Shown here in pieces: positions 1 through 64,000 of a stretch of 64,000 nucleotides of DNA. Position 1 is the stretch's first letter; every line of letters begins with the position of its first letter. The DNA lies in NCBI GenBank assembly GCA_018292915.2, contig JACVVK020000089.1, positions 361,501-425,500 of the forward strand. The letters are read 5' to 3'. Position numbers and translations under genes: made by a program. Source of the stretch: Batillaria attramentaria. Taxonomy: Eukaryota > Mollusca > Gastropoda > Batillariidae. Under the pieces are notes generated by a model. The model was given only the letters and a program-made list of their open reading frames with translations, had not been told where the DNA came from and made no database searches.

Positions 1-1755
1 AAACTATCAGCGGCTTTGTAAGAGGTGTCTTCTGTTTCAGACGGAAATAATGTAACATGGCAACCGGGGCCAAAAGCAACACAAGCGATCAGTGAAAACA
101 AAACTGAACCAAACCTGATAACTGCTGCAGACTTTGCTTAGCTATGAGCTGCAGGTTATGCCAGTTTGTTCTGTTATCGTATGCTACTTCTCAAAAACAA
201 CATTACGTACGGATTTGTCAGAAACGCTTTTGTGTGGCAGCACATACAGTGTCAGTCGGCCAAGTTCTCTTCAAAAGAAATTCAAAAGAATTGACCTCTC
301 TTCTACCATAAATCTGCATTCAACATTTTGTTTTTCAACGTCGTGACAGGCCGATTTTACGTCTGTCATGATTCAAGTCAGTTTACCCAATTAACTGAAC
401 TTTTTTTGTTTTTTGTTTGTTCCAAGTCTGTTCTTCCCCAAAGAAAAAAAAACAAAACCAACCCCATCTTTCAACGTTTAGAGAAGAAGGAAAATACCTC
501 CGCACTCTTTGCACTTGTGCATGGCGCAAAGCCATGTGTCAGAGCCTTTTCAGGAGTGCTTGTGAGCCGTCCAATTATCTGTGAAAATGAGCGCATCACG
601 TTTTGGGCTGCAGCTACTGGCCTGAATGCACCCTCCAGGGTGCACGGCGGAATGACGTGACCCGGGTCATTTTGTGGAGGGTGACATGACCCCCAGCGGG
701 CCGCGTGATTTCGTTTCCCGCTAAGCTTCTGTGCACGGCCCATGGTACTGCCAGAGCCGGGGCGTTGTTTTTCGAGACGGGCTGAGAGATGCGCTTTCAA
801 CGCCCGTTTAGAGACAAAAACAACATAACATTACTCAGGGACGGTAACAACAATTTGTTTTTCTTAAATTATTTTGATGTTCTACACTGACAGAATTAAC
901 AACATCTTCAACAGAATAAAGACGGGCTTTCAGTCACGAGAAGACACACTGACACACTAAACTTACTTTTCTTTCTATTTCTTACAACATAGGCAGTGTC
1001 ACAGTGCAGATGTGGTGCTCGCCGAATACCTTAAGTTTCTGTGGACAACACGAGCACTGTGTGTGCTTGTGCAAAAAATGTTGCCTTATCATACGCTTTT
1101 GTAGGAGTAATCCACTGTGATGCAATCCACTACAAGAATCTGCCTAATCACGTTAGCTGCTTAATCGTGGCAAGAAGTCGAGCGGGAAAAGAAATCACGC
1201 TAGTGGGCCTCGTTCACCAGATGGCATGCGGGCCGGATTAGTGAGTTCTGCATTTCTCTAGTGAGCGAAGAGATGAATGAGGGAAGAGTTTCAAGGTCAC
1301 CGAGAATGAATCACAACAAACAGCCGGGAAGCATGGGGGGGAAAATGATCGATGAACAGCTGAAGTGAATGGGAGGACATCTGATTAGAATACTGTAAAA
1401 TTTGCTTCACCGCTTTTTGAATGTACATTATGCGTATTGGATTTTGCGGCAATATCGTGCTTTGTGTGTTTCTTTCTTTCTCGATGTTTGTTTGGACAGT
1501 CAATTTATGCTACCGTTTCTTGTTCCTGTTGTTTTGCCAGTTGTTTTTCTTGAATATGTTGTTCTTTATTTGTTGTTGTTTTATTGTTTTGTTTGTTTTT
1601 TGTTTGTTTGGTTGTTTGTTTTGTGTATGTGTTTTGTTGTTTGTTTGCTTATTTATTGTGTTTTTGTTGTTGTTGTTGTGGGGGGGGATGGGGGGCAGGG
1701 AGGTTGCTGTTCGTGCATCCCTTTACTGACTGAGCACGCATAATAGCAAATGATA
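1..1755. other. Non-coding, no gene recognised
   Basis: No reading frame here looks like a protein on either strand. About 1490-1680 is a T/G-rich low-complexity tract of TTTG and TTG words that produces hydrophobic pseudo-ORFs. The pentamer TCAGT/ACTGA is unusually frequent (see findings). Confidence 0.6.
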
Positions 1756-1980
1756 GGATGATGGAGAGATAGCTTCTTTTTTTTTAATGTAGAGATTGAT
1801 AGCATTTTAAAGACGGAGAGATAGCATTTAAGAGATAAAGCGCTAGGATTTGGGGTGACTGAGACAGAACATTTAAAAGATGGAGAGAGATAGCAATTAA
1901 GAGATATAGAGCTAGCACATAGATGGAGAGATAGCATTTTATAGATGGAGAAATTGACAGCGTTTAAGAGATGGATTGAC
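1756..1980. repeat. Degenerate minisatellite (GATGGAGAGATAGC-like)
   Basis: Words such as GATGGAGAGATAGC, ACGGAGAGATAGCATTT and GATGGAGAGAGATAGC recur about every 30 bp with much divergence. It looks like an old tandem array. Confidence 0.6.
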
Positions 1981-3187
1981 AGGACTGATATAAAAACACT
2001 GCCTTATTAATCTTTTCTTAGTTGAACTTCAGGTTGCTTCCTTGGCTACTGAAGCGCGTCGCTGCGGTGCAGCGCCACCCCCTACTTAACTTTCAATTAG
2101 TTGACTGGCTTCTGGGATGGTTGGTTAGTTGACTGACTGGTTCATTGATATATATTGTCTCGCTGATTGGTGATAATATGAAAGCAGTTGGGTTTTTTAT
2201 GTGTTGTTCTTAGCATACAGCCACGGTCACGCAAGCACGTACTGACACCACTCAATGCAAAATGGGGCAAAACAAATCATTCATCTGCATGGTGTAGACT
2301 ACGACTCCCTGTCTGTGGCAGCCTAACGCGGTTGAGCACTGCCGCTCAAGAACAAAAACAATGCAGCCCCCCCCCCCAACTCCCCCCCCTCCACCCCACC
2401 CACCATCCCCTGCCCATTCTCTTTCCCTCAAAGAGGCAATTGTGGGCTGATGAAGTTTGAAGGTCGAGCAGCATCACCGGCCCATTTATTGATCGTTCCC
2501 TTGTGAAGCCACATCAGCTACCGTCTTGTTTCTTCTTGCCGTTTCAAAATACCCCTTACATGCTTCGAGATGGCTCTGCTTTTTTTTCTCCAAGAATTTA
2601 AGTTACGACAGACAAGTGAGGATCCTGGGATGCACGAGTGTGGGAAGATAGATGGGCGAACGGACCCACGGCTCCTGTCACACCCTCCTCCACCACTACC
2701 CCTCCCCCCATGCCCCCACCCCCGGACTTAAAGATTTTATTGATAGATAGAGGACGTTCGTTTTTATCCTTTTGAAGAATCAGTTTTGTTCACAATTCTT
2801 CAGTTTCAGGGTTTTTTTGTTGTTGTATGTTTGTTGTTTTTTTTTAAGGGTTTTCCACATCTCTCTGGTCGGCGAACGCATTATGAAAGTATGTGTGAAG
2901 GAACCACATAGTGCGACCTTGCCGGTTCAGTATTGCTGAGAAACTGAATGTAACCCGGAAACTGACCGGCCTCACTACAGGCGTTCTTGATTGGCTTCAT
3001 CAGATAACGGTGTGAACAGGTCAGTTCATGAACTATCGATCAGCTTCATTTGAGACGGACCTGACAACGTGACGAGGCTTAAGTTAATCACCCCACCAGT
3101 GTCTTTGCACCCCCCTCCCCCTCCTCCCATCCCCCCACCCCCTCCTCCCAGTCACCCACCGGCCGCTCTCCCTCTGTCTGTCTCTCG

Positions 3188-3272
<85 letters not shown>

Positions 3273-3422
3273 CTTAGACGGGGAAAGAAGGCAATTCTTG
3301 CGAAAAGAAATCAAAGATCCTCTATTGTATAGAGGATCTATGAAGAAATCAAGTTGATCAAGTGATTTCCAATTAAGTACATATAATGACAGGCTGTAAT
3401 AAGTAAAGCACCCGATACTATT

Positions 3423-3481
<59 letters not shown>

Positions 3482-4199
3482 TATGGAAGTGGCTAATTTG
3501 GACGTAAAGGTGACTGATTCCAGGTTGCCCTCAGTCAGTCTTCACCCATAAATGGCACACATTTTTTTTTTCGGGGGTGGGGGGCATATTTTTGGATACC
3601 TAAACTCACCTGGTGTGCATTTATGCATGTATTGCACCAGCACAGCCACAATGCATCCACATCAGTCCTACAGGCCGAATACGGATCCAGGAATGTTTAT
3701 GCACCACAAAGACTAATGAACATTTATTCAGTGTGCGCTGGCATTCACGGGCGAAAAGGTCGAAGTTATTTCCATTCAGCAGGGGTAGCCTAATGCGGTA
3801 CAGACACAGGGGATCAGTGAAAACCCAACCTTGCCCGCTATCGCGTTTCAATCGATTTCTTTCAAGGACATTCCCCACACACGGTGACAGCTCCGAGTAG
3901 GGTCCCCGATGACTCAAAGGTTCCATGATGACAAGGCTGATCGAGCTGGTTGGCCGGTTGTGCAGAAGGAGGGGAGGGGGGGGGGGCTTCCTCCACCACA
4001 TAAGGGTGATATCAAATACAGGGACACGAGGGAAAAGACGGTCAGTTTAAGTTTTGGACAGCAACGTACCCGGCGGTCGCCCAAACATATGCAATATATA
4101 GAGTGACGAGCTTCTGAAGCAGTTTCTGCCATTATTCGAAAAACGATGGTAACGCTGCTAATGATAGTCACTGATAGTCTCTAAGGGCTCATTGCTTGA
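1981..4199. other. Non-coding with microsatellites
   Basis: No gene seen. It contains C-rich runs (about 2365-2405, 2685-2725 and 3110-3160), a compound (CA)n/(GA)n microsatellite at about 3192-3268 and a (CA)n at about 3425-3478. These generate the apparent ORFs on both strands. Confidence 0.6.
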
Positions 4200-4598
4200 C
4201 CGGTCGGTGGTCTAGTGGTTAAGAGACTTGTTACCAATGCGAGAGGTCAGGGGCCGGTTCGAGCCCCACTCGGGGCAAAGAATTTTTCCTTCTCGTATGT
4301 GGCACCGTTCATTCGGGCCGATCGTCGGGGGTTCTCTCCGGGTACTCCGGCTTCCTCCCCCTCTGCTTTGGAAATGTTCAGCCCACCAAGTTTGAAAAAT
4401 AAATGCATATCTAAATTCCGAAATTTAAATAGCTGAGCTGACCCTTCGCACCACGTGATTGTAATACGTTTATGTCCTGTGTGTGAGAGAATGCGTGTGA
4501 TTCACGTGAGCGTGCGTGTTGGGTTTAGCTCGCGGCGCTTTGAGCCAAAATATTTGGGATAAAGCGCCTATATTAATGCGATTATTATTATTATTATC
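4200..4598 (+). repeat. SINE-B copy 1 (tRNA-derived SINE)
   Basis: The tRNA-like head has an A-box-like TGGTCTAGTGG and a B-box-like GGTTCGAGCCC. A body of about 300 bp is shared nearly base for base with copies at 21098 and 42908. The 3' end reads AAAGCGCCTATATTAAT followed by (ATT)n. Pol III boxes and a simple-repeat tail are the usual SINE layout. The head is not a functional tRNA because the cloverleaf runs straight into the body. Confidence 0.88.
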
Positions 4599-5629
4599 TT
4601 TGCTTAGCCGGCCAGCTCATGTTATGTTTCGGAACAGTTTAGCTCGTGAGTGCTCCTGTACACTCGAAATACTCTGTCTTCATGATACGTACAGCTCTTA
4701 ATGCGATACAATGTTGCTTTACACTAACGCAAGCGGTCCGCGAATATAAAAATTCTTCGACTCAGTGTTGTCAGTTACAGTACTCATTGTCAGTGCTCGC
4801 CGCGTCGTCGAGTACGCCTCTGTTGGCTCAGTGCCAGCATTAGGTAGAGACGCTGTCACTGTCCAACGAAAACAGCTCAGACCGATCTATAAGCGTAAAA
4901 AGGTTGCATTAGTATCTTGGGGAGATTTTGAAATGTTTCTACTGTGGGTCACCACCGGCCGGCGACCGGCTGTGCAGCATTTGCATGCAGTTTTGGCGAC
5001 ATTGCACTGAGGTCCTTCGCGTATAATGTCCCCGCCCGGCGCCGACGCTTATCACCACACACTCAGATAAGAAGCGCTATCTCTGCAGTTGTTATTTTGA
5101 TCCCCGAAGATAGACGCACGACTGAGAGGCCGCTGAGTCATTAATTTCCCCTTTCCTGGATTCCAGAAAAAAATCCACTGAGCCATCGGAGCTACCCTGA
5201 ATTAGGTATCAGTTTTAGCCGAAAACTTGGGACTGGGTAAAGTTGTTTTGTTCTGTTGTTAATCTCTTAGCATGTTTTGAGCCTGTTGGTATCTTGTAGC
5301 TCTAAAAGCAGCTTACGTCAGCATAATCTCGTCAGTTGACTGAAGAAACTGACCTGGTGCGTTTCGGACTTTGCCCAACCAGTAAACCGCCTAAAAGCCA
5401 GACTGGTGCTTTATCATCACACCCCTTACCAATCTCCGCAGTTATGACTACCCCCCTTCAATAATACCTCCTGCTTCTCTTTCATCAACTGACCACTAGC
5501 GCCCTCTAGCCAAGTAGCTGTGCATATACCGCAGACAAGACAGATGAGCTACCGCGAATAGCGTCCTTGTCTATCATCTGAATCCATTCAGTCTGTGGAC
5601 GAACAGAGAGAGGTGGATGCTTTAGAGAG
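4599..5629. other. Non-coding, no gene recognised
   Basis: I see no conserved coding segment, repeat copy or structured element here. Confidence 0.5.
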
Positions 5630-5819
5630 TGGGTGGGTGGCTGGATGTTTGAGGGTTTTCACCCTTTTCCACCACATATGGGTGATATTAAAGATTGCGC
5701 CCCCCCGCCCCCCCCCCCCCCCATCAAAGCCAGCACAAATATTTCGCCCCAGCCGGGAATCGAACTCAGACCCGAGCACTGAAAGACCAACGCTTTAAGG
5801 CTCGAGTGTCCCGGCTCCC
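5630..5819 (-). repeat. SINE-A copy, minus
   Basis: It matches the SINE-A layout read on the minus strand: degenerate tRNA head (5750-5819), CCAAATATTTGTGCTGGC-like box, GATATCACCC-like box, and a terminal CACCCACCC-type end. A poly-C expansion (5700-5722) replaces the box that usually reads GGGGCAACGATGAAAAA. Confidence 0.85.
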
Positions 5820-6650
5820 TTTAGAGATTGGGGGGGGGGGGGGGGGAGTGAAGGTCTGTTTGCAGTGGGCGGAGGTGGAATGCAGCCTGTTCCAGCACTG
5901 TCGACTACCGTCCATGCGATGAAGTTTCCTCCAATCCTTTCCCTCCTGCGAAGTGATGCCAAGCCCTCTGTCCATTCAGGGTTGTTGTTGTTGGTTTAAA
6001 AAAAAAAAAAATTTAAAAGAAGCGCCCATGAGCCCAGAGACGGAGCATGTATACGCATAGATACATGCTCTCTGAGCCCAGCCCGGACGCTAGCAGGGGA
6101 GACAGTTGAGGAAAAAAAGAAGTGTAGAAAGTATGACACAACTGCCTTCGGTCAGCAGTGAAAACAACAGTGTGATCAGTTCTGCGATAGCTGGTGCTGA
6201 CCCAAGCTAATCGCTTGCGGACCGCCTCATGCAAGGTAGTGTTGGCGTCTCAGTCGTCCATAGACTGCATTGGCAACGCATACCCATAATGCAGCGGGGG
6301 CCTGGCCCCCACTTATCGGCTGAATTTATCTCAGCCGCAACCCACATCAGCTTCTTCCCGGTTCTCGGCAGATTTATTAATTAACCAGGCGGCTAATGGA
6401 CTGATTACCCGGATGCTTGTGCCAGGGTGGCGGTGTTGGCTGCGTGCACGGAGTAGAGCTGGGTCAGCTTACCGGTCAGCGAAACCAGATCGACAGTTCT
6501 GTCCGCCGTGATTCGATTAGGCCGCACCGGAACTGTGGTGTCGTGTGCTCACGAAGGCCGGGCGCACCGAGGGTGCACCGGCCTTGGTGGCTGAGTGGTA
6601 CTGATTCGGAACGGATACATCTTATGACCCATCTTCAGTCCGACATGATT
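5820..6650. other. Non-coding, no gene recognised
   Basis: A G-run lies at about 5830-5846 and an A-run at about 5999-6012. No coding or repeat match was recognised up to the SINE-D insertion. Confidence 0.5.
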
Positions 6651-7002
6651 CTGGGGGAGTCGGTGGCTCAACGGTTTGAGCGCTGGACTGACTCGAGATC
6701 GAAAGGTCCCGGGTTCGAATCCCGACAGGGCTAAAAATCTGTTCAGGGCCTTTTTCACGTTGCCCCTCTTCCACTGACTGTGAACTGGATCTGTTTGTGT
6801 AACTTGTCCATTACAGTCAAGGATACATAAAATGTGGCCGACCTGGCAGTTTGACTGGATCGAATAAGTGTCCAGCTGGACTGTTCAGTTAGAGTAGCTA
6901 TCCCCTCCCCCTAAACCTGCCTTAAAAAGGCTTAGGTTCGTCTCCAATCACCGGCCTCGCTGTGGCGTGGGACGATAAACCTCCGCTAACCAACCAAACC
7001 AA
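6651..7002 (+). repeat. SINE-D, complete, with 10-bp target duplication
   Basis: The tRNA-like head (about 6656-6733) has TGGCTCAACGG as A-box and GGGTTCGAATCCC as B-box. A 270-bp body follows, ending in an AACCAACCAAACCAA-type tail. The element is flanked by the direct repeat CGACATGATT at 6641-6650 and 7003-7012, which fixes its ends and shows insertion by target-primed retrotransposition. Confidence 0.9.
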
Positions 7003-7029
7003 CGACATGATTATTTAGGCTCACTCAGT

Positions 7030-7640
7030 TGTCGCTCCTAACTGTTTGGGTGGTGCCTTGAAGTTCCTGCTGTCTTGTAGGATGTGTTCTGTGTTCTGTA
7101 TTGCCTCTCAACAGGAGCACATAGGGGACGACACTGACAAGGCGCATCTTTCTGTGCAGATAGTGTCCGGTCCCGAGGCGGAAGATGATCACATGGTCTG
7201 GTTTGGTCAGTTGGTGGTACTAGTAGCTGTCATGGACCTCAGGAGGTCTGAAGAGAGACTCTATGATAGTCTTCATTCTTCTGTAAAACTGACTGCATTT
7301 TCTTCCTGCTGGTCTTCTGCACCTAGTTTTGCCATTCTGTCTGCCTCCTCATTTCCTTGGGGAGCCGGGGTGGTCGAATGGTAGAGCGTTGGACTTCTAA
7401 TGCTCGGGTCGTGCGTTCGATCCCGGCTGGGGCCAAATATTTGTGCTGGCTTTTTCATCGTTGCCCCGTCTTTGATATCACCCTTATGTGGTGGAAAAGG
7501 ATGTTAAACCCCCAAACACCCACCCACCCTCCTCATTTCCTTGTATGCCAGAATGTCGCTGGCCTTGTTCTGCTCCATTTGAGCAACTTCCCCCATACTG
7601 AGTAAGTTTACATACACCTCTCCTATCTTATCTTATCTAA
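7030..7640 (-). pseudogene. Decayed LINE fragment with RNase H remnant
   Basis: Read on the minus strand, bases about 7273-7355 encode GNEEADRMAKLGA, the end of the RNase H domain found in jockey/I/RTE-type LINE ORF2 proteins (usual form HxGIxGNExADxLAKxGA). Beyond the SINE insertion the frame continues with HSGIQ at about 7545-7560. The reading frame is lost outside this block, so it is a dead fragment. SINE-A at 7360-7527 split it. Confidence 0.7.
7360..7527 (+). repeat. SINE-A copy inside a LINE, 16-bp target duplication
   Basis: A full-length SINE-A copy. The tRNA-Arg-like head has GGTCGAATGGTAGAGCG and CTTCTAA in the anticodon-loop position. The CCAAATATTTGTGCTGGC box follows, then GTCTTTGATATCACCC, then GTGGTGGAAAAGGA, then the ACACCCACCC end. 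The direct repeat CCTCCTCATTTCCTTG flanks it at 7344-7359 and 7528-7543, so both ends are exact. Confidence 0.95.
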
Positions 7641-7995
7641 TTTGCTACGTCTCCCCTTAGTAGTGAGACAATTTGGTCCACATTCTGGCAACAGACAACG
7701 AGGCTAGACTCGCTGACGATGCTGTCAAGAGGTCAGTTTGATGCGGACTTCAAGCACAAAGAGGCTGTCGTGTGTGGCGCTGCGCTAGCGGGGACACTGT
7801 CACTGATGCCTTTTAGAGGTTTTCAGTTTAAATCTATTTCTGTATTTATGTGCTTGTATATTTAAGTGTTTATGTTAAGGGAGTGCGTGAATGTGTGTGC
7901 GCATCAGAGTGAGTGGGTGTCTGTGGGATCATAATATTTAGTCTTATTCTTAATCAAAGGAGGAGCAGGCGCTGTAATTTCCCTTTTATGGGATC
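7641..7995 (+). repeat. Probable LINE 3' end with CTTATGT tail
   Basis: The stretch ends TCCCTTTTATGGGATCCAAT, then AAAATAT, then CTTATGTCTTATGTCTTA. An AATAAA-like signal followed by a short tandem tail is a layout common at LINE 3' ends. An open frame upstream (about 7670-7860) is not recognisable, so the family is unknown. Confidence 0.45.
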
Positions 7996-8381
7996 CAATA
8001 AAATATCTTATGTCTTATGTCTTACGCCTGTAGAAACGTCTTTCACGATCACGTCTCTCTGACCGCGCTGTGACTGATTAAACTGGTGTAACTTTACGCG
8101 TTTTTTTTTTGTGTGCGTGTTTATGGGGAGGCGATGTACGGTAGGAAGCAGGGAAGAAGGGGGTGGGGAGCGCGCGTGTGTGTGTGGTGGTGGTGGTGGT
8201 GGTGGGGATGTTGAGAAGAGAGAAGGGGCAGGGATTAAAGGTGTAAACACTGAGGGTAAGCGACGGGTAGCAGGTTTTTGAAGAACTAGGGAAGAAGATG
8301 TCAAAAAGAAGGTCTGAAACATCTTAAAGCCAATGAATCTGTATGATAATTTTCGCTTATTCAGTTGCCACGAGGCACAAG

Positions 8382-8397
8382 AGAGAGAGAGAGAGAG

Positions 8398-8450
<53 letters not shown>
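8382..8450. repeat. (GA)n/(GT)n microsatellite
   Basis: Compound dinucleotide array: GA units to about 8401, then GT units to 8450. A separate (GGT)n run lies at 8185-8205. Confidence 0.95.
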
Positions 8451-8454
<4 letters not shown>

Positions 8455-8770
8455 TTTAATATCTAGGAGTAGGACACACTCCGATGCATTTCACGTCAGT
8501 ACAAACCAATTTCAAAAGCTTTCGACCCCCTTGTTCCGGAAATCCACCATTATGCATCACACAAGTCAGTGACCGCAGCATGAAGGCAGCAGATAATGCT
8601 GATGCTCTCTGTGTTTGTGTGTGGAGTTGGCACCGTGGCTTACTTACCCACCTATCTCTGGTGCTTGACTATGATTTGCGTTTCCTCGCAGCCCATATAG
8701 ATACGGCGACAGGTAAGACAAGTTATGTCCTCTTCACTGAGCAGACCCTTGTTGTACGTGTACTTGGAGA

Positions 8771-8848
8771 ACCGGGATAACCGAGCTGGTGAAGCGTTAG
8801 AGTGTCAGTGCATGGTCGTGAGTTTGATTCCCGTTGCCCCGTCTTTGG
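8771..8848 (+). repeat. SINE-A copy with internal deletion
   Basis: A diverged tRNA head (GAAGCGTTAGAGTGTCAGTG, then GTCGTGAGTTTGATTCCCG) is joined directly to GTTGCCCCGTCTTTGG. The usual ATATTTGTGCTGG segment of about 35 bp is missing. The copy abuts the end of the LINE at 8849. Confidence 0.6.
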
Positions 8849-9416
8849 TTTAAACAGTTTTATTCGTTTTGAACAAATATACAAATGCACTTTCACACAA
8901 TTTTCACGAGGCCGAGCACAAGTCAAAAAACTTATAAGTGTGCTCATAAAATACAGAAAACATGTGCGGCGGCGGAGACGTCAAATACAGTGTTATGGTA
9001 GGGCAGATCTGTAAAGAAAGAGATAGGAAGAAAGGGGATAGAGGGAATGGCCAGTAAGCTCGGTACTGTACAAAGAAAAATACAGTGGGACTGTGGTTTC
9101 AGCGGTGGCAGCGGCGGGTTGGCGACTCAGTGCTAATCGTAATCGGAACTTAGGTGTCAAAGCGACCTGATATTTCTATAAAGTGCTGTACAGTTTCAAA
9201 CAGATTTATATTATCCTTCAAAGAAAGTCTGAGATCCCCTGTCAGGAGGGTGTCGACGTTGTAGTTATATGGAAGAGTTGATATTGTTTGAGTACGTGCA
9301 TTATTAAAGAGAGGACAATTCATAAGAAAGTAGGCTGGGTCTTCAACAACGTGACCGCATGCACATGAACGGTCTTCAGATAAATGTCTCTTAAAGAGAT
9401 GGTCGTTAAAGATCAC
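8849..9416 (-). pseudogene. LINE ORF2 C-terminus and 3' UTR (5'-truncated)
   Basis: Minus-strand bases 9416-9150 encode 88 residues with CACGHVVEDPAYFLMNCPLF at about residues 18-37. This is the CxCGx(2-4)EdxxHfLxxCPxf zinc-binding signature at the C-terminus of many LINE endonuclease/reverse-transcriptase proteins. Downstream on the minus strand is an untranslated stretch with AATAAA at 8864-8859 just before the element ends near 8849. The reverse transcriptase domain is absent, so this is a dead 5'-truncated copy. The exact clade cannot be told from this piece. Confidence 0.78.
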
Positions 9417-10116
9417 TCATCTCAAGTCTCAATTTACAGTGAATGCTCTGGACTGATCTTTCACCTGATCGTTGACATCAACCCTAACGCTGTGGAAATA
9501 CCCCCACCCCACCCCGACCCTCCCATCTTCGCTAGCCAACCTTCAATTAGAGCTTAAAATTGTCCATGACTCAATGACACAAATGAGGAAAAGGGTGTAG
9601 CATTTCCTTAATGACGAAGTGGCAAAACCACAAACGCGCGTCGGCCAAAGCGAACGTGTTAAGTTATGGGTGTCCCGGGGGGCACGCACCCCACGCTTTA
9701 TAAAGAAGAAGAAGAATATAATCTGTGCAGTTTGGTGCATTTTGGCATAATATTCAGTGTTTCAGAGGAGAAAACACCTTTTTTATCTTTTCTTTTTTTT
9801 TTCTTTTCTTTTTAGGGGGGGGGGGGAGGAAAATGTGTACAATTAAACTAAAATATGTGCAATTTAGTGCGTTTTGGCATGAAAGAGGAAACACTCTGGA
9901 AAGGTGTGTGTGTTGGGGGGGGGGGGGAGTTTTAGCCAAAGGTGAAAATCCGCCAATAGGCAGAAGAGTTTAAGCCCTGTCCAATAACTCGGGTGACAGT
10001 CCTTCGCTATTCTTCTTCAGACCTGTATGTGGCCTTCCAGTAATTTCCCCGTGTCAGCAACTAGTCAGTTTCACCAGTCAGTATATGTCTGTCCATCGTT
10101 TGTAAAATGTGCGTGA
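9417..10116. other. Non-coding, no gene recognised
   Basis: Poly-T and poly-G runs lie at about 9779-9830 and 9916-9928. No gene or repeat was recognised. Confidence 0.5.
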
Positions 10117-10200
10117 GTGTCGGTGAGTGAGTGGCGCATTGAGTTTGTTCCAAAGAAATGCGCCCTACAAATGCCATTTATTATTATTTTTATTATTATC
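10117..10200 (+). repeat. Retroelement 3' tail (GCGCCCTACAAAT + (ATT)n)
   Basis: The stretch reads GTGGCGCATTGAG, then AAATGCGCCCTACAAATGCC, then (ATT)n. It resembles the 3' ends of SINE-B and of the LINE at 31174. It is probably a 5'-truncated copy of a LINE or SINE using the same tail. Confidence 0.5.
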
Positions 10201-10204
10201 ATTA

Positions 10205-10385
10205 TTCTGCTGGCGTTGCCCCAACTCTACGCCAGTTCTAGTGGTATTCCTTCCAGAAATCCACTGAGGGCTTGGGAACCGGGGGCAACCGTTTCTCATG
10301 AATGATTATGAAAATGAGGGCAATGATAATGATGCCGCTGTGGCGGTCCATGTGGTTTGGGACTGAGTCACAGGACCTCAGTTCT
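10205..10385 (-). repeat. SINE-C copy, partial, minus
   Basis: It matches the reverse complement of the 3' part of SINE-C at 53483. Shared blocks, in order, are GTTGCCCCAACT, GCCAG-TTC-AGTGGT, AATCCAC-GAGGGCT, and GGTCC-TGTGGTTTGGGACT. The tRNA head is missing. Confidence 0.6.
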
Positions 10386-10975
10386 GCATGTATATTCTGG
10401 GGTGGTTTTGGGGTTTTGGGTGTTGTTGGTTTGTTTTTTTTTGGTTGTGTTTTGTTGTTGTTGTTTTTATCTCTTTTAATGTTTTCTAGGTGATATCATC
10501 TCGTGCCATCGAACACTTACAATAAATATTCTGCAATATTCTGTTAAAATCCCATACACCGTCCAAGTCATAAACAGATTCAAGGGGGAGGCAATCAACC
10601 AGGACAGCGACATCAAAGTGGAGGTAATTGGATTAGACAGCATGTTCGTAAGCCAAGCAGAGATAACCTGGTTACAAAGCCCTTGCACGTACGGGGCGCT
10701 TTGTTTACGCGCACTGTGCATGCGCGTCCCCGTGACCCAGTTGTGCAATTTGGCAGACGGGTGTGTAGCAGGGTATTGATCTTGTATAGTGTTTAGGGAC
10801 CGCCTCACGTTACATGCACTGAGGGCGTCTGGAGAGCCGAAGATTACACGGTGGGCGGTATTTTGGTGGGCTACTTCAGATCTGTATCATGTGGCCACTT
10901 TTTTTTTCCACCTCGGCCAGCCAATTTGACTTCCGGTTGGACTGACTACACTGCTTTTGTCGCCCCGATCAGTTT

Positions 10976-11014
<39 letters not shown>

Positions 11015-11084
11015 TTTGTTGTTTGTTTGTTTTTTTGTTTTTTTTGTTTTTTGGGGGGGGGGGGGGGGGGGAGGGTCTCTCTCA
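10386..11084. other. Non-coding, no gene recognised
   Basis: A (TTG)n run lies at about 10975-11010 and a G-run at about 11053-11071. Nothing else was recognised. Confidence 0.5.
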
Positions 11085-11259
11085 GGGAGCCGGGGTGGTC
11101 GAATGGTAGAGCGTTGGACTTCTAATGCTCGAGTCGTGAGTTCGTATCCCGGCTGGGGCCAAATATTTGTGCTGGCTTTTTCATCGTTGCTCTGTCTTTG
11201 ATATCACCCGTATGTGGTGGAAAAGGACGTTAAAACCCCCAAACGCCCACCCACCCACC
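11085..11259 (+). repeat. SINE-A copy, plus
   Basis: Full-length SINE-A with all boxes and a CACCCACCCACC end. A (CT)n microsatellite follows at once (about 11264-11309). Confidence 0.93.
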
Positions 11260-11611
11260 GGGCCTCTCTCTCTCTCTCTCTCTCTCTTCCTCTCTCTCTC
11301 TCTCTCTCTGTGCAGTCGTAAATTTTTTTAATGGTTCTGGTTGTTTTCATGATATATCCCCTCGGAGCAAAAGGCTGAATTGGACTTGAAAAGGACTGAC
11401 TCAGTGAGATGTGACAATTCCTAACATTGTCGTCATGGTCCCAAAAAGTAGCCCGCTGTGCATAAGGTACCTGTATACCTGTGTTTTTGAAAGTTACTCA
11501 GTTTTGCTGTGAGTGGGTAAACAATGTCACGAAGTGGTTCAGTCTTCATGTGAGCTCAGGGCGGAAAGACTGAACCACCTCGTAACTGTTACATTCTTTA
11601 CCCAGCAAATT

Positions 11612-11612
<1 letters not shown>

Positions 11613-11680
<68 letters not shown>

Positions 11681-11688
11681 TGTCTGTC

Positions 11689-11727
<39 letters not shown>

Positions 11728-11756
11728 GCGATGTGTGCGTGCGTGCATGCGTGTGC

Positions 11757-11821
<65 letters not shown>
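11613..11821. repeat. Long (GT)n compound microsatellite
   Basis: About 200 bp of GT units interrupted by TCTG units (about 11680-11694) and by GCGTGCATGC-like variants. All four overlapping apparent ORFs here are poly Val-Cys or Thr-His artefacts. Confidence 0.97.
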
Positions 11822-11823
<2 letters not shown>

Positions 11824-12231
11824 TATCCCTTTAATCATGCTTAGTAAGCTGCGTAGCCAGTAACTCTTAATCAAATTCTGCCATAAACAGCTTAGCCTGC
11901 ACCGCAAGAGGTCAATAAAACTTTGTCCAGCACTGATCTTATTTCGAGACCGAGGTCCCATTTTTGTCACGACGTCTGCAGGAACACCGACCCCCGGGGG
12001 TCTGTGATTATCGAATTAGCGACTGGTTCCTGCCAGTGAGGATGTCAATGACGCACTGACCTAAGGGCTGGTCAGCGTATTGGACGCAGCTAATTTGTTG
12101 TGACGCACAGCCTGAGGTGAGAGCTGGACTGACCACTACTATGGTGACTGACACTGAATGGCGCCAGAAATTGGCGGACAGGCGACACTCGGGCAGCTTG
12201 ATGGCGATGTGAATGCAAGTCTTGTCGATGC

Positions 12232-12262
<31 letters not shown>

Positions 12263-12312
12263 CAGACAGAGACAGACAGAGAGACAGACAGCCAGAGAGA
12301 GACAAAGAGAGA
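11822..12312. other. Non-coding, no gene recognised
   Basis: A (GA)n/(GACA)n tract occupies about 12231-12312. The remainder shows no supported feature. Confidence 0.5.
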
Positions 12313-12476
12313 GGGTAGGTGTTTGGGAGGTTAACGTCTTTTTCACCACAAACGGGTGATATCAAAGACGGGGCAACGATGAAAAAGCCAGCACAAATAC
12401 TTGGCCCCAGCCGGGATTCGAACTCGCGATCCGAGCATTGGAAGTCCAACGCTCTACCATTCGGCTATTCCGGCTC
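12313..12476 (-). repeat. SINE-A copy, minus
   Basis: Full-length SINE-A in minus orientation, with the head at 12400-12476 and the terminal box at 12313-12335. It lies between a (GACA)n/(GA)n tract and a second (GA)n. Confidence 0.93.
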
Positions 12477-12477
12477 A

Positions 12478-12550
12478 GAGAGAGAGAGAGAGAGAGAGTA
12501 TGTTTGTGTGCAGTGTGTGTGTGCGCGTGTATGTCACAGTGTGTATGTCA

Positions 12551-12640
<90 letters not shown>
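12478..12640. repeat. (GA)n and (GT)n microsatellites
   Basis: GA units at about 12478-12499 and a GT array at about 12553-12638, separated by two CACAGTGTGTATGT-type units. Confidence 0.95.
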
Positions 12641-12642
<2 letters not shown>

Positions 12643-14200
12643 ACGCCGGCAACGTTTCGAAAACGTTAAGAAAAAACGTTACTCGTTTCGCAAAAAGCTC
12701 GGTGCTTTCAGCTCAGTTCTGCAGGTCCAGAACAGGTGAGTTGTCTTTCAACGGTAAATACTTGGTGGAAAAGGACGTTACACTCCCAGATATCCGACCA
12801 CCCTCTTTCTATGGTAACTTGACGACTCGACACAACCAAGGGCCGTGCATCCGCTATGCTCACGGAGTTAGGCTCCTTGACACAACAGGAAAAGTCATAT
12901 GGACTATCTCCTGTGATCCTCCAATATATTTGCAAGTAATATTCTACATTTAATTCACAGCGTCTCGCCGGTCTGGATTTCATGCCACGGTATTGCCAAC
13001 GGTACTTGGCACAGACCTGTAAGAAATCACAGGGCTGTGACCTGCTATACCGGTATCCCGTAATTCCACAATTATCTGGATGAAAGCCACGGCGGCCGTC
13101 TAACGTTGCAGGATTTTATCACATCGAGGGCCATGTGTGTGAGGCTGTGGACTGTTTCCTATAAGCGCGTGCATTGCAGTCCCAGCTTCCTCTGTCGCAT
13201 CAGATCGGTATCAGGCAAATTACATTACGTCAGCGTATAATTGCCTCGCCCTTTTGCGTAATCGGCGGGCAGCCGCCTCCGAAGGGGAGTCTGCGTTTTA
13301 ACAACGCCACAACAGGCTGAACCCAGACTGGATGCACTGGCTTTGAGTTCGAGGGCGTCAGAGGGAATCACGAACGCCGCTTCCGTGTACAGTACGTACG
13401 CTGCTGCTCCCAAATTTTAAGAAAACGCTCGACTGTGGTTCTGGCGTTTGATTCAGAAGTTGCAGGAGCACTTACTTACTTACTACCCTGGACACTGTAA
13501 ATATATTAGTGGGTTTTTGAAAGGAACGTCATGGATGAAAATTTTTTTTACTCATTTCTTTCTTTCTTTCTTTATTTATTTTATTGTTATCATATTTTGA
13601 ATTTGTAATTTTTTGTTTTGTTTGTCTGTTTGTTTTTGTTGTTTTTTGTTTTTATTTGCTTGTTTGTTGTGGGCTTTTGGGCTGGTTTTTTTTTTTTTTT
13701 TGAGGGGGGGGGGGGGGTCTTCCTTAATTGAACACAACGACTTTAGTCACATGACTTCTAAGCCGAAGTCAGTTTTCAAATCCGCGTATCTTATCGCTGT
13801 CTCAATGACCAGTTCTATGCACAGAATCACTTCTTCGCCTCAGCAATTGTTGTTCAAGTCAGTGCCACTACTTTTGCAACCGTTACACTTTTGTTTCTCA
13901 GTCCACGAAGCCTTGAACTTGCAACCCCTCCACACAAGAGGACACTCTTTGGACTATAGACCTCTCCCACTTAGCACGTCAGAGGCCTCTTCCGCAATGT
14001 TCACATGCCTGGGATTGCGCTGGTAATACGGAACAGCGCAATCAGTGGCCTGATGCGTCACAAACTGCAGCAAGGGATTAACGTGTTGCGTCGTTCATGA
14101 CGGATGGGTCAGAGGGTTTTAGGCTGGGGTTAATCTCCGTTAGACGTGACGTTGGGCTGGGGAATGTCAGTGACTCAATGGACCCTGGTTACATGTTCAA
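12641..14200. other. Non-coding, no gene recognised
   Basis: A possible SINE-A scrap with GGTGGAAAAGGACGTTA lies at about 12767-12800. Poly-T and poly-G runs occur at 13686-13717. No coding exon was recognised. Confidence 0.5.
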
Positions 14201-14202
14201 GC

Positions 14203-14279
<77 letters not shown>

Positions 14280-14596
14280 ACTGCAGGAGGACTACATGGA
14301 GGCCGGGTGCATTTGGTTCGATAACTGCCTTGTTTTCATTTTCGTTAGATCGTTTCCCCACTTCAAAAAACCAGAACAACTGCTATTTTGGACACGGAGA
14401 GAGACAGAGACAGAGAGAGAACAGAATGCTTTACGCGCCTTTTTGAGGATAATTATATTTTACAACCTTGCTACATCTATATCTTCTGTGTCGGTGGCGG
14501 GTCTACCCCCACATCCTGTGCGTATTTTGAGTGGAGATGGTACTAGAAGGGATGCAGAACAGCGATCGGATTCTACCTAGGTCAGTTCAGGGATTG

Positions 14597-14632
<36 letters not shown>

Positions 14633-14662
14633 GCACACACACACACACACACACACACACTG

Positions 14663-14718
<56 letters not shown>
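14203..14718. repeat. Two large dinucleotide microsatellites
   Basis: (GT)n at about 14203-14278. (CA)n at about 14599-14718 in three blocks separated by the interruption CTGG, repeated at about 14630 and 14660. The repeated interruption suggests internal duplication. Confidence 0.95.
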
Positions 14719-14722
<4 letters not shown>

Positions 14723-14904
14723 GAGACAGTGTCCTTGGGACTTTAACCACGCACTGAACGTGAGCCCAATATCGCCCGGGGAAGGATTACCAGCGACAGT
14801 CCGGTGGTTCCTAGGAAGTGAAATATTGGATCAGGGCAGAATTGGATCTTTTCATTTCCTCTCGGATCTGTCCGATAGCTATCTGGGTGACGATGCTGGA
14901 AGGC

Positions 14905-14939
<35 letters not shown>

Positions 14940-15251
14940 ATCAGTCGTACCAATGGATGAGCATGTGTACGTGACGAGAGACAAGGATCTTGACAAACTG
15001 ACAAGACACACGGCTGTGCTCGAAAGTGCAAAGTGATTGATACTAAAAACAAGGAGGAACGGCCCCGTCCTACAAAGTTGTTTCTCCAAACTTCATTTTA
15101 TTTTGTCTGTTTTGTTGTTATTGTTGCCGGTTCTCCCCTCTCCAAGTTCTACCAATGACACTAGATCCTCTACGACCTCGACCGATTAGCCACGTGACTG
15201 GGGGTGGGGCCGGGTGGGGGAAGAAGGGAGAGAGAGAGAGGCAGAGAGAGA

Positions 15252-15428
15252 GGGTGGGTAGGTGGGTGTTTAGGAGTTTAACGTCCTTTTCCACCACATA
15301 AAGGTGATATCAAAGATGGGGCAACGAGAAAAAGGCCAGCACAAATATTTGGCCCCAGCGTCCGGGATTCGAACTCTCGGCCCAAGCATTGAAAGTCCAA
15401 CGCTCTACCATTCGGCCACCCTGGCTCC

Positions 15429-15429
<1 letters not shown>
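15252..15429 (-). repeat. SINE-A copy, minus
   Basis: Full-length SINE-A in minus orientation: GTGGGTGTTTAGGAGTTTAA end, AAGGTGATATCAAAGATGGG, and head ending GGCCACCCTGGCTCCC. (GA)n tracts border both sides. Confidence 0.93.
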
Positions 15430-15460
<31 letters not shown>

Positions 15461-15462
<2 letters not shown>

Positions 15463-15885
15463 GTCAGTTCCGTGAACTAAACATTTGACGTCAGCCTCAG
15501 GCAGGTCGTACAGAGAGAGAGAGAGAGAGAGAGAGATGACGTCAATTCCGTGAAGTAAACTTTTGACGTCAGCCTCTAGCACTGAGATGGTCTGAGGATG
15601 CTTGTTCATGTCTTGTGATTTCCCTGTTGGCTTTGTGACTTCTCCGACTGAATTATTTTTCACATGAAATCTGGAAGATCTAGAGGGCTGATGAAATGTC
15701 GGAAGCAGTGACGATACTTGCAGAGTTTGTCTGTGAACCAAACATTTGACGTCAGCCTCACGCTGCTCGTCTGACAGATGATACTTCTTCACATCTTGTG
15801 ATTTCCTTGTTGCTTTTGTGACTTCCGTGACTGAATTAATTTTGACATAAAATCTGGAAGATCTAGAGAGCTGATGAAACGTGGA
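15461..15885. repeat. Tandemly duplicated segment with four TGACGTCA octamers
   Basis: A block of CCGTGAACTAAAC followed by TTTGACGTCAGCCTCA occurs three times (about 15468, 15547 and 15731). A second block, CTTGTGATTTCC up to ATCTGGAAGATCTAGAG, occurs twice (about 15612 and 15793). The palindromic octamer TGACGTCA lies at 15486-15493, 15537-15544, 15564-15571 and 15747-15754. It equals the CRE bound by CREB/ATF proteins in animals, but no gene lies close by. Confidence 0.75.
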
Positions 15886-17794
<1,909 letters not shown>

Positions 17795-17804
17795 CGGTGT
17801 GTGT

Positions 17805-17994
17805 GGTTGATTGGGAGGATGGGTCTTCTTCCACAGGGAGATGATGTCAAAGTCAAAGGCACTGGAAATCACCTGTACAAACTTTTGAGTTTGACCCTGC
17901 AAACAAAAGTTTGACCCTGTCGGCTCTCGAACCCTCGAGATTCCGATCTCGCGTCCAATCCGACGCTCGACCGGTCGCTGAGCCACCGGACGCC
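17805..17994 (-). repeat. Chimeric SINE: SINE-D-like head, SINE-A-like body
   Basis: On the minus strand the head reads GTCCGGTGGCTCAGCG, then ACGCGAGATCGGAATCTCGA, then GGTTCGAGAGCCGACAGGGT, which aligns with the head of SINE-D. The body, TTTGACATCATC followed by CTGTGGAAGAAGACC, aligns loosely with the SINE-A body. Either the two families share a body module or this copy is recombinant. Confidence 0.6.
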
Positions 17995-18736
17995 CTCTTA
18001 AAAGACACTGAAACTGCACACACACACACAACGGTCACTATAATTACCGACGTTTTAGACAGGCATTCGTGTGCGACGCAAGCAGGACCCAAAGGCCACA
18101 CGGTTCCCGGCTATTGTTTTTTACGCCGTTCTTAGTGTGTGTGCGTGCGTCGCGTCCAGCAGGTCCAACAAATCACTTTTATTCATGGCCCAGACACGCC
18201 GCTCCTTCACCGGGCCCCTGCGACAAATTGGTGGGCATGCAACCTTTGGCTCGGGTTCCTTTTTTTTTTTTTTTTTTGGTTACCGTCTTTATAGTGTACT
18301 CTAGCAGGTAGTATTGGTATTCGGTGCTTTGCCGTATACGAGAATAGCTTTTTGTTGTTAGTCACCTCCAGGTGCACGAACACGTGCGGTCATATTACAG
18401 TGCGCTACACTAGCCGAGAACACCTTGATGGGAAAGCATTAGGAGAGAGCTGAAAGCTCGGGATATCGTAACAACAGAGACAAATTAGAGGCCATTTTGA
18501 GATTTAGTGTTTCTTAAAGGGGCTAATCAGTGTTACCATGTTTGTGTCAGTCCAAGGATCGTTCTGAGCTGTTTTCATGGTATTAATCATCACACCACTT
18601 AGACACCTGGACAGTGACAGCGTCTCAGCCGGTGTAATGCTGGCACTGCCGAGCAAATAGCAGCAGCGCACCACTGTGATGGCGCGTTTACCACACTGAG
18701 CGCTCCAGTAGTGTAACAACAGTCGTAAAATTTAAA

Positions 18737-18737
18737 G

Positions 18738-18799
<62 letters not shown>

Positions 18800-18811
18800 G
18801 GTGGTGGTGGT
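18737..18811. repeat. (TTG)n/(GGT)n trinucleotide microsatellite
   Basis: TTG units run to about 18785, then GGT units to 18811. It lies at the edge of the dispersed repeat at 18813. Confidence 0.95.
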
Positions 18812-18812
18812 T

Positions 18813-18839
18813 TTTTTCGTTGTTGTGAGTGCACATAGA

Positions 18840-18872
<33 letters not shown>

Positions 18873-19042
18873 GTAGTTTTAATCTATCATAATTACTTAC
18901 CAGTCTAGTCTGCCATTTCAATGCTGTCAATATGTACTTTTTTCCCACTGAGCATTAACATAAGCGGTGCCGCTTGTTTATGCTCACTATCTGTTTACTT
19001 GAACGACTTGTCAGTATTGCAATAGACCTGTTTAAACCAAAT
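18813..19042 (+). repeat. Dispersed repeat, copy 1 (inverted partner at 27783)
   Basis: It matches the reverse complement of 27783-28062 over about 200 bp, e.g. GTTTTAATCTATCATAATTA, CATTTCAATGCTGTCAATAT, GAGCATTAACATAAGCGGTG and GTTTACTTGAACGACTTGTC. A (CT)n array sits inside. No coding potential or transposon ends are recognised, so the family is unknown. Confidence 0.8.
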
Positions 19043-19299
19043 TTTCGACCGCTCGCGCAACGTGTAAACAACATCTGTGGCATTAAGAGTTGTACCGCGG
19101 CCAATCATCAAGATAGAGTAATTCGAGCATACAGGCGCACTCACGAGCGAAACTGTTCCGGGGCCAAAACATGTTGGCTTAGTAAAGGTAGCGTCAGTAC
19201 GAGAAAGCTCAGTGAAAACTCAGGATATATAAGCAGGTTAGAGGTCATTACGTGCTTTAGGATTTCTTTCTTACGCAGTGTACAAATCTGTTATTGTAG

Positions 19300-19913
19300 C
19301 ATTCTCGTTCCGGGGGCCTAACGCTACTCTTGGCCCCCGCGACGACGCCAACTCGGGCTAACCGAGAACGGGCTGAGCTTAGTAATGCCTAAGAAGGAAA
19401 AAAAAAATCAAACTACTCGGTGACAAGGAAAGCGGACAGTTGCGAACAACTTTGAGGTCCCCTTGTTATTTCAAAGTGTGCACAGAAGCAGTGAAACTGT
19501 CGCATTCACCACTGAGCACAGTACATTCTCGGCTTGTTTCGAGATTTTTACCTGCATGAGTAGTCCCCCGTGCATACATAGACCCGCAGCAAGCAATCAT
19601 TTTTTTTGCGGCAGCTTAGTGCTCCGCCGCGAAAAATGCGTGCTTGTTGCGGTAAGGGAGATTACTCATGCAGGTAATAATCTCGAAACAGGCCGAGAAT
19701 GTACTGGTGCTGGTGAATGCGACAGTTTTCACCGCTTCTGTGCACACTGTGAAATAACACGGGGACCTCAAAGATGTTCGCAACTGTCCACTTTCCTTGT
19801 CACCGAGTAGTTTGATTTTTTTCTTTCTTAGGCATTACTAAGCTCAGCCCGGTCTCGGTTAGCCCGAGTTGGCGTCTTGCCAAGAGTAGCGTTAGGTCCC
19901 CGGAACGGGAATG
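19300..19913. mobile_element. Long-hairpin (foldback) DNA element with 9-bp target duplication
   Basis: Two arms of about 280 bp are near-perfect inverted complements: 19300-19580 against 19635-19913. The short loop of about 50 bp contains the inverted words TTTTGCGGC and GCCGCGAAAA. The termini read CATTCTCGTTCCGG and CCGGAACGGGAATG. The 9-mer TTATTGTAG lies directly outside both ends (19291-19299 and 19914-19922), as expected of a target-site duplication. Very long terminal inverted repeats and 9-bp duplications are typical of Mutator-like elements, so a non-autonomous MULE is my best guess. It encodes nothing. A second copy begins at 63784. Confidence 0.85.
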
Positions 19914-19983
19914 TTATTGTAGTGATCGAGCCCTTGTATAGTAATACTGCACCAGTTAGTAGCACCTACTGTGACTGGCGGTG

Positions 19984-20027
19984 TGGTGGGTGGGTAGGTC
20001 TTCAGTCGTCCTTTTCCACCACACAAC
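19984..20027 (-). repeat. SINE-A 3' fragment
   Basis: GTGGGTGGGTAGG followed by CGTCCTTTTCCACCACACAA matches the SINE-A end in minus orientation. Only the terminal 45 bp or so is present. Confidence 0.55.
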
Positions 20028-20195
20028 TTGAAAACAGGAAACCTTTCATGTGGTCAGACTATTATATCTATAGTCTACAATACTGTACTTGCCATTTCCC
20101 CTTCGTACTAATCAAAACACAGTCACACTTCCTGTGTGGTGCTTTTGATAACTAGGTGCCCATTGTGCATCAAAGAAATCGTGTATTTTCTCGCA

Positions 20196-21010
20196 CTTGT
20201 CTCTTCCTCCTCAAGCACTATAGCCGCCTGGCCTGATAACATCAGACACATATGCTCGGGCTAGATGGTCCATTGTTTTCCGTCCGTTTTGGATGCGGTG
20301 TAAATATAGCTTTCGGTGTGTGTGAAAACGTAGAGGCGACGTTTTATGTTTGTCTGTGCGTTTGAGGGTGCTTCTCTTTTGATCAACAGAAGTAGAGTCA
20401 GTTCAGGTTGTCCGTCCCTTTGTTCTACCCACTGCGCCTCCGTGCACACAATAACACAAAGCTGACTAAATGCAGCAATCAAAATAAATTACATTTTCAC
20501 ACCGCAAGACGATTAAAGTCCGGATACTAACTAGAGAAAAAAAATAAAACAACTCCCACTTTTCTTGTCTCTTCCTCCTCAAGCACTATAGCCTGGCCTG
20601 ATAACATCAGACACATACGCTCGGGCTAGCTGGTCCATTGTTTCTTGTCTCTTCCTCCTCAAGCACTATAACCTGGCCTGATAACATCAGACACATACGC
20701 TCGGGCTAGCTGGTCCATTCAGTGTTTTCCGTTTTGGAAGCGGTGTAGATATAGCTCAGTTCGGTGTGTGTGAAAACGTACAGACGGCGTTTTATGTTCA
20801 GTTGTCTGTGCATTTGAGGGTGCTTCTCTTTTGATCAACAGAGATAGAGTTAAGGTTGTCCGTCCCTTCGTTCTACCCACCGCTCCTCCGTGCACACACT
20901 GAATAACACAAAGCTAACTAAATGCAGCAATTAAAATAAATTACATTTACACACCGCAAAACGACTCTGATTAAAGTTCGGAAAACAAGAGAAAAAAATA
21001 AAACAACTCC
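20196..21010. repeat. Tandem duplication, about 366-bp units plus an 80-bp partial unit
   Basis: The word CTTGTCTCTTCCTCCTCAAG starts units at 20196, 20564 and 20644. The first and third run in parallel to about 20560 and 21010, both ending near AAAACAACTCCCA. The middle unit stops after 80 bp at GGTCCATTG. No protein is encoded. The two long units differ by several 4-bp CAGT/ACTG insertions (see findings). Confidence 0.88.
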
Positions 21011-21097
21011 CAGTTTTTCGAAGATTACACTGCCGGCATAGACAGTATGAACGCAACCGGCCATTTGTATTTGTAAATGTAATTTATTTTGATTAGG

Positions 21098-21500
21098 GCG
21101 GTCGGTGGTCTAGTGGTTAAGAGGCTTGTCACCAATGCGAGAGGTGGGGGATTCGAGTCCCACTCGGGACAAAGAATTTTTCCTTCTCGTATGTGGCACC
21201 GTTCATTCGGGCCGATCGTCGGGGATTCTCTCCGGGTGCTCCGGCTTCCTCCCCCTCTGCTTTGGAAATGTTCAGCCCTCAAAATTTGAAAAAAATAAAT
21301 GCAATTCTAAATTCCGAAACTTAAATAGCTGAGCTCAACCTTGGCACCACGTGATTGTAATGTGTGTTATGTCCAGTGTGTGAGAGAATGCGTGTGATTC
21401 ACGTGAGCGTGCGTGTTGGGTTCAGTTCGCGGCGCTTTGAGCCGATTCATGACATTGGGTAAAGCGCCTATACAATACTCATTATTATTATTATTATTTC
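21098..21500 (+). repeat. SINE-B copy 2
   Basis: Full-length SINE-B: head with TGGTCTAGTGGTTAAGAGGC, body nearly identical to the 4200 copy, end AAAGCGCCTATACAATACTC then (ATT)n. It lies just after an inverted scrap (about 21068-21095) of the neighbouring tandem unit. Confidence 0.9.
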
Positions 21501-22171
21501 TGTATGCTTGCGTCACCGGGCACTGCGTCTCTATCACATTTGCTTCTCTTTCTGTCCGGGCAGGCGTCAGTAAAAGCCATCCGCCGCCCATCGTCCCATC
21601 TTTATTCATAGGTTTTTACATGGGATTATTACCACACTGACTTTCTTCAGTTCACGCCCAAGAATATTGACACATCTTGGCTTCGCGAGGCGTGCGGTGC
21701 ATCCAGATAAAATTGCGCGAGTTTTATCTGCGCAGCGAAAGAGAAGATGGTCTGCATAAAGATATATACAGAGCTCCGTGCTCTTTCTGAACCCAGAACT
21801 GTCATTTATTTATCGCGGAGAAACCTCAGAACAGGCAGTTGTCAGTGTTTAAATTCTCCGATACACAATTGCTGCTTTCAGCGGGCTGATAACTTGTATG
21901 GCAGAAAAGTCTGTTGCCATTTTTCTCCCCGTTCGTGTCCGTAATAACCCCATGAAGTCATACAATAGTCGGTCTCAGTTTTTCGTAGCTAAATCAGGAA
22001 ACTGGAGAGAGAGAGAGAGAGAGAGAGAGCCTATTTCAGTTGTGATAGAGGAAACCCAGAATATATATATATATAGAGAGAGAGAAAGCCTATTTCAGTT
22101 GTGATAGAGGAACTTGAACCCAGAATATCCGTCACAACACACATGATACTGTTGAACTGGGAACAGGAAAC
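21501..22171. other. Non-coding, no gene recognised
   Basis: A 40-bp segment CCTATTTCAGTTGTGATAGAGGAA with (GA)n is duplicated at about 22006-22060 and 22072-22115. No gene seen. Confidence 0.5.
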
Positions 22172-22231
<60 letters not shown>

Positions 22232-22244
22232 CGTGCGTCAGTGC

Positions 22245-22314
<70 letters not shown>

Positions 22315-22332
22315 GCGCGCGCGCGCGCGCCA
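22172..22332. repeat. (GT)n/(CGTG)n/(GC)n microsatellite
   Basis: Alternating purine-pyrimidine DNA over 160 bp, ending in a run of GC dinucleotides (about 22312-22330). Such a tract can adopt Z-DNA. Confidence 0.95.
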
Positions 22333-22737
22333 GTGTGTGCGAGATAAAGGAGGGGGGAGGGGGGGGGAGGGGGGAGGGGGAAGGAGTTCTGTTTGTCCTC
22401 TCTGCATTTTTGCATCCCCCACTCCCCATCCCACTGACCCCCTCCCCCCCCCCCTCCCGCCTGAACTGAGTTCCCCCCTCCCCCCGCCTGAGCTGAGTTT
22501 ACTCCTGCACCTTTGTACTACACAAGTAAACTACGTATAAATATCCTACTGTATGTCCGGACCCGAGGGGCGATCTACCTTACGTTTGTAAATATTTGTA
22601 CACCCACACTCTTGGCTCGAAATGTTCACAGCCTGCTTATTCTCAGTCAGTGGCGTATACCCGGCCGCCGGCGGTCAGCGACAAATGGATGGTTGAGGGT
22701 TGGGAGTTCAGCGTTCGCTTCCCGGCACCACGACTGA

Positions 22738-22850
22738 CAGGGTGATATCAAAGACGCGACAACGAGGAAAAAGTCAGCACAAATCAGTTGTTGGCTCCAA
22801 ACCGCGATTCAGCCTGGTCGAACTCACGACCCTCACTGACCAGCATTGCC
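22738..22850 (-). repeat. SINE-A copy, diverged, minus
   Basis: GGTGATATCAAAGACGCGAC, AACGAGGAAAAAGTCAGCAC and GTCGAACTCACGACCCTCAC match SINE-A boxes in order. Extra bases are inserted, including TCAGT at 22784-22788. Confidence 0.7.
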
Positions 22851-23458
22851 AGTTCCGGTATGTTTGTACCAGCATGACTGTACTGTCCCAGTCGACTCCC
22901 CGTTCAAATGCATTCTCTCTACATAGATACATGGATACTCATGAGATCATGATAGTACGGCCCTCAACTGTTTCTCCCATGAAATTTGATTTCCGGCGCG
23001 TTGCCAGTCTACAGTTCAGCCCGAAAAACCACGTGCTCTCCGATGCACAGCACGGCTTAGGGACAAAATGCAGGCGTCTTCGGGGTTGAGGTAGATTTTT
23101 TCGGACTAGAGCATGAACTGTTGCCGACCTCCTGCAGTCGAGGGAGCTATTTTTTAGACAGGTGTAGTCAGTGGTTCCTGTGGTGGTTCCTTGTGCCGGC
23201 ATGCGGCGCTGGTCTCATCAGTCTGGATGAGTCTTCGGCTGTTACGGCCATGAAATTATTTATTTATTTATTTATTTATTTGTTCAACGGGCTAATTTCA
23301 TCTTTGTTAGGCCAGCCGTTTCGCTTGTGACTGAGTCAGTGTGCATGTGTGCTCGAAATACTCTATCTTGATTAGTACACTTCTTAAAGTGTGACGCACT
23401 GTTGTTTACACTTTGCCAGATGGTCCTATTAACAAATTTTGAATTTTCAGACATCCCC
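22851..23458. other. Non-coding, no gene recognised
   Basis: A short (ATTT)n run lies at about 23256-23280. Nothing else is supported. Confidence 0.5.
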
Positions 23459-23519
23459 AGACACCAAGACACGCACTAGCAGACACCAAGACACGCACTG
23501 GCAGACACCAAGACACGCT
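23459..23519. repeat. 22-bp minisatellite, three units
   Basis: CAGACACCAAGACACGCACT plus a 2-base spacer recurs three times. The first and last units are slightly altered. Confidence 0.8.
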
Positions 23520-23562
23520 GTCGGTCACGGCACGGTCCAGGCGTCCGTAGTACTGTAAGTGG

Positions 23563-23663
23563 CCCGGCTGGGGCCAAATATTTGTGCTGGCTTTTTCATC
23601 GTTGCCCCGTCTTTGATATCACCCTACGTGGTGGAAAAGGACGTTAAAACCCTCAAACTTACC
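23563..23663 (+). repeat. SINE-A copy, 5'-truncated
   Basis: It starts at the end of the tRNA head (CCCGGCTGGGGCC) and runs to TTAAAACCCTCAAAC. Confidence 0.88.
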
Positions 23664-24638
23664 CGTAGTAAGTGGTGTGAAGATAGATACCACGAAAACA
23701 GCCCAGAACGACCTGTGATCATAAGAATGGTAGCATTAGCCGCTTTCAACGTTGTTTGGTTTTGTTGTTGTTGTTTTGACAGTTGCCACAATGGTTCGCA
23801 CTCACAAAGCCTAAAAACTGAAACACCGTTCATCAGTTTGCACCAGCATGACCTCAGTGTTCTTCCTTGTCTAAAGTCGGATCCTTCATACCTACCTGTA
23901 CCTGCGGCAATCATTAGGCGCGTGATTTACGTTGAGCACTCTCAGTCCTTCCTTCCTTCTCTGGGTGCTGCCACGTATCAGCCTACATCATGCATCCTCG
24001 CGGGGGTAAGTCAAAATGGCGGAGAGTTTTGCGGATGTTACCGCGACTCAAACATCATGACGACTGTTCTGTTAGGTAGAGCCGTATGTGTCTGAGCTTG
24101 CACGCGTGTTGACATTGTAGTAGTCAGTTATATTAGTGATGGTCGTTTTCTACTTCATAAACGACCCATTTCTTTCACACAAACAAACCAAAATCAAGTA
24201 ACAGTAACACCGAGTGTTTCCATTTTCCATTGTGATTTGCTCTGATCAGAAACTGAGACTCTTGGATATCGGTTGTCTTGTTTGTGAGAAAGAATTGAAT
24301 TGAATTGAATTGAAAATACTTTATTGAAAAGGGAAATTGCTTTTGCCCGAAATACACCACCACCAAATAAGAAACGACGTAAAAACATAAAAACCAACAA
24401 TGCATGGCAAGACTTAAGAATTACAAGCATAAAATCAACTATGCATAACTTAAGAATCATAAGTCTAACCTCTCCCATGCTCTCTCTCTCTCTCTTTTTT
24501 GTCATGTTAGCCTTTATTTTTTTAGTGTTCCTAGATTAGCAGGACAGCTTGTAAGATAGGCAGACCATGCCTACAAGTCTTTATCCTGAAATAAACGTTT
24601 CAGTCAGTCAGTCTCTCCCCCCCCCTCTCTGGCTCTCC

Positions 24639-24722
<84 letters not shown>

Positions 24723-25235
24723 GTCTTTAAAAAAAAAAAGCGACCGTTTATCTCACCCAGAAGACGACTTTCAGTTTCACTACCACATTACTGCAATGTC
24801 AGTAAAACTCGGACGTGTTCATGCTCATATTTCAAACACATGGTTTTTACCTGAGAGCAATTATCGTCAACTAAAACTTTTGAATCGAGGTAGCGGCAGG
24901 AAAAAAAAAACTCCGCCATCTTGATTCCCCGCCCGAGACCCTGCGTGGTTTATAATGCTGCCCGAGCTTATTAGGGCCGAGGTGGCGCATAGGTCACTGG
25001 GTGGTTAGCGGGGAAGAACAGACTACAGTATGCGCGTCTCAACAGGTGCATGCCAGGGTAAACAGGGGTGCACTCACTAACCTGGAGACCACCTTGTATA
25101 ACGCCGCTTCGTCACTTACTTTTGCCTAGTCTGAAGAACTCGTTTCTCGAAATTCAGTCTAGCTGCTCAGTCGACTAGTTTTACCGTCCGTCTCTCTGAG
25201 AGATCACAAAGACAGTCGCAAATTTCAGTACTGTT
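23664..25235. other. Non-coding with LINE-like tail and microsatellites
   Basis: GAATTGAATTGAATTGAA then AATACTTTATTG at about 24293-24325 looks like a retroelement tail, (AATTC)n with AATAAA, on the minus strand. A (CT)n/(CA)n array lies at about 24634-24721. No gene recognised. Confidence 0.55.
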
Positions 25236-25545
25236 CAGGGCCCGCATCAGTGTAAAAGTCGGTTTAGGGAGTTTAACCGCGGGTTAGAGTCTAACCTCGA
25301 ACTAAACTAGCTCTAGGGTTAAATTTTCTGGGTTTTTTTTGTTTTGTTTTGTTTTGTTTTAAATCGGGAAGCGGGTCCATTCCAGCAAGGTCAGTGCCTA
25401 AGCCGCGATAGAAGGATTTTTGTCTTTCTTTCTTCCCTTCCTTTTTTAAAAAATTTAATTTTGTTTTGGGGTTTCTTTTGTCCTAGTCTGGGTTAGGCCC
25501 GTAGCCGTGGGTTAAATTAACCTCGAGTTTTACATACGGACCCTG
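25236..25545. mobile_element. Inverted-repeat element with CAGGG/CCCTG ends (copy 1)
   Basis: It starts CAGGGCCCGCATCAGTGTAA and ends TTTTACATACGGACCCTG, a short imperfect terminal inverted repeat. The interior segment GTCTAACCTCGAACTAAACT up to CCATTCCAGCAAGGT recurs in inverse orientation at 54642-54794. CAGGG ends are typical of hAT-type MITEs, but no 8-bp target duplication is evident. Confidence 0.6.
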
Positions 25546-27782
25546 GCTTCGCCGCGCGTTTTCAGTCAGTACCGTAAAAGGCCCACCGTGCAACTAGTCT
25601 CACAACTCCGCAGTTCGGAGCTGTTTTGGGGGCAGTGGTGTCAAACATCTTACGGCCACTTACACACAAGCATAGCAGCAGCCTCACCGTTCTGGCCTCC
25701 ATTGAGCAAACAGAAGCGATGGAATACGACTAATTACGATCGAAAGCTTTTAGCCGGCGTAGAAGCCGGTTTTCGTTTGCGCGGTCAAAAAATGCAACTT
25801 CGATCAAAATCGACGCGACCCGGGCCGGCAGAGCACGCACAACTGTTAAAGTTTTGAACAAAATGGCGACTGATATGCTAGTGAAAGACTGAACCGAAAC
25901 ATCATAGGCTTTGGATGCTGCTAACTTGCTTGCCCTTGCCGGCAAACCTCGAGACACAATGAGGCATTGCATCATCAGTGCCGCTTCTTTATTGATTCAC
26001 TGTCGTGTTCTTTGTAAAGGTCATCGACTTTATGGTGATTGGAACTGGCATCAGTGTTGGGCATGTTAGGCGAGGCGGTTGGGATTATTGTCAGTTCAGT
26101 AAACACTGAGCGTTGCTTCTCGGGTTTCGACAGTTTTCCTGATGCTGTTCAAGTGCAGACCGTCGGACGTTCAGTGTGGTCCTCAAGTATCACGTGTTGC
26201 ACTGTACATGGCCGCTCTCACTGACTCCACTATGATGAATAATATGTCGGATACAGTCACATACCCTATCCACTACACAGCGAACGTAAGGTCTTTGATA
26301 GGGTGGCGAAAGTGCTGTGCTCTCGACCCCCCCCCCCCCCCTTTCCCCCCCCCTCTCAGTCCCACCCACCCCCCCTCTCTCTCTTCCTTCAACTTACTCG
26401 AAGCCGGTAGCGGCCACGGCAAGTCAGTTGCAACTGATTGGCGTATTCATTCTCTAAACTTTCTATTACCGTAATCGTTGAAGTCAGTTGAAAAAATATT
26501 TCATCATCAGTCACTGATCATCACCGATAATCATTATCCATGACTGATCAGGATCATTATCACTAATTCAACTAGTGCCAGGACTCTCTCTCTCTCTCTC
26601 TTTGATGCAAACACTCCACTACCCATTGAAAAGGGTGAGATTATCATGTAATGACGGTACTTTCACCATACTCTGGGCTTACTAATGATTGCGGGACAAC
26701 AACACGGTCAGTGTTTGTATCCGCTGCTCTGTCTCTCTCTCTCTCTCTCTCTCTCCACACATGATGTACTTTCCGTAACACACGTCTTGGGAGTCCCAAT
26801 ATAGCCCAACTCTCACAGTCGGCATTTGAGAGGGTTGCTGTCTCTGACAATGGAACATCCGGCGGGAAAGCATTTCCCCGTCTGCCCGCGCGTGCTCTAT
26901 TTTGACAAGGAAGAAACGCCAGCTGCCTCACTGCGCATGTCCGCACGTGCCGCACGTGAGTAAACGTCTGGAGGCAGGTCGCACAAAGGTCAGGTGAGGT
27001 GAGGCAGCCATCATATCTCGGCGCCTGACGACCAGGTGTGGCAGGAGTTCAGCGCGACCCAGAATCCTCACTATGATCAGATAAAGGTTGTAGATCAGGA
27101 GATAGGTGTGACAGACTAAACCTGCTGAACTGAACATCTTTTTTGGGGGGTAGAATGTCACTTTGTTCCTGTGCGGGTGCCGGTGCCGTGGCGTAACTTG
27201 AAATAAGTAAGTAACCTGGAGGAATAACGGACTTGATGAAGAACCGATTGCTGTTGCACTGACATGCCCCCTCCCCCCCCCCTTCCCCTCCCCAAAAAGA
27301 AAAAAAAAAGAAAAGAAAAACAACAACCCCCTCCCCCCTCATATGGCCCCAAACCGAACCAAACCAAACTACCCACCCACCCCCACCCCCCAAAAAATCC
27401 CCTCCCCCCCAACCCCCCAAAACAACAACAAAAACAACAACAAACAAACAAACAAACAAACAAACAAACAGAAAACACCCATTGAAAAACAAAAAAGACC
27501 CCTGTCCCTAGTATTCCCCGCATTACAACAAGAATAGAAAAAGACACAAATTTAGGAAAAAAATCATTGTTTTCCGCATATGGATATATGAAATGGCCAC
27601 TTCAGATTAATTTTTGTGTTTATTATCATTTGTTTATATGCGTGAAATCGATGAGAGAGACACCATTTTAAAATAGCCACGTGGTGAGCACCACGGTGAT
27701 ACGCGCCGCGTCAGTACGAATTCACATCTACAGCAACTCTAGACTACTTACTCCTTTTCCTTCTCCCTGTCAAACACATTTG
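25546..27782. other. Non-coding, no gene recognised
   Basis: Poly-C at about 26328-26370, (CT)n at about 26734-26755 and a C/A-rich low-complexity block at about 27265-27480. No coding exon seen. Confidence 0.5.
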
Positions 27783-27967
27783 GTTTAAGCAGGTTTATTG
27801 CAATACTGACAAGTCGTTCAAGTAAACAGATAGTGAGCATAAAACAAGCGGCACCGCTTATGTTAATGCTCAGTGGGAAACTGAAAGTACATATTGACAG
27901 CATTGAAATGGCAGACCGGTAGACTGGTAAGTAATTATGATAGATTATGATAGATTAAAACTACAGA

Positions 27968-27998
<31 letters not shown>

Positions 27999-28062
27999 CA
28001 GACAGACAGACTCGGACAGACAGACAGACAGACAGACAGAGAGGTTCTATGTGCAACAACAC
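27783..28062 (-). repeat. Dispersed repeat, copy 2 (inverse of 18813-19042)
   Basis: It reads as the reverse complement of the copy at 18813. The internal (GA)n has grown here and acquired (GACA)n units (about 27991-28040). A 12-bp segment (TATGATAGATTA) is duplicated at about 27937-27960. Confidence 0.8.
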
Positions 28063-29588
28063 ATTTTGACAGATAACCTTCCGCTACAGCGAAACATACA
28101 TGTACGTATACATGTATTTGCTTGAGTTCAGCTGCCGCTGGATCGTTTTGGAAAACGCTAAAGTTACCTACAGTCAGAGTGAACGACACTTGTGCACTTC
28201 ATCTCTGTAGACAAAGGTGCGCTTGTGTAGTCTGGGCCAAAATGTCTTACAAGAGATGCACATTTTGCACCATCAGATTTCCTGTCGCCTGTCTGGGAAG
28301 AACCTAGGCATTGTGTTTCACAACAAAATGAATGGTTTCAGTCGGCGGCGGAGTTATCTGCTCGGACGCACCAAGGGTCCTGAACCTTCTGCAGCGGCCG
28401 AGTCATGTTAAGAACATCAGAGCGGAGTAGTCTGAAACTACGCGTGACAAATTAAAGTTTGTGAGCAAAGGGTTGTTGTGTACGTAATGTGTGTATGCAT
28501 GTATGCAGTAGATAGACCTAAGTACTAGTATATGCAGCCAGTAGTATGGGCGAGTGTGTGTATATAATTATATGCTTTATTCTTGATTTTGTTTTGTTCG
28601 GTTGTTCTCTTGTTGGGTTGTTTGTTTGTTTGTTTGTTTTGTTGTTGTTGTTGTTGTTTCAGTTTTATATATTTTTTCCTCTCTGTTTTTTGCTTTTGTT
28701 TTCCTATGCCCCCACTGAGAGGGTTGGAAAAATAAATAAATAAACTTGACCTGACTTGGCACGACCTCCATAGCCACAAAAAAGCAGCATGCCGTTTACA
28801 TATTCTATGGGGGGTCAGTGTCTGCCACGGTCTTACAATACCATTTTGTGACCATTTTATTCTATGCATGGGGCAAGGTGCATATTTTTTGCGAGGGTAG
28901 CATGGGTTTTGCCCTTTCTAACGCTAGACTATGGTTCTGCCGATCTAGCGTTCTAACATGCAGCTGGGTTTGTCGAATGCGTCATTGAAGGGAAAACAAA
29001 TTTTGTCACTAATGGTTACTTACCGTGAAAATACGGACGTAGTATGAGTAAGCTGACATGAGTAATATAAAACAGCGTTTTGCATTACTCTGTCAGTGCC
29101 ACTGCACTGTACTAATGTCTGCACAAGAGGCTGAATCTGACGTGAGTCATATAAAATAATGTGTGAATTTCTCAGTCCTGTTGTAATGACTTGTGTTTGT
29201 ATGATTGTGTAAGTGTGGGCTTGTTCTTAGTCAATAGATGACGCGGGGGAACGATGACGAATGATGACAATGATGGAAGATGTAGGGGAGCAGCCGGCCC
29301 GGCGAAATAACGATGATGTCACAGTCACGTTGCCGGGCAATAAGTGTGATGTCTGTTTTAGTCATGATCTTTCACACACACACACACACACACACAGACT
29401 GAGGCACGCACACACAGGCGCGCGCGTAACATCAGCGACCTTGGTCACATTACTGATGCAGGAGGCCGACACCCGGCTGTGAGACTGGCATTTGCCAGAG
29501 AAGATTGACAGATGATATTTCAACAAAGCACAGCTATTCCACAAGTTATGACAGTTTGTGGGTTTCAAGCCGATCAGCCAGCACAGAC

Positions 29589-29619
<31 letters not shown>

Positions 29620-31173
29620 GGAGAGTCAGTTCCGAACAAAGACAGACAAGCCGGCACAGGTAGAAGACGAAGGAGATTCCAGCACGTGCACAAAGTTCCC
29701 ACGCCTGCCTGCAGGCCGCCTCACCTGCGAGACACATCACGCCAGGCGTGTAATGGAGCCCTGTTCACACCCCACTAGCCGCCCAGTAAAAGCCACAGGG
29801 GTGAAGTTCCTGAACTTCAAGTTTATGTGCCCGTTACATAGGGCGCCGTGACTATTAATCTGCTTAACAGATTATAGTGATCATGATCGTGGCAGGAGTT
29901 GGACCATCTCGACTCAGGGTGAACCGATGGTTAACGAGTTAAAGTAAGCTGATGAGAGCTGACAGTAAAGACTGAAGTGGGGAGGCGGCGTGGGTCATCT
30001 CAAGTTCTCACAAGACTGACTTTGTTTTGTTTTGTTTTGTTTGGTTTGGTTTTGGTGGGTTTTTTGGGGGTTTTTTTGTTTTGTTGTTGTGTTGTGTTGT
30101 GTTTTTGTGTTTTGTTTTCTTTTGTTTGTTTGTTGTTGTTTTTTGTTTTGTGTGTGTTTGTTTGTTTGTTTGCTTGTTTTTTTGTTTTTTTTTAGGGGGT
30201 CTTACTTGTGAGTGCACACGCACGCTGGAATAGTATATCCATAGACAGTACAGAGAGGCTCGACTGTCTACGGTACATGTATATCTTAATGCTACAAGTA
30301 GATTTTTGAACTGAACGCAGCACACTGCCGGGCTTCTGCTGGTTGTGCGAGCGAAAGTCGAAACGGTCCGAAGCTCTTCCAGTCCGGCCGCGAGTGACCG
30401 CAACCTTACAACAGAAGCCTGGCTTTTCGCTTTGCGTGTTGCCTTCTGCTGGTTCAATGACAAAACCGTGCGAGAGGCTGAAACTGTACACGCGTCTAAA
30501 TGGTACGATGTTAGACATATCAGTAGACGACTCCACTCCTTTCAATGAGAAGGGGCAAGCCCCCAGAATTCAGCCAATCGCGTGCCCCCGCGTCATAATG
30601 AGCATAACTGTATTTCGATATGACTGAAACGCGGAAAGAAAGCAGTAAGTCCATTGACGTCATTTGATGATAAAGATCATTAAGTCAGTTCTTTCATCTT
30701 GAAATCAGTCACCCCTTTGTCCATACAATGATGTCATGGACGTACTGTGTTATGCCAATACACGACAAAGTAAAGGGGTGTGACTTTGGCCTCGGGCCGG
30801 TTTGTCGGGTGAGTGGGATCGGCTATTAGTGAGCCTAGAAATGTGAGAAGATGGGTTTTGAAAAGCTTGTGCCGGCTACCCTTATTAGGTTTTATATAGG
30901 GAACCTCCTGTTTTGGAACAGCTGCGCATGTGACTACCCCTGTGCGCTCGAAACAGTCTATCATAGAGATAAGTAGAGCTCCGAATGCAACACACTGACA
31001 TTTGATGGCCGCGCTAAAGAGGAAACTCCACCGTTCGGACCTACAAGGTTGAGTGTCGTATACGACACTGTCACTGGCTACTGTGTTCTAGCTTCAAATC
31101 AGCTGATAGCCAGCATGTCTGTGCATATATCTGGTGCATGTTTCTTAGTGGTGTGATGCTAGCGATCATTTAG
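28063..31173. other. Non-coding, no gene recognised
   Basis: T/G-rich simple DNA at about 28585-28665 and 30020-30195, (CA)n at about 29372-29396 and (GA)n at about 29588-29625. No frame resembles a known protein. Confidence 0.5.
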
Positions 31174-31383
31174 CTTCTTGGCCCCGACTGTCTGGAACTC
31201 CTTGCCAATCGAACTCCGCCTTCAGCCTTCATTGCCCATGTTTAAATCTCATCTGAAGACTTTTCTTTACCGTCAAGCTTTTGTTGCTTAACTCCTGCTG
31301 ACGCCCGGTTTGCTTATGTGTACGTTTAGTCGCCTGATGTCGCTGCATTTGCCACTGAAATTGGATGTTAGAGCGTGTGAAAA

Positions 31384-31453
<70 letters not shown>

Positions 31454-31534
31454 CGGCTCAAGCGCAGCGAGTCCTTTGCATCTGGAGAGCAGCGCTCTAT
31501 AAAAAACTATGTATTGTTATTATTATTATTATTA
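31174..31534 (+). pseudogene. LINE 3' end: ORF2 C-terminus, 3' UTR and (ATT)n tail
   Basis: Plus-strand bases about 31180-31291 read APTVWNSLPIELR, then SLPMFKSHLKTFLY, then stop TAA at 31289-31291. This is the aPxxWNsLPxxlR...FKsxLKtxLF block that ends ORF2 in several LINE clades. The 3' UTR contains a (GT)n at about 31387-31452. The end reads CAGCGCTCTATAAAAAACTA plus (ATT)n. It is 5'-truncated. A diverged copy is at 33746. Confidence 0.78.
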
Positions 31535-32237
31535 CACCATTACAACAGCTCTGAACGACCTGTCAGCATAAACACAGGGCCTTGAAGCCTGGGCACAATT
31601 TCGGTAAAAATAAAACGAACTTACTCCTCAAGCACCCAGCGGAGATCAAGATCTCTCCTCACCCCCCTCCCCCACCCCCCACCCCAGTTGCTCCAACGGG
31701 GCTTTGCTCGATCACTTTGCCTCAACCTGGGGGCGGCATTCCCAGACAGACATGCAGTTAGTTACCCGAACCGTCTTCCTGTAATTGTCTTCCGGTTTTT
31801 GTCCCGCGTCTGACAAAGACTTTGAAACCATTTAGAAAGCATCGCTGACGCATTCTGTCCGTTCCTTTTGGGCTTGTTTGTCTGTAGGGGTGCCAGAATC
31901 TTTTGTTTACAGAGCAGTTGGGAGAGCTAGTGGTACAGTATACGTGTTCATCGTGGCATTACGGCGGGGGGGGTTGGGGGGGGGGCTGTTTGACTTGGGT
32001 ACTTGAGGAGTAATAGATGCTGCATGTTTGTGACGTGTCTTTGGCAGGTCAAAGTAGTTCAGGGATTGTTTAAAGAACTTACTGCGCACTGCTGTGGAGA
32101 TTTAAGGTTGAATCACCGGTGACGGCGATTTTTCGCTTGTCATACAAGGAAATGACTGTTTTGGATTTTCTGTTTACGACCGAGGAAGATTTAGTCTTTG
32201 GAACTGGCGATCGATCAGTCCAATGGAAAGTGTCCCA

Positions 32238-32267
<30 letters not shown>
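31535..32267. other. Non-coding, no gene recognised
   Basis: A G-run lies at about 31963-31985. No gene seen. Confidence 0.5.
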
Positions 32268-32271
<4 letters not shown>

Positions 32272-32395
32272 ACGTTCGAATCCCGGCTTGAGCCAAACAT
32301 TTCTCGCGTTATCAGTTTCTCGTAACCCCGTCTTTGGTATCACCCTTATGAGGTGGACTGAAAAGGACGTTAAACCCACAAATAACTAACCACAG
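32268..32395 (+). repeat. SINE-A copy, 5'-truncated and diverged
   Basis: CGTTCGAATCCCGGCTTGAG up to GTCTTTGGTATCACCC and GACGTTAAACCCACAAAT match SINE-A. GTGG and AAAAGG are separated by an extra ACTG (ACTGA at 32357-32361). A (TGTC)n run takes the place of the head. Confidence 0.8.
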
Positions 32396-33029
32396 ACTCA
32401 CAGAATATCGTCGATGCACAAAAGACTCAACCCCCCCCCCCCCACCTCCCCTCCCACCACCCCCCTCTCTCTCTCTCTCTCTCGTACCGATGCAGCAGAG
32501 CAGGAAATGCATTGCTCACTGGTGCGTGGATTACCATGTCAATAGCGACTGTGGTCACACTTGACACAGCCCGTCATATTTCGATCCGTCTGTATCGATC
32601 TGGAACCGTATCAGTGTCTTTGACTCTAGATCTGCTCGCCTGTTGCCTCTGTTGCCAGGGGCTCGGTATGCATGCGCCGCACGGTTCCTGAAGTTTTATC
32701 AAATAATGCACAGACTGTTGGCAGACCCGAAACAGTCGCCATCACTTGCCTGATTTTCTTTTAATAGCTTGACGAACGAAAGAACGAACGAGCAAACTTT
32801 GTTTTCCAAAGGAAGTGATTTAAAAAAAAAAAAAAAAAAAGAGATAAATTTTCAATCAGCCGTTGCTGCTATACCCTCCCCTCCCCCCCCCCTCCCGCAA
32901 TAAAAAGTGAACAAGTAAATAAATAAATAAAAAAGACTACAAAAGGCGAAGATACAAAGAAATACAAGAAAAAAAAGAAAGAAAAATCTGATGGCAAGGC
33001 TAAAGTACCATTATATAAAAGTACATTCT

Positions 33030-33082
<53 letters not shown>

Positions 33083-33667
33083 CATAGACAGCGAGAGAGT
33101 TCCGATTACCGTAGTAAAGTGATGTCTCATCGGAGACTGAACAATTCTTCCTCGTTTGCCCTCAAAACGGCCCCCACCGCTGTGCTCACGGCTCAAAGCC
33201 ACAGTTAGGAACCCCTCAATCCGCCGTAATGTAATAGCTTTCGCTAAGAACTGTGCGCCCCATCCGGCCATTCCAATGATTGAATGCTGTTTGAAGCCAC
33301 ACAGGGACCCGGCGTGTACGAGCACTGCGTCACACATGCCTATGAAACGCGATGTAAAAAAAAAAAAAAAAAAAATTACAACGTCTGTAGGTGGAAGGGT
33401 TGCACGCGATCAGTTGTTGCTGAAATGCTTAATCTCACACGTCGTATCTGTAGGCTGTTCTTCTTTCCACTGAGGAGATGGTGATGATGATTTTAATTTC
33501 GCTAAAAGCCGTCTGATGAATGTGTTTTTCACATTTCCTTACACGTGGGCGCGAAGTGTTTGGTTTTTTTGGTTGTTGTTAATACTGATGTACGTGAATC
33601 ACGAATGATAAGTATGTGCATCGGATGTTATGTTTCAAATTGTTTGACTTTGTTTGGTGTTTCTAGT

Positions 33668-33729
<62 letters not shown>

Positions 33730-33745
33730 TGTCGTGTGTCTGGAC
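32396..33745. other. Non-coding with simple repeats
   Basis: Poly-C at about 32430-32444, poly-A at 32822-32840, (CA)n at about 33045-33078 and (GT)n at about 33669-33728. No gene seen. Confidence 0.5.
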
Positions 33746-33926
33746 TGCCGACTGTCTGGAACTCCTTGCCAATCGAACTCCGCCTCCAGCCTTCACTGCG
33801 CATGAAGACTTTTTTTTACCGTCAAGCTTTTGTTGCTTAACCGGCCCCTGCTGAGTCTGCTTATGTGTACGTTTAGTCGCCTGGTGTCGCTGCATCTGCC
33901 AAATTGGATGTCAGAGTGTGTGAAAA

Positions 33927-33987
<61 letters not shown>
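33746..33987 (+). pseudogene. LINE 3' end, second copy
   Basis: It parallels 31183-31452: CCGACTGTCTGGAACTCCTT, TTACCGTCAAGCTTTTGTTG and GTGTACGTTTAGTCGCCTG are shared. A deletion removes the TTTAAATCTCATC part of the coding block. The copy ends in its (GT)n. Confidence 0.75.
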
Positions 33988-33988
<1 letters not shown>

Positions 33989-34042
33989 CAGTGTGTCAGT
34001 GTGTGTTAGGGTGTGTGTGTGTGTGTTTTATTGGTCTCTGTC

Positions 34043-34049
<7 letters not shown>

Positions 34050-34102
<53 letters not shown>
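34050..34102. repeat. (GT)n microsatellite
   Basis: GT array following another at 33931-33986. Together they produce long Val-Cys or Thr-His pseudo-ORFs. Confidence 0.95.
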
Positions 34103-34106
<4 letters not shown>

Positions 34107-34572
34107 GGGTGTGGCTGTGTGTGTATATGTGAATATGTGAGTGAGACAGAGATAGAGACAGAGACAAACAGACTGAGACAGAGAGATTCAGGACTAAAGG
34201 CCAGAACGAGAACAAGAACATCGTCCACACACATAAAACGAAAGACAGAGATATAATTTTCTTGAAACCTTTCATTTCGCTATGTGGACCCGCATCATCA
34301 TTACGCCAACGTGATTAGGGTTCCTCACGCGGTCTTCACGGTTCACTGACGGTACTGACTATTCGCACGCAGCATCTGAGTGATTTGCCTTGACACCACG
34401 GACGCTCCAGTAAAGAGATGATTATTGCGAACATCGTGTAGCGACACTCACTGGGGGACTAGTAATTTCTACCGTCATCTGATATGGAAAAGGGGTCTAT
34501 GGGGTTATGAAATGCGCTAAGATCCTTTCGGCAAATGTCGTTAGATTTTGTTTAGAGCCGCGGCAGCACAGT

Positions 34573-34819
34573 CAACTCTATCACAGTTGCAGAGTTTTCA
34601 GCGTCCCTGAAAAAGGCCAAGGGCAGCCTGATTTCACAGCTCAGTTTGCGTTTTGACACCGACTGAGCGAGAAAAATCGTGCAGCACTCAACATCCGCTA
34701 GACACTGAGCAATGTGTCTCGCTCACTGACCAAAAACCAAATACTGTCACGGGAAACTCGTGGTCTGGTTTTATAAGGGTCCCCGAAGCGCCGAAAACTC
34801 TGCAACTGCGACAGAGTTG
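34573..34819. mobile_element. Inverted-repeat element, about 247 bp
   Basis: CAACTCTATCACAGTTGCAG then AGTTTTCAGCG (34573-34603) is matched in inverse by CGCCGAAAACTCTGCAACTG then CGACAGAGTTG (34789-34819), about 31-bp arms with a few mismatches. There is no coding capacity. A MITE is likely, but I could not fix a target duplication. Confidence 0.6.
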
Positions 34820-35228
34820 CCTGGATTATGCACAGTCGAAGGAGTCGCAGTTTTTAAAAAACGCAATGTTTGCGGCTTTTTGCTGAGATTGCAGACCTTT
34901 AACGGTTTCTTGACGGCTCTTGTAGCAGCAAACACGAGTATAATCAAATCGCCACACTCCAACACAGCAAATTTAAATCCATGCAGACATAAATTAATTA
35001 TGGCCTTTTTTCTTTCTTTCTTTCTTTAAGTTGTTTCTCTGTAGGGCAGATTTTGCTGCAAAGAAGTGTGAGATCGAGAACCATCCGCAACAAAACAATG
35101 TCAACAAAATGCCAGTTTCTTCATTGGCTTCTTTCATTCGATTCTCGTGCTTTGAGTGTTGGACTGAAGTTCCGAAAGTCACGTCCCCTTCCTGACGGAC
35201 CACCTCAGTGCCCTCACTGGTGCCCTTG

Positions 35229-35270
<42 letters not shown>

Positions 35271-35289
35271 ATCGTTTTCTATTTACTCC

Positions 35290-35438
35290 CGCGTTGGACT
35301 TCTAATGCTCAGGTCGTGAGTTCGTATCCCGGCTGGGGCCAAATATTTGTGCTGGCTTTTTCACCGTTGCCCCAGTCCTTGATATCACCTGTACGTGGTG
35401 GAAAAGGACGTTAAACCCCCCCAAACACCCACCCACCC
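35290..35438 (+). repeat. SINE-A copy, 5'-truncated
   Basis: It starts in the anticodon stem (GCGTTGGACTTCTAATGCTC) and runs to CACCCACCCACC. A (GT)n at 35230-35268 precedes it. Confidence 0.9.
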
Positions 35439-35828
35439 TGAGTTCGCCCCTACCTCTACGTGTGCGTGCACGTGCCGTGCGTGGCGGTGTTGGCTGGTGT
35501 GTGATGGTGGAGTTTCTGTCAATCCGCTCAGTGACCCAGTTGTGTAAAAGCATACCACGGCGTGTGTCATAATGAGTCCTGGGCGTCAGTACAGAGTTCC
35601 CTTTTCATCTTCTCTTGCTTGTATGAGGTCTCTGCACGCAAATAGAACTGTATATGCGACGCAGGCGGAAACATACACGGCATCAAAGAGATGCCCGCAG
35701 GCCGCAGTACATAGCGTACTTGTGTCACTTTAATGTTCTGCTGTGTTTGTGTTCAACAGAATGTTTGGAAACTGTCTTTAGTATATTACCGTGCTGTGGC
35801 CGGATAGGTGCTACAGCGACTCGAGAGG

Positions 35829-36000
35829 GTGGATGGGTGTTAGAGGGTTTAACGTCAGTTTCCACCACATACGACTGATATCAAAGACGGGGCAACGAGA
35901 AAACCGGCACGAATATTTGGCCCCAGCCGGGACTCGAACTCACGACCCCAACATGTAAAGTCCAACGCTCTACCGCTCGACTCTGTCGACCATCCCGGCT
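35829..36000 (-). repeat. SINE-A copy, minus
   Basis: Full-length copy with the head ending CGACCATCCCGGCT at 36000. Two boxes carry CAGT/ACTG changes: ACGTCAGTTTCC and TACGACTGATATC. Confidence 0.88.
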
Positions 36001-36165
36001 ACATAGATGGGGCAACGAGGAAATAAACCAGCACAATTGTTTCCACTGATTCCCAGCCGAGATTCGAACTCATGGCCTGAGTACTGACAGTCTTTAGTTC
36101 CCACTATATATACGGGTGACATCAAACACGGTGCACCGAGAAAAGGGAAAGGTCTGCATTGCCGG
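36001..36165 (-). repeat. SINE-A copy, strongly diverged, minus
   Basis: GGGGCAACGAGGAAATAAAC, CAGCCGAGATTCGAACTCAT and a second partial GGTGACATCAAACACGGTGC follow directly on the copy before. It is probably an older element into which the 35829 copy inserted. Confidence 0.6.
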
Positions 36166-38888
36166 ATTTTCGCACTTGGATGTGTCGTTTTAACACGTTG
36201 CGACCGACTGAACCGCACACGGCGATTACCCGTGCTTCCGGTTCTCAGTCTTGCCACCACATCTGTCTTTTCCTTATATTATTTTTGCGTATCAGAGTGT
36301 GGCACGGTGAGATAGCGTTCTAACTTGACTCAGTCAAGATTTACTGAATTTGCAGTCTTTCATACTAGGGTTTGCTTGGCCGGGTCGAGGAATAGCCGGT
36401 CTCTGCATAACTCACTTCAGTTGGTACGAACTGAGGTAACACGTTTTGGGCCCCTAAATTGACAGGTGCAGATGTCGATGATTTGCGATTGCTCAGTGAA
36501 ACGTGACTGAAGTAGTACATCTTTGCGCGAGCTCCTAGAAACAGTTGCTAGGCTGGGCCCACAAGCGGTGCCGCTTCCTTCCATTGCAGGCGGCATTGCC
36601 AGCTGTGCCGCGACATTTGCACGTTCTATACCGTAGTCAGACTGAATTGAGTAAACTTGCGCACTGGCCCTAATAACCTGCGCTGTACGCCACAAAACAG
36701 GTTACAGACCGGTATTAGCTTCCGGGTCATGTAGTAAGAACTCGGCTAAATATAGTCGAAAATCTTTGCCCCTTTTAAAATTTGTGTGCTGAGTAAAAAA
36801 TGACAATCTGATGCTTTTTGTTGGCTTTGTAAACAAGTTTCATGCCAGGTAATAGTAAAATTAGGGAAAAATGAGGCTGGCTTGTGGACTATTTGTCAGT
36901 ATTCATGCGCGGCTGGCACACTGAGGAGCCAGCAGACGACCGTGGAATGGGGGGGTAAGTGGTCGCTGCCAACATTGCAAAAAAAAAAAAAACAAAAAAA
37001 ACGGAATATAGGAATTTGTTGAAACTGATTTACTCTACACATGGGTCTATGGCTGCCTGATTTTTGTGATTTTTTCGATGAATGTAAAAGCATTTCTAGG
37101 GTGTCGTCTGCAACGTTGTGTGTAAGAGGAATATAATTATAGCGTTTTCCTCCAAATTTGCATCTCTGTTACGTAGCCCAAAGCACGTGATTCTGTGCGA
37201 TGGACGCTTAATTGAGTCGCTGAATGTTACCGATCTGCCAAGACTGTGCGGATGCTGTTTAGTCTTTGGCGTTAGGTACTGACGATCTGCAGCTGTGTCC
37301 GGACTTTCACGTCTTTGTTTCCTTTTCCTTTTCTTTTCTTTTTTCTTTTCTTTTGTTGTTGTTGCCAAATTCACTGGCCTGTCTGTACCTCGAGAACGGC
37401 CCGCCGGTGCGGCTTTAGTGTTTGTAATCAGTGCTGATGGAAACAGTTTATCCCGTCACAAATCAGTCAGGCAGATCGCCAGTACGTGTTTACACCACAG
37501 CAAAGACTTCTCTTCCGGCGTCCACAATTATCTTCATTTGCTTTCTGGCTCCCGAGGAAGCCGTGTGTGTACAGTAAACCAATGAAGAAACCAGAAGACT
37601 GGTCGGCAAATCAAACGCACATGCGCAACACCCTCACAAAAATGTTCTGGTCTCAGAAACACTTGCCTCAGTCAGAGTAAAACATGGGTAAAACGGGGCG
37701 ATTATGCTTATGATGTCTTCCAAAAGATTTAAAGGATATGATATTCCTGCAAACCGCTATTACTTACGCTCTGCGCCGGCATGCACGAGTGAACTATAGG
37801 AATGCGTTTTGAATTTGACTCGGAATCATTGTTGTCTGCTTGCTCCAGCACACTTCAAACTTTTAAAGGTCATGCTGGTCCTGTCAGGACAGATAAGAAA
37901 ATATTTTTTAACATGGCGGCCTCCGTCCTATAAAAACACTATGATACAATCGTGTACAATGATTCGGAACTGGACGAGCCGGACTTGAACAGTAACTGAG
38001 GTCAAGTTCTTTTTTCACAATCACTTGAAGCCCGGATACAGACTGAAGATTTAAATGAAGATTTCTTGACAGCTACCCATGTTGGATTTACAACGCCAAA
38101 ACCATACCTTGCTAGCATTGTGGGTGTTTTATATTTGCGGAGCGCTTCTACCGGCATTGATGTGGCAATGATTTGTTGCTAACTGGTTTATTGCGCCCAG
38201 GGGATGATAAGTTGCAATATTTGCTGTATATGCGCTTAGTATTTATGTTTGTTTTACCTAGTTGTAATTATTTGTTTTCTACGGGTTTTTATTTTTAGTA
38301 ATCGGGAGTTCGAGAAATTTGCATGTAGGTGCAGCGTCTCCTGGATGTCCTAGGTTAATACTGCCCCGTAGGCCAGTATGCATTATTTTGTCCAACGTTA
38401 CATTTTTTTTTTCATGTAGTGCAGGCACATTTAGCCGCGATTTAGTCTTTGGTGCTTGCGTGGTTTAAATCCCGAAAAAACTGACTCACTCACTCTACCG
38501 TCATGAGGAAAAAGGGCTTAGGCGCCTATCAAATCCACGGCGCTTAGCTTCTTTTTTCTGACGATGGTAGACACGTTTACAGTAATTCCTAGCAGAACCT
38601 CATTCAGTGTAGTTGGCTGTGTAGTGACTGTGACGTACACTGATACGTATATGTGTATAGTTAGGATCGTAAAGAGTCGATTCTCGTGGTGCTGGAATTT
38701 GTTGTTTATTTTTCGTGCGCAGACAACATTCCAGTCAGACAGACAAAATAAACTTGGCCGCGATTACATACGGACGGCAAAATCTCCAGATCTGGAATGT
38801 CAATAATTATCGTGTGCGTTGGCTGCGTAATTCGTAGCCACCGTCTGTGTGTTTTATGGTGAATTAGATTGCGTAGTATTGAGTGACA
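36166..38888. other. Non-coding, no gene recognised
   Basis: About 2.7 kb with few repeats. No exon with recognisable protein similarity was found on either strand. A short palindromic stretch around GGCGCCTATC and CACGGCGCTTAG lies at 38520-38550. Confidence 0.45.
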
Positions 38889-38899
38889 GGTATGATATA

Positions 38900-39036
38900 G
38901 GTAGGTGGGTGGGTGGGTGTTTGGGAGTTTAACGTCCTTTTCCGCCGTGTAAGGGTGATATCAAAGACGATGAAAAGTCCAGCACAAATAATTATTTGGC
39001 CCCAGCCGGGATTCGAACTCACGACCCGAGCACTGA
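38900..39036 (-). repeat. SINE-A copy, 5'-truncated, 11-bp target duplication
   Basis: Minus-oriented SINE-A starting within the head. The direct repeat AGGTATGATAT flanks it (38888-38898 and 39037-39047), so the truncation happened at insertion. Confidence 0.9.
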
Positions 39037-39467
39037 AGGTATGATATTGGTACCGTCAGGTACAGTTTCAGTGAAGAATAACCTGTACAGATTGTTGGTT
39101 CTGTCTAGAGTTTGTTACAACTGTATAATAATCAACTCTTCAGTTGGAAGTTTTTGTGTCCGAAATGCACTTTTCTGTAGACAGTCATCTAAAAACAAAC
39201 AAACAAACAAACAAACAAACAAACGCGTTTGGTATCGTATTTTTCTGCGAACAATGAAATTTTGGGCTTGATCTCTGCTCACTGTGGAATGGCAAAGGGG
39301 CCTAAGTGATTATCAAATCCAAGACGCTTAGGCACTTCTGTCTGACCCAACTCAGTTCAGAGGTGATGTCCATCGTTTAGTGTAGCCGAAATGTCATTCA
39401 AGAAGAGCTTTGTATACATACTAGACCTATGTGTATTCAGCATATCAGAACTGAAAGTCTATGAATA

Positions 39468-39668
39468 GTGAGACTTAGTAGGGCTTCGTACGGAGAACTT
39501 CGCTGAGCAGCGTAACCCACTTGCATGTAAATTAGGCACGTTACGGGTACCATTAGCTAATCGCAGCGCGTTAGCAGCTCGCGGCCTCTGCCGTGTGAGC
39601 CTAATTTACATGTAAATGGGTTACGCTGCTCAACGAAGTCCTCCTTACGAAGTCCTACTAAATCTCAC
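39468..39668. mobile_element. MITE with about 69-bp terminal inverted repeats, TA duplication
   Basis: The left arm GTGAGACTTAGTAGGGCTTC up to TGTAAATTAGGC is matched in inverse by GCCTAATTTACATGTAAATG up to CTACTAAATCTCAC, with only a few mismatches. TA lies at both borders (39466-39467 and 39669-39670). A TA target points to a Tc1/mariner-type enzyme acting in trans. It encodes nothing. Confidence 0.82.
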
Positions 39669-39670
39669 TA

Positions 39671-41003
39671 ATACCTCTCCATATATTTCGTAAAGTTCAA
39701 GGACGTCCAGAATAGAATGTGTCACACGATGACATAAAGCCCCGTGAAATTGTCGGAATGGAAAGATGGGACCGACCGAGCACACGCAAGTTTCCAAACT
39801 GATCTCACTTTCTGATTGAGAGGTCATATCACTTCCACCCTATTTATGGTTCTCATTGTTCATGCACGTGCTTGTGAATATGCATCAGGCATGTACGAGC
39901 ACGCGCTACGTGCCAAGAGACCGATGGGGAAGATTACAGCCAACTGCCTGGTCAGCCAATCAGGTGGTGGCACGAGAACGAGGCTGCCGACAGACGCAAA
40001 TCTCCCTGCCGTGTCCGGCGTGTTCGCAAATATGCACGCTTAAGATGACCAACGTGAATGACAGATTATGGTAATCAAGCAGTTATCGCATCCGGTACAT
40101 GTCCGGCTGAGAAGCTACTCGTATGATGACAGTATGCTGGGGAGAGACGGGGTATGACAACGATGAGAGCCACAGAGAACCAACCCCCCCCCCCCCCCCA
40201 CCGGAATCGAAGTAGGCCATACGTCATGTGAGCTTTATCATCCCTACTAACTAAAGTACCGCCCAAGCTGCTTCTGTTTAGCCCTCATCCCCGGACTTTT
40301 ATTTTATGAACATAACCATACTCCTAATTGGCTGGTACCCAAGAAACCCCACCCCCACAGTTTATCTGCGCACCTAAAACGCTAATAGTGTCCACATGGG
40401 CAGGCTTTTTGGTAATCGAAATTCGGTGAGGGGGAAGGAGGAAGGGAGCGGGGGAAGGGAGCGGGGGGTGTTTGTACCATTATTTTTTTACGGTGATGTT
40501 TACTTACCTCCTCTTCGTAAGAACGCACACAGCTCGCTTCGACTGTGACGTCACCGCCATCTAGTCTCAGCCACATTCTGGAAAACTGACGGAAAAGCGC
40601 CATTCATCTTCCGGTGTCCTTTTCCATGTCTTTGGCAATTTTGATGTATAATCTATAGATGTATAGATGTGAAATCTGTTAACAACACGCTAAAGATGTA
40701 CATCTAAACCGGTGATAATCAAACTAAGCTCACGTTTCCTGGGAACTACTTTGCGGATGTGATCAATTGTTGACTGACGTAGTGCTTTGGTTCCATTTCG
40801 GTTGTTTCGCGCAGCGGAGAGGTTTTGGCTGCTTACGAGTCACTAACACGATCGCAATGCACGGATCACTGCGGATCGACCTACTTGCGGGTAGTGATTA
40901 TCAGTTATGATGGAGATAAGATGAGATGCGAAATCGGCGCGTGCGGTTCGGTATGAACGTTCTACGAAACCAAACAGACCTATAACACAGTTTCTGGGAA
41001 ATA
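39671..41003. other. Non-coding, no gene recognised
   Basis: A C-run lies at about 40184-40199 and purine-rich GGGGAAGGGAGC repeats at about 40425-40470. No gene seen. Confidence 0.5.
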
Positions 41004-41236
41004 CAGACTTCAACATAAGTCAAGGACCACTTGCAAATTGGCTAAACTTCCTGGAAGATGTCCGTGCAGCACATGGTGGTTTTTCAGCTTCAGCAAGCTT
41101 TGCAGGATGCATTGTTAACCCTTTAACGCTTTCACAGCAAAAAAGTTTTGAAAGATTCCTTGATCTCTATTTTTTTGTGAATTCTTAAAAATTAGACCTG
41201 TCTGTTAAGGTGGTCCTTGACTTATGTTGAAGTCTG
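41004..41236 (+). mobile_element. TA-flanked MITE, copy 1
   Basis: The terminal inverted repeats begin CAGACTTCAACATAAGTCAA and continue GGACCAC. TA lies outside each end (41002-41003 and 41237-41238). The interior is nearly the same as the inverse copy at 55012-55278. No coding capacity. The CAG start and TA target fit a Tc1-like MITE. Confidence 0.9.
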
Positions 41237-41238
41237 TA

Positions 41239-41285
41239 TATACGTAAACGGCCAGGCCATTAATTATTAGCCATTGCTAGGTTGA

Positions 41286-41352
<67 letters not shown>

Positions 41353-42011
41353 CGGGCTACACCAGCCGGATAACTTGTAACTTGTTGAATTCATCCGAAA
41401 AGGCCAATGGGGTGTCAGTAAGCTTTGCCTCCAGGCGGGTCCGCTCTTACTGTCTGTGTATTGGAGTCATGGCCGTTAGACATTGCTGGATATTAGGACC
41501 CTGGGTCCTGGGATCAGTTCCTAATCAGCCAATCAGTCGACTCGTGTCCATGCGTACAAAATGAACCTTCCAGAGGCGGTCAGTCAGAACACCGCGGCTT
41601 CCCCCATCCCTGCGTTGCTAAGCAACGCCATGTCTTGGAGATCTGGGGGGCATGCTACTGGCTGGTTTAGAAGACCCGAGAATCTGTTGTGGTCAGCAGA
41701 CATTGTCATGTACATCACGGAGAAGTGGAGCTGGTAATTACCGCGTCTTGTAATACCAGTAGACTGAATTAGCTTTTAACCGGATCGCAACTGTGCCCGA
41801 GCTCAATTACCGAGGGTGGACTAAACACTGCCAGGGCAGTGCCCACGGGAATGTTTTGTCTTATTTAGTAGTATGTCTTCTTGTGAGTTCCGTCGTTAAT
41901 CTTGTCTTTGTGGTAGATATTCTGGTAGCAGCGGTGGGGGGCTACCGATGAAGTTTCACCAGAACCGAAAGCGTGGGATTGAACAAGCAGTTGGAGAGCA
42001 CCGGACTGTCT
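41239..42011. other. Non-coding with (GT)n/(GA)n
   Basis: (GT)n at about 41288-41319 joins (AG)n to about 41350. No gene recognised in the remainder. Confidence 0.5.
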
Positions 42012-42071
42012 TATTATATTATATTATATTATATTATATTATATTATATTATATTATATTATATTATATTA
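42012..42071. repeat. (ATATT)n microsatellite
   Basis: About 12 uninterrupted 5-bp units of TTATA/ATATT. Confidence 0.97.
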
Positions 42072-42183
42072 CTGTAAATATACGTATGTAGCTCCCAGGA
42101 TCTTCCTTTCAGTGGCCGGTAACGTTGTTGATCTTCATTGTGTATGTTGTCAGATTTTCTTAGTGTTCTTAGCACTGTGTCTA

Positions 42184-42250
42184 CCCATGAGGGTGGGATG
42201 GATGGGTGTGTGGGAGCTTAACGCCCTTTCCCACCACGTATGGGTGATAG
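42184..42250 (-). repeat. SINE-A 3' fragment
   Basis: GGTGTGTGGGAGCTTAACGC then CCTTTCCCACCACGTATGGG then TGATA matches only the terminal SINE-A segment. An AACTAACTAACTAACT unit follows and is repeated at 42309. Confidence 0.65.
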
Positions 42251-42907
42251 AGCCCTAACTAACTAACTAACTAATGTTTCCTTCCCGTTGCTTGCGGGGC
42301 GTTAAGCCCTAACTAACTAACTAACTAACTTACTAATCAGTGTTCCCTTCCCAAACACCAGCAACAGCATTTTTTGTATGCATAATTATTGTCCTTCCAC
42401 AAGCAATGATTCTGGAAAGTTCTGCGTTCGCGCGTGTGTTATCCCATTCAACAGCACTTCCCCCATGTCTCCGCGTTCGATGAACTCACAATTGTGACCC
42501 CAGCGGCAAAAATAAAGGACACGCAGAAGGGCAAGATACTTCTTTCTTTCTCTCTAGATGACGAGATCCTTTTTCCCTTTCGATGACCATTTTTCCCCCT
42601 TCCAACCCCTAGGCTACAGCCGTAACCTCCTCGACCGTTTCCACAGGTCCTTTCCCCCACCATCTCCAGTCACTTTGATATCTTTCTGGCCTTAAACAAG
42701 GCATGAAAAACGACTTTTAGTCCCCATTTTGGCCCAGCGCGTCCTTGACCTTTACGTAGTTACGGGGTGTAGTCGAAATGGGGGAAAGTGTTTCCGGTGC
42801 TACTCCGCTTCACGATGGCTCTCACGCAAAGCCATGAGTTTGATGTAGTAGCGTGCACACGTCTTTGCGTTGTAGTAACGCGTACGTAAAGTCGTTATGT
42901 GGTTCGA

Positions 42908-43309
42908 GGCGGTCGGTGGTCTAGTGGTTAAGACTTAGTCTCAGTCACCAATGCGAAAGGTCAGGTTCGAGTCCCACTCGGAGCGAAGAATTTTTCTTTC
43001 TCTTATGTGGCGCCTTTCATTCGGGCCGACCGCCGGGGGTTCTCTCCGGGTACTCCGGCTTCCTCCCCCTCTGCTTTGGAAATGTTCAGCTCACAAAAAT
43101 AAAAAATAAATGCAATTCTACAATTTCCGAAACTTAAATTACTGAGCTGGCCCTTCGCACCACGTGATTGTAATGTGTTCATGTCCAGTGTGTGAGAGAA
43201 TGCGTGTGATTTACGTGAGCGTGCTTGTTGGTCGCGGCGCTTTGAGCCAAATATTTGGGATAAAGCGCATATATTAATGAAATTATTATTATTATTATCA
43301 TTATTATTC
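42908..43309 (+). repeat. SINE-B copy 3
   Basis: Full-length SINE-B. The head holds an extra segment with TCAGT (42941-42945) between GACTTAG and CACCAATGCG. The 3' end AAAGCGCATATATTAATG is followed by (ATT)n. Confidence 0.9.
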
Positions 43310-44456
43310 TCAGTTTCACGCCAACAGACCAAAGTCCATTGGAAACACTCGTCGCTACGCACATTTGAACATGGAAACACTAGGTGCTACTGCCGGTTTG
43401 GAAACACTCAGTCCCGTCGGTGCTACTTTTGAAACCGGGAGTGGCACTGGGAACACTCGCGTCCATTTTGACTACACACCCCACGATATAGTGCTGACGT
43501 GAGCAGTGTTCACTGCGCATGGCCCCCAGGGAGGGAGCAGGCCTTTCTTCCGGACACTGCACATCATTTTTGAAGGCGTTAGTCCGGGAACTCGGCTCCT
43601 CTCCTCCCCGGCTAATGCTGCTCCAGAAACAGCACCACGAGGCCTCAGGCGAGACGGTCTCCCAGGGTTTTTTGGGAGGGCGGTTGGCCTTTTTCTCTCC
43701 TCTACTGTCACCCACAAAAAACGGCCCAAGTATCACGGATTTGGTGAACGCTTAGGCTTTATTTTTCTCCCCTGGATGACGGTAACCCCCTCCTCCTCTG
43801 CAAGATCTCCGTTGTTTGCGTCAGTTGTCTTCTATATTTTCGCTCCATTTCCTCTTTCGCCGACCCTCCCACCTCCCTGTCACCTGCCTTTCACCCTTCT
43901 CACCCCCCTTCCAACCTCTCATATCCAGACGTACCCGAGGGACACAGGACGTGAGATTCTGGTTACGAGAATCATCACTGGGGATATATATATATGCACG
44001 CGTCACCGCCTGGCCTTTCTGACCTAACGAAGTCCACATGCTATTGCAGCACGTGCGCTAGTAATGCAGCACCGTCTGGGAAAGTGGCTTCGATCTTCGC
44101 ATACGCGGTATTAGGTCAGAGGGTTTCGCACGGAATCGGAGAGAGTGTTGCCTTGACACACAGTACAGGGCGTAGGCCTAACTGACTCCTGGATTAAACA
44201 GTAGTTACTTTTTCTCTGCATTTAACGCAGCATCCTGGGCATTACAGGGACAGGTTTCGTATAGAACTTTACATTACACGGCGTACATTCCTGTGGTAGA
44301 AAGACTTTAAGATAAGGCAGATGCTGTTTTAATGGAAATACACATGTACGGAGACCTTAAAGGCTTCGGGTGGTGACAGTCATATTAAAACACTTGGAGC
44401 AGATCTGCGGGTACTTCGTGAGCTCAGCAGCTCTTTCACCAGTCCCCTTAATAACT
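43310..44456. other. Non-coding, no gene recognised
   Basis: A 173-codon frame (43506-44027) was considered. It lacks any family signature, has low-complexity Pro/Ser stretches and overlaps open frames on the other strand, so I do not call it. Confidence 0.5.
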
Positions 44457-44634
44457 GGGGAGTCGGGATAGCAGAAGGTAGAGCGTTGGACATACAATGT
44501 TCGGGTCGTGAGTTCGAATCCCGGAGGTTGGGGCCAAATATTTGTGCTGGTCTTTTGTCTCGTTGCCCCGTCAGTCTGTTACATAACCCATACGTGGTGG
44601 AAAAGGACTTTGAACTCCCAAACACCCACCCACG
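44457..44634 (+). repeat. SINE-A copy, plus
   Basis: Full-length copy. GTTGCCCCGTCAGTCTGTTA shows the 4-bp CAGT insertion relative to the consensus GTTGCCCCGTCTTTGA. Confidence 0.9.
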
Positions 44635-44883
44635 CCCTAAATAATTGACTGCGAACATGCCTACCCGTAACGTCATCTGAAGAAAAGGTCTTAAGGGTCA
44701 TGGATTAGGTAGGCGCTTTTGTCGAGATGACAGTACGCCACGTTTTGTTTCACTGACACAGAGAAGCATGATTGTGGCTGTAATCCGTTGTCACTTTGCC
44801 GTATACGGCCAAGACTGACTTACGCGAAACCACGTATTGAACTTTATGAAAAAAATGAAAAAAGGATTAACTATGTTACTATG

Positions 44884-45053
44884 GGGGAGCCGCGTTGGCC
44901 GACTCGTAGAACGTTGGACTTCCAATGCTCGGGTCGTGAGTTCGAATCCCGACTGGGGCCAAATATTGTGCTGGCTTTTTCATCGTTGCCCCGTCTTTGA
45001 CATCACCCGTATATGGTGGAAAAGGACGTTAAACTCCCAAACACCCACCCACC
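44884..45053 (+). repeat. SINE-A copy, 13-bp target duplication
   Basis: Full-length copy flanked by CTATGTTACTATG at 44871-44883 and 45054-45066. The perfect duplication indicates a fairly recent insertion. Confidence 0.95.
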
Positions 45054-45135
45054 CTATGTTACTATGTTCGAGTAACTAGAACGTGATAGTTTGCATGGGT
45101 GCATTTTTTTCACAAACGCCTGTTAGCAAGCTGGC

Positions 45136-45190
45136 ATGTATGTATGTTTATATGTATGTATATATGTATGTATGTTTATATGTGAGTATG
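45136..45190. repeat. (TATG)n microsatellite at mariner target
   Basis: TATG/TATA-rich units rich in TA dinucleotides, the site into which the mariner inserted. Its open frame runs into the transposase but is not part of it. Confidence 0.8.
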
Positions 45191-45192
45191 TA

Positions 45193-46518
45193 CGAGGGTT
45201 GTTCAACGAGAATTGGAAAATGGCATGTAACGTGACTTCTAAGCAAGATACAGAAAATATATTTATACCACAAGAAATTTCAGCCTTTCCTTTATTCACA
45301 TGCAAAAAAGAAATCCGATGCGATGAAGCATTTAAGAGTATGACGTCATTTAAAAACTATACGAAACAGCTGAGCCTGAAAAATGTGGAGGGCACGAAGG
45401 AGCAATACCGTTTCTACATTTTCACAAGGCTGAAGCTCGGAGACAAACCGAAGAAAATCCACGATGATTTACAGGTAGTCTATGGGGCCAATTGTGTTCC
45501 ATATAGCACGATGTACAAATGGATTCAAGCATTTCAAGCTGAGGAATCGAGCAGTAAGCCAGGTATGGGTCCAACACGACCTTTTCCAGCTCGGAACGAG
45601 CAAAACATTGCCCTTGTAGAGAGACTGGTTGCTGAAGATCCACATTCAACTATCAGAGAATTGAGCGAGACATCTGGCGTCTCTGTTGGTACCATTCACA
45701 GCATCTTACATGAAGATCTTCACATGCGAAAACTGGCTGCCCGATGGGTACCTCATCTCTTAAGTGAAGATCAGAAGAAACGGCGAGTTGAATGTTCGTG
45801 TCAGTTGTTGAATGACTTTGAACCGAATGGACCAAAACGGCTGTGTGGTATAGTCACTGGTGATGAAACATGGCTCTGGTTTTATGGCATTCCCAACAAG
45901 CGTTGCAACAGGGCGTGGGTGGGTCCTTATGGCGATCGACCAGTTGTGTTGAGACAAGGTTTTCAAAGCCGGAAGCGACTTTCTTCCATTTTTTTTAATG
46001 CACAAGGAACTGTGGCAATCGATATTCTGCCTGAGAAGACAACAATCAATGCAACATACTACACGGGAGTTGTGCTTCCCAAAGTTGTCAAGGAAGTGTG
46101 CAATCAGCGCCCAACCGTTGGCTCCTCAAGAACCTTGCTTCTGCATGACAATGCAGCTGCCCACAAAGCCAAGGTCACCACGACCTTTCTATCTGACCGA
46201 GGAATCCAGATTTTGGACCACCCACCCTACAGTCCAGACCTTGCACCATGCGACTTCTTGCTTTTCCCTATCCTGAAAGAGAGACTCGCTGGCCAGAAGT
46301 TTGACCGTGTACAGGACCTCGCAAAAGCAGTAAAATCACAGCTCGATGCCATACCCAAGGAGGACTACCAGGGGGCGCTTTTTGCGTGGCGCAGAAGGCT
46401 GGAAAAGTGTGTACGGGTCAAGGGGGAATACTTCGAGGGGATGTGAAGATAAGAAGTTGGAGCTATGTGTAAAACCAGAGTTACATAGCTGTTTCCAATT
46501 CCCATTGAACAACCCTCG
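45193..46518 (+). mobile_element. Complete mariner element, 1,326 bp
   Basis: Terminal inverted repeats of 24 bp (45193-45216 and 46495-46518) begin CGAGGGTTGTTCAA and agree at 22 of 24 positions. A TA lies immediately outside each end (45191-45192, 46519-46520), as expected of the TA target duplication of mariner/Tc1 elements. The length is that of canonical mariners (about 1.3 kb), and one uninterrupted transposase frame fills it. The near-identical ends and open frame suggest a recent arrival. Confidence 0.97.
45220..46446 (+). CDS. Mariner transposase, D,D34D type, apparently intact
   Basis: It catalyses cut-and-paste transposition of its own element. From ATG 45220 it has 408 residues. 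A later in-frame ATG at 45340 would give 368, nearer the usual length of about 345-355, so the start is uncertain. Residues about 55-165 form the N-terminal DNA-binding region with two helix-turn-helix units (e.g. YSTMYKWIQAF at 95-105, TIRELSETSGVSVGTIHSIL at 144-163). WVPHLL (176-181) is the family linker motif. The catalytic aspartates are D215 in GDETW, D310 in LLHDNAAAH and D345 in YSPDLAPCDF, with exactly 34 residues between the last two, as in true mariners. No stop or frameshift interrupts it. The frame upstream of 45193 is flanking microsatellite. Whether it is expressed cannot be seen. Confidence 0.95.
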   Translation: MACNVTSKQDTENIFIPQEISAFPLFTCKKEIRCDEAFKSMTSFKNYTKQLSLKNVEGTKEQYRFYIFTRLKLGDKPKKIHDDLQVVYGANCVPYSTMYKWIQAFQAEESSSKPGMGPTRPFPARNEQNIALVERLVAEDPHSTIRELSETSGVSVGTIHSILHEDLHMRKLAARWVPHLLSEDQKKRRVECSCQLLNDFEPNGPKRLCGIVTGDETWLWFYGIPNKRCNRAWVGPYGDRPVVLRQGFQSRKRLSSIFFNAQGTVAIDILPEKTTINATYYTGVVLPKVVKEVCNQRPTVGSSRTLLLHDNAAAHKAKVTTTFLSDRGIQILDHPPYSPDLAPCDFLLFPILKERLAGQKFDRVQDLAKAVKSQLDAIPKEDYQGALFAWRRRLEKCVRVKGEYFEGM

Positions 46519-46520
46519 TA

Positions 46521-47184
46521 TGTAAAAACTGTTACCAGAAAAAAAAAAAACAACAACATGGGAATCACCTAACGAAACCGCGTGCTGTTAAACTACACTA
46601 CCTCTTCACGCAATACAAGGTTTCAGTATAGAGCAGACTCCATGCAATACTGAGCTACTACTGCCCCAGAAAAATAAAACAGGCACATGTAATCCAACCC
46701 GAAAAATGCTAGGTTCGTCGGGTACTTCTGACAGAAAGATTACCATGTTACCCCACGAATGGCGACGCCCATTCTGTCCCTACATTTCCACTCAGTAGTG
46801 CCGACGGTAGCGGGTGTTGTATGTCGACATCAGCACGTGGTATACGTTCACTGAGACTGCGCCCTTTACCCCGACCTATACCTAGTATAAGACAGGTGTG
46901 ATGTTCGCCCAAGAATGTGCCAAACTGTTTCAGACAGTCTACGTCAAGTGTACCAGCAGACGTGAATTATGTATGTAGGTCAGATCTGGACAGGGTTGAC
47001 CCACTTACATATCATTATTTTTGAGCCGCTTGCATTTTCACTTCCGCGGTGATTGTACGTGATTTTTTTTTAAAAATGTTACATTGCAGCACACGAACTT
47101 ATGTCTGTGTGAAAACAACAACAATAACAACAACAAAAACTGCGTTGCAAAAAAAGAAAAGAAAAAAAGTATCGATAGGTGGCT
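46521..47184. other. Non-coding, no gene recognised
   Basis: No supported feature between the mariner and the microsatellite block. Confidence 0.5.
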
Positions 47185-47375
47185 CTCTCTCTCTCTCTCT
47201 CTCTCTCTGTCTGTGTCTGTGTGTCTGTGTATATGTGTATGATTTCTCAGGGTTAGTGATTTTTTTTTTCAAATGGTTTTGTTTTTGTTGTTTTAGTTTT
47301 GAATGGTCGGAGAGGAAGTTTTAGCCCTGATGTCACCTGATGTCCATTCATAACACACACACACACACACACACT

Positions 47376-47443
<68 letters not shown>

Positions 47444-47549
47444 GGTTTCCTTTTGCTTCTATTGTTCACATTGCCTCTAAAAGTCTGGACTTTGTTTTCT
47501 AAAAACAAAGTATCAATAGGTGGCGATCTCTCTCTCTCTTTCTCTGTCA

Positions 47550-47599
<50 letters not shown>

Positions 47600-47644
47600 G
47601 TGTGTGAATGACGTGGGTCGAAGCCTCTCTCTCTTTCTCTGTCA

Positions 47645-47691
<47 letters not shown>

Positions 47692-47710
47692 ACGTGGGTC
47701 GAAGCCAAAC
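47185..47710. repeat. Microsatellite cluster with a duplicated unit
   Basis: (CT)n 47185-47209, (CA)n 47354-47440, (GT)n 47551-47606 and 47647-47686. The unit TCTCTCTTTCTCTGTCACAG plus (GT)n plus AATGACGTGGGTCGAAGCC occurs twice in tandem (about 47530-47627 and 47628-47706). AAAGTATC-ATAGGTGGC also recurs at 47167 and 47509. Confidence 0.9.
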
Positions 47711-48094
47711 GTCACGTTTTCGGGGCGTACACTTCACTCCCTCACACATTTACCCCGAAAAGTCCCTCCTCCCCAGCAACGCACGCCACAGCTATGTATA
47801 CATTTGATGATCGCGAACGTGCCAACAGCGAAAAGGCACTAAATCAGTCTCCTGGGCGGTGTTACTTGCGCCCTTCTTTGTCTTGTGCTGGTGGTGCTGC
47901 GTGCATGGCGTCCCCTGCGGCCAACAGCGTCTCCGTGACGTGAGCCAATAAACGCGATGTTCGTTTCTGTCTGTCAGCATCGCACACTTACGACAGTCGC
48001 TCGTTAGAACCTGTTTCATCACTACGCTACTGGCTTGTCAATACCACCTGTCAGTCACAGCACTGGCTGGCTGTCATCACCCAGTGCTGAGGAA

Positions 48095-48095
48095 A

Positions 48096-48144
<49 letters not shown>

Positions 48145-48209
48145 ACACGCGCGTTACCTGAGCCTCATTTAACCCGTATATAAGACCATGTCACGTATAC
48201 TGAAATGGG

Positions 48210-48276
<67 letters not shown>
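48095..48276. repeat. (CT)n/(CA)n microsatellites
   Basis: CT units then CA units at about 48096-48142, and a second CA array at about 48213-48275. Confidence 0.95.
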
Positions 48277-48278
<2 letters not shown>

Positions 48279-48425
48279 GGCATTTCTAAATAATAATTCC
48301 CAAAGAAAACACACACACAATAACGTCATTAACAGTTTATCGACTCTGTGTTTTCAGCATTTGTTTCATTATTTCATTTGATTTGGAGGTGTTTTAAATG
48401 GCACCTCCCCGCACTATGCGGACGG

Positions 48426-48592
48426 GTTGGTGGGTGGATGTTTGGGGGTTTAACGTCCTTTTCCACCACATACGGGTGATATAAAAGACGGGGCAACGAT
48501 AAAAATGCCAGCACAAATAGCCGGGATACGAACTCACGACCCGAGCATTAGAATTCCAACGCTCTACCATTCGCCCACCCCGGCTCCCCGCT
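48426..48592 (-). repeat. SINE-A copy, 12-bp target duplication
   Basis: Full-length copy apart from a deletion of the ATTTGGCCCC box. CTATGCGGACGG flanks it at 48414-48425 and 48593-48604. Confidence 0.92.
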
Positions 48593-48663
48593 CTATGCGG
48601 ACGGACCTTCGATACCTTATCATCGTATTTCTTTGTCATCATCGTATTTCTTCAAGTCACGTT

Positions 48664-48835
48664 GGAGAGTCGGAATAGTCGAGCGGTAGAGCGTTGGACT
48701 TTCAATGTTTGGGTCGTGAGTTCGAATCCCGGCTGGGGCCAAATATTTGTGCCGGTCCGCTTTCTCTCGTTGTCCCGTCCTTGATATCACCCATAAGTCG
48801 TGGACAAGGACATTAAACCCTCAAACACGCATCTA
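48664..48835 (+). repeat. SINE-A copy, plus
   Basis: Full-length copy in the opposite orientation to its neighbour 70 bp upstream. Together they form an imperfect inverted pair that could fold as RNA. Confidence 0.92.
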
Positions 48836-49078
48836 AAAACCCAAATACCCTCACGTCACGTGGTTAGCCCCCGCGATTACAAGTGTGTACATATTGATCC
48901 ACTGTGCATCATATTATGCACTGATGTTGGTGGGTGCGTGGGCAGATGAATGGAGATGTGTCTGTAATTTACCTCAGCAAAGCATCTAGGACTGGCAATG
49001 TGACACCAGCGACAGATGTAGTCCATAAAATTTAGTGAGACTGATGAGTCGGCATAAGACTGGGAGTGGAGATGTAGT

Positions 49079-49082
<4 letters not shown>

Positions 49083-49168
<86 letters not shown>

Positions 49169-49195
49169 CACACATTTATAACGCAAGCACGCGCG

Positions 49196-49265
<70 letters not shown>

Positions 49266-49292
49266 CACACATTTATAACGCAAGCACGCGCG

Positions 49293-49362
<70 letters not shown>
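49083..49362. repeat. Compound microsatellite with duplicated interruption
   Basis: (CT)n, then three (CA)n arrays. The interruption AGAGTCACACATTTATAACG then CAAGCACGCGCG occurs twice (about 49165 and 49261), showing duplication of a whole (CA)n-plus-interruption unit. Confidence 0.93.
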
Positions 49363-49364
<2 letters not shown>

Positions 49365-51457
49365 CAGTTGTTTTTTCTCATTGCATTTAACAAAACAACA
49401 ACAACAGAAACGAAAAAGAGGCTTGTAAGGTACCCATGGATACGCTTGTCTTTCCTACCTGTGTTTGCGGGATAAGTGTGTGTGTGGGGTGTGGGGTTTG
49501 GAGGAGTTGTTACAAGGGTTGGTATATGGAAGCAAAGATATCTTTGGTATGGAGTTCGGAGAGGGGGGGGGAGGGGGGAGGCAGTAGGGAGATCGGGTCG
49601 GGATTGCTCATGTGTCCAAGCGTTGGACTCTGGGCGGATCGGAAAGCAATGGTTGCGACAGGGTCAACCCTCCCCCCTCCCTCCCCCTCCCGTCTTTGGA
49701 ATCACCGTTGTCGTGGACACAGAACACGCTAAACGTCAACCCCCTCCCCCCCCCCCCACACACACACCAAGTGACCCAACCCTCTGCACACCCACAGACC
49801 CATCTGCTGGCCCTGCGGACAGGTGTTGCTGTCACTGCTGGAGTCCTGTACTGGGGTGCGTTTAAAAAAAAAGGCAAGGCAGCTGTCCCACGCTGCGTCA
49901 GCTGTGACGCCAGATGGCTGGATACTGCGTCGTTGACACGCGCAATACTACCACATTACTGGCGGCTTTACCACGTTGTTTTAAGCCACGTGCTGCCCGT
50001 GTGCGTTACTACGCTCAACATTTGTACATGTATGTGCACATCAGTAGACAGCCTTTGCTGACAGAAAATAGCTGAGTTGTGGAAAATCAGTCGGTGTGTT
50101 GCTGATTGTAATCGAGATGCGAAGCGGGCAAAAGTTCGGGGGATGGGGGTGCGGCCGGAGGGGGGATGGAGTCACTGAAAGGGTCGGGTTATGGGGGTGG
50201 GGTCGGTCGGGGTGCAGGTGATGCATGATACTTCAACTCAACGAGTGAAATTGAAAAAAAGTTTTGGTTTCAACGGAGGTAACGGTGGAGGTGGTGTGAA
50301 TCAAAAGACGTCGGTCCCGCACCCCGATTTCCCATCACCGACCTGCATTGCCACTCCAAGTTCATCTTTCAAGATAAGTCAAGATTTTGATTCAGGACCC
50401 CGCATTGGCGTTGATTATTCCACAGTAGCACCCGTTCAGATGACTTTGTGTTCTCGCCAAATCTCGTATGTGATGTGTTAATAGCATTGCACTCACGAGA
50501 TTTGGTGAATAAACTGACGCTACAGTGAATCTGGGCAGAGCCTGTCTACACTAACGTGCAGATGCCGTGAACGACTCAAAGGCAAAGGAAGATTTTCTTG
50601 AGCTTTTTTATTTTTTTTTAAAAATAAGCAATCCAATGTGTAAACAGGAAACGGACATTAGTTTTGTTTCTCACGTGTCTGAATGACTTTTTACGGGGGA
50701 TGGGGGGGGGGGGGGGTCGCTCAAGCCACTTAATTTTTAACAAGTTCCACAACATGGTCTAGCTGTTTCAGTGTCCCGTCAAATGCTTGGCAGCGGCGAC
50801 AGCCTCAATGCTGCAATTTTTGTGACAACGGCTGTGCCAGTTTTTACACACTGATCTATTTAGAACAGCTCACGAAAAGTTGTATCAAACATGAAACGGA
50901 GATTCAGTGGATCAAAAACATGAATCTACACGCCAAAATACAGGAAACTGTTCTTCATTGGTCCATCCTTCTGGTTTCATACAAAGACCATCTCCTACGC
51001 GGAAACTAAAATCACCGGCACTCCGAAATGCAACAGAGGCCCTCTATATTGCGTCAGATCATATCTCCGTGACGCATGTCGTTTGCCTGAAAACTCCACA
51101 AGCACGCATTCATCAGAAGGATGATACCAGCATACATAGAACATTACACGCTGCACCCCGTTATCTACAGCGTACGAATGCAGTCAGACGCGTAAACCTG
51201 GCCCATAAACCAGAGGAAGTAGAGGCCTTCATAGTTTTAAATAGCACGGACTCACGACACTGGTAGGAACCAGTGTGACAGACACACGGTTGTAGAACTG
51301 TGCAAATTTTTTAACCTTGATTCTAAATTCTGACCGCGTATCGTCGATTATCCTCGCCGAATCTCGTGTAGTCTGTACTATGTGCTTATCAGAGTCGTTG
51401 CACTCACGAAGTTTGGAAACTAACGTTGACAAATACGTGCGTGTGTAGATGACCTAC
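49363..51457. other. Non-coding, no gene recognised
   Basis: A stretch around 49605-49735 has faint SINE-A traces (GCGTTGGACTC, GTCTTTGGAATCACC). A segment of about 75 bp with CACTCACGA-ATTTGG is shared by about 50450-50520 and 51352-51425. No gene is supported. A 119-codon frame at 50907 has no recognisable domain. Confidence 0.5.
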
Positions 51458-51901
51458 CAGGGGCGCCGGAAGATGTTGGGGGGAGGGGGGGGCAGAATCT
51501 CGGAGGGGGAACGTTGCCCGAAGAAAGTGAACAGCGGGGGGGGGGGGGGGGGGGGCGATCGATCACTTGCTGCGAATACGAACCAGGGAGCCACTGAAAA
51601 GAAGGACATTGCCCCGAAAAAAGTGAAACGGGGGGGGGGGGGGGGGCAATCAGAGGAGCGGACAGCCTTCGGTCTGCAAAAACAGAAGTTCTCTGTTGGG
51701 TGGGATGAGGGAGAGAGCAGGAAGAGGGGTAGGGAAAAGATAGGGGAAAGGGGGGGGGGGGCCAAGACCATGGCTTTGCCCCCCCCCTCTTGCCATAGTC
51801 ACCTGATTTTCCAGGGGGGGGCAAAAAGACACTCTTGCCCCCCCCTGCTTGGGTACAGGGGGGGAGCTGCCCCCCTCCCCCCCCCGGTTCCGGCGCCCCT
51901 G
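51458..51901. mobile_element. G-rich inverted-repeat element, CAGGGGCGCCGGA ends
   Basis: It begins CAGGGGCGCCGGAAGATG and ends GGTTCCGGCGCCCCTG, with G-runs on the left mirrored by C-runs on the right. The 5-mer CCTAC flanks both ends (51453-51457, 51902-51906), a possible short target duplication. No coding capacity. Runs of up to 20 G (about 51535-51556) could form quadruplexes and are prone to assembly error. Confidence 0.65.
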
Positions 51902-52019
51902 CCTACCCTGATAAAAATGGTCTTGAGTCCCCCCTCTCCCCCCTCCACCTTCCCCCCCCCCCTCCTCGTCTGATAATCCAAGGTGTGTGATTTGTAGTAT
52001 GACGTGCTTGTTTGGAGGT

Positions 52020-52160
52020 GTGGACTTCTGATGCTCGGGTCGTGAGTTCGTATCCCGGCTGGAGCCAAATATTTGTGCTGGCTTTTTCATCGTTTCCCCG
52101 TCTTTGATATCACCCGTATGTGGTGGAAAAGGACGTTAAACCCCAAAACACCCACCCACC
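52020..52160 (+). repeat. SINE-A copy, 5'-truncated
   Basis: It starts GTGGACTTCTGATGCTCGGG in the head and runs to AACACCCACCCACC. Confidence 0.9.
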
Positions 52161-52666
52161 CTACCCACGACCGAGGAGCGGGATGAGTGGGTGTGGGGGG
52201 TGAGGTGGTTGCAGCATCAACTGACTGAAAATATACACTCTGTATTTTTTTTCCACGTTCACGCTTGCGTAAATCTTAGAAATTTGGAACCCGGTGTACC
52301 TACGCTTGAACGTGGATGTGAGCAACAGATGACTGCTCTTTCACGGTAACCTAGCTGAACGGAGCGTAGAATCATGGGCTGGTTTAAAGCGCAAGGATAC
52401 AGAGCTATGTCTCTTCTTGACCGGCATCAGTTATCGCTTGGATGTAGTGGCATCTCCACAGTCACATACTTAGCAACTTTGGATTTTTTCGAGGAGCCAT
52501 TCAACTTATTGTCGACAAAACCCACGAACAGCCTCAGGTGGCCACACAGGAGCAACACTGAACGTTCAGAGACAAGACAGCTAACTGTAAAAGAACCTCG
52601 GAGGTTGAAAAAAAAAAGCACACACCCACACACCAAAAAAAAAAAAAAAAAACACCTCAAGGAGTC
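52161..52666. other. 5' flank of C1q gene 1
   Basis: No clear TATA box. The bases before the start codon are A-rich (about 52608-52652). The promoter and 5' UTR cannot be delimited. Confidence 0.45.
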
Positions 52667-54448
52667 ATGCCATTCATCCTATATTTGATCGTCGCGATGA
52701 TCGCATCAGGTGATGCTGGTAGGGTCAGGAGACAAGACCCTGCCATCGCAAGTCTGCAAAACCTTGTCCAGCAGCAGGCGTCCACGATTCAGACGCTGGA
52801 AGCAAAGATGGCGGCTTTGGAGGCGGACATGAAGAGTATTCAGTCCAGTACCGCGCTTCTCAACATCGACCTTAGTTCTCTGACCAAAAATGTTGGGTCC
52901 ATGAGGAGCCAGCTTTTCAAGCAAGGTAAGGAAGCTAGTCGAATCTCTCGAAACATTGCGAAGTAAGGAAATTAGTAGAATCACACAGAAATCTGTCTTT
53001 TTTTTTTTCAGAGCGAGTACCGAAGTCAGTTTTCATTTTGATTAATTTAACTTGTATTTAAGGATGCATTGCATTGGATTGGAGATTCCCCCCCCCCTCC
53101 CTCCCTCTCCGACGATTTACGCTGGCTAAATCTTGCATGATTTGCGTTTTCCAGTGCGAAATATTCTGTACTTTGTGGCATTTCGGCATTTTCCAGTGTG
53201 ATGTCTGTCAGTTCACATTTCCATACAGTCTAGCATGGTTGTCTTTTCGTCGTACCTTTTTTCAGAAGTGCTGTAAAACCCCTTTCAGAAAATTCGGATT
53301 GCTTTCTCTTGGGAAAGCGTGTCGCCGCGGTACAGTGCCGCCTACCTACCCGGCCGTTTTCGAATTTTACTGGGGGAGGAAAACCGGAGGGACCGGCTCA
53401 GTTCCCGCATGTGAAATGCTGTCATTGTGCAGGTGTCATAATGCTACGATGTCGGACGTTACCGAAAGAGCTCAGAACACCAGCCCCCGTAGTGTAGTGG
53501 TTAGCACTTCGGACCAAGGACCGGGAGACCCGGGTTCGAATCCCAGCCGAGGCAAGCGGATTTTTCTTGCCTAGGTCGGCTTCTACCCGGAGCGGGTGCG
53601 CTATGGGCCCAGTGGGGAGGCTGTTGCCACACAGTCGAGATTCACCCACTTCACGGGTGCGACTTTGGGGGTGCTTCCCTTGGTATGACACGTCTTATGA
53701 TGTGGATGATTACACGGCCGGCACCGCTGGTGCCGTAGTTCCCGGGCCTGGTTAATGCCAGGATATTTATGACAGGAAGCGTGGAATGCGGCCCTGTCCC
53801 GCAGTCCCAAACCACACGGACCTCCATCTTACCATCATCCTCATCTCCATCATCATGCAGAATAAAAATTGCCCCAGCTTCCGAGCCCTCCGTGGATTCC
53901 ACCCATTACCTGGGAGGAACACCACTGGAGCTGGCAAATAGTTGGGGCAGCCAAAAAAAAAAAAAAAAAATTGATGGAAGAAAGGCCTTGAACTCACACA
54001 GTTTACAATCCGTTTACGTCTTCTTCTTTTTCCAGTCGCCTTCAGCGCTCACTACAGTCACTACACCGTGGATGCAGGGAGCGACGCCCCGCTAAAGTTT
54101 GACGACGTCGTGACCAACCTGGCCGGCGGCTACGACCCGGCCACCGGCATCTTCACAGCTCCGACCCCCGGGGTCTACCTCTTCTACCTGCACATCATCA
54201 ATGACAACGTCCACCCGAGGAATGAAGTCGGCATCTACAGAAACGGGTCCCTGATAGCCGAGGCGCACGTGGAGGGGCCGGAAGTGGAGTACGATCGAGA
54301 TTCAGCCGCTGTTATCGTGCATCTTGCTGCTGGAGACACCGTGTACGCCAAGCACAACGGGGGCTTCGCTACCTTTCTGGACGGGGAGTGGCGGTGTTAT
54401 TTCACTGGTGTTCTTGTGACGGCCGATGAGGTCAAAACCTTTAAATGA
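52667..54448 (+). CDS. Secreted coiled-coil C1q-domain protein, gene 1 (two exons)
   Basis: A likely soluble, trimer-forming C1q-domain protein of the mollusc type, probably binding ligands outside the cell. Exon 1 is 52667-52925 with donor CAAG/GTAAGG. Exon 2 is 54036-54448 with acceptor TTTTTCCAG/TCGCC. The intron is phase 1 and 1,110 bp long. The join gives 223 residues in one frame. Residues 1-17 form a hydrophobic signal peptide (MPFILYLIVAM), then RVRR at 19-22, a furin-like site. About 25-85 is a heptad-like coiled coil with LVQQQASTIQTLEAKM and no collagen repeats. From VAFSAHYS at 87 to FTGVLV at 209-214 lies one complete C1q domain, with GGYDPATGIFTAP (117-129), GVYLF (132-136) and SAAVIVHLAAGDTVYA. 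It is paralogous to gene 2 about 1.3 kb downstream. The splice sites are predicted from sequence only. Confidence 0.93.
53483..53970 (+). repeat. SINE-C, complete, within the C1q gene 1 intron
   Basis: The tRNA-like head has TAGTGTAGTGGTTAGCAC (A-box) and GGGTTCGAATCCC (B-box) at 53485-53556. A body of about 390 bp follows, with a poly-A tail at about 53953-53970. A partial inverse copy is at 10205. It sits just before the acceptor of the intron, sense to the gene. Confidence 0.85.
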
Positions 54449-54591
54449 TTTGAAGAAGTGACCTGTTCATTCCCTCAACTCTTAGAGGCCGAGCCCGACC
54501 ATCCCCTGGGCCCGTATGTAAAAGTCGAGGTTGATTTAACCCACCGCTACGGACCTAACCCAGATTTGGACAAAAGAAACCCAAAAGCAAA

Positions 54592-54597
54592 ATTAAA
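54592..54597 (+). terminator. Possible polyadenylation signal of C1q gene 1
   Basis: ATTAAA lies 144 bp after the stop codon in an A-rich stretch. It is the common variant of AATAAA and is suggested only by position. Confidence 0.35.
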
Positions 54598-54641
54598 TAT
54601 AAAAAAAAGAAGGAGTCGAAGAAAGGAAGAAAAAGTCCCTC

Positions 54642-54794
54642 TATAACGGCATAGGCACCTTGCTGGAATGGACCCGCTTCCTGATTTAAAACAAAAAAAC
54701 AACAGAAAATTTAACTCTAGAGCTAGTTTAGTTCGAGGTTAGACTCTTACCCTGGGCTAAAAGCCCTAACCTCGACTATGACATACGGGCCCTG
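54642..54794 (-). mobile_element. CAGGG-type element, copy 2 (truncated, inverse)
   Basis: Read on the minus strand it begins CAGGGCCCGTATGTCATAGT, shares GAGTCTAACCTCGAACTAAA with the copy at 25236, and stops at CCATTCCAGCAAGGTGCCTA. The far terminus is missing. Confidence 0.65.
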
Positions 54795-55011
54795 TTCACT
54801 ATATGATAACCAGTAGCAGCCACTTCAAGCCACTATTACGCTAGGCCCGAGACCGCTGCAGATTGCATAGTAGTGGCTTCTAGTGGTCTGAAACCTGCAC
54901 ATAAAATAGCGATTTCTGCATAGGCTGTTAAGAGTTAACGAAACACTTGTTTACGGTAGACGAAGAAGAAGAAAAAGAAGAAGAATCGCCGAGGAGATTT
55001 AGGCGATTATA

Positions 55012-55278
55012 CAGACTTCAACGTAAGTCAAGGACCACCTTGACAGACAGGTCTAATTTTTAAGAATTCACAAAAAAAAAAAATAGAGATCAAAGAATCT
55101 TTCAATTTTTTTATTTTTTATTTATTTATGTATTTATTTTTTGCTGTGAAAGTGTTAAAGGGTTAACAATGCATCCTGCAAAGCTTGCTGAAGCTGAAAA
55201 ACCACCATGTGCTGCACGGGCATCTTCCAGGAATTTTAGCCAAATTTGCAAGTGGTCCTTGACTTATGTTGAAGTCTG
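55012..55278 (-). mobile_element. TA-flanked MITE, copy 2
   Basis: Inverse copy of 41004-41236 with the same CAGACTTCAAC ends and TA borders (55010-55011, 55279-55280). It is longer by an A/T-rich (TTTA)n insertion in the loop. The shared interior is nearly identical, so both copies moved recently. It lies between the two C1q genes. Confidence 0.9.
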
Positions 55279-55426
55279 TATATTAGTCAGAGAACCTCTG
55301 TGAATATTTCCTCCAAAGAAAGCTTATGTTTATTGACGGTCATTAAAAATTATGTGAATTGTGTTTTCTCGTGTTTTTGACTAATAATTTTACAGGGTGT
55401 TTGTTGGAGGTCATTTTGTTGTGGAC

Positions 55427-55429
<3 letters not shown>

Positions 55430-55486
<57 letters not shown>
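55430..55486. repeat. (GT)n microsatellite
   Basis: Perfect GT array ending in CGTGCGTGCGCTCGCTCGCG, upstream of C1q gene 2. Confidence 0.96.
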
Positions 55487-55490
<4 letters not shown>

Positions 55491-55756
55491 CGTGCGCTCG
55501 CTCGCGCGCAAAGCTAAATCGGTACAGCACAGAACACGTGTACTTCGGCCCTCAAGCCCTTCTTCTTACCCTCCCTAAATAAAACCACATATCTTTCTGA
55601 CCTTCAGATAAGGAGTTAGCAACGCAGAATCGCGGTAACTTAAAAAAATCCAAGTCATGAGTTTATATACCGCCAAACAGCGTGAGACTGGAACGAACCC
55701 TTGTCCTGACGATTCAGAAACCGCTTTCAGATTCACTTTTACGCATTTCGCTGAAA

Positions 55757-57075
55757 ATGCACGTTCTCAGATTCGTTCAGTTTTTATGCACGGCCGCCAT
55801 TTTCCCCATGCATGCTGCAAAAGTGAAGAGATCCATTGATCAGAATCATCCGGACGCCTACGTCAAAAGCGTCGAAGATCTGAAGGTCCTTGTCCAGCAA
55901 CAGGCGATGACCATAGGCAGTCTGCAGTCAGACTTGGTCACTGTGAAGACGGAGCTGACCTCTTTGCAGACCAGGCTGGCACAGCAAGAGTCGAGTTGTG
56001 AGAGAAGAGTGACCACGCTGAGTTCGGAAGTGTCTGATCTCTCAAGCCGTGTCAACTCTGGCACTAGTCGACATCCAAAACAAGGTGAGTAACTTGATTG
56101 TTGTTGTTGTTGATTCTTGTTCTTTTTCTGCTTCTTATCATTATTTTCATTAGCAGCTATGTACATTCATGTGGCAATGGCCTACAGCTGGGGCGCGGGA
56201 GACAGTATGGTGTTCATATGGGACAATTTCAAAGGCATTACCTCCTAATTCCCCTCCCCGCCCCCTCTTCCACTAACCTTAAAACACACAGTTCTCCGAG
56301 CTTTAAAATTTCGGAAGTACCTGATCTATCAAGCCGTGTCAACTCTGGGACTAGTCGACATCCCAAACTAGGTGAGTAACTGACGCGAGTGTAATGCCAA
56401 CGTGACTGTTGTAGTTGTTGTTGATTCTAGTTATTCTTCTGCTTCTCATCATTGTTCTCATTAGCAGCTATGCACATTCATGTGGCAATGGCATACACCT
56501 GGGGCGCGGGGGACAGTATGGGATTCACAAGGGACAATCTAAAAGGCATTACCTCCTGATCGCCCCCACCCCACCCCACGCCACCCCAATCCCCCCACCA
56601 CTAACCTTACAACACACAGTTCTCCGAGCTTCAGAATCTCTTGTTAGTAGTGAGGTCTCTTCTGGTTTCAGTTGCCTTCAGCGCTCACTACAGTCACTAC
56701 GGCGTGCAAGTCAACGGCGATGCCGTGCTGAAGTTCAACGCGGTCCCTACAAACATCGGAGGCGGTTACAACTCCGGCACGGGCAAGTTCACCGCGCCAG
56801 TCTCAGGCGTCTACCTCTTCCTCCTGCACATCATCAACGGCGATGGTGACCAGAAGATCGAGGTGGACCTCGTGAAGTCCGGAACACCTATCGGCAAGGC
56901 CATCGCTGAGGGCAGTGAGCAGAGGTACGACAAAGCTTCTGCGGCTGCTACGGTGCACCTCTACGCTGGCGATACGGTGTACGCCGCGCACTCTCACCTG
57001 TTCCTGGGGGCTGTCTTGGATGGAGGATGGCTGTGTTCTTTCACTGGCGTTCTCGTGACACCAGACGTTGCTTAG
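55757..57075 (+). CDS. Secreted coiled-coil C1q-domain protein, gene 2 (two exons)
   Basis: A paralogue of gene 1 with the same plan and probable role as a secreted multimeric recognition protein. Exon 1 is 55757-56084 (donor CAAG/GTGAGT) and exon 2 is 56672-57075 (acceptor GGTTTCAG/TTGCC), joined in phase 1, giving 243 residues. I chose ATG 55757 rather than the in-frame 55682 because it starts a typical signal peptide (MHVLRFVQFLCTAAIF). KVKR at about 22-25 is a furin-like site matching RVRR of gene 1. Coiled coil at about 38-95, with LVQQQAMTIGSLQSDL closely matching gene 1. The C1q domain starts at V110 (VAFSAHYS) and is complete, with GGGYNSGTGKFTAP, GVYLFLLHI, ASAAATVHLYAGDTVYA and a final SFTGVLVTPDVA before the stop. 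The intron contains a duplicated exon end, and the 3' flank repeats the last 13 codons many times. Confidence 0.93.
56035..56640 (+). repeat. 287-bp tandem duplication of exon-1 end plus intron
   Basis: The donor context at 56085 is repeated at 56372, a period of 287 bp. The last 50 bases or so of exon 1 (GTGTCTGATCTCTCAAGCCG, then TGTCAACTCTGG-ACTAGTCG) and about 230 bases of intron are copied. The copy has an acceptor-like ACACACAG at 56284-56291 after a pyrimidine stretch, and a donor GTGAGT at 56372. It could therefore define an 80-nt exon (56292-56371). Joined in phase 1, that exon would end in an in-frame TAG. Confidence 0.85.
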
Positions 57076-57198
57076 TCTTTCATTGGGATCCTAGTACGTC
57101 AGACGGTGTTCAGTCTTTTATTGCTGTCTTTGTAACACCTGCTTAGTCTGCCACTGGCGTCCTTGTAACACCAGACGTTCCTTGGTCTCTTTTTTTAA

Positions 57199-57618
57199 GC
57201 CCCTTTTCCTTGACCGACGTACGTCGACAGACATCGGCCGATTGTCGGGCAACTAAAATCTGCCATGGAAACGCGCGCTCGCCGACTCCATTTTCGTACT
57301 TCCCACAAGTATGGCCGATCGTGAGTCAAATCGATTATCTCGATGACTTTAGCCGCCGAAAGTTGAGGCTGAACACTGCTAGCCGCCATCTTCAATTTTT
57401 CCGGTTTCCGGATCAAGGCCGCATGCCTATGCTAGCGGCCAATCAGATCGCTTGGATTTCCGCCGACAAGGTCACGGACTCGCCCAGAGTAGAGCGCCGC
57501 TCTACTCTCACCGACGCGTCGGCCGATGTCTGCCAACTCCTTTTCCATGGACGATTTTCAGCTGGGACGTGAAGTTGGCCGATTGTCGGGCGACGTTCGT
57601 CGGTCATGGAAAAGGGGC
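57199..57618. mobile_element. MITE-like insertion, TTAA-flanked
   Basis: The ends are inverted: GCCCCTTTTCCTTGACCGAC on the left and GTCGGTCATGGAAAAGGGGC on the right, with inner inverted words CCGATTGTCGGGC on both sides in the same orientation. TTAA lies at both borders (57195-57198, 57619-57622). This could be a piggyBac-type TTAA duplication, or a TA duplication with one more terminal base. No coding capacity seen. Confidence 0.7.
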
Positions 57619-57633
57619 TTAATTAGCGCTCAT

Positions 57634-57886
57634 TTGGTATATTTCGCCCGTTAGGAGGTGCAAATGTATACCAGCCATGCGCAGGAGGGGCGAATAAACT
57701 TCAGTCGTCCACTAACTTGTGACGGGGGCGACTGTATCCCCCCAAGAGCGGGAGTGGGTGCAAATGTACTCCGGGGTCTGGCGAGGTGAAGTCACATGGC
57801 CGCTGACTTCGTTCTACGATCTTATGCTAACATTGACGGAATTGACTGGTATACATTTGCACCCCTTAACGGGCGAACTATACCAA
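57634..57886. mobile_element. MITE-like insertion with 41-bp inverted repeats
   Basis: TTGGTATATTTCGCCCGTTA then GGAGGTGCAAATGTATACCAG (57634-57674) is mirrored by CTGGTATACATTTGCACCCC then TTAACGGGCGAACTATACCAA (57846-57886). No clear target duplication is visible. It lies about 15 bp from the previous insertion. Confidence 0.75.
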
Positions 57887-58330
57887 CTGAGCCTTGCTAG
57901 CGTTCCTATAACACCAGATGTTGCCTTGTCTTTCACTGGCGTCCGTGTAACACCAGACATGCATTAGTCTTTCACTGGCGTCTGTGTAACACCAGACACG
58001 CCTTAGTCTTTCACTGGCGTCTGTGTAACACCAGACATGCCTTAGTCTTTCACTGGCGTCTGTGTAACACCAGGCATGCCTTAGTCTTTCACTGGCGTCT
58101 GTGTAACACCAGACACGCCTTAGTCTTTCACTGGCGTCCGTGTAACACCAGGCATGCCTTAGTCTTTCACTGGCGTCTGTGTAACACCAGACATGCCTTA
58201 GTCTTTCACTGGCGTCTGTGTAACACCAGGCATGCCTTAGGCTTTAACTGGCGTCTTTGTAACATCAGACGCCACTCAGTTACAACACCAACAGTCTTAC
58301 TGGTGTCTTTGTAACGCCAGATACTATGGC

Positions 58331-59463
58331 AGATCACGCTGGCAGAACTTTTCTCATAAGTGAAACATGCGGCTGTGCTCTGTGCAGTAGTTTCCTATCT
58401 CCAGCTGAAGCAAGTAGCACTAACAGTTTATGATTTAGGAAAACAAGAAGCGCGGGGTTACATTACAAAAGAACTGCCCGTGCAGAAGCGGCCATTGTAA
58501 TGAGATTTCAACAGGACACTCGACATAACCACGAATCGCGAATGAAAACGAATCGGCGGTAGTTTGACTGAATTCATTTGCGTGTTTGTTTGGACTGAAC
58601 TGGTTTGGTTTGTCTTGGTGATGGACTTGTTTTTCCCCAGGATGTAACTGGCATTGAAAATGTACGTTTTGTGCGTTTAAAGTAAAAAACATGTTACAAG
58701 GTATGTATGCTCTTTTGACTCAAACTATCAGAATACAAGTCATCACTCAAACAAAAAGGACTACGCAAAAGAAAAGTAGATGGAACTGAAGACAGACCCG
58801 TGTTACGCGCTGTCACATGATCCTTTAATAATTCACCATTCGTTAGACAAAATATAGCTGCCCCAAAAAAATGTAAACGTGTGAAAGAAAATTCATGATA
58901 AACTCAGCATCTAGTATTTGTACACGTCGTCTGTGTCACACATTGTCTCACTGAACGTTTCCCACTGAAGATGTCTGCATCCTTAGTGTGTTTGTCATCT
59001 TTTCAGCTAGTAAGGTAACCTCTAAGCTGAACATCTGCAAGTCACAATTTGAATTTAGGCGGTATCAAGATGTGAGCTGCATCATGCACTAACGCACTAC
59101 ACTAACGTGGTGTACTGTCAAAGCCACAGACATGGTTAACTCTCTGAGGACGAAACAATACACTCAGGCAGGACACGCGATTGATTGCATGAGAAGTGGT
59201 GCAGCTGATCGACTGCTGAAAACACTGACTAAAAATCACAGGCAATTGAAGAGATTTCCCGGAAGCTGAAGTTTTCATGGAACTTTGCAATACGTAGGGC
59301 CCTGATGCGTGAATAAAGACTAGACTAGTCTGAGACTTATTATCTCGTGCTCATCTCTCAGTCTAAGCTTAGTCAAGCCAGTCTCGGGTTCACATCCTAG
59401 TCTTTCCCCATGCACCAGACATCAGATGACGCTAACAGTGTGTTGTCACGTACGACACTGTAG
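58331..59463. other. Non-coding, no gene recognised
   Basis: It separates the C1q genes from the minus-strand gene. No exon recognised. AATAAA at about 59312 on the plus strand has no partner gene. Confidence 0.5.
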
Positions 59464-59709
59464 TCACCCATCATAGTCACGCCGCCTCATGCTGAACGAG
59501 TCGAACAGCCACTGCACGGCATTCGCAACCGGATGTAACCTCTCGGACATTACCAGCCTGTCCAGGAGGTCGACCCTACTCATCTTTTCCTGCAGGTGAT
59601 ACTTTATCCATGATATTTCGGTTTCAAGTTTGCCAACTTGCCGCTGAAGATACATAAGTTCGGCTAGGACCAAGACTATCAGAGCAGCAACGAAAACTTT
59701 TCCGAACAT
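59464..59709 (-). CDS. Small membrane-anchored (or secreted) coiled-coil protein, 81 aa
   Basis: Function unknown. I chose ATG 59709 because it has a good start context (CATCACCATGT) and opens on a hydrophobic segment (FVAALIVLVLAEL, residues 6-18). Adding an upstream in-frame ATG (59775) would bury that segment. Residues 3-20 would be a signal anchor or signal peptide. About 21-50 is charged and heptad-like (LQRQVGKLETEISWIKYHLQ). The tail has HPVANAVQWL then SMRRRDYDG. The tail pattern P[VI]xx[AG][VI]x[WF]L and the overall plan recur in the 63155 gene, so the two look like paralogues. There is no intron in the called frame. Possibly the visible exon belongs to a longer gene. A chance ORF is less likely given the organised layout. 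Confidence 0.6.
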   Translation of the reverse strand: MFGKVFVAALIVLVLAELMYLQRQVGKLETEISWIKYHLQEKMSRVDLLDRLVMSERLHPVANAVQWLFDSFSMRRRDYDG

Positions 59710-60654
59710 GGTGATGCTTGGTAACCAAGGCTTGTTTACAGCAGTGGGGTGTACAAGTAATAGACACGTGAGCATCCCAGACGACCTCTACCTGTGCTCT
59801 GTTGTATAGTCTGAAATAGATGAGAATACCGGCTGAAATAGATGAAAATATTGCCTGAAACAGATGAAAATATTGTCTAAAATCGATGAAAATATTGTCT
59901 GAAATCGATGTTTTGCACGTACATTGTCATACCGTTTGTACTGTTCATGAGAACATTAACAAAAATATTTTAATTAAAGTTGTCGGTGTCGTGATTTTTT
60001 CATGAATCGAGACAATCGACATTTAAGCGAGACACAACTTGAAATGAAACATGGAGGACACAAAACCTGACGTAAAAAATACTAACGAAACGGTTTGGAA
60101 ACAAAGGAACGAACCACAACTGATGACACCCAGATTAACCATAGCCTCCCACCCTCTTCAGTAACACCACAACAAACACCAGCAATATTGTTACGGGGTC
60201 TTTGTGGCTTGGAGTTTGTTCCCTGTCGTTGTCGTTTGCTGTGGTAAAATGAATAAGCGCAGGCTGTGCCTTTCCACCCCCTCATCACGGTTGAAAGGCA
60301 GAATGTATTCTTGGCTTTGTTTCAAATGTTTCCCACTGTTTGCTGCTGTTTACAATTATCTAGCCAAGCCGGAGTGTTCTCTGAAATGTTCAATAACAAT
60401 ACAACATGCAAAGGCCAGCACGCCAACTGAAGTCCTACACAAAACAATCAAAACAGAGAAACAGTTGTTGAGCTTATTTAGAACTAATTGTTATGACTAT
60501 GATAATCCGCAAAAAATGCCCTGGTGTTGTCAGTTACCAGTAGACAATCGGGTATGATCATCCATAGCGGCTTTTTTCCTTCGATCTCTCCTGTGAAGTA
60601 AGCGTCCGTATAAGTCATGTGACACAGAGCACGACATCACATGACATCAGGCAT
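59710..60654. other. Non-coding, no gene recognised
   Basis: A short repeat GATGAAAATATTG(T/C)CTGAAA recurs three to four times at 59818-59910. A 117-codon frame at 60204 has no recognisable domain and is not called. Confidence 0.5.
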
Positions 60655-61112
60655 GGTTCCCTGCCAGAAGGTTCTTTCTTACAGGCAGAAAGAACAGGTA
60701 ATCTTGAAGAATAGTATACGAAATTCTGGGAGCTATTTGCACGCACGTTAGATGTGTGTCTCTGCTCTGTGTCAGTGTACACGATGAATCAACGGTGAAG
60801 CACATTCATTCATTCACAGGCCCTTTCCTATTCGCGTGTCGCCTGCTTACCGGAGAAACGACACTCGGATCAGAAATCAAAATGGCGGGGAGATGACTGC
60901 TCGGCTGCGGTCGGCAGTCATTTCAGGATATTTTGTGCAGGTTTGTGGGGAAGGAGAGGTCAAAGTGAGCAGGTCAGAGTGTCTAACGTCTCTTTGCATC
61001 GAGCAGAACCGAAAGCACCCGAAAAAGTGCGTGCAAATAGCTCCCAGAATTTCGTATACTATTCTTCAAGATTACCGAAAGAACAAAGATACAACCTTTT
61101 GGGCAGAAAACC
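60655..61112. mobile_element. Inverted-repeat element with about 95-bp arms
   Basis: GGTAATCTTGAAGAATAGTA then TACGAAATTCTGGGAGCTAT then TTGCACGCAC (about 60699-60748) has a perfect or nearly perfect inverse at about 61028-61077. Outside this core a less perfect stretch (GGTTCCCTGCC against GGGCAGAAAACC) extends the arms to 60655 and 61112. The loop of about 280 bp encodes nothing recognisable. A non-autonomous DNA transposon is likely, but the target duplication is unclear. Confidence 0.75.
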
Positions 61113-62012
61113 ATAGATAAACAAGTACATGTATTACTACTCGGCTTCGGCGGGAACTCGCTCCCTGTGTCAACACGATAAACGACGAAACATTCTGACT
61201 CGGCATATCGGTGTTTTCAACTTCATAAACTCGTTGTTCAAGTTCAAAATGACAGTCAGTAGCCTGTACTTACCAAGCACTGCTTACTATTCAGTATTCA
61301 GTTGATGGCTAAACAAGCTCAGGGTTGATTTGCGTCTTGGATCAAAATACCCGTCGGCAAATAACAGCTTGACAGGGAATAACAGATACATGTTGTAATT
61401 ATGAAATGTCTCCGTCAAACCGAAAGGATGCACTGAGAAAGAATTCACTTTACCGTATTTTCCCTTTAGAAGTCGCGCGGCTTTACACACAGTATAACTT
61501 GACTCTCAACCTGGCCACATGGCAGCCAAGCTTTTGGCTTATACTTAGATACGGCGAACGTCACAAGACGTGGTGTCCCGTTACAAAGTAGCCATGGCAA
61601 AGTATAGCACGAGGTAAACATTAGACAGGTAAACTGTGTTGTGGAAAAGAGTGGAATACAACAGACAGCACAGTCACGCTGTTGATAAGGTTGAATTGGG
61701 TAATGCACAACGTATCCAGAAACATCTATTTGATCGTGCAGTTGACACATAGACACGTAACTTATCTTCACCTGAATTATACATTGCAGCAGGCTGTGTC
61801 AGTCGTTCCGGACCTAGTTATAAGGTCTCATAACACACGGGGATGAGGAAGCGGTGTTTTTTTTTTTTGGTTTTTTTTTTTTGGTTTTTTTTTTTTTTTT
61901 TTGGGGGGGGGGGTTGTTGCTGTTGCTGTTGTTGTTTTCCTCGGGGAAAAACTTACCGCACAGGGTAACAAGGTGGACAGGAAGACAACCGACAGTGGAA
62001 ACAACCACAGCC
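61113..62012. other. Non-coding, no gene recognised
   Basis: Poly-T and poly-G runs at about 61856-61912. No gene recognised. Confidence 0.5.
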
Positions 62013-62014
62013 AT

Positions 62015-62186
62015 GGTGGTGGTTGGAGTTTGGGAGTTTAACGTCCTTTTCCACCACATACGGGTGATATCAAAAACGGGGCAACGATAAAAAAGCCAGC
62101 ACAAATATTTGGCCCCAGCCGGGATACGAACTCACGACCCGAGCATTAGAAGTCCAAATCTCTACCATTCGACCATCCCGGCTTCC
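62015..62186 (-). repeat. SINE-A copy, minus
   Basis: Full-length copy: GGAGTTTGGGAGTTTAACGT, the central boxes, and the head ending GACCATCCCGGCTTCCC. CCACAGCC flanks it on both sides (about 62005-62012 and 62187-62195), a likely target duplication. Confidence 0.92.
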
Positions 62187-62797
62187 CCCACAGCCGTGAA
62201 AAAAAATTGTAACGTTCGACAAAATTTAATGATGCAAACTGGTCTACGGGGCAGTAAAAGCAGGCTAGGACCTGCAGGAGACGCTGCACCGTCATGCTAA
62301 TTTCTCGAACTCCCGATTACAAATAAAGCGTAGAAAACAAATGACTATCACAACTAGGTAAAACAAACATAAATACTAAGCGCACATACAGCAAATATTG
62401 CAACTTATCATCTCCTAGGCGCATATCAATCTAGACAAATCCTTTTTGGCAGTGTTTAACACCGTATCAATGAGACACATGCATACGCAATGCACAGATA
62501 GGCTCTCACAAGTTGACACTGAGCCAACAGACGGCTGAAGACAATGGCAAAAGCGAGGCGTCTGCAATCACTTGCTGAGTAGAAGATCTTTGAGCCGTTT
62601 GAAGTCTTGTTCCGCACAGCCAACAGATTGGCATAAGTGTATTGGATTCAGGACACTTCAGCTTATCATTACGACAGACTGTTTTGAACGAACAGGCGCA
62701 CTTACGGCAACAAATGCTCCAAAACAAAACAATCTTGGAATTGGAGCGTAAAAAAATGCTAAACCAAAACACACACACAGACACACATATACAGACA

Positions 62798-62868
<71 letters not shown>

Positions 62869-63154
62869 CACCAGGACTTTTTTCCTCTTATTTTTACACT
62901 GTGCAAACAATGCGAATGTAAAGAGGCCCCCGGCTAGTCTAGTTGACGCGATATATTCCTATGTTGACAATAGAACACTTTTAAAGAAAGAAAGAGAGAA
63001 CACTTTACTTTGGACACAGCCATGTTACCACAGACGCGACAAAAACAAAACAGCTGAACAAAACGTACAGTTCGTACACTACAAACTCTCAGACCCAGTC
63101 CTGAGTCAGACGAATCGGACTAACCAAAACGTTACGTCACACGTCATTACCTTA
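62187..63154. other. Non-coding with (CA)n, 3' flank of the minus-strand gene
   Basis: (CA)n at about 62798-62866. A 206-codon plus-strand frame (62642-63262) crosses this repeat and runs antisense into the gene at 63155, so it is not called. Confidence 0.55.
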
Positions 63155-63661
63155 CTAGTTCAGTTGCGGGACAGATTTCACTTTGCGCTTGACCCATTTC
63201 AGGAAGGATATGCCGAGTTCGATGGGGTTCATGTTTTCCAGCTCCGACACCCTCTCGTGTAAATGCCTCATCAGTTCTGGCTGTTGCTCCACCTTGACCC
63301 CAAGGTCCCGGATCATCTCTCGCAGAGAGGCGAACTCAGCCGCCGTGTGCTCCAACAAGTGGATCGCGATCGCTTGCTTCTTAAACGTCGTTTCAAGTTC
63401 ATCCACGTTCCTTTTCGTCGAAGCTAGCTCCGCTTGCAGGGTCGTGGATGTGATGATCTGTTGTCTGATCGTCTGGTCAGCGCCTTCAACCTGTTTCTTC
63501 AAGTACGTGGCTTCGAGTTCCAGTTTCGACACTTTCGCTTGTAGATCTTGTTCAGTGGCTCCTAGGCGATCGACGGTTCGTTTCAGAGACATGATTTCCC
63601 ATTGCTGGTAAGCAATCAAGAAAAATGTCACCGAGAACAACAGATACACTGTATTCGTCAT
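63155..63661 (-). CDS. Membrane-anchored (or secreted) long coiled-coil protein, 168 aa
   Basis: Function unknown. Residues 5-18 (VYLLFSVTFFLIAY) form a hydrophobic N-terminal segment, a signal anchor or signal peptide. About 22-143 is an almost unbroken coiled coil: MSLKRTVDRLGATEQDLQAK, VDELETTFKKQAIAIHLLEH and LHERVSELENM, with leucine or isoleucine at heptad spacing and no proline until 128. The tail NPIELGISFLKWVKRKVKS (145-163) is amphipathic and basic, and shares P[VI]xx[AG][VI]x[WF]L with the 59464 gene. The length and uninterrupted, compositionally regular frame make it a real gene in my view. An out-of-frame ATG lies 25 bp upstream. Alternatives: one exon of a larger protein, or a C1q-family first-exon type protein that lacks the C1q domain. 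Confidence 0.72.
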   Translation of the reverse strand: MTNTVYLLFSVTFFLIAYQQWEIMSLKRTVDRLGATEQDLQAKVSKLELEATYLKKQVEGADQTIRQQIITSTTLQAELASTKRNVDELETTFKKQAIAIHLLEHTAAEFASLREMIRDLGVKVEQQPELMRHLHERVSELENMNPIELGISFLKWVKRKVKSVPQLN

Positions 63662-63783
63662 ATTCCGCCCCCCGGCTTTTGGGCATGGACTCCCACACTA
63701 CAATACCACAATACTATCGAGACTGTATCAGCCACAGTGTATTGAATAGATAGCCCAGTGCGCGGCTTTCGTCTTTTTGGGAG
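63662..63783 (-). other. Putative promoter/5' flank of the 63155 gene
   Basis: Only 122 bp separate the start codon from the hairpin element at 63784, so the promoter must be compact or lie partly within or beyond that element. No TATA box is obvious. Confidence 0.35.
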
Positions 63784-64000
63784 CACTCCCGTTCCGGGGT
63801 CCTCACTACTCTTGGCCCCCGTGACAACGCTAACTCGGGCTAACCGAAACCGGGCTGAGCTTAGTAATGCCTGAGAAGGAAAAAATCCAACCACTCGGCG
63901 ACAAGGAAAGTGGATAGTTGCGAACAACTTTGAGGTCCCCGAGTTATTTCACAGCCACGGTATGTCCCATTCACCAGCACCAGTACATTCTCGGCCTGTT
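63784..64000 (+). mobile_element. Long-hairpin element, second copy, cut by the window end
   Basis: CACTCCCGTTCCGGGG up to GTACATTCTCGGCCTGTT parallels the left arm of the 19300-19913 element, with small deletions (e.g. in the segment after TTATTTCACAG). Only the first arm is inside the window. Confidence 0.85.

Follow-up and report, generated by a model that had tools for sequence, protein, structure and literature searches.

The window, meaning the whole stretch of 64,000 nucleotides analysed here (C89:361501-425500 of Batillaria attramentaria), contains two C1q-domain exons at 53975-54445 and 56605-57072 on the forward strand (Pfam C1q, E ~1e-19), with coiled-coil-like frames near them, and one tRNA found with Rfam, where ARAGORN calls one unclassified tRNA. 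A block at positions 1-39450, delimited by a change point against a flat control word, is rich in TCAGT with C, G or T as the next base (TCAGT[CGT]; 233 sites on both strands vs 65 in the other 24.5 kb). The C1q-domain exons lie in the poor part, and so does a 439-codon open frame at 45127-46443 (+), downstream of the end of the rich block, which matches Pfam DDE_3, Transposase_1 and HTH_48 and is of the mariner transposase type.

Two long repeat units at 20196-20563 and 20644-21017 differ by extra copies of TCAGT or, on the opposite strand, ACTGA, located at 20398-20402 in the first unit and at 20719-20723, 20756-20760, 20798-20802 and 20898-20902 in the second. A preliminary description had reported these length differences, and a global alignment of the two units shows all five places; at 20756-20760, where TCAGT was said to replace a T, the word is present and the net gain is 3 bp. 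Self-alignment of the window placed T[CAGT]G inserts (inserted bases bracketed) at 18527-18531 (+) and, within an arm of a long inverted repeat, at 19511-19515 (-), together with T[CAGT]T in a SINE-A-like copy at 22784-22788 (+) and an ACTGA of the CAG class, with a net gain of 3 bp, at 27880-27884 (-). The inverted repeat itself occupies 19297-19916, its arms being ~83% identical over ~620 bp. Other inserts are T[CAGT]G at 25247-25251 (+), at 25391-25395 (+) and, in a repeat labelled LINE-like by the preliminary description, at 31354-31358 (-), as well as T[CAGT]C in SINE-A copies at 32357-32361 (-) and, beyond the rich block, at 44571-44575 (+). Alignment with further loci added a pair of neighbouring CAGT-class inserts at 36895-36924. 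Also beyond the rich block, a TCAGT in a SINE-B copy at 42941-42945 (+) aligns less cleanly as an insert. A second word, G[CCGG]T, is carried by a SINE-B copy at 4252-4257 (+), with 6 extra bases relative to the consensus. Site 36045-36049 has TCAGT/ACTGA, yet no alignment made displays an indel there.

Recurrence of CAGT-class indels

TCAGT or ACTGA was confirmed exactly at all 13 coordinates named by the preliminary description. The window self-alignment, comprising 219 alignments with matching flanks demanded around each indel, yielded 4-bp indels at 15 separate places, ten of them of the CAGT class and the others AAAA, AATT, AAAG, CCCG and ACGG, one apiece. With the CAGT rotation class making up 4.0% of the 4-mers in the window, 10 of 15 corresponds to P = 2.6e-11, in agreement with the earlier assertion that the choice of a single 4-bp word is non-random. 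When 29 additional loci from this genome were included, the class accounted for 17 of 54 places (P = 1.9e-11), distributed as 10 in window 1-39450, 1 at 40771, 4 in L018-L019, 1 in L023 and 1 in L029, the last sitting in tandem repeats and followed by A. T precedes the insert in all 14 tabulated window events, and the duplicated flank is that single base in nine of them, upholding the proposal that a single T (or A) had become TCAGT (or ACTGA).

An alignment of 34 SINE-A copies contained five CAGT inserts in four copies (window 32273, window 44456, L019:9830 with two, and L023:3883), with one site hit in two copies that lack clear common markers and the other three sites hit in one copy each. 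The presence of these SINE-A indels in single copies indicates gains rather than losses. Decayed forms were not conspicuous among the 4-bp indels listed for the window and the further loci. In 39 further partial copies of the 20196-21010 repeat, no CAGT insert occurred within the aligned part; at the left edge, L009 starts TCAGTTAAGG.

Insert spectra, word counts and regional density

SINE-A is one SINE of ~170 bp, and inserts were counted at five fixed sites within it across one genome assembly, by a whole-genome search for SINE-A flanks with any four bases between them, from which the spectrum was read directly. CAGT was the commonest 4-bp insert at three of the sites, spread over dozens of contigs. 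At GGGT^CGTG, 61 inserts comprised CAGT (34), CCGT (7), CGGT (7), CGAT (6) and the rarer CCGG (2), CGTA (2), ACGT, CGAC and CAAT (1 each). At CCGT^CTTT the search covered inserts of 2-12 bp and returned 193; among the 100 of these matches that were listed, CAGT occurred 45 times, CCGG 17, CCG 5, CGT 4, CGG 4, CT 3, CGAT 2 and CAGG 2, the remainder once each, so that 70 of the 100 listed inserts are 4 bp long, with CAGT first (45/70) and CCGG second (17/70). The same stretch is uninterrupted in 34,559 copies, giving an insert in ~0.56% of copies and, with the share among listed matches scaled up, CAGT in ~0.25%. At TTT^GAT, which belongs to this same stretch, GACT made up 41 of 64 inserts, readable as G[ACTG]A or, on the opposite strand, T[CAGT]C, followed by GAAT (5), GCCG (4), GATT (4), GTTT (3), GAGT (2) and five singletons; CAGT on the site's own strand was absent from all 64. 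The remaining two sites held few inserts, with CAGT in 1/5 at CCCTTAT^GTGG and, at CCCTT^ATGTGG, CAGT in 0/6 and ACTG in 1/6.

Twenty of the 61 GGGT^CGTG copies were fetched, ten with CAGT and ten interrupted otherwise. Judged by eye, the ten CAGT-bearing copies (of 34) carry differing SINE backgrounds, and the insert therefore apparently arose repeatedly. Descent within a single SINE subfamily was rejected on the same backgrounds and on the two copies that share an insert site without clear common markers. Tandem duplication of the adjoining four bases, by slippage or topoisomerase, would account for few of the inserts, 1/70 at CCGT^CTTT (CCGT), 7/64 at TTT^GAT and 7/61 at GGGT^CGTG (CGGT).

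Counted on both strands of the window, TCAGT occurs 334 times and the other three NCAGT words 97-184 times; the base following TCAGT is A in 36 cases, C in 94, G in 105 and T in 99. Within the window block, TCAGT reaches 2-3x expectation before C, G or T and shows no excess before A (26 vs 24), and GCCGG occurs 12 times before A (9.0 expected) and 25-30 times before each other base (9.4-10.6 expected). A strict rule of "not before A" is nevertheless contradicted by G[CCGG]A at two SINE sites and by a raised TCAGTA count in the core block (6 vs 1.6 expected). The double unit TCAGTCAGT numbers 10 vs 2.1 in rich blocks and 5 vs 0.1 in the core. TCAGT and GCCGG can be fitted by one tentative rule, drawn from these two words, in which X is duplicated around C-X'-G to give X-C-X'-G-X. 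Of the remaining T..T and G..G words examined, most lie at 0.9-1.3x expectation; TCTGT is barely raised in rich blocks (266 vs 226), and two exceptions are also raised there, GGCCG (89 vs 45.6; CpG-corrected, 66.5 vs 42.1) and TTGTT (214.5 vs 139.5). A short-unit tandem array containing CCGGCC at L019 ~600-2490 was excluded from the later rich-block word counts. Helitron ends were considered as a source and rejected, A being the least common base before TCAGT. Rarer insert forms include T[CAAGT], T[CAGAGT] and 3-bp CAG or CCG, and at GT^C sites a 3-bp duplication with a single filler base is an alternative reading of the inserts. The 5-bp T[CAAGT] insert was seen at two unlike SINE-A positions (L018:9813 and L087) and may have come, as a longer product, from the process that made the 4-bp inserts.

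Per 8 kb along the window, TCAGT[CGT] numbers 54, 40, 47, 47, 46, 20, 20 and 24, with the control word flat; the change point at 39450 has a log-likelihood ratio of 18.7, and density is approximately doubled over 1-39450. If the rich part matched the poor part in density it would hold ~104 sites rather than 233, so the excess is ~1 per 300 bp, and the orientations of the word are intermixed all through the block. This regional excess, like the second word CCGG, goes beyond the preliminary description. Among 20 sampled 10-kb stretches, 17 hold 14-32 TCAGT[CGT] per 10 kb and the remaining three, at C89:425501-455500, hold 44, 35 and 65; other contigs were sampled with five stretches of 5 kb, one of which was also high (56), with a high TCAGTA count as well. 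The densest block, L020 4200-6900 (C89 ~449.7-452.4 kb), lies ~24 kb beyond the window and upstream of an apparent first exon, promoter and exon being judged by eye and the promoter-side dense block being a single case (n = 1). Across L020, TCAGT[CGT] runs at 6, 2, 4, 6, 15, 10, 16, 2, 1 and 3 per kb, and within 4200-6900 TCAGT reaches 5.7x and GCCGG, with no CpG correction, 9.2x expectation. CpG is raised ~1.3-1.5x in the block, and CCGG word counts are consequently inflated. CpG content as the cause of the regional pattern was rejected (rho 0.13, P 0.14 over 137 2-kb bins), and window 40-64 kb combines high CpG with few words. Word density was 58.3 per 10 kb near the ten CAGT-bearing SINE copies (59 in 10.1 kb) and 40.9 per 10 kb near the ten otherwise interrupted copies (40 in 9.8 kb). 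With both words removed, L020 4200-6900 still appears rich in GCCAGT, TGACTT and TGATCA, and more words or nested inserts may therefore exist.

A candidate germline insertion process and its alternatives

Our preferred reading, which we think slightly more likely than not and which is based on one genome assembly, is a germline process of B. attramentaria that adds short stretches of DNA, specified in sequence, at single positions. It builds on what was observed: the inserted words and how they recur at fixed SINE sites, the one-base duplication, the regional density and the one dense promoter-side block. Its main product would be T -> TCAGT (A -> ACTGA on the opposite strand) and its second product G -> GCCGG (C -> CCGGC). 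The likeliest account is probably that breaks in open germline chromatin are joined by an error-prone route, in which we infer the breaks, the germ line, the chromatin and the polymerase. Breaks or nicks would arise mainly in DNA open in germ cells, a putative polymerase with a strong preference for the short addition C-X'-G then X would extend the 3' end at X, and the extended ends would then be joined.

An artefact is unlikely as the source of the inserts. One of assembly or sequencing limited to some stretches, which we hold to be very improbable, would agree with the abrupt change of density at 39450 in the window and with the inconspicuousness of decayed forms among the 4-bp indels listed, but the mixed orientations throughout the block and the return of the identical insert at fixed sites, across dozens of contigs, speak against it, as does polishing of the assembly with Illumina reads (PMC10382545). 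The available part of the assembly's description reports 863 contigs and 0.715 Gb, built with FALCON-Unzip from PacBio Sequel reads and polished using Pilon, and it names only PacBio Sequel and Illumina for the assembly (PMC10382545). Given those platforms, and the same insert repeated across dozens of SINE copies from different contigs, the suggestion that the word derives from the 454 library key is unsupported. The preliminary description had offered two further causes, and the data favour its unknown mutational or repair process over transposon excision footprints. Tc1/mariner elements target TA, and CAG or CTG may remain in their footprints, flanked by the duplicated target bases. Such words could come from a highly active DNA transposon inserting next to T, with another next to G, whose exit leaves three terminal bases and a one-base duplication; a mariner-like transposase frame is present in the window, and T[CAAGT] and T[CAGAGT] resemble imprecise products. 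We nevertheless consider this quite unlikely, as TCAGTA, expected from a TA target, lacks an excess in the block, TCTGT, which should accompany TCAGT, is scarcely raised, 9/14 events duplicate just one flanking base with no constant longer duplication, and the middle base varies with X, two words obeying one base-dependent rule. T-CTG-T was absent from the 61, 70 and 64 inserts listed at the three SINE-A sites.

Copying from a template by a telomerase-like or other reverse transcriptase, in which one base pairs, four are copied and the product may realign, would explain why X is duplicated and why double units exceed expectation; two words, however, demand two templates, and double units also result from two single events at one place, and we rate this explanation as improbable. 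We are similarly doubtful of ordinary break repair, whether it duplicates a short local sequence and adds one filler base or makes a topoisomerase-type 4-bp duplication. CAGT can be read in this manner as GTC-A-GTC at GT^C sites and as TGA-C-TGA at TTTG^AT, and tandem copies do exist among the TTT^GAT inserts, but most window events have only one base in common with the flank, CCGG at CCGT^CTTT is not a duplication, and the same word appears in unlike contexts. A bolder form of the germline process, which we think unlikely, would involve a dedicated enzyme that takes its own nucleic acid or the broken end as template and writes X-C-X'-G-X where open germline chromatin is broken; very many CAGT and CCGG copies would then have been added and promoters reshaped.

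To our knowledge, insertion mutations are copies of neighbouring DNA, simple-repeat slippage, untemplated filler or mobile elements, and no report of a process such as the preferred one was seen among the titles and abstract openings listed in searches of the open-access literature. If true, a fixed word picked by the flanking base genome-wide would constitute a new mutational signature, one from which the fingerprint of the enzyme could be read, and the process could provide regulatory sequence at promoters and mark DNA that was once open in the germ line. Word counts at fixed SINE-A sites offer a direct genome-wide assay, applicable to other snails.

Several known systems share individual features with the snail inserts. 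Tc1/mariner footprints likewise place C-N-G between duplicated target bases, but at TA and with a two-base duplication, whereas the snail has T or G and one base. In mammals, short interstitial telomeric repeats are added at breaks, also a fixed word, placed at a break site as proposed for the snail and possibly the work of a templating enzyme; the usual metazoan telomere repeat is TTAGGG, from which the snail word differs, and only four bases are added in the snail. Duplications of the topoisomerase II type, which copy the neighbouring four bases, resemble the snail inserts in their 4-bp length and, as may hold for the snail, in their association with active chromatin, although the snail inserts are mostly not neighbour copies. 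In humans, short germline insertions are enriched at regulatory sites open in spermatogonia according to the available part of a 2021 study in Genome Research (PMC8559717), which puts them down to break repair; these are likewise short and, as may also be so in the snail, situated at regulatory DNA, but measure 5-20 bp and are often copies of local motifs, in contrast to the fixed 4-bp word set by the flanking base in the snail. By analogy, the human case as described there (PMC8559717) may serve as a precedent for the place of the snail insertions rather than for their word.
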